From an uncultured Lachnospiraceae bacterium (lineage in GTDB: Bacteria; Bacillota; Clostridia; Lachnospirales; Lachnospiraceae), in NCBI GenBank assembly GCA_902800325.1, contig CADCDW010000026.1:1-43138 (forward strand): a stretch of DNA of 43,138 bases, given 5' to 3'. Positions within the stretch are counted from its first letter, which is position 1, and each line of letters starts with the position of its first letter. The notes below the pieces were generated by a model, which saw nothing but the letters and a program-made list of their open reading frames with translations, did not search any database and was not told where the DNA came from. Below, piece by piece: positions 1 through 43,138 of this stretch. A program made the translations under genes and the position numbers.

Positions 1-444
1 GTGCGTATGACGGGAAATGGCTAACAGAAACAAGGAAAAGGGGCTAATTTATAGCCACAATGTAAGGAGGGAGGGTGCGTATGACGGGGAATGGCTAACA
101 GAAACAAGGAAAAGGGGCTAATTTATAGCCACAATGTAAGGAGGGAGGGTGCGTATGACAGGAAATGGCTAACAGAAACAAGGGGAAATGGTTAATTTAT
201 AGCCACAATGAAAGGAGAGAGGGTGTGCATGACGGGAAATGGCTAACAGAAACAAGGAAAAGGGGCTAATTTATAGCCACAATGTAAGGAGAAAGGGTGC
301 GTATGACAGGAAATGGCTAACAGAAACAAGGAAAAAAGGCTAATTTATAGCCATAATGTAGAAAAAGATAGTGCGCGCGGCAGGAAATGGCTAACAGAAA
401 CAAGGAAAAATGGCTAATTTATAGCCGTAATGAAAAAAGAAGAT
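1..444. repeat. Six tandem copies of a 74-bp repeat
   Basis: Copies begin at 1, 75, 149, 223, 297 and 371, an exact 74-base period. Each has the core GGCTAACAGAAACAAGG, a small hairpin GGCTA-attta-TAGCC, and a purine-rich AAGGAGGG-like stretch just before the next copy. In copies 1-5 that stretch is followed by GTGCGTATG or GTGTGCATG and then a five-codon frame reading M-T-G-N-G-stop. Copies decay toward the gene on the right, and copy 6 has lost the ATG. The array runs off the left edge, so its true length is unknown. No unique spacers separate the copies, so it is not a CRISPR array. Confidence 0.95.
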
Positions 445-515
445 AGGACAAGGATAAGACAAGAAAAAATTCTGAAGAAAAACTTATAATGGTATGTTTA
501 AAAGGAGATGTTGGA

Positions 516-1331
516 ATGATTATAATTAAAGAGATAGACCGAAAAATAGAATGTTATGAAAAATATCTTAATAAAATATCGGATGAATTAGCGAAGATGA
601 AAAAGCTTGCTCCTGAAAGGGTAATGTTACGAGCTGTGAAACACCGAAATAAGTACCAGTATTTTATAAGGAAAGTTGGGTCAGACGGAAATGGAATTTA
701 TATTAAAAAAGAAGAATTAAATAAAGCAAAAATACTTGCACAAATAGAATATAATGAAAAACTGATATTGCTTCTTAAGGACTCTATAAATAATTTAAAA
801 AAAATAAAAGCAGAATGGATTGAGAATCCATTTGTAAATGCTAAAGAAAAATTAAACATAGCAAAAAAAGAGTTGATAAATATGCCTGTTGTTACAGATG
901 AAATCTACATTCAACAATGGAAAGAACAGGAATATAAAGGCGTTAGTTTTACAGATGATTATCCAGAATATTATACAAGACAAGGTTTGAGAGTGAGGTC
1001 AAAATCCGAAGTTATTATAGCTGATATTTTGGATGAGGCAGGGATACCGTTTCTTTACGAGAAGCCATTGAAAACAAAAACAGGAGTCACACATCCTGAT
1101 TTTACCGTATTGGATATATCAAAAAGAAGAGAAATATATTGGGAACATTTTGGTATGATGGATGATATAGATTACAGAAATAATGCCTTTTTAAAAATAA
1201 AAAATTATGAAGCAAGTGGCTTTTATCAGCATGATTCTATGATATGGACTTTTGAAACATCAAGGTATCCAATAAATACAAAAGAAATCAGAAAGATGAT
1301 TATTGGGATAAAGGAAACATTGGGATATTAA
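516..1331 (+). CDS. Hypothetical protein with PD-(D/E)XK-like nuclease fold
   Basis: 271-residue protein of unknown role. The N-terminal half (about residues 1-110) is Lys/Glu-rich and helical, probably coiled coil. The C-terminal half carries VRSKSE, HPDFTV and YWEHFGM, an arrangement (E, then D, then E in a strand context) seen in restriction-endonuclease-like folds, so a metal-dependent nuclease is likely. I chose the ATG at 516 because AAAGGAG at 501-507 sits 8 bases upstream; an in-frame ATG at 489 has no ribosome site. The gene stands alone, with the 74-bp repeat array upstream and a degenerate fragment of the same repeat downstream. Its very AT-rich codon use differs from holA nearby and hints at acquisition. 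The specific substrate is not predictable. Confidence 0.75.
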   Translation: MIIIKEIDRKIECYEKYLNKISDELAKMKKLAPERVMLRAVKHRNKYQYFIRKVGSDGNGIYIKKEELNKAKILAQIEYNEKLILLLKDSINNLKKIKAEWIENPFVNAKEKLNIAKKELINMPVVTDEIYIQQWKEQEYKGVSFTDDYPEYYTRQGLRVRSKSEVIIADILDEAGIPFLYEKPLKTKTGVTHPDFTVLDISKRREIYWEHFGMMDDIDYRNNAFLKIKNYEASGFYQHDSMIWTFETSRYPINTKEIRKMIIGIKETLGY

Positions 1332-1341
1332 TGAATAATTC

Positions 1342-1369
1342 TAATGGCAAACAGAAAGCGTAGGAAAAG
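1342..1369. repeat. Degenerate fragment of the 74-bp repeat
   Basis: TAATGGCAAACAGAAAGCG followed by TAGGAAAA resembles the repeat core AATGGCTAACAGAAACAAGGAAAA found six times at 1-444. It lies 10 bases after the stop of the nuclease-fold gene, so that gene is flanked by repeat sequence on both sides. Confidence 0.5.
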
Positions 1370-1373
1370 AAAG

Positions 1374-1403
1374 TTGGTAACAATAGTGTTGTTATGTTAT
1401 AAT
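1374..1403 (+). promoter_or_regulatory. Probable sigma-A promoter for the acetyltransferase gene
   Basis: TTGGTA (1374-1379), an 18-base spacer and TATAAT (1398-1403). The -10 is consensus; the -35 matches 4 of 6. It lies about 90 bases before the GTG start at 1493. Confidence 0.5.
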
Positions 1404-1492
1404 TTTATGTGTTTGAAAAATATCCTGTCAATTAAAATTTCCGGGATAGAAATAATAGTAAAATTTTGGGGATAGATGTAAGGAGAGTATAA

Positions 1493-1999
1493 GTGAAACA
1501 TAATAATATTTGTATAGATGATGTGATTATACATAGTTTGGGAAAAGAAGACTATTTAGTGTTAAAAGATTTCCTGTATGAAGCAATCTTTATACCTGAT
1601 GGTGTTGCACCGCCGCCAAAAGATATTATATATAATCCTGAACTAAAGCTTTACTATGAAGACTTTGGAAATGGAAAGGCGGATTATGGATTTGTTGCTT
1701 GTATAGATGAGAAAATAATAGGTGCCGTATGGGTTAGGATTATGAATGATTATGGGCACATAGATGATGATACACCATCATTTGCAATATCGCTATATAA
1801 GGAATATCGCGGTATGGGGATAGGGACAGCATTGATGGACAGGATGCTCAAGCATTTGAAAAACGAAGGATATATGAAAGCATCTCTTGCTGTTCAGAAA
1901 GCTAATTATGCAGTGAGAATGTATGAGAAGCTTGGTTTTAAAATAGTAGATGAAAATGAAGAAGAATTTATTATGGTATGTGAATTAAATGTGATGTGA
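1493..1999 (+). CDS. GNAT-family N-acetyltransferase
   Basis: 168 residues, the usual GNAT length. The acetyl-CoA pyrophosphate-binding loop is visible as YKEYRGMGIGTALMDRML (R-G-x-G-x-G near residues 105-110), followed by the typical LAVQKANYAVRMYEKLGF segment of motif B. The start is GTG at 1493, preceded by AAGGAGAG at a good distance; no ATG fits better. It is monocistronic, with its own promoter upstream and a small hairpin downstream. The acceptor substrate cannot be inferred from neighbours. Confidence 0.85.
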   Translation: MKHNNICIDDVIIHSLGKEDYLVLKDFLYEAIFIPDGVAPPPKDIIYNPELKLYYEDFGNGKADYGFVACIDEKIIGAVWVRIMNDYGHIDDDTPSFAISLYKEYRGMGIGTALMDRMLKHLKNEGYMKASLAVQKANYAVRMYEKLGFKIVDENEEEFIMVCELNVM

Positions 2000-2028
2000 T
2001 ATAATAATGAGTATAAGCAAAAACAGAC

Positions 2029-2043
2029 GCCGACGTAGTCGGC
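2029..2043 (+). terminator. Small hairpin after the acetyltransferase gene
   Basis: GCCGAC-gta-GTCGGC, a perfect 6-bp stem with a 3-base loop, 30 bases after the stop codon. It is followed by ATTTG rather than a real T-run, so termination would be weak. Confidence 0.3.
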
Positions 2044-2139
2044 ATTTGAAAGATAAAAGTTTTGAGATGCGACAAGAAACATTTCTTTGCGAGGAATAAA
2101 ATAAAAAAATATCGTTACAGTGACAAATAAGGAGTAGCC

Positions 2140-3156
2140 ATGGCAGCAAAAAAGGGAAAAGTAGTTAATAACGGAATGCAGATAATTAACTCGCATATAA
2201 ATAGTGGGAGTTTTAGCAATCTGTACCTTTTTACAGGTGAGGAAAAATATCTGATACTTCAGTATAGAGATAAACTTGTCGATGCTCTTATTGATAAGGC
2301 TGATACTATGAATTATTCGGTTTTTCGTGATGAGAGTATATCGGAAGATGAGATCATATCCATAGCACAGACTATGCCTTTTTTTGCTGAAAGAAGAGTA
2401 ATTGTTGTGGAGGAAAGCGGTTTTTTTGCAAAGAAGACGGATGATGCTTTTGTCACAGCTATGAGTGATATCCCTGATACTACAGTAATTATATTTATTG
2501 AAAGCAAGACAGATGGAAAGCTGAAACTTTATAATCTATTTGCCAAAACCGGAACAATAGCCGGATTTGGAAGACCTGATTCGGCGTCACTTGTAAAGTG
2601 GGTAAAGAATCTTTTTGCGGATGATGGGATTGCTATAGAGGATGTTGCAATTTACAGACTTATAGACAGTGCGAGTAGCAATATGAACCGTATTTTTACG
2701 GAGGTTGAGAAGCTTAAGGCTTATGGTGCTGAAAGCAAAAAAATAACTCTTGCAGATGTAAATATACTTAGCGCTGATGTGGTTGAAGATAAAATATTTG
2801 AAATGATTGATGAGATTTCCAAGAAAAATAAGAATAGGGTGCTGAAGCTTTATGATGATCTTTTGTATCTAAAGACTGATCCGATGAGTATAATTTCACT
2901 TACATTACTTCAGTATGGCAGACTTCTTAAGACTTCTGAGGTTTTGGAATATGGAAAAGACATAAAAAAGGCAGCTTCATATGCAAAGGTGCAGGATTGG
3001 CAGGCAAAAAAATATATAGCGATTTGTGAAAGCTATAGTACAAAACAGCTTGTAGAAAAGGTTAATGTGTGTATGGATGCGGACCGAATGGTAAAGACAG
3101 GCAGGATGAAAAAAGAATTAGCAGCGGAGATGATGATTCTGAATCTTCTTAAATAA
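2140..3156 (+). CDS. holA: DNA polymerase III delta subunit
   Basis: 338 residues, the expected length for HolA. Delta is the clamp-loader subunit that opens the beta sliding clamp at the replication fork. The N-terminus has the family signature NLYLFTGEEKYLILQYRDKL (degenerate Walker A region), then the SLVKWVKNLF segment, and a C-terminal helical collar region with MNRIFTEVEKL and LLQYGRLLKTSEVL. The start ATG at 2140 follows AAGGAGTAGCC. Its 3' side is shared with convergent rpsT, from which it is separated by a duplicated 86-bp repeat and a bidirectional terminator; holA next to rpsT is a common Firmicutes arrangement. Confidence 0.93.
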   Translation: MAAKKGKVVNNGMQIINSHINSGSFSNLYLFTGEEKYLILQYRDKLVDALIDKADTMNYSVFRDESISEDEIISIAQTMPFFAERRVIVVEESGFFAKKTDDAFVTAMSDIPDTTVIIFIESKTDGKLKLYNLFAKTGTIAGFGRPDSASLVKWVKNLFADDGIAIEDVAIYRLIDSASSNMNRIFTEVEKLKAYGAESKKITLADVNILSADVVEDKIFEMIDEISKKNKNRVLKLYDDLLYLKTDPMSIISLTLLQYGRLLKTSEVLEYGKDIKKAASYAKVQDWQAKKYIAICESYSTKQLVEKVNVCMDADRMVKTGRMKKELAAEMMILNLLK

Positions 3157-3188
3157 AATATAGTAAGGATTGGTATCTGAATTTATAT

Positions 3189-3360
3189 AAAAGCGAGCCA
3201 TGCCGCCTCGCCGCGAGTCATGCCACCTCGCCTATCGGCTCGGTGAACGGCTTTCGCCGTATAAATAAAAAAACAAAAGCGAACCAATCCACCTCGCCGC
3301 GAGCCAAGCCACCTCGCCTATCGGCTCGGTGAACGGCTTTCGCCGTATAAATAAAAAAAT
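3189..3360. repeat. Two 86-bp direct repeats next to the holA/rpsT terminator
   Basis: Units begin at AAAAGCG at 3189 and 3275, and a partial third begins at 3361, where it forms the left arm of the terminator. Each unit holds AAAAGCGA(G/A)CCA, two CCTCGCC tracts, TATCGGCTCGGTGAACGGC and a small ACGGC-tttc-GCCGT hairpin followed by A-rich DNA. The units differ at only a few bases, so the duplication is recent. It is much richer in GC than the surroundings. Confidence 0.9.
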
Positions 3361-3410
3361 AAAAGCGAACCAATTTGTGCAAGCACATGGTTCGCTTTTA
3401 TTTTTTTATT
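3361..3410. terminator. Bidirectional rho-independent terminator between holA and rpsT
   Basis: AAAAGCGAACCA (3361-3372) pairs perfectly with TGGTTCGCTTTT (3388-3399), with an inner TGTGC/GCACA stem. The + strand ends in ATTTTTTTATTT. The left flank AAATAAAAAAAT supplies the U-run for the minus strand, so both convergent genes can end here. Confidence 0.92.
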
Positions 3411-3424
3411 TGCATGGCTCAATG

Positions 3425-3688
3425 CTATGCCATTTTGTTAACTGCAAGAGTTAAACGGGATACTTTTCTAGCTGCATTGTTTTTGTGGTATATTCCCTTT
3501 GAAGCTGCTTTGTTTATTTCAGAAGTTGCAGTCTTAAGTGCTGCCTCAGCTGCTGCCTTATCCTTTGCTTCGATAGCTGCTTCAACTTTCTTAATCATTG
3601 TCTTAACCTTAGACTTGATTGCTTTGTTTCTCATAGTCTTGGTCTCGATTACTTTAATTCTTTTCTTTGCAGATTTGATATTAGCCAA
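3425..3688 (-). CDS. rpsT: 30S ribosomal protein S20 (TTG start)
   Basis: 87 residues in the form (M)ANIKSAKKRI...NKMA, a Lys/Ala-rich helical protein of normal S20 length that binds 16S rRNA in the small subunit. The start is TTG at 3688. An in-frame ATG five codons upstream (3703) overlaps the Shine-Dalgarno itself: the minus strand reads ATGGAGGTGTCTGATTTGGCTAAT, so GGAGGTG can only serve the TTG. S20 in other bacteria begins M-A-N-I-K-S, which fits. Escherichia coli rpsT also uses a UUG start and is autoregulated at translation, so the weak start may be functional. Promoter at 3828-3856 and terminator at 3361-3410. Confidence 0.95.
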   Translation of the reverse strand: MANIKSAKKRIKVIETKTMRNKAIKSKVKTMIKKVEAAIEAKDKAAAEAALKTATSEINKAASKGIYHKNNAARKVSRLTLAVNKMA

Positions 3689-3827
3689 ATCAGACACCTC
3701 CATATAAAAAAATAATTAACAGTATGTATAATAATTTCAATTAGGTCAAGACACGAACAATGTACCCACACCACCAGATACATTGGACCAATCGAAAATA
3801 TCTTACGCTACTAAACACGCATAAACA

Positions 3828-3856
3828 AGAATAGCAAAAACAATTGTGTATGTCAA
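3828..3856 (-). promoter_or_regulatory. rpsT promoter
   Basis: On the minus strand TTGACA (3856-3851), a 17-base spacer and TATTCT (3833-3828). Consensus -35 and perfect spacing. It predicts a leader of about 130 bases before the rpsT TTG start, long enough for regulatory structure. Confidence 0.7.
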
Positions 3857-4002
3857 GTAAAAATTAAAAAATATGTGTATGGAAACGTTTCTTGTTGTTA
3901 CATCTTGGAACTGAGCATAGTTTTTAGCTGCCAATGTATTTATCGTGCAAAAAATATGACAATGAGGAACATCTGCAAATATACAAAATATTCCATACTA
4001 TG

Positions 4003-7000
4003 TTAGCGGTTTAAGATTAGTTTGTCATAGTCGTCAATCGGCATAGGTTTGGCAAAGAGGAAGCCCTGACCGATTTCGCAGTTGATAGAGCGGAGCATAT
4101 CGAGCTGCTCGTCGGTTTCTATTCCTTCACTTACGATACGAATGTCCATAGCATGCGCCATATCTATAATGCCTTGAAGAATTGTGACTGAGCGTTCATC
4201 GTTTGCGGCTGAGCGAGACAAAAAGTCATGATCAAGCTTGATGATATCAACCGGTAAGTCTTTAAGTAATGTCAAAGAAGAGTATCCCGAACCGAAGTCA
4301 TCCATATTGATAAGGAAGTCCATATCCTTAAGTCTTTTTAGAACATTGATCATTTCGTCATATTGTTCTGCAAATATGCTTTCTGTTATTTCAAATTCTA
4401 TATAATGATGAGGTATATAATATTTGTCGACAGTGTTTTGTATACGTGTAAGCAAATCTTTATGGGATATGGTTGCTCTTGAAAGGTTTACGGAAAACGG
4501 AAGAGCTTCGACATCCTCATCAAGGTATTTTCTTATGGATTTACATGCTTCTTCAAGCATAAAGAAGTCTATATTGTAGATAAATCCGTTTTTTTCAAAT
4601 GTAGGAATAAAGCTCGACGGTTCCAAAAAACCGCGGGTAGGTGACAGCCATCTTACCAAAAGTTCGCCACCGATAAGTTTGTTGGTGACTATATCATATT
4701 TTGGCTGTGCGTAAGCACAGAACTCGCCGTTTTTCAAAGCATCATACATGCTGTTTTCAATCTGTGCGGCATCTATGATTCGTTTGTGATACTCATCATC
4801 GTAGTATGCGTAGCTTATGCCGGATTTTTCATCGATGGCTTTTTCGGTCATTATAGCCCTGTCTACAAGGTGCATTATGTCATATGAACGCATGTTGTCA
4901 TCTATTAAAAGAATACCCGTTATAAAATCAATCGAAAACTTGTCCTGAATCAGCTTGCAGGCATCATGCACTTCGTTTTTAATTGATTCAAATGTGCGCA
5001 TGAAATATGCGTTGTCAGGATATTGCATAAGCACGATAAATGTATCGTTTATAACTCGTGAAAACGCCTCGTTTTCCCCGATATATTTGTTAAATATATC
5101 GGCAACGGTTTTCAGAGTCATATCTCCTACAGAATAACCATATGCTTCGTTGATATATTTGAAGCTTTTTATATTGAAGTATGAAAGCGCAAAATTGGTA
5201 TCCTTGTTTTCGTTAAGAATTTTCTGCGCATTGATTTTAAATTTTTCGAAATTGCCGTAACCGGTAATCATATCTTTATATGATGCCTCGGCTATTTTCT
5301 TTTCGATATTGATATTTTGTTCAAGCTCAAGCCTGAGTTTTTCGGCTTTTGTCTGTTTATGAGAAGCTATCGACATAAGACATGTATTTTTCCCTATGCT
5401 CCAGTTTATAGGTATGAAATTGGCGTCCAGATTCTCCTCAAAGATTTTATTGTATCTTGAAATGGTGATGCGCCTGTCAGATATTTTGTTCATCGGACAG
5501 TCCATGCAAGGAGAATTCTGCTGGGAAATGCACATATAACATTTTGAGCCGACCGAAATCTCAGGATAATAGTCTTTACTTATATCGTTGAAATATACTA
5601 CCTCATGAGTATCTTTATCGACAATTATCATAGGGCTTTGAATTATATCAAAAGCCTGGGCGGTATCGTCACGTAAAAAGTCAAGAGCCTTTTGGTTTTG
5701 CTTGGTACATATTGCTTCTGCAAAAAGCTTAAATAAAAGTTTAAATGTAGAAATAGTATCTGCCGTCCAGTTTGCATTTGCGTCCATTGAATAAAAGCAT
5801 ATAAAACCTATAATCTTGCCGGATAGCATAATCTCTGATTGTACCAGCTTTTTAATCCCTTCAAGTGAGGGATTCATACTTGAATTATTAAGTTTGAGTA
5901 AAGTTGTGTCAGAGGAATATGAAATGCCGTCGTTACCCATAGCTGCAATCTCTTCAAACGCCGTCGAAGGAGTGTGTTGTTTTCTGGTTATATCATTTTT
6001 AACTCCTTCTGCGCACCATTGATGAGTGCAGTTTACAAAATTTTTGTTAAAGGTATATTCGTAAATGCAAATCTTGTCAACAGGATAAGCTGCACCTACA
6101 AGCTTTAATGCACGTTCAATGGAGGTGTATGTGTTTGTGCCTGTAAATAAGGTGGACATTATTTCGTTAATGGTACTGTTTTCCGCAGAGTTTCTGCGAT
6201 CATTTTTGTACATCGCACGCTCCATATCTTCCTCATAAAGGAAGAAACCGTTTTTGCCCCGTTCTTTAACCTGATAAAGAGCAGTATCTGCATTTTCCAT
6301 AAGTACGTTCACAGGCAGTTGTTCGCGGGTAGCGGCTATACCTATACTTAAAGTAACCTTTGGTGTATCGCTGCTTCCCGGATATAGACGTCTTACACTT
6401 TCACATATATAAGCTGCTTTTTCCAATGCAAGTGTCATATCAAGAACGTTGGTCAGAAAAAGGCAAAATTCATCTCCACCGAGACGTCCGCCGTAACCAT
6501 AGTCACCGGCATATTTTTTGATTACGTCGGCTATAGAGATTATGACTTCATCACCCATCAGATGTCCATATGTATCATTTATATTTTTGAAATCATCTAT
6601 ATCTATAATCATAAATATATTATATGAATTACCGTCTAATTCTCTTAAGTTGGATTTGATTTTGTTTTCTGTAGCGACTTTATTGAGAAGTCCGGTCATC
6701 TGGTCTTTTTCAGACTTTTCTATAAGTTTTTGCTGCTCAACTTTTTGAGCGTGTATATTACGTAAAAGACCTATGGCTCTTACAGGTTCTTCCTTCTCGT
6801 TATATATACTGGAGAAGGATGAAAAATACCACTGATAACCTCCGTTTTTGGTATTTAATTTAAATTCGGAAGCATGGTATTCTGTTCCTGTTTTTGCAAG
6901 ATAAAACAGTTCTTCTATGGAATCTTTGCTGTCGGCGGAAGCAAGTCCGGTTTTTATCATATTGACAGAAGGGTTCTCCATAACAGAACTTCCCTCAAAT

Positions 7001-7878
7001 ATATTTTCAAATTTATCGGCAAATTTAATTGTATCCGTAGCAATATCATATTCGTATGGGAGCTCTTCGGAAATGTCGGAAATAATCAGATATTTCTGTT
7101 CTTCCAAAGCGGCCTTTAGTTCTGCTTCTTTTAGGCTGGTTATGTCAGACATGACTATATTAACAACAGGAAAATTTTCTGCGGTTTCACCGGCATTGGC
7201 AAATACCGCATTGACCCATTTTATATTGCCAAAAGCACATTTGATTCTGAAGTTGACTATCTGAGATTTGCCTTCTTCTTTAAGATCGGCAAGCGCATCT
7301 ATAACTGTAGCGAGGTCTTCGCTGAAAACAAGCGAGAGCATACTTCTTCCGAATTTATCTTCGTATTGAGACTTGCTATATCCGGACATGCTGTAAAAGA
7401 AATTGTTGGCCCAGATAAGACTTAAGTTATTGTCAAGCAGGTTTTTACATAAACCACTCGGTACAGTGTTGGCAAAAACTTCCAGGTCTGTTTTGGCCTT
7501 GGTTGATTCGCTGGCTGCAGTTTCAAGGTGAGTAATATCGGTAAAGACACATTGCAGAACATCTCTACCGTCATTTAATGAGTATGCCTGTCCGTTACAT
7601 AAAACAGTGAGTATATCTCCGGTCTTGGTAACTATTCTTTTTTGAAATGAAATAAGATTGGATATACTAAGCTGATAATTGATGGAAGTGATAGTTTCAC
7701 TAAAATCGTCAACGTAAAGAAGCTTATCAAGGGTACAGATTTTACCGGCAAGCTCTCTTGGAGAGTAGCCTGTCATGACACATAAGCCCTGATCAAAATC
7801 GAGAATATTATAAGGCGCAGCCGTATCAAGAACGAAGGTTGCAACCACGTTTTCAGCTGGCTTTGCTGTAGCTGCCAT
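4003..7878 (-). CDS. PAS-GGDEF-GAF-PAS-GGDEF-EAL cyclic-di-GMP protein
   Basis: 1291 residues, cytoplasmic, with no membrane segment. Order: PAS folds about 10-120, 135-250 and 265-380; GGDEF domain 385-550 with intact RLGGDEF at 465-471; GAF-like region 575-725; a PAS-like region 740-840 with Cys780, Cys783, Cys791 and Cys794 (C-x2-C-x7-C-x2-C); a degenerate GGDEF 865-1030 where the signature reads RVINDTF; EAL domain 1045-1291. The EAL keeps its catalytic set: ELLVRW (1072), Asn1131, the EITES glutamates, DDFGSGYSS (1193-1194), Lys1214, Glu1251 and Gln1271. Both synthesis and hydrolysis of c-di-GMP are therefore possible. No RxxD inhibitory site precedes the GGDEF. The start at 7878 has GGTGG upstream; an earlier in-frame ATG at 7971 lies upstream of the promoter. 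Confidence 0.93.
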   Translation of the reverse strand: MAATAKPAENVVATFVLDTAAPYNILDFDQGLCVMTGYSPRELAGKICTLDKLLYVDDFSETITSINYQLSISNLISFQKRIVTKTGDILTVLCNGQAYSLNDGRDVLQCVFTDITHLETAASESTKAKTDLEVFANTVPSGLCKNLLDNNLSLIWANNFFYSMSGYSKSQYEDKFGRSMLSLVFSEDLATVIDALADLKEEGKSQIVNFRIKCAFGNIKWVNAVFANAGETAENFPVVNIVMSDITSLKEAELKAALEEQKYLIISDISEELPYEYDIATDTIKFADKFENIFEGSSVMENPSVNMIKTGLASADSKDSIEELFYLAKTGTEYHASEFKLNTKNGGYQWYFSSFSSIYNEKEEPVRAIGLLRNIHAQKVEQQKLIEKSEKDQMTGLLNKVATENKIKSNLRELDGNSYNIFMIIDIDDFKNINDTYGHLMGDEVIISIADVIKKYAGDYGYGGRLGGDEFCLFLTNVLDMTLALEKAAYICESVRRLYPGSSDTPKVTLSIGIAATREQLPVNVLMENADTALYQVKERGKNGFFLYEEDMERAMYKNDRRNSAENSTINEIMSTLFTGTNTYTSIERALKLVGAAYPVDKICIYEYTFNKNFVNCTHQWCAEGVKNDITRKQHTPSTAFEEIAAMGNDGISYSSDTTLLKLNNSSMNPSLEGIKKLVQSEIMLSGKIIGFICFYSMDANANWTADTISTFKLLFKLFAEAICTKQNQKALDFLRDDTAQAFDIIQSPMIIVDKDTHEVVYFNDISKDYYPEISVGSKCYMCISQQNSPCMDCPMNKISDRRITISRYNKIFEENLDANFIPINWSIGKNTCLMSIASHKQTKAEKLRLELEQNINIEKKIAEASYKDMITGYGNFEKFKINAQKILNENKDTNFALSYFNIKSFKYINEAYGYSVGDMTLKTVADIFNKYIGENEAFSRVINDTFIVLMQYPDNAYFMRTFESIKNEVHDACKLIQDKFSIDFITGILLIDDNMRSYDIMHLVDRAIMTEKAIDEKSGISYAYYDDEYHKRIIDAAQIENSMYDALKNGEFCAYAQPKYDIVTNKLIGGELLVRWLSPTRGFLEPSSFIPTFEKNGFIYNIDFFMLEEACKSIRKYLDEDVEALPFSVNLSRATISHKDLLTRIQNTVDKYYIPHHYIEFEITESIFAEQYDEMINVLKRLKDMDFLINMDDFGSGYSSLTLLKDLPVDIIKLDHDFLSRSAANDERSVTILQGIIDMAHAMDIRIVSEGIETDEQLDMLRSINCEIGQGFLFAKPMPIDDYDKLILNR

Positions 7879-7909
7879 AATTTCACCACCCATAACAAAA
7901 TATGTAAAA

Positions 7910-7938
7910 ATTATATCACGCATACAGGCGTTATGCAA
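7910..7938 (-). promoter_or_regulatory. Promoter of the GGDEF/EAL gene
   Basis: Minus-strand TTGCAT (7938-7933), 17-base spacer, TATAAT (7915-7910). Transcription would start near 7903, 25 bases before the chosen ATG at 7878. Confidence 0.7.
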
Positions 7939-7992
7939 GAAAAATACAGTCTGTAAAGTGAGCAAAAACACGTTTTAATAACCAAAGATTTC

Positions 7993-8021
7993 TTTACAGA
8001 TAATCACAAAAATGGTACAAT
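7993..8021 (+). promoter_or_regulatory. Promoter of the membrane protein-glgB unit
   Basis: TTTACA (7993-7998), 17-base spacer, TACAAT (8016-8021). Divergent from the promoter at 7910-7938. Confidence 0.6.
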
Positions 8022-8075
8022 GGAAAGAGCGATTGCCTTGACGGTTTTTATAGGCTTTTGTGAAGAAAGGTAATT

Positions 8076-8105
8076 ATGATATTTAAATTATATTCAAGAA
8101 GATGA
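8076..8105 (+). CDS. Possible nine-residue leader peptide
   Basis: ATG at 8076 is preceded at 5 bases by AAAGG (8066-8070) and encodes MIFKLYSRR followed by TGA. The stop overlaps the next start as ATGA at 8102-8105, the classic arrangement for translational coupling. The downstream gene has no good ribosome site of its own at that start, which supports the idea. It is too short to test by coding statistics. Confidence 0.35.
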   Translation: MIFKLYSRR

Positions 8106-8839
8106 TGGTTATGGAAAGATACAGAAAGATTTCATTTTGGGCAAGCATATGCGTTGCACTTTTTATCGTTAATTTTGCATTCTGTATCCTTTGTATGAAT
8201 AAAACTGTTTATGAAAAATGTTTTGATAATTATGTGGCCGGTAAAGAGATAGATGAGACGGGAAAAGATAATGCTGATAACAGCTTTTTTGATGAAGTTA
8301 CGGCAACCCGGACCGATGCTTCATATGAGATACAAATCGAAGACTTTGAAATGAAAGCCAATTATGAGAAGCTTTTAGAAGATTTTAAGGCATTTTTTAA
8401 AGGGAAATATAAACTTGTCGGATATGAATTGGATAAGCATAATGTGGATAGATTAAATCATATAAAGTGGTTTTACAGGCTCGCATGGCTTATATCAATA
8501 GCATCGCTTGCAGGTATGGTGTATGCATTTGTTATCCTTTCAAAAAGAAGAATGTTTATGCCATTTGTATATGGAAGTGTGCTGGCTGCATTTTTGACAT
8601 CTGTCAATTCGCTAATATTCATGAAATCCGGCAAAGAGTTTTTTGTAGCAGCAAGGGATATGGTTTTCAGACAAAACTACAGTTATTTTAGTGATAAGGA
8701 TATACTGCTTCAGATTTTACCGCCCGCTTATGCAAGGTGGATGGCGATTGCTTATCTTTTATTTGTGGCAGTGCTTATAATATTAATGATTTTAATAAGA
8801 TGGTTTATATTATTCTGCGGAAGACCGCATAAATTTTAA
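8102..8839 (+). CDS. TIGR01906/DUF1461-like integral membrane protein
   Basis: 245 residues. Four hydrophobic segments are visible: about 10-32, 128-148, 155-173 and 215-240, with one large extracytoplasmic loop (35-125) between the first two. The layout, the H-N-V-D-R-L segment before TM2 and the D-x-L-L-Q-I-L-P-P segment before TM4 resemble the DUF1461 membrane proteins of Firmicutes, whose function is unknown. Translation is probably coupled to the small ORF that overlaps its start; alternative start ATG codons follow at codons 2 and 4. It ends 17 bases before glgB, so the two are likely cotranscribed, but nothing in the sequence ties it to glycogen. Confidence 0.65.
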   Translation: MMVMERYRKISFWASICVALFIVNFAFCILCMNKTVYEKCFDNYVAGKEIDETGKDNADNSFFDEVTATRTDASYEIQIEDFEMKANYEKLLEDFKAFFKGKYKLVGYELDKHNVDRLNHIKWFYRLAWLISIASLAGMVYAFVILSKRRMFMPFVYGSVLAAFLTSVNSLIFMKSGKEFFVAARDMVFRQNYSYFSDKDILLQILPPAYARWMAIAYLLFVAVLIILMILIRWFILFCGRPHKF

Positions 8840-8856
8840 TTACGGAGGTTGTTTGG

Positions 8857-11082
8857 ATGAAAGAAAGACTTGAAAATTGGGTAAACTGGGTGCTTTATGA
8901 TGAACTTGCGAAGGGCGAGATAAATGCACCTAAGCATATTCTCGGAATACATGATTACGGTGAGGGACAGGTTATAACAGTTTACAGACCTCATGCGGAT
9001 TCAGTATTTGTAACATCGGTTACGGGTAAGAATCCGGTAGAGATGGTTAAACTGGCAGAAGGACTTTACGGAGCTTATTTTCCAAAGAAAAAGTATAAGG
9101 GTAATAAGTATCGTATAAAAACTAACTATCAGGACGGGACAACTGTTATAACGGCAGATGCTTATGCATTTGATGGGCTTATAACAGATTTTGATACTTA
9201 TCTTTTCAATGAAGGAAAGAATTATGATATCTATGAAAAACTCGGTGCGCATCCTATGAAGATAGATGGCGTAGAAGGAACATATTTTGCTGTCTGGGCA
9301 CCAAATGCACGACGCGTAAGTGTAGTTGGTGATTTTAACATGTGGGACGGAAACTTAAATCCGATGCAGATTCATTCCACATCGGGCATACATGAGCTTT
9401 TTATACCTGATGTAAAAGAGGGTGCGGTATATAAATTTCAGATTCTTACAAGAGAAGGTGAGATTTTATATAAGGCAGATCCTTACGGGAACTATAATCA
9501 GGTAAGACCGGACAATGCCAATATCGTAGCAGATTTAAATAAATATAAATGGACTGATACCAAGTGGATGGATGACAGAAATAAGGTTTCAAGAGTGGAT
9601 AGGATAAAGAAACCGATGTCTATATATGAGGTTCATCTTGGATCATGGAAGAAAAAGATTGAAGATTCGGATTTTGGATTTTATAACTATCGTGAGCTTG
9701 CAAAGATGCTTGGTGACTATGTTGAAGAAATGGGTTATACACATATAGAACTTATGGGTATAGCGGAGTATCCGTTTGACGGATCGTGGGGTTATCAGGT
9801 TACCAATTATTATGCGCCTACTTCAAGATATGGTGCTCCTGATGACTTTATGTATTTTGTGGATTATATGCATAGTAAGGGAATTGGCGTTATACTTGAC
9901 TGGGTACCTGCGCATTTTCCAAGAGATGCACATGGACTTGGCAGATTTGATGGTATGCCTTTATATGAACATCCGGATCCACGAAGAGGTGAGCATCCTG
10001 ACTGGGGTACTTATATATTTGATTATGGCAGAAAAGAGGTTAGTAATTTCCTTACTGCCAATGCACTTTTCTGGGTTGAGAAATTCCACGTAGACGGACT
10101 TCGTGTAGATGCGGTTGCTTCCATGCTTTATCTTGACTATGGTAAGCAGAACGGTCAGTGGCTTCCAAATAAGGATGGCGGAAATGAAAACTATGATGCT
10201 ATAGAGCTTTTGCAGAAGATAAACACAGTTATGGAGGAAAGAAATCCCGGTGCATATCTTATAGCAGAAGAGTCAACTGCGTGGGCAGGAGTTACAGCAC
10301 CGGCTTCGCTTAAGGGACTTGGATTTTTGTTTAAATGGAATATGGGCTGGATGAATGACTTCCTTGAGTATATGAAGCTTGATCCGTATTTCAGATCATT
10401 TAACCATAATAAACTGACTTTCAGCTTGTCTTATACTTATGCAGAGAATTATGTGCTTGTAATCTCCCATGATGAGGTTGTGCATCTTAAGTGCTCTATG
10501 ATCAATAAGATGCCGGGCTTTGAATTTGATAAGTTTGCGAATCTTCGTGCTGCATACGGATTTATGCTGGGACATCCGGGTAAGAAACTTCTCTTTATGG
10601 GACAGGAATTTGCGCAGCTGCGTGAGTGGAGTGAGGCAAGAAGCCTTGACTGGTATCTTTTAGATCAGCCCCTTCACAGCAAGATGAAAGATTTTGTGGC
10701 AGCACTTAACCATATGTACACAAAGTATGATGCACTTTATTATAACGATAATGAGGTTATGGGATTTGAATGGATTAAAGTAGATGATGCAAAAGAAGGT
10801 ATCGTTGCATTTATGAGAAGAGGAAAGACTGCCAAAGATCAACTCTTATTCATCTGTAACTTTGTACCTGTTGAAAGAAATAACTACATGATAGGTGCAC
10901 CATGTCTTACAAAATATGAGGAGATATTAAATTCAGACGATGAAAAGTTCGGAGGTCATGGAAATGTCAATGGAACAGTAACTGCACTTCCTCAGCCTTG
11001 CGACAGAATGAAGAATTCGATATGTGTAAATGTGCCGCCGCTTTCTGTTATGGTATTTAAGTACAACTACACAGATAAATAA
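8857..11082 (+). CDS. glgB: 1,4-alpha-glucan branching enzyme
   Basis: 741 residues, GH13 family. It cuts alpha-1,4 glucan chains and rejoins them as alpha-1,6 branches in glycogen synthesis. An N-terminal extension of about 120 residues and a CBM48 domain (about 130-225, YFAVWAPNARRVSVVGDFN) precede the (beta/alpha)8 barrel. Barrel motifs are visible: DWVPAHF (348-354), DGLRVDAV with nucleophile Asp418, AEEST with the acid at 471/472, and SHDEV with Asp539. The all-beta C-terminal domain ends VPPLSVMVFKY. Strong ribosome site CGGAGG before ATG 8857. No other glycogen gene is nearby, so it is a stand-alone copy. Confidence 0.97.
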   Translation: MKERLENWVNWVLYDELAKGEINAPKHILGIHDYGEGQVITVYRPHADSVFVTSVTGKNPVEMVKLAEGLYGAYFPKKKYKGNKYRIKTNYQDGTTVITADAYAFDGLITDFDTYLFNEGKNYDIYEKLGAHPMKIDGVEGTYFAVWAPNARRVSVVGDFNMWDGNLNPMQIHSTSGIHELFIPDVKEGAVYKFQILTREGEILYKADPYGNYNQVRPDNANIVADLNKYKWTDTKWMDDRNKVSRVDRIKKPMSIYEVHLGSWKKKIEDSDFGFYNYRELAKMLGDYVEEMGYTHIELMGIAEYPFDGSWGYQVTNYYAPTSRYGAPDDFMYFVDYMHSKGIGVILDWVPAHFPRDAHGLGRFDGMPLYEHPDPRRGEHPDWGTYIFDYGRKEVSNFLTANALFWVEKFHVDGLRVDAVASMLYLDYGKQNGQWLPNKDGGNENYDAIELLQKINTVMEERNPGAYLIAEESTAWAGVTAPASLKGLGFLFKWNMGWMNDFLEYMKLDPYFRSFNHNKLTFSLSYTYAENYVLVISHDEVVHLKCSMINKMPGFEFDKFANLRAAYGFMLGHPGKKLLFMGQEFAQLREWSEARSLDWYLLDQPLHSKMKDFVAALNHMYTKYDALYYNDNEVMGFEWIKVDDAKEGIVAFMRRGKTAKDQLLFICNFVPVERNNYMIGAPCLTKYEEILNSDDEKFGGHGNVNGTVTALPQPCDRMKNSICVNVPPLSVMVFKYNYTDK

Positions 11083-11099
11083 AAATTGATGTGGGATAT

Positions 11100-11158
11100 G
11101 TGACACAGGGATATTTTTGTTGGTATGAGCAAGACAATGAAAATATACCCTATGTCAC
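11100..11158. repeat. Imperfect 19-bp inverted repeat after glgB
   Basis: GTGACACAGGGATATTTTT (11100-11118) and AAAATATACCCTATGTCAC (11140-11158) pair over almost their whole length around a 21-base loop. No T-run follows, so it is not a standard terminator. It lies between glgB and the next gene and could stabilise a transcript end. Confidence 0.6.
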
Positions 11159-11182
11159 AAGTCTATGTAATAGGTTAAAAAT

Positions 11183-11893
11183 ATGAGTAAATTTAAAAAG
11201 TTTTGTAAGGCGATTGCCGTCATACTTGTAATAATCATGCTGGCTGTAATTGTTTTAACAGTCGGAATAAATACACTCGTGTGGCTTAGCTCAAAAGACA
11301 GAATACTTGATGAAGAAGAAGCTGTTAATCTTGAAAATGTAGACTGTATTATAGTTCTTGGTGCTTCGGTTAAACATGGAGATACACCGAGTCTCATGCT
11401 TAGTGACAGATTGGACAAAGCTATAGAATTATATAAGGCAGGTGCCGCTCCGAAGATTATTATGAGCGGCGATCATGGTAGCAAGTATTATAATGAAGTT
11501 CAGGTCATGAAGGATTATGCTATAAAAGCAGGTGTCCCTTCAGAGGATATATTTATGGATCATGCCGGATTTTCGACATATGATACCATGTATCGTGCCA
11601 AAGAAATATTTGGTGCAAAAAAGGTTCTGATTGTTACCCAGAAATACCATTTATACAGGTCGATTTATGTTGCGAAAAAACTTGGTATGGATGCCAGTGG
11701 AGTAGCGGCGGAGGAAATAAGATATCATGGACAGACTAAAAGAGATTTTAGAGAAATAGTTGCTGTAGACAAAGACTTTATCTGGTCGTTATTTAAATTT
11801 AAGCCGAAGTTTTTGGGAGATAAGATATCTCTCGACCAAAGTGGAGATGTGACCAATGATCAGGGTGGAGATATTATAAAGGATACTGAATAA
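11183..11893 (+). CDS. SanA/YdcF-family (DUF218) membrane protein
   Basis: 236 residues. One N-terminal membrane helix (about 12-36) is followed by an extracytoplasmic DUF218 domain with CIIVLGASV, DRLDKAIELY, IIMSGDHG, NEVQVMKDY and VTQKYHLYRSIYVAKKLG. This is the SanA/vancomycin-sensitivity subgroup, linked in other bacteria to envelope barrier function, but no reaction is established. The start ATG at 11183 has only a weak site (TAGGTTAAAAAT); no better start exists in frame. The C-terminus after about residue 205 is acidic and likely disordered. Confidence 0.85.
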   Translation: MSKFKKFCKAIAVILVIIMLAVIVLTVGINTLVWLSSKDRILDEEEAVNLENVDCIIVLGASVKHGDTPSLMLSDRLDKAIELYKAGAAPKIIMSGDHGSKYYNEVQVMKDYAIKAGVPSEDIFMDHAGFSTYDTMYRAKEIFGAKKVLIVTQKYHLYRSIYVAKKLGMDASGVAAEEIRYHGQTKRDFREIVAVDKDFIWSLFKFKPKFLGDKISLDQSGDVTNDQGGDIIKDTE

Positions 11894-11954
11894 AAAGATA
11901 AATACAGCTATACGGCTGGTATAAAATACATGAAATATAATGGAGGATTTTTTG

Positions 11955-12668
11955 ATGGAAATGTTATCAATTGCAAATGAGCTCAAGACCAATGCTTATC
12001 CGGGCAGAGGTATCGTAATCGGTGTTTCCGAGGATGGTAAGAAAGCTGTAACTGCATATTTTATAATGGGAAGAAGCTCAAACAGCAGAAACAGAGTATT
12101 TGTTGAAGAAGGAGAAGGCATAAGGACTGAGGCATTTGATCCTTCCAAGCTTGAAGATCCAAGCCTTATAATCTATGCTCCTGTAAGGGTTTTAGGCAAT
12201 AAAACTATAGTTACAAATGGTGACCAGACGGATACCATATATGAGGGCATGGACAAGCAGAACACATTTGAGCAGTCTTTAAGATGCCGTGAGTTTGAAC
12301 CGGATGGTCCAAATTATACACCAAGAATCTCAGGAATTATGCATATAGAAAGTGGAAAGTTCAACTATGCCATGTCTATACTTAAGAGCAATAACGGAAA
12401 TCCTGATGCTTGCAACAGATATACATTTGCATATGAAAATCCCGTTGCCGGTGAGGGACATTTTATCCATACATATATGCATGACGGAAATCCTCTTCCA
12501 AGCTTTGAGGGCGAACCGAAGTGGGTAAAAATATCAGGCGATATCGAAACATTTACAGAAGAAGTATGGTCGAGCTTAAATGAAGACAATAAAGTATCTT
12601 TATTTGTGCGGTTCATAGATATCGCAAGCGGAGAGTACGAGACAAGGATAGTAAATAAGAATAAGTAA
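11955..12668 (+). CDS. purO: IMP cyclohydrolase
   Basis: 237 residues, of the stand-alone IMP cyclohydrolase type (PF07826) that closes FAICAR to IMP, the last purine step. Recognisable segments are NAYPGRGIVIG, MGRSSNSRNRVF, DPSLIIYAPVR and EPDGPNYTPRISG. The start is ATG 11955; GGAGG at 11942-11946 is 8 bases upstream and would lie inside the frame if the earlier ATG at 11940 were used. The AICAR formyltransferase gene follows at 12807, so the two activities fused as PurH in most bacteria are separate here, as in many Clostridia. A large inverted repeat sits between them. Confidence 0.9.
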   Translation: MEMLSIANELKTNAYPGRGIVIGVSEDGKKAVTAYFIMGRSSNSRNRVFVEEGEGIRTEAFDPSKLEDPSLIIYAPVRVLGNKTIVTNGDQTDTIYEGMDKQNTFEQSLRCREFEPDGPNYTPRISGIMHIESGKFNYAMSILKSNNGNPDACNRYTFAYENPVAGEGHFIHTYMHDGNPLPSFEGEPKWVKISGDIETFTEEVWSSLNEDNKVSLFVRFIDIASGEYETRIVNKNK

Positions 12669-12700
12669 CATTTATTTATCCCGAATTGATAATAAGTATT

Positions 12701-12783
12701 CTGACCGGCTTTATATAAAATGTGCTAAGCAAGGCGTTAAGTAACACGTGCCATGCGTGTACATTTTATATAAAGTCAGTCAG
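12701..12783 (+). promoter_or_regulatory. Long stem-loop between purO and the AICAR formyltransferase gene
   Basis: Arms at 12701-12723 and 12761-12783 match in 21 of 23 positions as an inverted repeat built on CTTTATATAAAATGT / ACATTTTATATAAAG. Inside the loop is a second hairpin, ACACG (12744-12748) with CGTGT (12756-12760). It ends 12 bases before the AGGAGG ribosome site of the next gene. No T-run follows, so attenuation is less likely than RNA processing or protein binding. It does not look like a guanine riboswitch. Confidence 0.6.
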
Positions 12784-12806
12784 AAAAATGAAATTAGGAG
12801 GAAACT

Positions 12807-13985
12807 ATGAAAGAGATAGAATTAAAGTACGGATGTAATCCAAATCAGAAACCATCGAGGATTTATATGGAGGATGGAAGTGAGCTCCCTGTTACAGTGC
12901 TAAACGGTAAGCCGGGATATATTAATTTTTTGGACGCATTTAACGGCTGGCAGCTTGTAAAGGAATTAAAGGCTGCTACAAATCTTCCTGCGGCGACTTC
13001 TTTTAAGCATGTATCACCTGCGGGTGCTGCTGTAGGCCTTCCGCTTTCGGATACACTTGCAAAGATATACTGGGTAGATGATCTGGGTGAGCTTTCACCG
13101 CTTGCATGTGCATATGCAAGAGCAAGGGGTGCAGACAGAATGTCATCATTTGGTGATTTTATCGCACTTTCTGATGTATGTGATGTGGATACTGCAAAGC
13201 TTATCAAAAGAGAAGTTTCAGACGGAGTTATCGCTCCCGGATATACTGATGAAGCTCTTGAGATTTTAAAGGCAAAGAAAAAGGGAAATTATAATATTAT
13301 TCAGATAGACGAGTCTTATGTTCCTGCTGAACTTGAGAAAAAGCAGGTGTATGGAATCACATTTGAGCAAGGAAGAAATGAGCTTGACGTAAATGGAGAT
13401 TTGCTTTCAAACATAGTTACCAAAAATAAAGAAATACCTGATTGGGCACTTATTGATATGAAAATTTCACTTATCATTTTGAAGTATACTCAGTCAAATT
13501 CTGTATGCTATGTAAAGAATGGTCAGGCAATCGGTATAGGGGCAGGACAGCAGTCAAGAATTCACTGTACAAGACTTGCCGGACAGAAGGCTGATAACTG
13601 GTTCTTACGTCAGTCACCTCAGGTTCTTGGATTACAGTTTATAGATTCACTTGGACGAGCTGACAGAGATAATGCGATAGATGTATATATGGGAGATGAA
13701 TACGAGGATGTACTTCGTGAAGGCGAGTGGCAGAAGAGATTTAAGGTTAAGCCTGAGGTGTTTACAAGAGAAGCAAAACGCGCATGGCTTGATCAGAATC
13801 AGGATGTTACACTTGGTTCGGATGCTTTTTTCCCATTTTCAGATAACATTGAGAGGGCTAAAAAGAGCGGCGTAAAATATATCGCTCAACCGGGCGGCTC
13901 GGTAAGGGATGATCTCGTTATAGAGTGTGCCGATAACTATGATATGGTTATGGCATTTACGGGTATTAGACTTTTCCATCACTAA
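12807..13985 (+). CDS. AICAR formyltransferase (stand-alone)
   Basis: 392 residues. It transfers formyl from 10-formyl-THF to AICAR to give FAICAR, the substrate of the upstream IMP cyclohydrolase. It corresponds only to the formyltransferase part of PurH; the N-terminal cyclohydrolase domain of the fused enzyme is absent. Visible signatures: the family N-terminus ELKYGCNPNQKPSRIY, KHVSPAGAAVG (active-site Lys-His), QSNSVCYVKNGQAIGIGAGQ, SRIHCTRLAG, SDAFFPF and the C-terminal AQPGGSVRDDLVI...TGIRLFHH. The start at 12807 follows TTAGGAGG. A strong terminator follows at 14003. Confidence 0.95.
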   Translation: MKEIELKYGCNPNQKPSRIYMEDGSELPVTVLNGKPGYINFLDAFNGWQLVKELKAATNLPAATSFKHVSPAGAAVGLPLSDTLAKIYWVDDLGELSPLACAYARARGADRMSSFGDFIALSDVCDVDTAKLIKREVSDGVIAPGYTDEALEILKAKKKGNYNIIQIDESYVPAELEKKQVYGITFEQGRNELDVNGDLLSNIVTKNKEIPDWALIDMKISLIILKYTQSNSVCYVKNGQAIGIGAGQQSRIHCTRLAGQKADNWFLRQSPQVLGLQFIDSLGRADRDNAIDVYMGDEYEDVLREGEWQKRFKVKPEVFTREAKRAWLDQNQDVTLGSDAFFPFSDNIERAKKSGVKYIAQPGGSVRDDLVIECADNYDMVMAFTGIRLFHH

Positions 13986-14002
13986 AAAATAGCAATATAA
14001 TA

Positions 14003-14040
14003 AAATGAAAGCATTCGAAAGAATGCTTTCATTGATTTTA
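14003..14040 (+). terminator. Rho-independent terminator after the AICAR formyltransferase gene
   Basis: ATGAAAGCATTC-GAAA-GAATGCTTTCAT is a perfect stem of at least 12 bp closed by a GAAA tetraloop (14005-14032), followed by TGATTTTA. Confidence 0.85.
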
Positions 14041-14067
14041 AATAATGAAAAATTATGAGGAATAATA

Positions 14068-14859
14068 GTGTTAAATAAAATATTAAAAACAGCATATTTA
14101 TATATATTGATGATTGCGACGGTTGTTTTGGTGCTTAACATACCTTGCGTTAAAATAGAAACACCGTTTGACAAGAGCGACAGGTCGGATTATGTTTTGG
14201 ATTCTTTAAAAGAATGTCCTCCAAATAATATGCATTATAATAATAATTCATGGACTATAGATGATGCTGATCCGTATGTGACAGTGTCCGGTGTAAATAA
14301 ATATATATATGGTGTGGAGATTAATACAAAAAATAATCAGGATAACCTTAATATATCTATTTATTATAATACCGGAAAAGGATTTAGTGAAAAAGAAGTT
14401 ATAGTGATGGATAATCGGGGAAACGGCGTATATAAATATCAGTTAAAAGGCAATATCAACGATATAAGAATTGATTTTGAGAATATAGAAGCGGGTGCGG
14501 AAATATCTGATATGACCGTTACATTGCATAATGGTTATAACTATTATAATAATTCTAAACGTACAATTATCCTGATAAATATTATGCTATTGATTGTTTG
14601 CAGTGTCTTTATATTTTTGAGTGTTTTTGTAATCAAAGATTCAATATTAACAGCTACTATAAAAGTTCTTATATATTCATCTGTAATTGCTCTTTCAGAA
14701 AAGAACTACTTTGGTATACAAAATACAACAGTTTTTTTCCTGTTGGTTGATATATGTGTTGTAATGGCCTGTATATTCTATAGTAATGATGGCAATGTAT
14801 TAAACGATAAATCTGAAAATGAGGGATCGATAAAAGAGGATAAGATTAATGAAGAATGA
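14068..14859 (+). CDS. Membrane protein with extracytoplasmic domain, function unknown
   Basis: 263 residues, start GTG at 14068 with TGAGG upstream. One N-terminal membrane helix (about 5-27), an Asn/Tyr-rich extracytoplasmic domain (30-165) with predicted beta character, then membrane helices at about 168-190, 195-213 and 217-237, and a charged tail. I recognise no family. It overlaps the next gene by 11 bases (start 14849), so translation is coupled, and it probably works with that GT-C-like protein in envelope glycosylation. Codon use is AT-rich like the rest of the sugar cluster. Confidence 0.7.
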   Translation: MLNKILKTAYLYILMIATVVLVLNIPCVKIETPFDKSDRSDYVLDSLKECPPNNMHYNNNSWTIDDADPYVTVSGVNKYIYGVEINTKNNQDNLNISIYYNTGKGFSEKEVIVMDNRGNGVYKYQLKGNINDIRIDFENIEAGAEISDMTVTLHNGYNYYNNSKRTIILINIMLLIVCSVFIFLSVFVIKDSILTATIKVLIYSSVIALSEKNYFGIQNTTVFFLLVDICVVMACIFYSNDGNVLNDKSENEGSIKEDKINEE

Positions 14860-16177
14860 AATAAAAAAAGAAAAGTGTTTTTGGGCGTGTGTATTATTTG
14901 GATGCTTTTTCTTATATCTGATGTGGGCTGTTATTATTCCGTATGATCATGCACCTGATGAATATATGAGATATGATATACCTGAGTATATTTTTAAATA
15001 TGGTCGTCTGCCTCATGGCGGAGCTGAGGAGATAAGAAATCCGATCTGGGGCTTTTCTTATGGATTTACACCGATTACCAGTTATATAATAGGTGCATTT
15101 TTTATGTGGATTACAAGCATTTTTAACGCATCGGATTTTGCTCTTTTAATAGCTGCAAGGTTTGTAAGTGTATTGTTTTCGGTTGGAACAGTTTTTATTT
15201 GTATAAAAATAAGTAATCGGATCTTTAAAAGCGTTTTTAAATATGCTTTTGTTATCAGTGTTGCAATTTTGCCTCAGTTTGTATTTATTTCATCGTATGT
15301 AAACAATGATGCTTTTGGGTTGTTTACGGTTGCATGGATTATATATGCGATGATTTATGCAAATGATAACAAGTGGAATTTGAAATCCTGCATATTTTTG
15401 GGAGTAGGTATCGGATTATGTTTGATTTCATATTACAATTGTTATGGAATAATCATCGCCGCTTTTATTTTTGCGATATTATCTGTTATATATGATGAGA
15501 GCATAGAGCATAAATTTAAATTTGCCATGACCAGAATTATATGGATACTTATTACAGTACTTTTAGTATCGGGCTGGTGGTTTATAAGAAATGCCATTTT
15601 GTATGACGGAGATTTCCTGGGATTGTCAACCAGCAAGAAATATGGGGAAAAATATGCATGGGATATGTACAAACCGTCCAATAGAGTTACACCTTATAAT
15701 TCGGGATTGTCTATGAAAGAAATGCTCATAGATAAAAAATGGATTGAATTAACGGCAAAGAGTTTTATAGGATATTTCGACTATATGAGTTTGCCGGTTA
15801 AAGATTGGTGTTATAACATAATGTATGTTGTTGCTGCAGCTTGTATAGTTGGAAACCTTATACCCGGCAGGCTTTGCGGTATCGCGAAAGATAAGACTCT
15901 TTCTTTTGTCAAGCTGGCGATGGTTATAATGTGCATTATTACGATAGGATTGAGTGTTGGTTACTCTTATTTCAGCGATTTTGAACCGCAGGGAAGATAC
16001 CTTCTTCCTATGTTGGTTTCATTTAATCTTTTGATTATAAATGGATGGGAGAGAATATTTAACAGATGTAATCATAAAATAAAAGGGCTGGGAGCTGCAA
16101 TTATTATAGGAATATATTGCGTTGTTTGCATTTATTCAACAAGCTATATATTGATTCCGAGATATATTTATATGTAA
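14849..16177 (+). CDS. Multi-pass GT-C-like membrane glycosyltransferase (DUF2142-type)
   Basis: 442 residues with about ten membrane segments. The first extracytoplasmic loop contains DHAPDEYMRYDIPEYIFKYG; an Asp-Glu pair after TM1 is the catalytic/metal site of GT-C enzymes that use lipid-phosphate sugar donors, and P-(P/A)-D-E-x is typical of DUF2142 proteins. A later loop ends FSDFEPQGRYLLPM, also seen in that family. It would act on the outer face of the membrane. Its neighbours (ArnC-like GT2, two small flippase-like proteins, an aminotransferase) suggest it transfers a polyprenyl-phosphate-linked amino sugar to an envelope acceptor. The acceptor is unknown. Confidence 0.75.
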   Translation: MKNEIKKEKCFWACVLFGCFFLYLMWAVIIPYDHAPDEYMRYDIPEYIFKYGRLPHGGAEEIRNPIWGFSYGFTPITSYIIGAFFMWITSIFNASDFALLIAARFVSVLFSVGTVFICIKISNRIFKSVFKYAFVISVAILPQFVFISSYVNNDAFGLFTVAWIIYAMIYANDNKWNLKSCIFLGVGIGLCLISYYNCYGIIIAAFIFAILSVIYDESIEHKFKFAMTRIIWILITVLLVSGWWFIRNAILYDGDFLGLSTSKKYGEKYAWDMYKPSNRVTPYNSGLSMKEMLIDKKWIELTAKSFIGYFDYMSLPVKDWCYNIMYVVAAACIVGNLIPGRLCGIAKDKTLSFVKLAMVIMCIITIGLSVGYSYFSDFEPQGRYLLPMLVSFNLLIINGWERIFNRCNHKIKGLGAAIIIGIYCVVCIYSTSYILIPRYIYM

Positions 16178-16194
16178 AAAATATTATTAGAAAA

Positions 16195-16353
16195 CTAGTA
16201 CACCGAAAAATAAATAACCGGCACAACCGCTTGATAAATTGTTCAGCTACTGCGTTGTCATCAGTCGACGATGCCACCGCATCGCCTCCTTCTTTGTATC
16301 TGAGACAATTTCTCTTCGTGATTGTACCAGATACTTATTATTCGGTGTACTAG
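16195..16353. mobile_element. MITE-like element, 159 bp
   Basis: It is bounded by inverted ends CTAGTACACCGAAAAATAA (16195-16213) and its near-complement (16335-16353, TTATTATTCGGTGTACTAG). It has no coding capacity. Inside are further hairpins: CGATGC-cacc-GCATCG, and GTATCTGAGACAAT against ATTGTACCAGATAC. No clear target duplication is visible. The shape fits a non-autonomous transposon or a mobile structured repeat inserted between two cluster genes. Confidence 0.75.
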
Positions 16354-16410
16354 CATAATAATGCAACAATTGAAATTAATTATGGTTCCATTTGTAATTC
16401 TATGATTTAA

Positions 16411-16439
16411 TTGACAGCATTTATAGATAATGATATATT
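16411..16439 (+). promoter_or_regulatory. Promoter of the amino-sugar operon
   Basis: TTGACA (16411-16416), 17-base spacer, TATATT (16434-16439), 24 bases before the first start. Likely drives the genes from 16464 to at least 19763. Confidence 0.8.
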
Positions 16440-16463
16440 TTGCTTAAATAAAAAGAAACGAGT

Positions 16464-17609
16464 GTGATACAGTTGATAAATTTTAATGTTCCGCCTTTTA
16501 TAGGCAACGAAATAGAATATGTTAAAACTGCTATAGAGAATCACAAAATATGCGGTGATGGAGATTTTACAAAAAAATGTAATGCATGGATAGAACAAAA
16601 TGCTCAAACAAAAAAAGCATTACTTACAACTTCGTGTACTCATGCGACTGAGATGGCAGCGATTTTGTGCGATATAAAACCCGGAGATGAGGTTATTATG
16701 CCGTCATATACATTTGTGTCTACAGCTGATGCATTTGTTTTGAGAGGTGCGAAGGCTGTTTTTGTCGATATAAGACCTGACACTATGAATATCGATGAAA
16801 AACTTATAGAAGATGCTATAACGGATAAAACCAAAGCCGTAGTTCCGGTTCACTATGCAGGTGTAGGTTGTGAGATGGATGAGATAATGAGAATTGCAAA
16901 AAAGCATAACCTTTATGTGGTTGAAGACGCGGCGCAAGGGATTATGAGTACATACAAAGGGAAGGCACTTGGATCTATAGGCGATTTTGGATGCTACAGT
17001 TTTCATGAAACCAAAAACTATTCAATGGGTGAAGGCGGGGCACTTCTGATAAAAGATGAGAATCATATTGAACGTGCTGAAATTATACGTGAAAAAGGGA
17101 CTAACAGAAGTAAGTTTTTCAGAGGACAGATAGATAAATATACATGGGTTGAAGCAGGTTCGTCATATCTTCCGAGTGAGATGAATGCGGCATATCTTTA
17201 TGCGCAGCTGGAGCAGGCTGATATGATAAATGAAAACAGATTAAAATCATGGAACAGTTATTATGAAATGCTAAAACCGCTTGCTGATGAAGGTAAAATT
17301 GAATTGCCGTTTATACCTAAAGAATGTGTGCATAATGCGCATATGTTTTATATAAAACTGAAAGATTTGGACATACGGACACGTTTTATAGATTATATGA
17401 AGAAAAACGGTGTATATTGCGTATTTCATTATATTCCATTACATTCTGCACCGGCAGGAGAGAAATACGGAAGATTTCATGGTAATGATAATTATACTAC
17501 AAAGGAAAGTGAACGACTTGTCAGATTGCCTATGTTTTATGGGCTAAAAGAATCAGAGGTTGAAATGATATGTGACAAGATTCGAGAGTTTTTTAAAAAT
17601 GCAAGATAA
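16464..17609 (+). CDS. dTDP-4-amino-4,6-dideoxygalactose transaminase (WecE/RffA-like)
   Basis: 381 residues of the DegT/DnrJ/EryC1/StrS class of PLP enzymes. It strongly resembles E. coli WecE along its whole length: the FNVPPFIGNE and CGDGDFTKKC N-terminus, VIMPSYTFVSTADAFVLRGA, VPVHYAGVGCEMD, VEDAAQG (Asp155), SFHETKNYS with the PLP lysine at 184, IIREKGTNRSKFFRGQ and YTTKESERLVRLPMFYG. It should aminate dTDP-4-keto-6-deoxyglucose. The start is GTG at 16464, or TTG at 16473 which matches the WecE N-terminus better; both have weak ribosome sites. No rmlA/rmlB is in view, so the nucleotide sugar must come from elsewhere. Confidence 0.9.
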   Translation: MIQLINFNVPPFIGNEIEYVKTAIENHKICGDGDFTKKCNAWIEQNAQTKKALLTTSCTHATEMAAILCDIKPGDEVIMPSYTFVSTADAFVLRGAKAVFVDIRPDTMNIDEKLIEDAITDKTKAVVPVHYAGVGCEMDEIMRIAKKHNLYVVEDAAQGIMSTYKGKALGSIGDFGCYSFHETKNYSMGEGGALLIKDENHIERAEIIREKGTNRSKFFRGQIDKYTWVEAGSSYLPSEMNAAYLYAQLEQADMINENRLKSWNSYYEMLKPLADEGKIELPFIPKECVHNAHMFYIKLKDLDIRTRFIDYMKKNGVYCVFHYIPLHSAPAGEKYGRFHGNDNYTTKESERLVRLPMFYGLKESEVEMICDKIREFFKNAR

Positions 17610-17946
17610 GATAAAATCATTTATTGAACTTCATGTTTTGTTGATTATATATTCGTTGGGTGGCATATGTTCCAAATTTGCAGGTCAGTCAAAGTTTTTA
17701 TCATTGAGGTTTTTCTTGTTCTATGGAATGGTCTTTTTGATTTTGGCTGTATATGCCATAGTATGGCAACAGATTTTAAAGAAACTGCCACTTGTAACGG
17801 CTTATGCCAATAAGGCGGTAACTGTTGTCTGGGGTTTGATATGGGGTATGTTGATTTTTAAAGAAAAGATTACCATAAATAATATTGTCGGCGCTTTGAT
17901 AATTATTGTTGGAATTTATATGGTGGTGAAGTCGGATGAATCATAA
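17599..17946 (+). CDS. Small EamA/SMR-type membrane protein, ArnE-like
   Basis: 115 residues from ATG 17599, which overlaps the end of the aminotransferase by 11 bases. Four membrane helices, with the family feature VTAYANKAVTVVWGLIWGMLIFKEKIT followed by a final helix. It forms a pair with the next gene (10-11 base overlap), the usual layout of heterodimeric ArnE/ArnF flippases that move undecaprenyl-phosphate-amino sugar across the membrane. The earlier in-frame ATG at 17572 lacks a ribosome site. Confidence 0.8.
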   Translation: MQDKIKSFIELHVLLIIYSLGGICSKFAGQSKFLSLRFFLFYGMVFLILAVYAIVWQQILKKLPLVTAYANKAVTVVWGLIWGMLIFKEKITINNIVGALIIIVGIYMVVKSDES

Positions 17947-18280
17947 TGTTTTATATATTTTATTATTTCTTATCTCTGTAATGGTTTCTTCTGTTTCACA
18001 GATTGTTTTAAAAAAAAGCGCCAACAAAACCTATGACAGTAAGATAAAGGAATATATGAATTTCCCTGTTATTTTTGCGTATGGATTATTTTTTTTATCA
18101 TCATTATTGACTGTTTGGGCATATAAATATGTACCGCTTTCCATGGGGCCGATATTGGAATCTACAGGATATATATGGGTTACTGTGCTTGGATATTTAA
18201 TACTAAAGGAGAAAATAACCAAGAATAAATTTTGGGGCATTTTTATCATAATTGTGGGAATTATTATATTTAATATCTGA
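17936..18280 (+). CDS. Small EamA/SMR-type membrane protein, ArnF-like
   Basis: 114 residues, four membrane helices, with VTVLGYLILKEKITKNKFWGI near the C-terminus, matching the equivalent part of its upstream partner. The start ATG lies inside the end of the previous gene, and GGTGGTGAAG provides the ribosome site. Together they would make a two-subunit flippase for a polyprenyl-phosphate sugar. A plain drug/metabolite transporter role is the alternative, but the neighbours favour the sugar-lipid role. Confidence 0.8.
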   Translation: MNHNVLYILLFLISVMVSSVSQIVLKKSANKTYDSKIKEYMNFPVIFAYGLFFLSSLLTVWAYKYVPLSMGPILESTGYIWVTVLGYLILKEKITKNKFWGIFIIIVGIIIFNI

Positions 18281-18292
18281 AAGGATCAGCAG

Positions 18293-18823
18293 ATGACAAT
18301 AGAAGGCAAGAAGATATATCTATCAAGTATTACCTATGATGATACAGATTCAATAATCGAATGGAGAAATAAAGAGTTTGTAAGAGAACAGTTTATTTAC
18401 AGAGAATTGTTTACACGAGATACTCATATAAACTGGATGAAGAAAATGGTTGAAACCGGTAAAGTTATTCAGTTTATTATATGCTTGAAAGAAAACAATA
18501 AAAAGATAGGTTCGGTATATTTGCGAGATATTGATGCAGAAAACAGAAAATGTGAATTTGGAATATTTATCGGCGAAGAAGATTGTATCGGATGTGGATA
18601 TGGCAGAGAAGCAGCAGAATTAATATGCAGTTATGCTTTTGAAAAACTTGGTATGTATAAAGTTTTCCTGAGAGTTTTATCGGATAATATTCGTGCACAA
18701 AAAAGTTATAAAAAGAGCGGATTTGAAGTTGAAGGAAAGTCGGTAGCTGATATCTGGATTGACGGTAGACCTATTGATGTGATATTTATGGCTAAATTTA
18801 AAGAAAATAAAAAACAGGGATGA
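18293..18823 (+). CDS. GNAT acetyltransferase (RimJ/PseH-like), likely amino-sugar N-acetyltransferase
   Basis: 176 residues. Begins IEGKKIYLSSITYDDTDSII-EWRN and carries GCGYGREAAELICSYAF (acetyl-CoA loop) and LRVLSDNIRAQKSYKKSGFEVEG, the pattern of the RimJ/RimL/PseH branch. Just after the flippase pair and before the GT2 gene, the simplest role is N-acetylation of the 4-amino group made by the WecE-like enzyme, as WecD does in enterobacterial common antigen synthesis. That assignment is inference from context. Ribosome site AAAGGATCAGCAG before ATG 18293. Confidence 0.85.
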   Translation: MTIEGKKIYLSSITYDDTDSIIEWRNKEFVREQFIYRELFTRDTHINWMKKMVETGKVIQFIICLKENNKKIGSVYLRDIDAENRKCEFGIFIGEEDCIGCGYGREAAELICSYAFEKLGMYKVFLRVLSDNIRAQKSYKKSGFEVEGKSVADIWIDGRPIDVIFMAKFKENKKQG

Positions 18824-18827
18824 AAAA

Positions 18828-19763
18828 ATGAAAAAGAAAATATCTTTTGTAATACCATGTTACTGCTCGGAAAAAACAATTGATAGTGTTGTTTGTGAAA
18901 TTAAAGAAACGATGAATGGATTAACCCGATATGACTACGAAATAGTTCTTATAAATGATTCATCACCGGATAACACATATGATGTTTTAAAAAAGATATG
19001 TAACACTGAAAACAACATAACTGTAATTGATATGGCTAAAAATTTTGGTCAACATGCGGCACTTATGGCAGGCTTTGGTATAGCTTGTGGCGATATCGTT
19101 GTTTGCCTTGATGATGATGGACAAACTCCTGCGGATGAGGTAGGGAAGTTGCTGGATGAGATAGAGAATGGTTACGATGTTGTTTATGCCAGATATGAAG
19201 AAAAGAAACATTCAAAATTCAGAAATTTTGGAAGTAAGATAAATAAAGCAATGACGGAACAGTTGCTTGGAAAACCTAAAAATCTATATGTGACAAGTTA
19301 TTTTGCCATGAAACGTTTTGTTGTAGATGAGATTCTCAAATATCAAAATGCTTTTCCGTATGTTATAGGCTTGGTTTTGAGAACAACAAATAAAATCTGT
19401 AATGTAAATGTATCACATAGAGAAAGAAAAATCGGTTCATCAGGTTATTCTTTAAAGAAGCTTATAGCTTTGTGGGTCAATGGATTTACATCTTTTTCAG
19501 TGAAACCACTAAGGTTTTCTACCTGTTGCGGTTTTATAGTTGCATTTTTGGGATTTATATATGCTATTTGGACTGTTATAAATAAATTTATAAATCCTGA
19601 TGTTCCTCTTGGTTGGAGTTCCACAATTTCAATTATGTTGATCATAGGTGGAATGATTTTACTTGTGCTTGGAATGATAGGTGAATATATAGGTCGAATA
19701 TATATATGTATCAATAATTCACCGCAATATGTAGTCAGAGAGATAGTCAAAAAAGACATTTAG
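18828..19763 (+). CDS. Polyprenyl-phosphate glycosyltransferase, GT2 (ArnC-like)
   Basis: 311 residues. GT-A fold with FVIPCYCSEKTI at the N-terminus and the metal-binding CLDDDGQTP near residue 100; two membrane helices at about 225-250 and 262-285 anchor it, the DPM1/ArnC/GtrB topology. GQHAALMAGF and the RKIGSSGYSLKKL segment are typical. It would load a sugar from its nucleotide donor onto undecaprenyl phosphate at the inner face of the membrane. It starts 4 bases after the acetyltransferase stop, so they are cotranscribed. Confidence 0.9.
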   Translation: MKKKISFVIPCYCSEKTIDSVVCEIKETMNGLTRYDYEIVLINDSSPDNTYDVLKKICNTENNITVIDMAKNFGQHAALMAGFGIACGDIVVCLDDDGQTPADEVGKLLDEIENGYDVVYARYEEKKHSKFRNFGSKINKAMTEQLLGKPKNLYVTSYFAMKRFVVDEILKYQNAFPYVIGLVLRTTNKICNVNVSHRERKIGSSGYSLKKLIALWVNGFTSFSVKPLRFSTCCGFIVAFLGFIYAIWTVINKFINPDVPLGWSSTISIMLIIGGMILLVLGMIGEYIGRIYICINNSPQYVVREIVKKDI

Positions 19764-19786
19764 TGTTTTATGGAAGAAGGTAAAAT

Positions 19787-20074
19787 ATGAGGAAAACAAC
19801 AAAAACAAAATTGATTGCTGCAGCTTTGACCAGTGGTGTGTTTTTGGCAGGGTTTACAAGCTGCAGGTCTCAAAAAAATGATAAAAAAACCGATACGACT
19901 TCGACAAATGCAACTACAAATGAGGAATACGATATAACGGAACCGCAAACTGTGTATGGACCGCCTCCTGCACTTGATGATGAGAAAACTACGGAAGAGA
20001 TTACTACAGAAAAATATAATCCGGAAGATGACGTGCCGGAGGATGTGTATGGACCGCCGGAGGATTTTAATTAG
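19787..20074 (+). CDS. Small Thr/Glu-rich lipoprotein with two VYGPP motifs
   Basis: 95 residues. Lys-rich N-terminus, a hydrophobic stretch (9-24) and Cys26 in FLAGFTSC, a plausible though not ideal lipobox. The mature part is disordered, rich in Thr, Asp and Glu, and contains VYGPPP at 56-61 and VYGPPEDF at 87-94, close to the C-terminus. The two motifs are followed by acidic residues. It starts 23 bases after the GT2 gene with GAAGAAGG upstream, so it may be the last gene of that operon. The next gene encodes a radical SAM/SPASM enzyme, which makes this a candidate substrate for post-translational modification. No homologous function is known to me with certainty. Confidence 0.85.
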   Translation: MRKTTKTKLIAAALTSGVFLAGFTSCRSQKNDKKTDTTSTNATTNEEYDITEPQTVYGPPPALDDEKTTEEITTEKYNPEDDVPEDVYGPPEDFN

Positions 20075-20128
20075 GGTGTTCTTTCGGTGCTTTAAAGAAA
20101 ATATGTTAGATTTTTAATGGGGTGATCT

Positions 20129-20182
20129 GTCAGGCTTTACAAAGAGTGCATAAGAAATCTTAATTGGAGAGATTTGCCTGAC
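20129..20182 (+). promoter_or_regulatory. Inverted repeat upstream of the radical SAM gene
   Basis: GTCAGGC (20129-20135) pairs with GCCTGAC (20176-20182) around a 40-base loop; a smaller TTCTTT/AAAGAA hairpin precedes it just after the lipoprotein stop. It lies 36 bases before the radical SAM start. It could regulate the ratio of substrate to maturase; no T-run terminator is seen. Confidence 0.4.
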
Positions 20183-20218
20183 TTAAAGAACGCTTGAAAA
20201 TTGCGTGGGGTAATTTAT

Positions 20219-21292
20219 ATGTTGGATGTCAATACAAAATTTAAACATATGAAGCAACTTTCAGAGTATAGGGAAGGTCTGAAGAAAAAGCCGTTACTTA
20301 AGAATCTGTTTTTGGAACTTACCATCAGGTGTAATGAGCATTGTATTCATTGTGGAAGCTTCTGCGGAGATGTGCAAAATGAAGAGTTAACTTTGGAACA
20401 GTACAAAACATTTTTAGATGAGGTAAAAGAAGACTTTGGAACGGAAGGATATATGCTTTGCATAACCGGTGGGGAACCGCTTCTTCGAAAAGATTTTTTT
20501 GAGATTATGAATTATGCTCATATGCTTGGATTTAAGTGGGGAATGACGAGTAATGGCATATTGATTACACTTGAAGTCGCAGCAAAACTACATGAGGCGG
20601 GTATGGGTACCATATCTGTAAGTATAGACGGTTTGGAAGATACACATGATTCTTTCAGGCAGACCAAAGGTGGCTACAGGAAAGCTATGGAGGGTATCCA
20701 AAATCTTATAGATGTAGGCAGGTTTAAAACGATTCAGGTTACTACTGTGGTTACACACCAAAATATAGGCGAATTAGATGCCTTATATGATATATTTGAC
20801 AAAATGGATATTGATTCATGGAGAGTTATAAATATCGAGCCTATGGGAAGGGCAAAGCTTCATCCTGAACTAATACTCAACAAGGAAGATTACAGGTATC
20901 TCATGGAATTTATCAGAGATAAGAGAATGGCCGGCGAGCCTGTGGAATACGGCTGTAGTCATTATCTGGGAGCCGAGTATGAACATGAGATAAGGGATTG
21001 GTACTTCATCTGTTCGGCAGGGCTATATGTCGCAAGCATTACTGCAAACGGCGATATAATAGCCTGTCTTGATATAGAGCGAAGACCGGAGCTTGTCCAG
21101 GGAAATATCTTAAAAGACAGATTTAAGGATGTATGGGAAAACCGATTCAAGGAATTCAGAATTGATTTAAGTGACAGATGTAGCAAATGTCAAAATTGCA
21201 GTGAAAAAGACAGATGTCATGGAGATTCCTATCATAGTTGGGATTTTGATAGAGGCGAACCGATTTTATGTTTTAGGGATATATTGTTTTAA
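20219..21292 (+). CDS. Radical SAM/SPASM domain protein, probable peptide or lipoprotein maturase
   Basis: 357 residues from ATG 20219; the TTG 18 bases upstream is an alternative. The radical SAM cluster motif is CNEHCIHC (C-x3-C-x2-C) near residue 40, in ELTIRCNEHCIHCGSFCG, followed by CITGGEPLLRKDFF and VSIDGLEDTHDSFR. The C-terminal SPASM region has cysteines in GCSHYLG, FICSAG, IACLD and CSKCQNCSEKDRC...ILC, enough for two auxiliary 4Fe-4S clusters. This layout is typical of enzymes that modify ribosomally made peptides. The C-I-H-C-G-S-x-C form resembles the 'rSAM/lipoprotein' enzymes known from Bacteroidetes. The neighbouring VYGPP lipoprotein is the obvious candidate substrate. Confidence 0.88.
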   Translation: MLDVNTKFKHMKQLSEYREGLKKKPLLKNLFLELTIRCNEHCIHCGSFCGDVQNEELTLEQYKTFLDEVKEDFGTEGYMLCITGGEPLLRKDFFEIMNYAHMLGFKWGMTSNGILITLEVAAKLHEAGMGTISVSIDGLEDTHDSFRQTKGGYRKAMEGIQNLIDVGRFKTIQVTTVVTHQNIGELDALYDIFDKMDIDSWRVINIEPMGRAKLHPELILNKEDYRYLMEFIRDKRMAGEPVEYGCSHYLGAEYEHEIRDWYFICSAGLYVASITANGDIIACLDIERRPELVQGNILKDRFKDVWENRFKEFRIDLSDRCSKCQNCSEKDRCHGDSYHSWDFDRGEPILCFRDILF

Positions 21293-21384
21293 TAAAGATA
21301 TTTTTGACATAAAAAGAGAATTTTTTTGATGTTTTTTTTGACAAAAAGTTAAAATGATAATAGAGTTTTAATGCTATTTATTCT

Positions 21385-21413
21385 TTGACAATACAGTTTT
21401 AATGGAGTATAAT
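21385..21413 (+). promoter_or_regulatory. Consensus promoter of greA
   Basis: TTGACA (21385-21390), 17-base spacer, TATAAT (21408-21413): a perfect sigma-A promoter. A second, weaker candidate (TTGACA about 50 bases upstream with TAGAGT) precedes it. The leader to greA is about 90 bases. Confidence 0.9.
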
Positions 21414-21507
21414 TGTAGCATTGAAATTTTGTAAAATAATATGATGAATGATTTGAAAGATATTTGTGTCAGGCTGCATTCATCAATATGTAGAAAGGGA
21501 TTTTGAT

Positions 21508-21987
21508 ATGGCAGAGAAGAAAAATATTCTTAGTTATGAAGGCCTTAAAGAGTTAGAGGATGAGTTACAGGAGTTAAAGGTCAATAAAAGACAGGAGGTT
21601 GCTCAGAAGTTAAAGGAAGCAAGAGCACAGGGTGACTTATCTGAAAATGCTGAGTACGATGCTGCTAAGGATGAACAGCGTGATATCGAGGCAAGAATTG
21701 AAGAGATAGAGAAAATCCTTAAAAATGCTGAGGTATTTGATGAGGAGGAGTCAGAGGCGGGAACAGTAAATTTCGGTTCAAATGTTGTACTTCATGATAT
21801 CGATATGGACGAGGTTGTTGAGTACAAGATAGTAGGTTCAACCGAGGCAAACTTCCTTAAGGGCAAAATCTCAAATGAATCCCCTCTCGGTGCAGCAATT
21901 ATGAGAAAGAAAATCGGTGATGTGGTTACTGTTGAAGCTCCAGACGGAGAGTTTCAGTACAAGATACTTGATATAAGAAAGAAGTAA
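21508..21987 (+). CDS. greA: Transcription elongation factor GreA
   Basis: 159 residues, standard length. It rescues backtracked RNA polymerase by stimulating transcript cleavage through its coiled coil. N-terminal coiled coil 10-75 with LKEARAQGDLSENAEYDAAK (the acidic tip), then the C-terminal FKBP-like domain NFGSNVVLHDID...SPLGAAIMRKKIGDVVTVEAP. The start is ATG 21508 with AAAGGGA 8 bases upstream; the frame is open upstream to 21466, but that lacks a site. greA followed by lysS is a widespread Firmicutes order. Confidence 0.96.
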   Translation: MAEKKNILSYEGLKELEDELQELKVNKRQEVAQKLKEARAQGDLSENAEYDAAKDEQRDIEARIEEIEKILKNAEVFDEEESEAGTVNFGSNVVLHDIDMDEVVEYKIVGSTEANFLKGKISNESPLGAAIMRKKIGDVVTVEAPDGEFQYKILDIRKK

Positions 21988-22066
21988 TTGATTATAAAAT
22001 GCGAGTACGAGTGGCTTGAGTTTTTTCAGGCTGCGGTTACTTAAGGTAAATGAAGTATGATGATTA

Positions 22067-22100
22067 ATCGGTTCCTTTTTTGGTATAAGAAGGAACCGAT
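22067..22100 (+). promoter_or_regulatory. Hairpin between greA and lysS
   Basis: ATCGGTTCCTT (22067-22077) and AAGGAACCGAT (22090-22100), a perfect 11-bp stem, end 34 bases before the lysS start. There is no T-run after it on the + strand. No T-box consensus is present. Confidence 0.55.
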
Positions 22101-22134
22101 AATAAATTAAAGGAAAAGTTAGGAAAGAAAAGAT

Positions 22135-23763
22135 ATGGCAGAAAACCAAAATAAGAACAATAATGAACAGCCTAAAGAGCAGGATATAAACCAGCTTTTA
22201 AAGGTAAGAAGAGAAAAGCTCGCAGAGCTTCAGGCAGCAGGAAAAGATCCATTTGTGATAACTAAGTATGATGTGACTCATCATACATCTGATTGTGTGG
22301 CTTTATATGAAAAGTTAGAAAGCGAGTTGCTTGCAGACAGAACACCTGTAGATGTGACAGGACTTCCTGAAGAGGAAGCAAGACCGTTAAGAAAGAAAGA
22401 TTACGAAGAACGCCGAGCTATAATGGATGCATCACCTATAGAGGTAAGTGTGGCAGGTCGTCTCATGAGCAAGCGTATCATGGGTAAGGCTTCATTTTCC
22501 AATATACAGGATAAATCGGGCAATATACAGATATATGTTGCAAGAGACAATATAGGCGAAGAAAACTATGCAGACTATAAGAAGTATGATGTAGGTGATA
22601 TCGTCGGTATAAAGGGATATGTATTCAGAACCATGACAGGTGAGATTTCAATTCATGTAAATGAAGTAACACTTCTTACCAAGTCACTTCAGATACTTCC
22701 GGAGAAGTATCACGGTCTTACCAATACCGACATGAGATATCGTCAAAGATATACAGACCTTATCATGAATGCCGACGTAAAAGATACATTTATAAAGCGT
22801 TCAAAGATAATCGCAGCTATAAGAAAATTCCTTGCGGGCAAGGACTTCATGGAAGTTGAAACACCTATGCTTGTTTCAAATGCGGGCGGTGCTGCGGCAA
22901 GACCTTTCGAGACACATTTCAACGCTCTCGGCGAGGACTTGAAGCTTCGTATATCACTTGAGCTTTACTTAAAGAGACTTATCGTTGGCGGACTTGAAAG
23001 AGTATACGAAATCGGCCGAGTATTCAGAAATGAGGGCCTAGATACAAGACATAACCCTGAGTTCACTCTCATGGAACTTTATCAGGCATATACAGATTAC
23101 AACGGTATGATGGACCTCACCGAGGAAATGTATCGCTATATAGCACAGGAAGTTCTCGGTACAACTACCATCACTTACCAGGGGGTAGAGATGGATCTTG
23201 GCAAGCCGTTTGAAAGAATTACAATGGTTGATGCCGTAAAGAAATATGCGGGCGTTGACTGGAATGACATAAAAACACTTGAAGATGCAAGAAAGATTGC
23301 AGACGAAAAGCATGTTGAGTACGAAGACAGACACAAGAAGGGCGATATATTAAATCTCTTCTTTGAAGAATATGTGGAGGAACATCTTATCCAGCCTACA
23401 TTTGTAATGGATCATCCTATAGAAATCTCACCTCTTACAAAGAAGAAACCGGAAAATCCGGAATACGTGGAGCGTTTTGAGATGTTTATGAACGGATGGG
23501 AAATGTGCAATGCATATTCTGAGCTTAATGACCCTATCGATCAAAGAGAACGTTTCGCTGAGCAGGATAAGCTTGCAGATGCCGGTGACGAGGAAGCCAA
23601 CCATACTGATGAGGACTTCTTAAATGCACTTGAAATCGGTATGCCACCTACAGGCGGTATCGGATATGGAATAGACAGACTTTGTATGTTGATGACGGAT
23701 AGTCCGGCGATAAGGGATGTGTTGTTGTTCCCGACGCTAAAAAGCCAACCGTCCAAAAGCTAA
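22135..23763 (+). CDS. lysS: Lysyl-tRNA synthetase, class II, with altered C-terminal tail
   Basis: 542 residues. It charges tRNA-Lys. An N-terminal OB-fold anticodon-binding domain (about 70-190) is followed by the class II catalytic core with motif 2 ([22 protein letters not shown]) and motif 3 ([17 protein letters not shown]). The protein ends [13 protein letters not shown], where the conserved family sequence stops at about FPT-x-K. Codon choice changes near the end: CCT, ACA and GGT style gives way to TTG ATG ACG, CCG GCG, AGG and TTG TTG TTC CCG ACG. This suggests the last 60 bases or so were supplied by the mobile element inserted just downstream, which restored the gene. The start ATG 22135 follows GGAAAGAAAAGAT. 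Confidence 0.95.
23680..23763 (+). other. Candidate left attachment junction (attL) in the lysS 3' end
   Basis: Chromosomal synteny (greA-lysS) stops here and conjugative-element genes start within 250 bases. The codon-use change inside lysS places the crossover roughly between 23680 and 23740. The repeat partner (attR) would be outside the window, so the core cannot be defined. Confidence 0.45.
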
Positions 23764-23831
23764 GTAAATTAGCGGGTTTAGAGTTGGAAATACCGGATAG
23801 TACAACAAAAGTACAACAAATTTGTGCTTGA
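23703..23831 (+). pseudogene. Possible 3' fragment of a tyrosine recombinase gene
   Basis: In a different frame from lysS and overlapping its end, this stretch is open for 42 codons and ends KLAGLELEIPDS-TTKVQQICA. A T-T-K-V-Q-Q tail after an amphipathic helix is the style of C-termini seen in phage and ICE tyrosine integrases. No catalytic residues are included. It may be coincidence, an integrase remnant, or an integrase 3' end split by integration. Confidence 0.25.
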
Positions 23832-23880
23832 TAATACCGAATAATTAACAATAATTACTTTTTCAATAGCAATACAGATA

Positions 23881-23898
23881 CTTGAATTTAGATTCAAG
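23881..23898 (+). promoter_or_regulatory. Small perfect hairpin upstream of the lysS terminator
   Basis: CTTGAAT-ttag-ATTCAAG, a 7-bp stem 12 bases before the main terminator. Possibly a recombinase arm site or part of the terminator region. Confidence 0.4.
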
Positions 23899-23909
23899 GA
23901 AGTGATTCT

Positions 23910-23952
23910 AAGTCACATTTCTAAAAGAAATTTTAGAAATGTGACTTTTTTT
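23910..23952 (+). terminator. Strong rho-independent terminator at the element's left end
   Basis: AAGTCACATTTCTAAAA-GAAA-TTTTAGAAATGTGACTT is a perfect 17-bp stem with a GAAA tetraloop (23910-23947), followed by a T-run. It insulates the element from lysS transcription. Confidence 0.93.
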
Positions 23953-23992
23953 GTTGGTACTTGAACTCCTAAAAAATTTGAGGTGGAACATT

Positions 23993-24979
23993 ATGGAAGA
24001 AAGAAGCAGAAAAAAAGTTAAGATAACCGGATTCGATGGCGTATTTGGTATGGATCACACTGAAGAAGATAAGGTAATGGATATTGAATTATCAGAGCTG
24101 CATGAATTTATGAATCATCCGTTTCGAGTATGTGATGATAAGAAGATGTATGATTTGGCAGAAAGTATCAAAACATACGGTGTTCTTACTCCGGGTATTG
24201 TAAGACCGAGAAAAGGTGGCGGATATGAGATTATCTCTGGTCATAGGCGAAAGCGTGCATCAGAGATAGCAGGAAAAGATAAGATGCCTGTATTTTGTAA
24301 GAATTATACAGATGATGAAGCAACCGTTGTTATGGTAGATGCCAATCTTCAAAGGGAAGAAATCTTACCGAGTGAAAGGGCGTTTGCTTACAAGATGAAA
24401 TATGAGGCTATGAAGAGAACTAAGAAGAGGGGCGATGGACGAACATTAAATAATTTAGGAATCAAGAATGGAGAGAGTCAGAAAACCGTTCAGAATTATA
24501 TATGGCTTACAAGACTTATTCCAGAGTTAATGAGCATGGTAGATGCTGGGGAGATAGGGATAAAGCAGGCAGTAAATCTTTCTTTTATCAGTATGAAAGG
24601 GCAGGAAATCATAAGGGAGATTTTGACAGAAGATAATTACAATATATCGTTTGGAATGTCAAAGAGATTGAGAGAAATTACGGAAGCTGAATTTACAAAA
24701 GAGAATGTGCTGAAAGTCATAAATCCCGATTCAGTCACAAATAAGAAGGAAATAGGGAAAGACATTCATATAGATTTTACAATAGACGAATTAAGATACT
24801 TTTTCCCTAAAGATATCTCTGCAGAAGAGATAAGAGAAACTATTATCCAAATGCTTAGTGAGAAGTGTGGAAACGGTTACCACAATTCAGAAGCAAAGAA
24901 GTGTGGAAACGGTTGCCACAATTCAGAAGCAGAGAAGTGTGGAAACGGTTGCCACATTACAAACAAGAAAAGGAAGTGA
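23993..24979 (+). CDS. ParB/Spo0J-like partition protein with repeated CGNG-H tail
   Basis: 328 residues from ATG 23993 (GAGGTGG upstream). The ParB N-terminal domain is clear: YDLAESIKTYGVLTPGIVRPR, GGYEIISGHRRKRASEIAG (the CTP/DNA box; GERR is replaced by GHRR), VVMVDANLQREEILPSERAFAYKMKYEAMKR, then the helix-turn-helix region EIGIKQAVNLSFIS. The C-terminus ends with three 12-residue repeats of the form KCGNG(Y/C)HNSEA; at DNA level these are 36-bp iterons with a palindrome. No ParA is seen next to it. The dimerisation domain of chromosomal ParB is replaced by this tail. Confidence 0.92.
   Translation: MEERSRKKVKITGFDGVFGMDHTEEDKVMDIELSELHEFMNHPFRVCDDKKMYDLAESIKTYGVLTPGIVRPRKGGGYEIISGHRRKRASEIAGKDKMPVFCKNYTDDEATVVMVDANLQREEILPSERAFAYKMKYEAMKRTKKRGDGRTLNNLGIKNGESQKTVQNYIWLTRLIPELMSMVDAGEIGIKQAVNLSFISMKGQEIIREILTEDNYNISFGMSKRLREITEAEFTKENVLKVINPDSVTNKKEIGKDIHIDFTIDELRYFFPKDISAEEIRETIIQMLSEKCGNGYHNSEAKKCGNGCHNSEAEKCGNGCHITNKKRK
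24866..24956. repeat. Three 36-bp iterons with a 19-bp palindrome inside parB
   Basis: TGTGGAAACGGTT(A/G)CCACA begins at 24866, 24902 and 24938. The 19-mer is dyad-symmetric (TGTGG...CCACA). Regular spacing and a position in the 3' end of parB suggest a centromere (parS-like) or operator site read by ParB, with the coding sequence adapted to it. Confidence 0.8.
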
Positions 24980-24983
24980 TGAT

Positions 24984-26429
24984 ATGGGACAAAGGCTTAT
25001 AGAAGTCCATCCTGAGTTAGAGAGTGAATGGTCGGATAAAAATGTTGGATTAAATATTATGGATATAAGCTATGGCTCCAATAAGGAAATATGGTGGAAA
25101 GGCTCTTGCGGTCATATTTGGCAGGCTTCTCCGAAAAGTAGGTCAAATGGTAGTGGTTGCCCGTATTGTTCGGGAAAACGAGTGTTAAGAGGCTTCAATG
25201 ACCTTAAAAGTAGGTTTCCGGAGTTAAAGGCTGAATGGTCCGATAAAAATAGTATTCGTCCTGATAGCGTAACCACTGGCTCCCATAAGAAAGTCGTTTG
25301 GAAAGGCAGATGTGGACATGAATGGACAGCAATCGTAAAGAATCGTGTTAAAGGTGCAGGATGCCCATATTGTGCAAGCGTTAAGGCATTAAAGGGATTT
25401 AATGATTTGAAGATAATCAGTCCGGAAATTGCAGAAGAATGGTCTGATAGAAATAAATTAAAGCCTGACGAGGTATTACCTAATTCAAATCAAAAGGTAT
25501 GGTGGAAATGCAAGAATGGACATGAATGGCGGACAACACCGGCAATCAGAATGACAGGTAGCAGATGCCCGTATTGTAGCAATATAAGGGTAATGGGAGG
25601 ATTTAATGATATAACGGTTACTGATCCTCTTATAGCGAGTGAATGGAGTGAGAAAAATGCTCCGATTCAAGCTAACACCATAAAAAATACAAACAGGCAG
25701 AGATTTTGGTGGAAGTGCAGTTCTTGCGGATATGAATGGGAGAAATCGCCTTATTCAAGGGTAAATGGCTCAGGTTGTCCGGTATGTGATGGAAGAATTG
25801 TGCAGGAGGGCATAAATGACTTAGGAACAGTAGCTCCGGATATCGCCGAAGAATGGCATACATATAAAAATGGAGAACTTATCCCATCATCTGTAAGTAG
25901 TATGTCTGCTAAATATGTATGGTGGAAAGGCAGATGCAATCATGAATGGCGAGCAAGAATAGTTGATAGAGTCTGTGGTAATGAGCCATGTCTTATCTGT
26001 CAAAAAGAATATGAGGATAACAGGGATAAATTTATAACGGAATATTATTTAGCGGAGAACGAAGTGAGCTTTATCGACAATGACATGGAAGAGATAGGAA
26101 TACCTATTGATATATATATACCGGACAAGAGGATAGCGATTATTTATAAAAAAAGAAATCCAACAACCTATTATGAAGAAAGAAAAGAGTTTGTTAAGAA
26201 TGATTTGTGTAAGAAAGCTAAGATACGAATGATTTATGTATTAGAGAAAGGGGTGATGCCTGACAAGAATGTTATTTGCATTTCAAAAGAAGATGATTCT
26301 ATCGAGGCGACAGAAGATGTACTGTATAGCCTTTGTGAAATCATTGGATTGCAGATGCAAATAAACATTAAGAAAGATGGTAATGAGATTATGCGTAGAT
26401 TTTTTGAAGAAAGTAAATTGGGGCGTTAA
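24984..26429 (+). CDS. Five-repeat zinc-ribbon protein with degenerate nuclease-like C-terminus
   Basis: 481 residues from ATG 24984 with AAGGAAGTG upstream; the frame is open further back through the parB iterons but that is a shadow. Five repeats (about 9-63, 78-131, 146-199, 213-270, 284-340) have the form P-x3-x-EW...N..WWKC..GHEW......R..G.GCP.C, the probable zinc-ribbon domain PF14311 (DUF4379). Each has a C/H pair and a CPxC pair for zinc, with small losses in some. Residues 345-450 (FITEYYLAEN...IDIYIPDKRIAIIYKK...AKIRMIYVLE) resemble the short-patch-repair nuclease fold often found after such repeats, but the usual I-E-Y-D-G is AIIYKK, so catalysis is doubtful. A DNA-binding role is likely. 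Confidence 0.85.
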   Translation: MGQRLIEVHPELESEWSDKNVGLNIMDISYGSNKEIWWKGSCGHIWQASPKSRSNGSGCPYCSGKRVLRGFNDLKSRFPELKAEWSDKNSIRPDSVTTGSHKKVVWKGRCGHEWTAIVKNRVKGAGCPYCASVKALKGFNDLKIISPEIAEEWSDRNKLKPDEVLPNSNQKVWWKCKNGHEWRTTPAIRMTGSRCPYCSNIRVMGGFNDITVTDPLIASEWSEKNAPIQANTIKNTNRQRFWWKCSSCGYEWEKSPYSRVNGSGCPVCDGRIVQEGINDLGTVAPDIAEEWHTYKNGELIPSSVSSMSAKYVWWKGRCNHEWRARIVDRVCGNEPCLICQKEYEDNRDKFITEYYLAENEVSFIDNDMEEIGIPIDIYIPDKRIAIIYKKRNPTTYYEERKEFVKNDLCKKAKIRMIYVLEKGVMPDKNVICISKEDDSIEATEDVLYSLCEIIGLQMQINIKKDGNEIMRRFFEESKLGR

Positions 26430-26527
26430 AGTACCCTAAGTTTCAAAAATGAGTATCCGTAGTCGCTTACTTCTGATATAAGGTGTGATATCTTATTATC
26501 ATAAATTAAATATTGCAATACAAGCTT

Positions 26528-26812
26528 AGTTACGAAAGTAATCGTAGGAGCAGATATTCGGTAATGAGCCTTACAAAATCCGGTCATAATGTGCGAAGCG
26601 GTTGAAGTTAATCAATAGCCGAGAGGCATAGCACAAAAGGCAAAATAGATGTAGTTACTGAATGGATTCTCACAATGGGCGGTAATCCCGTCCTGATCCT
26701 CAAAATGGCACAAGAGGAAATCAATAGATTGTGAATGTCTCAGCTTGTATTCCCCAGTGTACGGGCGACGAGGAACAAGGTACACATACATAGCCTGCAA
26801 GGTAATTGCTAT
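26528..26812 (+). ncRNA. Candidate structured RNA or leader in a 400-base gene-free region
   Basis: No gene fits 26430-26837. Several helices can be drawn by eye: TTAC-GAAA-GTAA (26530-26541); TGTGC/GCACA (26590-26594, 26631-26635) enclosing GCC-GAGA-GGC (26618-26627); ATTC..ACAAT (26666-26676) with ATTGTGAAT (26728-26736) enclosing GGG/CCC (26677-26689) and GATCCTC/GAGG..ATC (26695-26722); GTGTAC/GTACAC (26757-26785); ATAGC/GCTAT (26790-26812). Two loops are GNRA. It leads into a gene with a very strong ribosome site. I cannot match it to a named family. Strand assumed from the neighbours. Confidence 0.5.
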
Positions 26813-26837
26813 GAAATAAACGACGAGGAGGGCGTGT

Positions 26838-27386
26838 ATGATGACCAGAGAAGAGATAATTGAACAACCTGTGGCAGAGCAGGTGGCTTCCTCCAATAAG
26901 ATTAGAAACGATCATAAGATATTAGATGATTTGTTAAATAATGAGTTTGATATAGATGCATATGATGTTTTTAAGGAAGAAGTCTTTATCGGAATGATTG
27001 ACAGCATCAATCTGAAGATAAAAATCAGCAACAAAGGTAAGCCAAAGAGTGAGCAGGAAGAATATCTTAATAAAGAATATCTTCTGAACAGATACCGAAA
27101 GATTAGACGAAAGCAGGAGATACAAAAATTTAGGGAATTACATGAGTGCAAATATTGTACGAGATATAGAGGAACAGATTCTTGTAAAGCGGTGGATAAG
27201 TGTCCATTTGATGATGAATATCATGCAGATTATAAGGTGGAAGATCGGTATTGCTCAAAGCATCCGGATGGCAGATGTCCATATGCAGGAGAGAACGGAA
27301 CTTGTGTAGGCTTTTGTATGCTTGATATCTTAAATGTCATGGGAAAGCAGAAGAGGCAATATGCAAAGGAGGTACAAGATGGATAA
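26838..27386 (+). CDS. Cys-rich hypothetical protein of the element
   Basis: 182 residues; ATG 26838 (or 26841) after GAGGAGGG. The N-terminal two thirds is charged and helical. Residues from about 117 carry a run of cysteines and histidines: CKYCTRY...CKAVDKCPFDD...YCSKHPDGRCPY...CVGFC, likely binding one or two zinc or iron sites. I do not recognise the family. Its end overlaps the parM start by 8 bases, and parM's ribosome site AAAGGAGG lies inside this gene, so the two are coupled. A regulator of partition is possible but unproven. Confidence 0.75.
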   Translation: MMTREEIIEQPVAEQVASSNKIRNDHKILDDLLNNEFDIDAYDVFKEEVFIGMIDSINLKIKISNKGKPKSEQEEYLNKEYLLNRYRKIRRKQEIQKFRELHECKYCTRYRGTDSCKAVDKCPFDDEYHADYKVEDRYCSKHPDGRCPYAGENGTCVGFCMLDILNVMGKQKRQYAKEVQDG

Positions 27387-28287
27387 TAAGGAAGTTATAG
27401 GAATCGATCATGGGTTTAGCCAGATGAAGACAGTTAGCTCCACATTTACAAGTGGTGTGACAGAAATAACAACCGAGCCGGCATTCTTTGATGATGTACT
27501 TGAATTTGAGGGAAAGTTCTATAAGGTAGGCGGATCAAGAATGGAAGTAAGAGCTACAAAGACTGAGACGGATGAATATTATCTGCTTACATTAGCAGCA
27601 ATCGCAAAGGAACTTCGTAAGAGAGGTAAAAGGAGAGCAGATGTTGTTTTAGCTGTAGGTTTACCGGCTACAAGGTACGGAGACGAGAAGCAGGATTTTA
27701 TTGATTATCTGTCAAGAGATAGGGAGGTCAGTTTCAGATTTGAACAGTATGACTATCAGATAAATATTATTAAGGTTTCTGTATATCCTCAATGCTATGC
27801 GGCGGTGGTAGATAGGATTGGAACATTTGGTGCAAAAGTCGTGGTTGTTGATATCGGATCATGGACGGTTGATATCATCCCTGTTATAAACAGAAAGCCT
27901 GATGATGCAAAGACAAATACCATTCAGCAGGGATTGATTACCTGCATGAGAGATATTAACAAGCAGAGTGTCAGAAAGCTTGGCGATGGAATAGATGAAA
28001 CGGATATTCAACACTATATGATATATGGATCAAGCTCTCTTCCAAAAGAGTATATCGAAATTATGAATAAGTCCTTACAGGAATTTACAGCTATGATCTA
28101 TAACTCTCTGAGGGAAGAAAAGTATAACATGAAGACTACACCGTTTGTATTCGTTGGTGGTGGAGCAGTAGTAATGAAGAACTTTGGTGGATATGAGCAG
28201 GAAAATATCAGTTACAACCTTGATGTTAGAGCAAATGCAAAAGGATATGAGACTTTAGCAAGGATATCAATGAGAAATGGTCTGTAG
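27379..28287 (+). CDS. parM: ParM-like actin-family plasmid segregation ATPase
   Basis: 302 residues from ATG 27379 (AAAGGAGG at 27365-27372). Actin-like ATPase signatures: phosphate-1 loop VIGIDHGFSQMKT at the N-terminus, phosphate-2 VVVVDIGSWTVDIIPV near 165-180, and the adenosine-binding TTPFVFVGGGAVVMKNF near 265. Length and layout match the StbA/ParM proteins that polymerise to push plasmid copies apart. The next gene encodes a small ribbon-helix-helix-type protein, the expected ParR adaptor, 12 bases downstream. Confidence 0.9.
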   Translation: MDNKEVIGIDHGFSQMKTVSSTFTSGVTEITTEPAFFDDVLEFEGKFYKVGGSRMEVRATKTETDEYYLLTLAAIAKELRKRGKRRADVVLAVGLPATRYGDEKQDFIDYLSRDREVSFRFEQYDYQINIIKVSVYPQCYAAVVDRIGTFGAKVVVVDIGSWTVDIIPVINRKPDDAKTNTIQQGLITCMRDINKQSVRKLGDGIDETDIQHYMIYGSSSLPKEYIEIMNKSLQEFTAMIYNSLREEKYNMKTTPFVFVGGGAVVMKNFGGYEQENISYNLDVRANAKGYETLARISMRNGL

Positions 28288-28299
28288 GAGGCGATCATT

Positions 28300-28743
28300 A
28301 TGAGTGTGAAAAATATTGTACAGCATAATCTCAGATTAAGTATATACAATCCGGAGCATATGATGATACATGAGACCTTAAAAAATCTAAACCTTGATAT
28401 TCATAAATCAATCAATAGTTTTATCATTGAAGCACTTGTGCATTATATCAAAGGTATTGAGCCGGAACACATTACAAATTCAGCGAAAAACGGTGATGCA
28501 GATAGACAGGAATATCTTACCAAAAAAGAATTTGATGATGCAGTACCATCTATTATAAATGCGGTAACCGCAAGAGTAAACAAGGAGCTTCTGTCCACAT
28601 TATTTACAACAATGGTAAGAGAGAATATCAAGTTGCCGGATAGTGGTAGGACGATGATAGAAAATGAGGAAACGGATGTGGAATACGGAATGACAAAAGA
28701 GGTCGCTGATACCTTATCGGCTCTTGCTGATAAGTGGTCATAG
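28300..28743 (+). CDS. ParR-like partition adaptor
   Basis: 147 residues, ATG after GGAGGCGATCATT. The N-terminus LRLSIYNPEHMMIHETLKNL, then S-I-N-S-F-I-I-E-A-L, has the strand-helix-helix pattern of ribbon-helix-helix proteins, and the acidic C-terminus would contact ParM. Position directly after parM supports the ParR role: binding a centromere and capping the ParM filament. The sequence itself is not conserved enough for a firm name. Confidence 0.75.
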   Translation: MSVKNIVQHNLRLSIYNPEHMMIHETLKNLNLDIHKSINSFIIEALVHYIKGIEPEHITNSAKNGDADRQEYLTKKEFDDAVPSIINAVTARVNKELLSTLFTTMVRENIKLPDSGRTMIENEETDVEYGMTKEVADTLSALADKWS

Positions 28744-28755
28744 GAGGGATGCGTT

Positions 28756-28923
28756 ATGACAATAATCAGAGGAATCAAGGATATTATAGGCTTTATACTG
28801 AAATTGATTGGGAAGCTTATCCTAATACTATTTCAAGCAGTTTTAGGAATAGCAAAGATATTTCTGATGTTACTGTCAATGATACTTAGAATATTGTTAG
28901 CGTTTATGACAGGATGTGCATGA
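28756..28923 (+). CDS. Small hydrophobic protein, 55 residues
   Basis: ATG 28756 after AGGAGGGATGCGTT. The product is a lysine-punctuated hydrophobic helix (FILKLIGKLILILFQAVL, then IFLMLLSMILRILLAFM) ending TGCA, so one or two membrane helices. Its stop overlaps the next ribosome site AAAGGAGG. Conservation is unknown; the strong site and tight packing support it as a real gene. Confidence 0.65.
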   Translation: MTIIRGIKDIIGFILKLIGKLILILFQAVLGIAKIFLMLLSMILRILLAFMTGCA

Positions 28924-28939
28924 AAGGAGGTGCGTCGCA

Positions 28940-29023
28940 ATGTATAAGCTATTTCAGAGTTATTTGAAGAAGAGGCGGCTTGTACGATATTATTTCGCAT
29001 ACTGCAAGATGATTGGCGTATAA
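28940..29023 (+). CDS. Very small basic protein, 27 residues
   Basis: ATG 28940 with AAAGGAGG 9 bases upstream, encoding MYKLFQSYLKKRRLVRYYFA followed by YCKMIGV and TAA. Basic and aromatic, likely a membrane-surface helix. The ideal ribosome site just after the 55-residue ORF suggests real translation, but the length prevents a firm call. Confidence 0.5.
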   Translation: MYKLFQSYLKKRRLVRYYFAYCKMIGV

Positions 29024-29055
29024 ATAAGCCGCAGGTGCATGTAAACTGAATATAG

Positions 29056-29106
29056 TCTGCGAAAGGTAGACTGTATGTGAGGAATCGCCGGTTTACCTTT
29101 CGCAGA
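29056..29106 (+). promoter_or_regulatory. 13-bp stem-loop before the lipoprotein gene
   Basis: TCTGCGAAAGGTA (29056-29068) pairs perfectly with TACCTTTCGCAGA (29094-29106) around a 25-base loop. It ends 2 bases before the AAAGG ribosome site of the lipoprotein gene; the left arm itself holds an AAAGG. It could control access of ribosomes. Confidence 0.6.
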
Positions 29107-29121
29107 GAAAGGATACTGGTG

Positions 29122-29913
29122 ATGATTATGAAAAAGAATATTACGATAATGATATTTGTGATGATGATAGCTCTTCCCGGATGCGGAAAGGTCAATGATA
29201 TAGAAGTAGTCAGTGTAGATACGGAACAGGCTATAATAACCGAGGAAGAAGATGCAAAGGTCACAACTGCTGAAGCCGAGGCTGTTAGTACAGAGGAGAT
29301 AGGATCTGAAGATATAACAACTGAGGAGACTTCAACAGTAGAAAAGGAAGTTGTAGCTTCTTTGGAAAGAAAAGAAGAGCCAGCTAAGAATCTTAATAAG
29401 CCAGAGGAGGTCAAGGATGGTGCAGGTCAAATGGCAAGTGATACAGCAACTACAGAAGAATATATTGCACCCGTAACGGAGACAACAGTTTCAGATGTTC
29501 CGACAACAGAAGAACAGACAACGGAAGCGAATGTAACAGAAACTCAGGTTTCTTCCATAGCTGCGTATAGTCCTCAGAGTGTGGTATCTCTTGCGACATC
29601 TAAATGCTTAGCCGGTGGAATGATACGAACAACGGATAATCTTGATAATCTGCTTGCTGAGGGATCAATCACGCAGGAAGAGTATAATTCTTATTATCCG
29701 TATGACGGACTTGGCTATTACAGTGTATTTGTAGAAACTGACCTTAATATCGCTGCTACGGTGTCCGGCAGGCCTCTTAGGAGCGAGGATGATGTAGCTA
29801 CGCATATTGCGAATATGCTACTGCTTGAGCGAGAGCCTTATTTCCTGATTGAGTATGCAGGAGTATATAACTCCGGGGGCACAGATTTTTACGAGTTTCG
29901 TTGTTACAGATAA
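29122..29913 (+). CDS. Thr/Glu-rich surface lipoprotein
   Basis: 263 residues from ATG 29122 (GAGAAAGG upstream; a second ATG two codons on). Signal peptide ending in lipobox ALPGC with Cys21. Residues 25-160 are a low-complexity, acidic Thr/Glu-rich stalk (TTEETSTVEKE, TTEEQTTEANVTET). The C-terminal 100 residues form a compact domain: MIRTTDNLDNLLAEGSITQEEY...YSVFVETDLNIAATV...FLIEYAGVYNSGGTDFYEFRCYR. I do not recognise it. It precedes the giant adhesin and may be an outer-face partner or an entry-exclusion type protein of the element; that is speculation. Confidence 0.8.
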   Translation: MIMKKNITIMIFVMMIALPGCGKVNDIEVVSVDTEQAIITEEEDAKVTTAEAEAVSTEEIGSEDITTEETSTVEKEVVASLERKEEPAKNLNKPEEVKDGAGQMASDTATTEEYIAPVTETTVSDVPTTEEQTTEANVTETQVSSIAAYSPQSVVSLATSKCLAGGMIRTTDNLDNLLAEGSITQEEYNSYYPYDGLGYYSVFVETDLNIAATVSGRPLRSEDDVATHIANMLLLEREPYFLIEYAGVYNSGGTDFYEFRCYR

Positions 29914-29944
29914 TCAGATATATAAATAAACATTCACATTATGA

Positions 29945-29982
29945 AGAAGATATGAGCCATAAGGTTTGTATCTTCTTTTTTT
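29945..29982 (+). terminator. Terminator/attenuator before the adhesin gene
   Basis: AGAAGATA (29945-29952) with TATCTTCT (29969-29976), then a T-run; loop TGAGCCATAAGGTTTG. It lies about 10 bases before the adhesin ribosome site. Closely related in loop sequence to the hairpin at 35422. Confidence 0.8.
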
Positions 29983-30005
29983 ATGCAAAAGGGAGGATTG
30001 ATAGC

Positions 30006-33000
30006 ATGAAAATTAAACATAGGTTCAAACGATATTTAGCAGGTCTGCTTGCAATCGTAATAGTCGTGACATCAATGGTAGGGTATGCTCCGGTTTATGC
30101 AGCAAGTGAGACATCTACAATCGGGCTCTGGTATGCATCGGCAAGACCACATGCTGCTGTAAGTGAATTTAATTCAAGTCATAGCGGACATATCTTTTAT
30201 ACAAAGGTAGATAATCAGGTTGGTTACTGCATGAATTTTGGATTGGAAGCACACAGCGGTAGATTATATAACAGTTCAGATCAGACGATGCTTACAACAT
30301 TATCTGATAAGCAGGATAAGTTACTTGCATACTGTTTATACTATGGACACTCAAAAGACAATATAACCGCAGGACCATCAAATGCTGAAAGTAATGAATA
30401 TATAGCAACACAGGCTATAGTCTGGATTATTATGTATGACATATTCGGTACAGCCGGTGCGGATAATGCTGCTTACACGCTTTGCCAGAGTGCTCCTGAT
30501 CCATCAGCGTCTTATGAGTATTATAAGTCGTTAAGAGATAAGATTAGTACAGCATATAATCAGACTATTCCGAGTTTCGCATCAAAAAGGAAGAGCTCAG
30601 CAGAAACCTACGAGCTTAAATGGAATGAAGCAAATCAGAGATTTGAGATTACCTTAAACGACCAGAATGGAATTTTATCAGAGTTTGACTTTGCAATCAG
30701 CGGATATAATGTCGAGAAAGATGGTAATAATCTAACCATTTCTAAAGAAACGGTTGATACAACCGTTACAGAGGGTAGTTTTACATCTAATAACGGTAAG
30801 GTGGAGGCAACTTCAAGCGTTGTCTTTTGGGTATGTGGGGATGCTTCGCAACAGGAGTTCGCATCTGACAGACCACAGGTTGATCCACTATATGCTTATA
30901 TCAAGGTCAAGACAGAGGAAATCGGCTATGGATATTTGATTAAGGTGGATAGCGAAACCGGATCTAAGCTACCGAATGCCACTTATGGTATTTATTCAGA
31001 TAGTGGCTGTAGTAAGTTAGTAGATACACTTGTTACCGGTACAGATGGTACAGCAAAGTCAAAGGAATTAGTAGCAGGAACATACTATGTTAAGGAAATC
31101 AGAGCACCACAGGGATATGTGTTAAGTCCGGATGTCCATACAGTTGTTGTTAAGGCCGGACAGACAACCGAATTTACCGAAAAGGATACTGAGCAAAGAG
31201 GAGCCATTACCATTTATAAAGAGGGCGAAGTCCTTACAGGGTGGAATGGGACAAATTTTGTATATGAGTTGAAGCGGCTACCGGGTGCTACATTTAAGGT
31301 AACAGCGGGTGCAGATATCATCAGGTCAGACGGTACAAAAGTATATAACAGAGGCGATATCGTCAGAGAGGGACTTGTTAGCGGAAGTGACGGTAGTGTA
31401 GTGCTCAATAATCTTTATCTGGGTACTTATGTAGTGACCGAGACAAAGAGCATAGACGGGTACACAATCAATAATACACCAATGACAGTTACGATTACTT
31501 ATAAAGATTCGACGGCAACCGTACAATACGAGTCCACTACGATAAAGAATAACAGACAGAAAGCGGAAGTAAATGTAATTAAGACTGATGGTACAACTTC
31601 CAATCCGTTAAAGGGTGGAGAATATACATTGTATGCCGGTAATGATATTAAGAATTACGCAGGTACAACAATCATGTCAAAAGGAACGAAGATACAGACC
31701 GTAACAACAGGAAATGACGGTAATGCGAGATATACCGTAGATATCCCGGTTGGGAACAGTTATTATATCAACGAAACAAAAGCTCCATATGGCTATGTTA
31801 GAAATTCGTCAGATACTTTTAATTTTTCGTTTACACCATTAAGCCAAAGTGAAGCAAAGGCGTATTTCAAGCACACATTTAAGAACGATCGTGTTACTGC
31901 GAGGATTCATCTTTATAAGATAGATAAGGAAACCGGAAAGGCTGTTCCACAGGGCGATGCAAGATTAGAGGGTGCAAAATATGGTTTATATGCAAGAGAG
32001 GATATCGTGCATCCCGATGGGACAACAGGAGTAATCTATAAAAAGGATTCCTTGATTGCAGAACTTACAACAGATAAGAATGCAGAAGCAGAGATAAAGG
32101 GCTTATATCTTGGAAAATACTATATCAAAGAAATTGAGCCGCCGGTTGGTTATAATCTGGATACGGAAGAACATGATGTAGAGTGCTCTTATGAGGGCGA
32201 TAAGGTAACAGAGGTTTCTCGAACTACCACTTCTAAAGAAACGGTTATTAAGCAGCCATTTCAGCTTATAAAGGTATCAGAGGATGGTAATGAAACAGAA
32301 GCAGAGGTATTAAAAGGAGCCGGATTTACTGCATATCTGAAGTCCTCTCTTACTAAAGATAGTGAGGGGCATTATAATTTCACAGAGGGTATTCCGGTTG
32401 TTATCGGAGAGAATGGTGCAACAACCATCTATACGGATGAAAAGGGATATGCAAAGACCATTCCAATTCCATATGGAACATACATCGTCCTTGAGTCTGT
32501 TACACCACATAACATGGATACGATTAAACCTTTTGAAGTTGTTATCTCTAAGAACAGTCCAAATGAGCCGCAGGTATGGAGAATTTTCTTAGACCGGGAA
32601 TTTTCGGCAAAGCTTAGAATCGTAAAAAAGGATGCGGAGACCGGAAAGACGATTCTTCTTCCGGATACGGAATTTCAGATCTATAACAAGGATACCGGAA
32701 AGTATGTTGAGATTATCACAACTTATCCGTCAAAGATAGTGCATAAGACATTTGTAACGGATGAGGATGGAGATTTGATATTACCGGAAACATTACCGAT
32801 AGGTAATTACAGGATAGAAGAACTTCATGCTCCGGATGGATATATAAGAAATAGCAATTTCGTGGATGTAACGATTGATTCTGATACATTTCACGAGGTA
32901 GATCCTGATACTTTTGAGGCGATCATTACAGTAGATTATAGAAATGAATCGGCAAAGGGAGAGCTTACGGTAGAAAAGAAAGGCGAGGTACTTGATGACT

Positions 33001-35402
33001 ATGAAGGCGGCTGGTTTGCGGACTCTGAAGAAAAGACTTTTACCTATCGAATGGGAAGCCTTGCAGGTGCAGAGTTTGAGGTAAGGGCTGCCGAGGATAT
33101 CTATACGCCTGATTATCAGTTGGATAAGGACGGAAACCGGATCAAGATATATGCCAAAGGCGACTTAGTTACTAAGCTGACTACAGACGATACAGGAAAA
33201 GCTAAAGTCGGAGATTTACCACTTGGAGCTTATAATGTTAAAGAGACAAAAGCACCATACGGATATTTACTTTCTCCACAGGAGCAGACAGTCGTTTTTG
33301 GTTATGTTGATGAGGATACACCGGTTGTTTATGAAAGTCGTGTTTTTAGTGATGAGAGAGAGAAAGTAGAGATTCAGGTAGAAAAAAGAGATGCAGAGGA
33401 TGATAGGGCGATAGAGGGAGCTGTGTTTGGACTTTATGCAGCGGAAGATATAAAGAATATAGATGGAACAACCATTGTAGATAAGGGAGATCTTATTGAG
33501 CAGGCTACTTCTGATAAAGACGGAGTGCTTATCTTCTTAAAGGATTTGCCATTTGCAAAATATGAGGTTAAGGAGCTTACTGCACCAGACGGATATGTAT
33601 CCAGTGACGAAGTTCTATCCTATGACACCAAATATGTAGCACAGGATGTTCCGGTTGCAAGGTATAGCAGTATATTCCTCAATACGCCTACGACATTTGA
33701 GTTTAGCAAGGAGGATATTACGAGTGGAGCTGAGCTTGATGGTGCAACACTTTCAGTTCTTAATGAAGATGGAGAAGTAGTTGAGACATGGACATCAAAG
33801 GCGGCTGAGAAGCATGTGATTAAAAGGCTTGTAGTTGGTAAGACATACACGCTTAGAGAGGAGTTTGCTCCATATGGATATCTTAGGGCTACAGATGTTA
33901 CATTTACTGTCCTTGATGAAAAAACTGTTCAATCAGTAGTCATGCAGGATGAAGTTCCTAAAGGTGCTATTGTGATCAATAAAGACGGAGAATTTCTGAC
34001 GGATGTTACTCTGGTTAAGGGAAAATGGTATGATGCTATATTTAACTATTTCAGAGATCCGGTCGAGGGTGCCACATTTGAACTCTATGCGGCGGAAGAT
34101 ATTGTAAGCTATGATGGGCTTGAAACTGTATATTTCCAAAAGGACGAGTTGGTTGATACTCTTGTTACCAACGAGAAAGGTGTTGCGGTAAAGGGGGATC
34201 TGCCGATAGGAAAGTATTATCTGATAGAGACTAAAACGAAAGAGGGATTTGTCAGAGACACAGAGAGAAAAGATGCGGATTTAAGCTATATTGATCAGGA
34301 AACTAAGGTCATATATGCCGGTATGCAGGTCACAAATGAGCGACAGAAGGTTAGGATATCAATCCTTAAAACTGATGCTGAGGACGGTAAGAAACTGGAG
34401 GGTGCAATCTTCGGTATTTTTACGAAAGAGAATATCATCGGAAAAGATGAAAAGGTAGTCTTTGAAAAGGACTATGAGATAGAAAGAGCTGTTACGGATT
34501 CAGAGGGATGCGTAACATTTACAGCAGATCTTCCTCTTGGCGAGTATTATGTCAAGGAATTACAGGCTCCTAAAGGGTATGCGTCAACAGATGTTATCTA
34601 TGATGTAGATGCTACTTATCAAGGGGACGATATTGATGTTATTGAATTTTCTTACGAGTTCAAAAACAGTCCTATAACTGTTGAATTTAGCAAAACGGAT
34701 GTTACCGGAGATATCGAGCTTGAGGGTGCAAAACTTACAATCATTGATGCAGATGGAAAGACTATTGAAAGTTGGACTTCTACAAAGGAAGTTCATACGG
34801 TTAAAAGGCTTTCGGTTGGCAAGTATATACTTCGGGAGGAAACCTCTCCGTATGGTTATAAAATAGCAAATGATATTGAGTTTGAGATCTTAGACACCGG
34901 AGATATTCAGAAAGTAGAAATGCGTGATGAATATGTATTCGGCAAAATTAAGATTAAAAAGCGAGATGCAGAGCTCAGTCAGATACTTCTTGATGGAGTT
35001 ACTTTTGAGATAAGAGATACAGAGGGAAATGTCCTTGATACCGTAACAACGGATCAGATAGGCGAGGCATCATCAAAAGAACTGCCGATATGTACCTATA
35101 TTGACGGAGTTTATGATAAGGATATCGTATATACGGTTGTAGAGGTAAAGACTAAAGAGGGATATATTCTTGACAGTACACCACATGAGGTTGTCTTGAA
35201 ATATTCAGATATAGCACCGGATATCGTAGAATATACATTGGAACTTAGCAACAGATCGGAAGTGCCGAAAGTGCCCAAAACAGGCGATGATTTCAATCCG
35301 GGTATCTGGATACTGATTGGAGCTACTGCATTACTCTTTGCAATAATGGCATTTATATTCCATATAAAAAGTAAAGAGGATGAGGAGCAGCTACCAGACT
35401 AA
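30006..35402 (+). CDS. Giant sortase-anchored adhesin: thioester domain plus 13 Cna-B repeats
   Basis: 1798 residues from ATG 30006 (GGGAGG upstream). Signal peptide to about residue 32 (VYA-ASE). An N-terminal thioester (TQXA-type) domain follows, with Cys75 in GYCMNFG and Gln136 in ATQAIVW, which should form a reactive Cys-Gln bond for covalent attachment to host or partner-cell surfaces. About 13 Cna-B/SpaA-like beta domains then form a stalk; each ends with a version of YYVKE-x-x-APxGY, whose Glu is the isopeptide-bond catalyst. The C-terminus has VPKTGDD, a 20-residue membrane helix and KSKEDEE, a sortase signal with Val for Leu. No sortase gene is in view. Likely promotes cell contact during conjugation or host adhesion. 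Confidence 0.93.
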   Translation: MKIKHRFKRYLAGLLAIVIVVTSMVGYAPVYAASETSTIGLWYASARPHAAVSEFNSSHSGHIFYTKVDNQVGYCMNFGLEAHSGRLYNSSDQTMLTTLSDKQDKLLAYCLYYGHSKDNITAGPSNAESNEYIATQAIVWIIMYDIFGTAGADNAAYTLCQSAPDPSASYEYYKSLRDKISTAYNQTIPSFASKRKSSAETYELKWNEANQRFEITLNDQNGILSEFDFAISGYNVEKDGNNLTISKETVDTTVTEGSFTSNNGKVEATSSVVFWVCGDASQQEFASDRPQVDPLYAYIKVKTEEIGYGYLIKVDSETGSKLPNATYGIYSDSGCSKLVDTLVTGTDGTAKSKELVAGTYYVKEIRAPQGYVLSPDVHTVVVKAGQTTEFTEKDTEQRGAITIYKEGEVLTGWNGTNFVYELKRLPGATFKVTAGADIIRSDGTKVYNRGDIVREGLVSGSDGSVVLNNLYLGTYVVTETKSIDGYTINNTPMTVTITYKDSTATVQYESTTIKNNRQKAEVNVIKTDGTTSNPLKGGEYTLYAGNDIKNYAGTTIMSKGTKIQTVTTGNDGNARYTVDIPVGNSYYINETKAPYGYVRNSSDTFNFSFTPLSQSEAKAYFKHTFKNDRVTARIHLYKIDKETGKAVPQGDARLEGAKYGLYAREDIVHPDGTTGVIYKKDSLIAELTTDKNAEAEIKGLYLGKYYIKEIEPPVGYNLDTEEHDVECSYEGDKVTEVSRTTTSKETVIKQPFQLIKVSEDGNETEAEVLKGAGFTAYLKSSLTKDSEGHYNFTEGIPVVIGENGATTIYTDEKGYAKTIPIPYGTYIVLESVTPHNMDTIKPFEVVISKNSPNEPQVWRIFLDREFSAKLRIVKKDAETGKTILLPDTEFQIYNKDTGKYVEIITTYPSKIVHKTFVTDEDGDLILPETLPIGNYRIEELHAPDGYIRNSNFVDVTIDSDTFHEVDPDTFEAIITVDYRNESAKGELTVEKKGEVLDDYEGGWFADSEEKTFTYRMGSLAGAEFEVRAAEDIYTPDYQLDKDGNRIKIYAKGDLVTKLTTDDTGKAKVGDLPLGAYNVKETKAPYGYLLSPQEQTVVFGYVDEDTPVVYESRVFSDEREKVEIQVEKRDAEDDRAIEGAVFGLYAAEDIKNIDGTTIVDKGDLIEQATSDKDGVLIFLKDLPFAKYEVKELTAPDGYVSSDEVLSYDTKYVAQDVPVARYSSIFLNTPTTFEFSKEDITSGAELDGATLSVLNEDGEVVETWTSKAAEKHVIKRLVVGKTYTLREEFAPYGYLRATDVTFTVLDEKTVQSVVMQDEVPKGAIVINKDGEFLTDVTLVKGKWYDAIFNYFRDPVEGATFELYAAEDIVSYDGLETVYFQKDELVDTLVTNEKGVAVKGDLPIGKYYLIETKTKEGFVRDTERKDADLSYIDQETKVIYAGMQVTNERQKVRISILKTDAEDGKKLEGAIFGIFTKENIIGKDEKVVFEKDYEIERAVTDSEGCVTFTADLPLGEYYVKELQAPKGYASTDVIYDVDATYQGDDIDVIEFSYEFKNSPITVEFSKTDVTGDIELEGAKLTIIDADGKTIESWTSTKEVHTVKRLSVGKYILREETSPYGYKIANDIEFEILDTGDIQKVEMRDEYVFGKIKIKKRDAELSQILLDGVTFEIRDTEGNVLDTVTTDQIGEASSKELPICTYIDGVYDKDIVYTVVEVKTKEGYILDSTPHEVVLKYSDIAPDIVEYTLELSNRSEVPKVPKTGDDFNPGIWILIGATALLFAIMAFIFHIKSKEDEEQLPD

Positions 35403-35421
35403 GAAAATAAATATGTGAATG

Positions 35422-35461
35422 AAAGAGGATGTAAGCCATAAACTTATGTCCTCTTTTTTTT
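35422..35461 (+). terminator. Terminator/attenuator after the adhesin gene
   Basis: AAAGAGGAT plus GTAAG (35422-35435) pairs with CTTAT plus GTCCTCTTT (35443-35456), loop CCATAAA, then a run of eight T. The same CCATAA loop is found in the hairpin before the adhesin gene. Confidence 0.88.
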
Positions 35462-35499
35462 GAAAAATGAGGCTGATAAGCTCTCGGAAAGGAGTAAAT

Positions 35500-36441
35500 A
35501 TGGATGTGCATGGTTTAGTTATGGTTATTGAAAATAGCAGAGGCTATGAATATAACTATCTGCTTGATGAAAAAACAGCCATAAAGAAGATCATAGAATT
35601 TGCAGCTACTATGGATGATGAAGTGTGTGAGTTTTTGATGGAGCTTCAGAGTCCCAGTACGATTGCAGATATTCAAGGAAATAATAATGCTATTCACTGG
35701 TCTACATTATATTTCAAGCCAAATGAGACCATATCTTTTGCTGAAGCACATACGCAGGGAGATCTTATAGGATTCTTAAAGGGAGAATGCAACGACAAGG
35801 AGGATATGTGGGAGTTTTGTAAAGACCTCTGTAGCATATGGGCACTTGATATGTTGGATGTGCTTAAAATGACAACTGCCGGAGATGTCTTAGGATATCC
35901 GGAATGCTCATATAAGCCTGTGAATTTTCAATTTAAGCAGGGGCAGGAGCTTATGAATCTGAATGGAAGTTACTATAAAGTCTTGCAGGTGTTATCGCCA
36001 AACAACTTATTATTGGTTGATAAGATTAGTGGACAGTTTGTTGTAGGACTTGGTACGAGCTTGTTTGAGAGAAGATTTAAGCAGATGCCGGATGCTCTTC
36101 CTGTCTTTGGCATTGAGTGGGAAAGAGGAGTATATCTTGGCAATACGCCATCGTATATAGATTTTTCTCTTATCAAGATGGAGTATGGAACTTATTCAGA
36201 GCCGGAAACACTTACGGAGTATCGTAAAAAGGTTAGTGAGGATTTCTTAGCTCTCCAAAAGATTGTTATGAATCCAGTCTATCCGGATGAAGTGCAGGAA
36301 GCTGCAAAAGAGTCAATGTATCAGCATTATATGACTGGACAGATAGAAGCATTCTATAAGAATCTTGATGCCGGTAAATACGATGAAGGATTCTTTCAGG
36401 AAAAAGAAGAAGTAATTGAAGAAAAGGATATTAGGAGGTAA
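35500..36441 (+). CDS. Hypothetical protein of the element
   Basis: 313 residues from ATG 35500 with GGAAAGGAG upstream. Soluble, with no signal or membrane helix. The N-terminal half begins MDVHGLVMVIENSRGYEYNYLLDEKTA; the central part (FKQGQELMNLNGSYYKVLQVLSPNNLLLVDKISGQFVVG, about 150-190) looks like a small beta-barrel; the end is acidic. I do not recognise the family. It is followed after 7 bases by the DUF5688-like gene, with the ribosome site AGGAGG overlapping its stop, so they are an operon. Confidence 0.75.
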   Translation: MDVHGLVMVIENSRGYEYNYLLDEKTAIKKIIEFAATMDDEVCEFLMELQSPSTIADIQGNNNAIHWSTLYFKPNETISFAEAHTQGDLIGFLKGECNDKEDMWEFCKDLCSIWALDMLDVLKMTTAGDVLGYPECSYKPVNFQFKQGQELMNLNGSYYKVLQVLSPNNLLLVDKISGQFVVGLGTSLFERRFKQMPDALPVFGIEWERGVYLGNTPSYIDFSLIKMEYGTYSEPETLTEYRKKVSEDFLALQKIVMNPVYPDEVQEAAKESMYQHYMTGQIEAFYKNLDAGKYDEGFFQEKEEVIEEKDIRR

Positions 36442-36448
36442 ATGCATT

Positions 36449-37459
36449 ATGATGAATTATGAGACTTTTAAGGGGATTGTTGAAAACGAGTTTTTAGGAT
36501 CGATGGGACCTGAGTTTGAGGGTATGAAGCTGGAGGTGATTCCGGTCAAGAAAGTGAATGTGACATTAGACGGAATGTGTGTGAGAGATCCGTCTAAACC
36601 GGATCAGGTTGCACCGACCATCTATATCAATGATATGTATGAGCATTACAAGCAGACGGGAGATCTTATGCGTATAATTAGTGAGACCGCTGAGACTGTC
36701 AAGAACTGCGGAGAGCGAGCCGAGGAGCTTAGAGAGATTGTAATGAGCGATAGCATGAAAGAAAATGTCAAGGATAAGATTTTTTTTCAGTTAATCAATA
36801 AGGATCAGAATAAGGACCTGCTTAGCGACTGTCCGTATAGAACATTTGAGGATCTGGCGATTATCTATCGGATTTTAATCTCAAAGGATAAGGATGGTAT
36901 AGCCAGTAGTGTAATTCATAATAATCTGGCTGAGAAATATGGTATGAGCGAGGCTGATTTGTTTGAAGCAGCAGTTATAAATACGAAGCAGCTTCTGCCT
37001 ACGGTTGTTCGACCTATGGAGGATGTTATGAGAGATATATTCGCTTCCGACGGAATGCCGGAGGATATGATTGACCTGATGCTGCCGGATGTTCCGAGTG
37101 ATATGCAGTTATATGTAATCTCTAACAGTCAGGGTGTAGACGGTGCAGTAAATATGTTATATGAAGAGGAATTATATAAGCTCTCTCAGGAAGTGCATGA
37201 TAATCTGGTTATTCTGCCGAGCAGTATTCATGAGGTGCTCGCATTACCGATTGGAGATAACAATGTGGAAGAGCTTGCAGATCTGGTTAAGGATGTCAAT
37301 ATGAGCATGGTACCGGTTAATGAGAGACTGTCCAATCAGGTATACATGTATGATTGTCAAAAGAGAACATTAAAGCAGGTTACGGATACGCCGAACAAGA
37401 ACCTTGTGAATGAGGTTGCAGAGCAGAATCTTATCTATAATCTGAAGCAGTCAAGATAG
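36449..37459 (+). CDS. DUF5688-family protein
   Basis: 336 residues. The N-terminus MNYETFKGIVENEF...VIPVKKVNVTLDGMCVRDP...VAPTIYINDMYEHYKQTGDL matches the DUF5688 proteins common in Lachnospiraceae conjugative elements; function unknown. The centre (FFQLINKDQNKDLLSDCPYRTFEDLAIIYRI) and the C-terminal part (LYVISNSQGVDGAVNMLYEEEL...) are the usual conserved parts. ATG 36449 and 36452 are both possible; AGGAGG is 10 bases upstream of the first. No secretion signal. Probably an accessory gene of the element. Confidence 0.8.
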   Translation: MMNYETFKGIVENEFLGSMGPEFEGMKLEVIPVKKVNVTLDGMCVRDPSKPDQVAPTIYINDMYEHYKQTGDLMRIISETAETVKNCGERAEELREIVMSDSMKENVKDKIFFQLINKDQNKDLLSDCPYRTFEDLAIIYRILISKDKDGIASSVIHNNLAEKYGMSEADLFEAAVINTKQLLPTVVRPMEDVMRDIFASDGMPEDMIDLMLPDVPSDMQLYVISNSQGVDGAVNMLYEEELYKLSQEVHDNLVILPSSIHEVLALPIGDNNVEELADLVKDVNMSMVPVNERLSNQVYMYDCQKRTLKQVTDTPNKNLVNEVAEQNLIYNLKQSR

Positions 37460-37472
37460 GAGTGAAGGTGTT

Positions 37473-37604
37473 ATGGAGAGACCGGAATTAACGAAAGAGG
37501 ATCTTGTTCTTATGGTAAACAGTGCCGAGAATGAGTTCCTTATTTTTATTCCTTTAAGTAAGGAGGGATACGATGGCAGCAAAGAAGAATCCATTCAAAC
37601 TTGA
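37473..37604 (+). CDS. Small protein, 43 residues, overlapping radC
   Basis: ATG 37473 with AGGAG 10 bases upstream encodes MERPELTKEDLVLMVNSAEN and onward, ending EESIQT. It overlaps the radC start by 32 bases in another frame, and radC's own site AAGGAGG lies inside it. Acidic N-terminal helix. Tight packing in the operon supports it. Confidence 0.5.
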   Translation: MERPELTKEDLVLMVNSAENEFLIFIPLSKEGYDGSKEESIQT

Positions 37605-38121
37605 AAAGGTATCGATCCGAATGGTAAAGGATGCCCCGATTATGTCGGGGTATCCGATACACTCGCCGGAGGATGCAGTAAAGATAGTTGGCAACCTGAT
37701 ATGTGATATGGATAGAGAAGTCGTATGCGTTATCAATCTTAAAACAGATGGTACGCCAATCAACTGTACTATCGCAAGTATAGGTGCTATTGATCAGGCA
37801 ATCACAAGTCCGAGGGAGATTATGAAAACAAGTATTCTGTCCAATGCGGCCAATATGATGCTTGTGCATAATCATCCGTCCGGCAGTCTTTCGCCGTCAA
37901 AATTTGACACAATGCTGACTGACAGAATGGTACAGGTATGTGATTTGATTGGGATTCCGCTTTTAGACCATATTATTATCGGAGCAGATAATGAGAAGTA
38001 TTTCAGTTTCCGAGAAAAGGGTGTTTTGCCTTATGCAAATATACATCTGGAAAATGATTATAATGCTATTGAATTATCTGCTCCTATGGTTGCGGAACAG
38101 CAAAAGAAAGAAGTGAGATAA
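37573..38121 (+). CDS. radC: RadC/JAB-domain protein
   Basis: 182 residues. The metalloprotease-like JAMM motif is complete: H99-N-H101-P-S-G...S109-x2-D112 in MMLVHNHPSGSLSPSKFD, preceded by VVCVINLKTDGTPINCTIASIGAIDQ. It is a short form lacking the helix-hairpin-helix of chromosomal RadC, the type found on plasmids and ICEs. The true function is unsettled; a DNA-repair role claimed historically was not upheld. Start ATG 37573 after AAGGAGGGATACG. Confidence 0.92.
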   Translation: MAAKKNPFKLEKVSIRMVKDAPIMSGYPIHSPEDAVKIVGNLICDMDREVVCVINLKTDGTPINCTIASIGAIDQAITSPREIMKTSILSNAANMMLVHNHPSGSLSPSKFDTMLTDRMVQVCDLIGIPLLDHIIIGADNEKYFSFREKGVLPYANIHLENDYNAIELSAPMVAEQQKKEVR

Positions 38122-38123
38122 TC

Positions 38124-39095
38124 ATGGATGGAAGATTTACAAGTGAAGAGCTTGCTATCGCAAAGTCAACCGATCTTGTGGAAGTAGCATCAAGACTTGG
38201 CTATACGCCACAGAGGATAGGAAAATATTATACCCTGAAAGAGATGGATTCCATACGCATCTATAACAGGAGTCATTGGTATAGATGGTCTGGTAAAAAT
38301 GTGAATGGTCATAGCGGCGGATCACAGATTGATTTCTTGCAGGAGTTCGCAGATATGGATGTGAAGGAAGCTGTATTTTGGCTGCTTGATTTATGTGGAT
38401 ATAAGAGGTCAGAAGATATAAAGCCGGTGTTGAAACATCAAGTAAGCTCTGTGACTGCTCCGAGAAAGGAATTTGTATTGCCAAAAGCGAACATAGATAA
38501 CAATCGTATTTATCAGTACCTGTGTAATGACAGAGGACTTAGTAAGGATATTGTTGATTATTTCGTAAAGCAAGGTCTGATATACGAGAGTGAGAATTAT
38601 CACAATGTTGTATTCAAAGGAAATGATAAAGACGGAGTTACGAGATTTGCAAGCATGAGAGGCATCTATGACAGAAACGGTAAGAAGTTTCGATGTGATG
38701 TAGCAGGGAATGATAAAAGATATGGCTTTAATAACCATTCGGAAGCAAGTGATGAGGTTAATGTATTTGAAGCCTGTATTGATATGATGAGTTACATGGA
38801 CATCTTCGGAGAGACGAATGTTAATTGTGTTGCACTTGGAATGACAGGCGATGCTCCGCTTGAAACATTTTTGAATGAGTATCCGCATATCCGGTTAATT
38901 CGATTTTGTCTTGATGGAGATGAGCCAGGAATGAATGCCATGATGAAATATCATCAGAAATATATTGCTGCAGGATATGAAGTGATCGTCTCGCCACCAC
39001 CGATTGGGTATAAGGATTACAATGATTGGCTGGTTAGTACGAAGGCAAATGTCGGTGCTATGAAAAAGTCATATGAATTTAAGAAACATCTATGA
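38124..39095 (+). CDS. DUF3991 and Toprim domain protein
   Basis: 323 residues, starting 2 bases after radC. The N-terminal zinc-finger-like/DUF3991 part reads LVEVASRLGYTPQRIGKYYTLKEMDSIRIYNRSHWYRWSG...GGSQIDFLQEF, and the C-terminal Toprim_2 part has VNVFEACIDMMSYM (catalytic Glu) and RLIRFCLDGDEPGMNAMMKY (Asp-x-Asp). It resembles a primase-like domain that accompanies relaxases in many Firmicutes elements and may prime the transferred strand. The last 12 codons (MKKSYEFKKHL and stop) are encoded by the first two copies of the repeat array downstream. Confidence 0.9.
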   Translation: MDGRFTSEELAIAKSTDLVEVASRLGYTPQRIGKYYTLKEMDSIRIYNRSHWYRWSGKNVNGHSGGSQIDFLQEFADMDVKEAVFWLLDLCGYKRSEDIKPVLKHQVSSVTAPRKEFVLPKANIDNNRIYQYLCNDRGLSKDIVDYFVKQGLIYESENYHNVVFKGNDKDGVTRFASMRGIYDRNGKKFRCDVAGNDKRYGFNNHSEASDEVNVFEACIDMMSYMDIFGETNVNCVALGMTGDAPLETFLNEYPHIRLIRFCLDGDEPGMNAMMKYHQKYIAAGYEVIVSPPPIGYKDYNDWLVSTKANVGAMKKSYEFKKHL

Positions 39096-39255
39096 AAAAG
39101 TCATATGAATTTGAAAAAGTCATATGAAAAAGTCATAGCACCATTTTTGTTGTCGATAAGGTGATAAAAAAAGTCATATGAAAAAGTCATATAACTTTGA
39201 GGCCATCATATGAAAAAGTCATATGTTTTTGGAAAAGTCATATGAAAAAGTCATA
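39062..39255. repeat. Nine-copy GAAAAAGTCATA repeat array upstream of oriT
   Basis: (G)AAAA(A)GTCATA occurs at 39062, 39094, 39113, 39126, 39168, 39180, 39212, 39232 and 39244, mostly as pairs joined by CATATG. The first copies lie in the 3' end of the Toprim gene. Irregular spacing of 10-45 bases. Probably iterons bound by a replication or transfer protein. Confidence 0.85.
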
Positions 39256-39289
39256 GCATTGATATTGTAAGGTAAATATAGACGGGGTT

Positions 39290-39343
39290 TTAGGGGTGTC
39301 CCCTAACAAGAATGCGAAACCTATATAGGTTTTGCGTATCTTG
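39290..39343. other. Candidate oriT
   Basis: Perfect palindrome TTAGGGG-tgt-CCCCTAA (39290-39306) is followed at once by a long imperfect palindrome from CAAGAATGCGAAACC to GGTTTTGCGTATCTTG (39307-39343, centre CTATATAG). This sits 33 bases before mobC and the relaxase gene and just after an iteron array, the usual location of oriT. The nick site cannot be read from sequence alone. Confidence 0.6.
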
Positions 39344-39375
39344 CAGTCCAACAGGGAATTGGAGGTGGTTAATGG

Positions 39376-39705
39376 ATGAGCGAGAAGAAAACTGTTCAAA
39401 AGCTAATTCTGATGACTAAGACTGAGGCACAGGAACTGGAGAAAAAAGCAAAAGAAGCTAATATGTCTGTCGGGGCTTATATAAGACTTAAAGTAAAAGA
39501 AAGACCGAATGACTATCCGGAGATAAGAAAACTTCTGGGAGATACAATCAATGAGATAAATCACATAGGAAATAATATCAACCAGATAACAAAGAACAAC
39601 AATTCCTCGCTCTATCTTCCGGAGGATAAGGAGAGGTTAATTGCTTATATGATGAGGGTGTCGCATCGTATGGATGAGGTGGTGAAGGAGCTTGGCAATA
39701 TGTAA
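39376..39705 (+). CDS. mobC: MobC relaxosome accessory protein
   Basis: 109 residues. N-terminal ribbon-helix-helix region (KLILMTKTEAQELEKKAKEANMSVGAYIRLKVKE) and the MobC-type segment GDTINEINHIGNNINQITKNNN, followed by a helical tail. It binds near oriT and helps the relaxase nick. Ribosome site GGAGGTGG; a nearby ATG at 39373 is out of frame. It overlaps the relaxase gene by 14 bases. Confidence 0.92.
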   Translation: MSEKKTVQKLILMTKTEAQELEKKAKEANMSVGAYIRLKVKERPNDYPEIRKLLGDTINEINHIGNNINQITKNNNSSLYLPEDKERLIAYMMRVSHRMDEVVKELGNM

Positions 39706-41119
39706 GATACTTCATATGAAAGATTGTACGACAGCAGTTCATAGCAGGCATCTGAAAAGAGCCATTGATTATATTAAGAATGGCGAAAAGACGCAGGAAC
39801 AGATAAAGGTAGGTGCGGTCAACTGCAAGCCGGATAATGCGTATGAGCAGATGATCAGCACAAAAAAGCATTTTGATAAGCTGGATGGCAGGCAGGGATA
39901 TCATATCATCATATCCTTTAAGGAGGGAGAGACCGATGCAGACACAGCCTATGAGATAACAGAGCAATTCGTGAATGAATATCTGAAAGATAATTATGAA
40001 ACGGTTTTTGCAGTTCATGATAATACTGATCATATTCATGCGCATATCGTATTTAACAGTATCAGTTTTGTGACAGGTCTTAAATATCATTATAAGAAAA
40101 ACGATTGGGCAAATGAGATACAGCCGATTGTAAATCGAATATGTAGGGAGCATGGACTTTCAACCATAGAGATTGATAAGGATGAGCCACATGACAGATA
40201 CAAGGAATGGAACGAAGTCAGAGACGGTACATTTGTATGGTCGGATATGATAAAAAGAGATCTCGATATTGCAATCGCTGAGGCAGATAGTTATGAGAAC
40301 TTTATAAACATATTACAGGAGAGAGGATATGAGATAAAACAAAATAAATATCTTGCTGTAAAGCCGAGAGGAATGACGAGATTTAGAAGATGTAAGACAT
40401 TAGGCGATGATTATTCTGAGGAGGCAATCAGGGCACGCATACCAAAGGAAAACCTGTCAAACTATAAAGGCGAAACCTTAGAGGAGGCAGAGCGAATCAT
40501 ATATTCCAGAATACCACGAGGGAAGCGTGCCAAGCTAACACCGATACAGAAAAAATACTATGCAAGGTTATACAGACTTGGACTTATCTCAAGGCGACCA
40601 TATAGTAAAGCGTGGATGTATAAAGATGATATTAAGAAAATGCACGCATTACAGAAGCAATATTTGTTTCTTGTGGATCATGATATTGAGAGCCTTGAAC
40701 AGTTAAGAGGAGTCAAGGATAGTATCTCGTCGGAAAGAGATAGTCTGTCGGAAGAGAGAAAGCGATTGAATGCCACAAAGAGAAAGTGCAAGAGCCTGTT
40801 TCAAAAGGTATCTGTCATGGAACGATTATATGCTGCGAAGCAGGCTTATCAAAATGGAGACAAATATTTTGAAGAGGAACACTTAAGATGGGACGAACTT
40901 AGTAAAGAACTTGCTAAGGAGGGCTATTCATATGATGAAGTGCTTCGGTTACGGGAGCATTACGATAGCGAAACTAAGCGTTATCAGGATATTATAAAAG
41001 ATGCATCAAGCAAGGTGCATATTGCGGAGACCATTATCAGAGATCTTGAAGAGGAAGAAATTGGCAGGAAACAGGAAATTGAAGATAAGAAATTAGAGAA
41101 ACAGCCAAAGGTCAGATAG
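39692..41119 (+). CDS. MobA/VirD2-type (MOBP) relaxase
   Basis: 475 residues, start TTG at 39692 inside mobC with GAAGGAG just before it. This gives MAICKILHMKD, the normal relaxase N-terminus, whereas the next ATG would cut it. Motif I has Tyr27 in HLKRAIDYIKNG, the nicking residue; motif III is DHIHAHIVFNS (His114, 116, 118) with an upstream GYHIIISF. It would nick oriT and lead the strand to the coupling protein. The C-terminal 180 residues are coiled coil (KDSISSERDSLSEERKRLN...). No helicase domain. Confidence 0.93.
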   Translation: MAICKILHMKDCTTAVHSRHLKRAIDYIKNGEKTQEQIKVGAVNCKPDNAYEQMISTKKHFDKLDGRQGYHIIISFKEGETDADTAYEITEQFVNEYLKDNYETVFAVHDNTDHIHAHIVFNSISFVTGLKYHYKKNDWANEIQPIVNRICREHGLSTIEIDKDEPHDRYKEWNEVRDGTFVWSDMIKRDLDIAIAEADSYENFINILQERGYEIKQNKYLAVKPRGMTRFRRCKTLGDDYSEEAIRARIPKENLSNYKGETLEEAERIIYSRIPRGKRAKLTPIQKKYYARLYRLGLISRRPYSKAWMYKDDIKKMHALQKQYLFLVDHDIESLEQLRGVKDSISSERDSLSEERKRLNATKRKCKSLFQKVSVMERLYAAKQAYQNGDKYFEEEHLRWDELSKELAKEGYSYDEVLRLREHYDSETKRYQDIIKDASSKVHIAETIIRDLEEEEIGRKQEIEDKKLEKQPKVR

Positions 41120-41146
41120 GCTGTTATTTTTATGGAGGTGACTTAC

Positions 41147-42469
41147 ATGGAAAGTATCGCAGATATTTCAGCAGCGTTAGAGCAGATTAGAAAAAGAGAA
41201 TGTCCGAAAAAGGAAGTTCTTGCATTGATTGAAAAGGATTTGTGCAGTGGATTATCCGTTTCGGATGTGGAGGTTTATTACAAGAGAAAGATTAGCGTAG
41301 AGAGAATGAAACTTATATCAAAGTGTCTGCATGCCGGAGTGCCAAAGGAGAAGATTGCTTTTATGATGCAGCATAAGGTAGAAGATGACGGGTTAAGAGC
41401 CATATATGAATACACCGTTAATGGTGTACCGTTTGCGATGATTGAGCCATATGTGGAGAGTAACCGTAGTGACAGATTTATCAAGATGGCGGATAGTTGC
41501 AGCAGATATTTATCCAGAGATAAGGATAAGAAAGATGTTAATCCAGAGCAGGTAGAGGAGACAGATGAAACCGTAGAGGAAGTTGTAGACGAAAAGGTGG
41601 AGGAAGTTGCCGAGCCTGTTCAGGAACATCCGGAGACGGATAATAAGAAAACGGTGGAGGATGACAGTAAGACTGTTCCAGAGGAAACTGACAGTCCTGC
41701 TCAGCCGGTGGCACAATCTGCCCTCTTACCGGACGATGTTATAGAGCTACTTACCGGAATGCAGAACATGGTCAAGGGTATTAGTGAGCAGATGGAAAAG
41801 CATGAGCAGATGCTTGAGGCTGAGAAGAATAATACCGTTCACATGGAGGATAAGATCAGAGAGGAATATATAGCGAAGCTTGAAGAAAAGGAGAAGCAGC
41901 TTCAGGCAAAGGATGCGGAGATGGAGGAGCAGCAAAACCGTATCAGAGAATTGAAGCGTGCGGAGCTTAAGGTCAAGGAAGAGTATGAAAAGAAGATTAA
42001 AGAGCTTGAAGATAGAGCGAAAGTAAGAAGTGAAGAAAAGGCAGACACGAACAACGAAGTAAAGGCTAAGGAGACGGAGCCTGTTCCGGATATGCCTGTC
42101 CAACAGATAGAGGAGGAAACTAAAGTGGCAAAGAGTGATATTCCTGTTTCTTATTCAAGGATTATGACTGATAGTAGCGGTCAGGTGGTATCTGCTCAAC
42201 CATTGGAAGTAATGACACGCAGAAGAAGAGGTGTTATGGCAGTTGGCAGTGCGTTGGTTTTTAAGAAGAAATCACAGCGAGACATGGTTGACAGAGCTCT
42301 TGCCGGAGAGCTTACGGTTGAACAGATCGCTCAGATCAGACATGGGATGGAACTTAACTTGAGAGAGGATCAGCTCTGTACCATTATTAAGAGCAGATGT
42401 GATGCAAAGATTATGAAGGAAGTAGTTGAGATGGCTGCTCTTCAAAACCAAATGGGATATTTTGTGTAA
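41147..42469 (+). CDS. Coiled-coil hypothetical protein of the transfer region
   Basis: 440 residues from ATG 41147, with GGAGGTG at 41134-41140; an earlier ATG at 41132 overlaps that site. N-terminal helical repeats (about 5-120, IRKRECPKKEVLALIEKDL, MKLISKCLHAGVPKEKIAFMMQ) of an HTH-like kind, an acidic linker (125-200, EETDETVEEVVDEKVEEV), a long coiled coil (205-300) and a C-terminal helical domain (LAGELTVEQIAQIRHGMELNLREDQLCTII). The N- and C-terminal parts share a similar pattern, possibly an old duplication. No family recognised. Its place between relaxase and pcfB suggests a role in transfer. Confidence 0.75.
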   Translation: MESIADISAALEQIRKRECPKKEVLALIEKDLCSGLSVSDVEVYYKRKISVERMKLISKCLHAGVPKEKIAFMMQHKVEDDGLRAIYEYTVNGVPFAMIEPYVESNRSDRFIKMADSCSRYLSRDKDKKDVNPEQVEETDETVEEVVDEKVEEVAEPVQEHPETDNKKTVEDDSKTVPEETDSPAQPVAQSALLPDDVIELLTGMQNMVKGISEQMEKHEQMLEAEKNNTVHMEDKIREEYIAKLEEKEKQLQAKDAEMEEQQNRIRELKRAELKVKEEYEKKIKELEDRAKVRSEEKADTNNEVKAKETEPVPDMPVQQIEEETKVAKSDIPVSYSRIMTDSSGQVVSAQPLEVMTRRRRGVMAVGSALVFKKKSQRDMVDRALAGELTVEQIAQIRHGMELNLREDQLCTIIKSRCDAKIMKEVVEMAALQNQMGYFV

Positions 42470-42481
42470 GGAGGGGATGTT

Positions 42482-43081
42482 ATGGCAGAGGAAATACAAG
42501 AAGCGGTACAGATTATCAGAGTTGCTTTTGAGGGCGTAGAGGTTGCTATGAAGATCGGAAGCGGTGGTATCAGTGCGATGCAGAAAATGGCTGATTTATT
42601 CAAAGGTCTGCTTGATTACGAGAAGTCGATAGGAAAAACGAATATGAGAAGCCTGCTTATGAAAGGTGGAGACCTGCAGGTGTTTCAGTTTGACATGGAG
42701 GATATGAAGAAAGTCAAGAATATGGCTAAGAAGTATGGAATATTATATTCCGTATTACCTCCGGTCAACAAAGAGCAGGGTAAGGCTGAAATCCTGTTCC
42801 ATAGTGAGGCAGTTCCACGAGTAAACATGATGGTACAGAAGCTGAGCAAGGGCAGAGTGACAACCTTTGAGGATTACTTAAAGGAAGAGGACGGTAAGCA
42901 GCTTGATACGATAATGAATTATCTGAATGAGGAGAAGAAAAAGGGAAACCTTGATGTCCACACTGAAGCAAACAAAGCGATTGATGACATGATTGAAAAG
43001 ATAGGTATGTTTGCTATGGAGAAGGATTCGGTCAGTGTGGTGAATATTATCACGCTTGGGAGCACCCCTTCTCACGCTTGA
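42482..43081 (+). CDS. pcfB: PcfB-family conjugation protein
   Basis: 199 residues, ribosome site GGAGGGG before ATG 42482. Matches PcfB (DUF3801): FKGLLDYEKSIGKTNMRSLLMKGGDLQVFQFDMEDMKKVKNMAKKYGILYSVLPPVNKEQGKAEILFHSEAVPRVNMMVQKL. In pCF10 PcfB works with the coupling protein PcfC, whose gene normally comes next and would lie beyond the window. The last codons (TLGSTPSHA) are encoded by the first two copies of a TCACGCTTGGGAGCACC repeat, so the C-terminal tail may not be ancestral. Confidence 0.9.
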   Translation: MAEEIQEAVQIIRVAFEGVEVAMKIGSGGISAMQKMADLFKGLLDYEKSIGKTNMRSLLMKGGDLQVFQFDMEDMKKVKNMAKKYGILYSVLPPVNKEQGKAEILFHSEAVPRVNMMVQKLSKGRVTTFEDYLKEEDGKQLDTIMNYLNEEKKKGNLDVHTEANKAIDDMIEKIGMFAMEKDSVSVVNIITLGSTPSHA

Positions 43082-43124
43082 GAGCACCCTGAAATCATGA
43101 CGGATTCTCATGCTTGGGAGCACC
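43050..43124. repeat. Three direct repeats at the end of pcfB
   Basis: TCACGCTTGGGAGCACC (43050), TCACGCTTGAGAGCACC (43072) and TCATGCTTGGGAGCACC (43108), 17 bases each and nearly identical, spaced 22 and 36 bases. The first two overlap the pcfB 3' end. The array may continue past the window. Confidence 0.8.
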
Positions 43125-43138
43125 TTGTGACCACTAGA

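Follow-up and report, generated by a model that had tools for sequence, protein, structure and literature searches.

A VYGPP lipoprotein and its adjacent radical SAM/SPASM enzyme in a Lachnospiraceae genome: a candidate splicease-like system related to the TIGR04133/TIGR04134 pairs

Results

The lipoprotein and enzyme genes

The window, by which we mean the whole 43,138-nucleotide stretch of DNA analysed here, comes from an uncultured Lachnospiraceae bacterium, a member of a family that is common in guts and rumens. Two neighbouring genes on its forward strand are the subject of this report. The upstream gene (19787..20074, +), taken from the ORF list and the sequence, encodes a 95-aa lipoprotein that is the candidate substrate. 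Its signal peptide and lipobox occupy residues 1-26 (19787..19864, +) and end in FTSC, the lipobox, with Cys26, having been assigned by eye from the sequence. VYGPP occurs twice, as seen in the sequence and with a DNA pattern, in residues 56-60 (19952..19966, +) and 87-91 (20045..20059, +), such that the proposed splice sites are V56-Y57-G58 and V87-Y88-G89. Acidic or Thr-rich stretches follow both copies and the protein terminates in EDFN. Cys26 is the sole cysteine of the protein, so that a thioether RiPP core of the sactipeptide or ranthipeptide kind, which would need a core cysteine, was rejected.

The downstream gene (20219..21292, +) encodes the candidate maturase, a radical SAM/SPASM enzyme of 357 aa characterised here from the ORF list, profile searches, trees and a structure model. 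Its start is most likely the ATG at 20219, with an earlier TTG at 20201 as the alternative; 144 bases separate the lipoprotein gene from this ATG and 173 bases follow the enzyme gene. The cluster motif reads CNEHCIHCGS (Cys38, 42 and 45; 20330..20359, +) and the SPASM region, located by Pfam and by alignment, runs from Cys265 to Cys351 (21011..21271, +). Both Pfam matches lie above cut-off (Radical_SAM PF04055, 80.6 bits; SPASM PF13186, 36.8 bits), and the enzyme thus has the CxxxCxxC core and C-terminal SPASM domain that place it in the radical SAM/SPASM superfamily. In this the original prediction, which had described a 95-residue lipoprotein with two VYGPP copies followed by an enzyme with CxxxCxxC and a SPASM domain, was accurate. 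The full SPASM cysteine set, CX2CX5CX3C, is incomplete, the fourth cysteine being replaced by Ser337, which is followed by an invariant His339 (21227..21235, +).

Among NCBIfam profiles the best match of the enzyme is TIGR04133 (rSAM_w_lipo; 270.4 bits, E 1.9e-80), below the cut-off of 425. The mycofactocin MftC profile is third in the list at 147.5 bits, and TIGR04103 (116.3 bits, cut-off 725) ranks behind TIGR04133, AhbD, MftC and others; the TIGR04103 cut-off was reached in none of 291 Clostridia genomes. No match to TIGR04134 (lipo_with_rSAM, cut-off 39.8 bits) was listed for the lipoprotein at E up to 1. TIGR04134 matches were likewise found in 0 of 21 genomes of relatives, in a search whose controls were equally silent.

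No PlpY-like or RRE partner was found at the locus, where the 144- and 173-base gaps flanking the enzyme hold no such ORF. The whole genome has one PqqD-family match, on another contig, though a truncated RRE might escape the profile. About 30 residues precede the radical SAM core of the enzyme itself. In the structure model (pLDDT 81.5 overall, under 50 at residues 247-268) a single helix precedes the core, which would leave no room for an RRE. The top folds for the model include SkfB, SuiB, anSME, BlsE and ChlB, which are general SPASM folds only.

Pairing of enzyme and motif protein across genomes

Close orthologues of the enzyme (E below 1e-120) were found in 14 of 99 genomes, one of the 99 being that of the window and the other 98 those of relatives; the next match stands at 8.4e-36. 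A VYGPP ORF lies directly upstream in all 14, one of them being visible as a tail only at a contig end. A larger comparison, in which one genome per species was scanned, used the best 80 loci of 499 relatives (L044-L123), whose genomes are titled Lachnospiraceae, Ruminococcus (including R. flavefaciens isolates), Oscillospiraceae, or merely Clostridiales, Clostridia or Bacillota; this set takes in the genomes of six of the 13 other close orthologues, and the two sets therefore overlap. Together with the window, six further loci and one IMG/VR contig (L124), these 80 make up 88 loci. A YG[PA]P ORF lies upstream of the enzyme in 87 of them, the median distance to the nearest being 10 bases, and in the remaining one, L124, a 326-aa protein with IYGSP and LYGSP ends just before the enzyme, such that YGxP is found upstream at all 88. 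L124 was also the sole IMG/VR match and was considered as a sign of a phage trait; this was rejected, as the contig carries ORFs that by eye resemble pheS and pheT and is probably host DNA.

A six-frame control on the best 80 of 499 relatives gave 337 occurrences of [VLAI]YGPP on the enzyme's strand in the 2 kb upstream, versus none upstream in antisense and none downstream or within the enzyme on either strand. The 284 VYGPP sites of 87 loci are written in 125 different 15-base spellings, which shows that the motif is kept at the protein level. Many relatives thus share the pair, and two expectations that had been set for it, namely that the enzyme should not mostly occur without the motif protein and that VYGPP should be conserved in homologues, are borne out.

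The strength of this evidence lies in the comparison across loci and not in the count within one genome. A 14-base pattern for [VLF]YGPP occurs four times in the window's genome and the reversed control pattern also four times, so that by DNA count alone the motif does not exceed chance. Two of the four sites are those of the lipoprotein and two lie, by eye, in the P-loops LYGPPG(L/T)GKT of RuvB-like and MgsA-like ATPases; a P-loop reading was rejected for the lipoprotein's copies, which are not of this kind. Five R. flavefaciens-type genomes gave the pattern at 8, 8, 7, 8 and 8 places (39) against 2, 2, 3, 1 and 1 (9) for the reversed control. Examination of 30 of the 39 places showed that the full-length motif proteins are of lipoprotein or dockerin types, the rest being P-loops or short frames.

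A less selected set comprised 20 loci from 19 of 391 Clostridia genomes. By eye, a YG-motif neighbour is present at 19 of these loci, in a few with a single copy, and one locus, L152 (AYGID), is doubtful; at L163 and L164 the neighbour sits some 2.3 kb downstream. Single-copy cases carry less weight, YG by itself being common, and those of L150, L151, L152 and L177 could be chance matches.

The sugar genes upstream of the pair in the window (wecE, one flippase subunit, GNAT and a glycosyltransferase) were found in none of the 13 orthologue regions (E 1e-15); greA and lysS, by contrast, lie after the enzyme in five of the six close ones. Membership of the pair in the upstream sugar operon was rejected on these grounds, the motif protein being the constant neighbour.

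Proteins that carry the motif

In the window's own family of close orthologues the carrier is a short lipoprotein with one to five VYGPP copies. Over 87 loci there are one to four motif ORFs per locus and up to six YG[PA]P per protein. A type I dockerin is present in 88 of the 141 motif proteins of L044-L123 (Pfam, E up to 0.001; best 80 of 499 relatives), and 59 of 150 motif proteins are lipoprotein-like by a regular-expression pattern, a means of classing dockerins and lipoboxes that is rougher than the Pfam count. A few, such as L121:3289-3546, have no evident signal peptide. The lipoprotein, proposed originally as the carrier, is therefore the carrier in the window's family but only one kind of carrier in general, and the dockerins would place the motif on cellulosome-type proteins.

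The N-terminus of the lipoprotein is of the MKKTxKTxLxAA type and is nearly invariant among the motif proteins. In alignment A3, which holds 141 motif proteins (one of 142 motif ORFs, L068:3300-3593, was in the wrong frame and was left out), the counts for the MKKTxKTxLTAA start are 130/137 for T and 132/138 and 135/138 for the two alanines of the AA pair. To judge from the motif proteins alone, these N-termini are more alike than would be expected of signal peptides, and this suggests that the signal sequence may double as a recognition leader.

Kinship of the enzyme

A tree was built of 50 radical SAM/SPASM enzymes, consisting of 14 VYGPP enzymes, seven of TIGR04133 type, 18 that proved to form a sister clade and 11 others. 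The TIGR04133-type rows are two enzymes annotated as such, an unannotated one from Phocaeicola and four Clostridia rows that score 287.8-385.6 bits, below the cut-off. The 11 outgroup rows cover MftC, NirJ, TIGR04347, TIGR04053, ACGX, weak AhbD-like enzymes and one unnamed, without PqqE or true AhbD. PlpX itself is absent from the tree; its stand-in is a Nostoc enzyme annotated to TIGR04103, which we take to be the family of PlpX.

The 14 VYGPP and seven TIGR04133-type enzymes form one clade (100/99) with the VYGPP group nested inside it (93/80). This upholds the likeness to the rSAM/lipoprotein pairs of Bacteroidetes that had been proposed from the sequence alone. The sister clade (99/97) holds 18 enzymes, including the Nostoc nif11-class peptide radical SAM maturase 3 (TIGR04103), TIGR03913-type enzymes and Clostridia enzymes, and both clades together are split from the 11 others at 100/95. 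In the AU test, joining the VYGPP and TIGR04133 enzymes with the AhbD-like rows was rejected (p 0.0001) and joining them with MftC was rejected weakly (p 0.028). An earlier tree also grouped them with the sister clade (97/94); between the two trees the long-branch rows L018, L023, L030 and L217 were dropped and three AhbD-like rows were added.

The alignment has features that unite and features that divide the two clades. Enzymes of both clades share CxxxCx[HY]CGS (HCGS, with YCGS in four), which none of the sampled outgroups has. Position 337 is S, A or G and position 339 is His in 21 of 21 VYGPP and TIGR04133-type enzymes, whereas all 18 sister-clade enzymes have Cys337 and none has His339. 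It is possible, judging from the alignment, that His339 is a ligand of an auxiliary cluster.

Neighbours of related enzymes

A YG-motif neighbour was found for 14 of the 18 sister-clade enzymes in the tree, and no convincing one for L015, L020, L167 and L215, for three of which wider stretches were checked. The Nostoc enzyme lies beside a Nif11 precursor that ends ALYGLPPELF. A 71-aa protein follows the Nostoc enzyme, at the position expected of PlpY.

Other neighbours are of several builds. L170 and L172 have small leader peptides with PIRPLYGIEPPVRPLYGIEP or KPLYGIEPGPIIPLYGIKP. The leader peptides of L163, L164 and L226 carry KYGV three times with LYGI or MYGI, or LYG three times; they are found some 2.3 kb downstream, on the far side of an ORF resembling, by eye, a peptidase-transporter. 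KYGxP repeats are found in proteins of roughly 280 to 340 aa in L162, L165, L016, L017 and L019. That of L162 also has a chagasin (I42) protease-inhibitor domain (46.3 bits, cut-off 27.2), for which no match was found in the KYG-repeat proteins of L016, L019 and L165. VYGGPDYF (L169) and VYGGPEYF (L171) both occur in zinc-ribbon proteins, and a 68-aa ORF of Agathobacter (L177) ends VMYGTGVRM.

Lipoproteins of Bacteroidota and Treponema carry CEYGSP, CEYGTP or CYGMP right behind the lipid Cys or near it. The enzymes beside them are the two annotated as TIGR04133 and a relative without that annotation, and the motifs agree with the Y-G-x-P that had been ascribed to such lipoproteins. The lipoprotein of L149, from Clostridia, scores 52.3 bits against TIGR04134 (cut-off 39.8) and has a predicted mature start of CGMYGPP. 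Beside the TIGR03913-type enzymes, DUF1843 peptides have Tyr-Gly, Tyr-Ala or Tyr-Met near their start. Xaa-Tyr-Gly thus recurs in otherwise dissimilar neighbours, and the third residue after its Tyr is often Pro.

Discussion

Comparison with known systems

The TIGR04133/TIGR04134 pairs of Bacteroidota and Spirochaetota share with the window the enzyme clade, an adjacent lipoprotein gene, YGxP, and the loss of Cys337 with the gain of His339. They differ in that their YGxP lies just after the lipid Cys, whereas VYGPP in the window is repeated and distant from it, and neither gene of the window reaches the corresponding profile: the enzyme stays below the TIGR04133 cut-off and the lipoprotein has no listed TIGR04134 match. 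The L149 lipoprotein has a carboxypeptidase-regulatory-like stretch (below cut-off), which that of the window has not.

According to the text available of PMC11002830, PlpX cuts tyramine out at Xaa-Tyr-Gly together with PlpY, an alpha-keto amide being left behind, and belongs to IPR026482. The PlpXY spliceases likewise face Xaa-Tyr-Gly in a neighbouring protein (in the window VYG, twice), in many cases with Pro three after Tyr; a sister-clade position (via the Nostoc stand-in), the HCGS motif and several sites per precursor are also common to both. PlpXY acts on MYG and LYG, and on an engineered GYG, with VYG not seen in the portion of PMC10533398 that was available. Two FtsZ tags built on PIRPGYGLPI were accepted there while most of those tried, including the exact LYG tag, were not, and PIRPLYGIEPPVRPLYGIEP of the Clostridia leader peptide resembles the accepted PIRP-GYG-LPI tags (PMC10533398, in part). 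On the other side, the window has no PlpY or RRE that could be found and no Nif11 or nitrile-hydratase-like leader, its partner being a surface protein of the lipoprotein/dockerin kind; Cys337 is replaced and the TIGR04103 score is far below cut-off.

Two further systems can be compared. The GDL-motif (DUF1843) peptides with TIGR03913 enzymes fall inside the sister clade and have short tandem precursors, but these are small peptides rather than secreted proteins and their motif is less strict than VYGPP. Mycofactocin MftC, also a radical SAM/SPASM enzyme, acts on a Val-Tyr pair (PMC8326336, as far as its accessible text goes), but this is the C-terminal VY of a 34-aa peptide; MftC lies outside the clade and has an MftB partner gene. 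On balance we file the locus as one that would work like a splicease system, a divergent relative of the TIGR04133/TIGR04134 pairs. It is not filed as a PlpX/TIGR04103 member because the cut-offs are not reached, no PlpY-like partner was found and the SPASM cysteine is replaced.

Proposed chemistry

The original prediction named no chemistry for the pair. A specific one can now be proposed, namely tyramine excision at Xaa-Tyr-Gly. A sister-clade enzyme facing the same Xaa-Tyr-Gly core makes the same or closely related chemistry the simplest reading, and because the enzyme family is sister to a putatively Tyr-excising one, VYGPP may be rebuilt into a reactive, protease-inhibiting group. We infer that the enzyme modifies the motif, by tyramine excision and before export, and that the product would serve in protease inhibition. 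The cytoplasmic enzyme would bind the pre-lipoprotein and act at each Val-Tyr-Gly of VYGPP. Hydrogen abstraction at Tyr would be followed, as with PlpX, by loss of a tyramine unit, C8H9NO, which would take about 135.07 Da from each site, and the backbone would be rejoined. Ahead of Gly-Pro-Pro this would turn Val into an alpha-keto-beta-amino acid and so create an alpha-ketoamide. After this step the product would be exported and lipid-anchored, presenting two electrophilic ketoamides on the cell surface. Whereas Tyr or Pro had been suggested as the modified site, in this scheme Tyr would be removed and Val rebuilt, with Pro probably part of the recognition. The partial texts of PMC10373908 and PMC11117315 report that an XYG motif can direct several splicings per precursor, that splicing is broad across bacteria and that spliceotides inhibit proteases. 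We give a probability of about 0.6 to this reading, in which splicing at VYG would yield surface alpha-ketoamides that are most likely protease-inhibiting or otherwise covalently reactive.

The loss of Cys337 and gain of His339 relative to all 18 sister-clade enzymes mean that the chemistry may have changed, and this uniform difference in 21 of 21 enzymes is an argument for supposing that the TIGR04133 branch has diverged from splicing and modifies the Tyr of VYGPP by another reaction, be it hydroxylation, dehydrogenation, adjacent epimerisation or cross-linking, for example into a Tyr-Gly-Pro cyclophane. MftC, whose profile ranks third for the window enzyme, provides a precedent, as it decarboxylates Tyr and couples it with the neighbouring Val (PMC8326336, seen in part), but the AU test speaks against joining the enzymes with MftC. 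Y and G are, moreover, the steadiest letters of the motif, which matches the XYG splice rule, and a cyclophane is disfavoured by the wide variation of the position two after Tyr, which in the VYGGP proteins is a Gly with no C-beta. We regard such a different reaction at Tyr as rather unlikely. It is very improbable that VYGPP simply serves binding or structure and that the enzyme acts on something else. Like docking motifs, VYGPP is rich in proline and recurs on linkers that are acidic or Thr-rich, but it is the motif protein that is the steady neighbour of the enzyme while the upstream sugar genes were found in none of the 13 orthologue regions, and unrelated builds (lipoproteins, dockerin proteins, zinc-ribbon proteins and small leader peptides) keep YG beside these enzymes.

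Function and significance

Should splicing occur as proposed, covalent protease inhibition anchored at the surface is our leading guess at the function, held with less confidence than the pairing of enzyme and substrate. It is based on the dockerins of the motif proteins, the dockerin serpins of R. flavefaciens and the chagasin fusion. In strain FD-1 of that species some proteins join a dockerin to a serpin, and many others with a dockerin contain unknown regions (PMC2930009, in the text available); serpins may shield the cellulosome from proteolysis (PMC5301203, likewise in part). The modified sites could instead serve covalent attachment, the ketone reacting with amines of neighbouring proteins or of the cell wall, or signalling; this differs from inhibition in function only and is compatible with the same chemistry. 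Ketoamides react readily and are used for ligation (PMC10533398, in part), and up to six YG[PA]P per protein would suit multivalency. The chagasin domain of one KYG-repeat protein (three others tested gave none), together with the inhibition of proteases by spliceotides (PMC11117315 and PMC10373908) and the FD-1 dockerin serpins (PMC2930009 and PMC5301203), as far as the available parts of these papers go, points rather to protease control, and we consider attachment or signalling unlikely, if not greatly so.

Our literature searches gave no title that deals with proteins bearing VYGPP, with the chemistry of TIGR04133 enzymes or with splice sites on dockerin proteins, although the survey of Scott 2022 (Chem 8:2659) may include some of the families. 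The one paper that came up on radical SAM/SPASM enzymes, lipoproteins and RiPPs together concerns graspetides. They likewise gave no paper on TIGR04133/TIGR04134 by name or on radical SAM precursor peptides in Ruminococcus flavefaciens, and none that ties a radical SAM/SPASM enzyme and a lipoprotein to Lachnospiraceae, or to Bacteroides and tyrosine.

If the proposed reading is true, it would provide testable chemistry for a class of rSAM/lipoprotein pairs that NCBI names only by number, and protein tags of natural origin that offer several reactive ketones each. Since R. flavefaciens is in culture and work on its dockerin proteins exists, any proteomics data available for it could be searched again for a loss of 135.07 Da at VYG. 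Backbone splicing would be extended to lipid-anchored and cellulosome-type surface proteins. A broader and more speculative picture, which we offer tentatively as something that may well prove wrong, is that Clostridia of the rumen and gut decorate their surface and cellulosomes with ribosomally encoded proteins that bear repeated alpha-ketoamide (beta-amino acid) sites, by means of a lipoprotein-type splicease lineage whose auxiliary cluster site contains His. These sites would form a genetically tunable, covalent protease-inhibitor shield, with the target protease set by whichever residue (Val, Leu, Lys, Met or Glu) precedes Tyr.

Genes flanking the lipoprotein and radical SAM enzyme

Upstream of the VYGPP lipoprotein and its radical SAM/SPASM enzyme, there is a run of glycan-type genes (window 14849-19763), in which a WecE-like aminotransferase scores 664.4 bits in the profile search, above the cut-off, and is accompanied by a GNAT acetyltransferase, a family-2 glycosyltransferase and two small EamA-type membrane proteins. 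Four genes of this run were sought near the enzyme in its relatives and none was found in the 13 orthologue regions. A perfect match to a sigma-70-type promoter (TTGACA, a 17-nt spacer and TATAAT; window 21385-21413) precedes greA and suggests that greA has its own transcript start. The sole PqqD-family match of the genome lies on a different contig (locus L222), where an ORF resembling an OPT-type transporter adjoins it.

Other proteins carrying the YG motif

Proteins with KYGxP or KYGYPCG repeats adjoin longer radical SAM enzymes, of at least 475 aa, at five loci (L016, L017, L019, L162 and L165), the first three of which belong to the window's own genus, and the KYG-repeat protein of L162 includes a chagasin (I42) protease-inhibitor domain. 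The pairing of KYG-repeat protein and longer enzyme is a distinct, second YG system within this genus.

Small leader peptides, each with several LYG or KYG sites, adjoin TIGR04103-like enzymes in Clostridia (L170, L172, L163, L164 and L226); three of the five sit behind a peptidase-transporter-like ORF, and these peptides look like multi-site spliceotide precursors. In the DUF1843 GDL-motif peptides of TIGR03913-type systems (L179, L180 and L214) a Tyr occurs early in the chain with Gly, Ala or Met as the next residue, and this arrangement hints at the same chemistry as in the YG-motif proteins.

Two VYGPP proteins with charged N-termini (L121:3289-3546 and L076:3133-3465) have no evident signal peptide and occur alongside the usual secreted VYGPP proteins. 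VYGGP or YGSP is also found in zinc-ribbon proteins adjoining related enzymes, two with Pfam matches over the cut-off (L169:401-703 and L171:2496-3221) and one a candidate with weak matches only (L124:2997-3974). No signal peptide is evident in these three proteins and some products of the YG systems may therefore remain intracellular.
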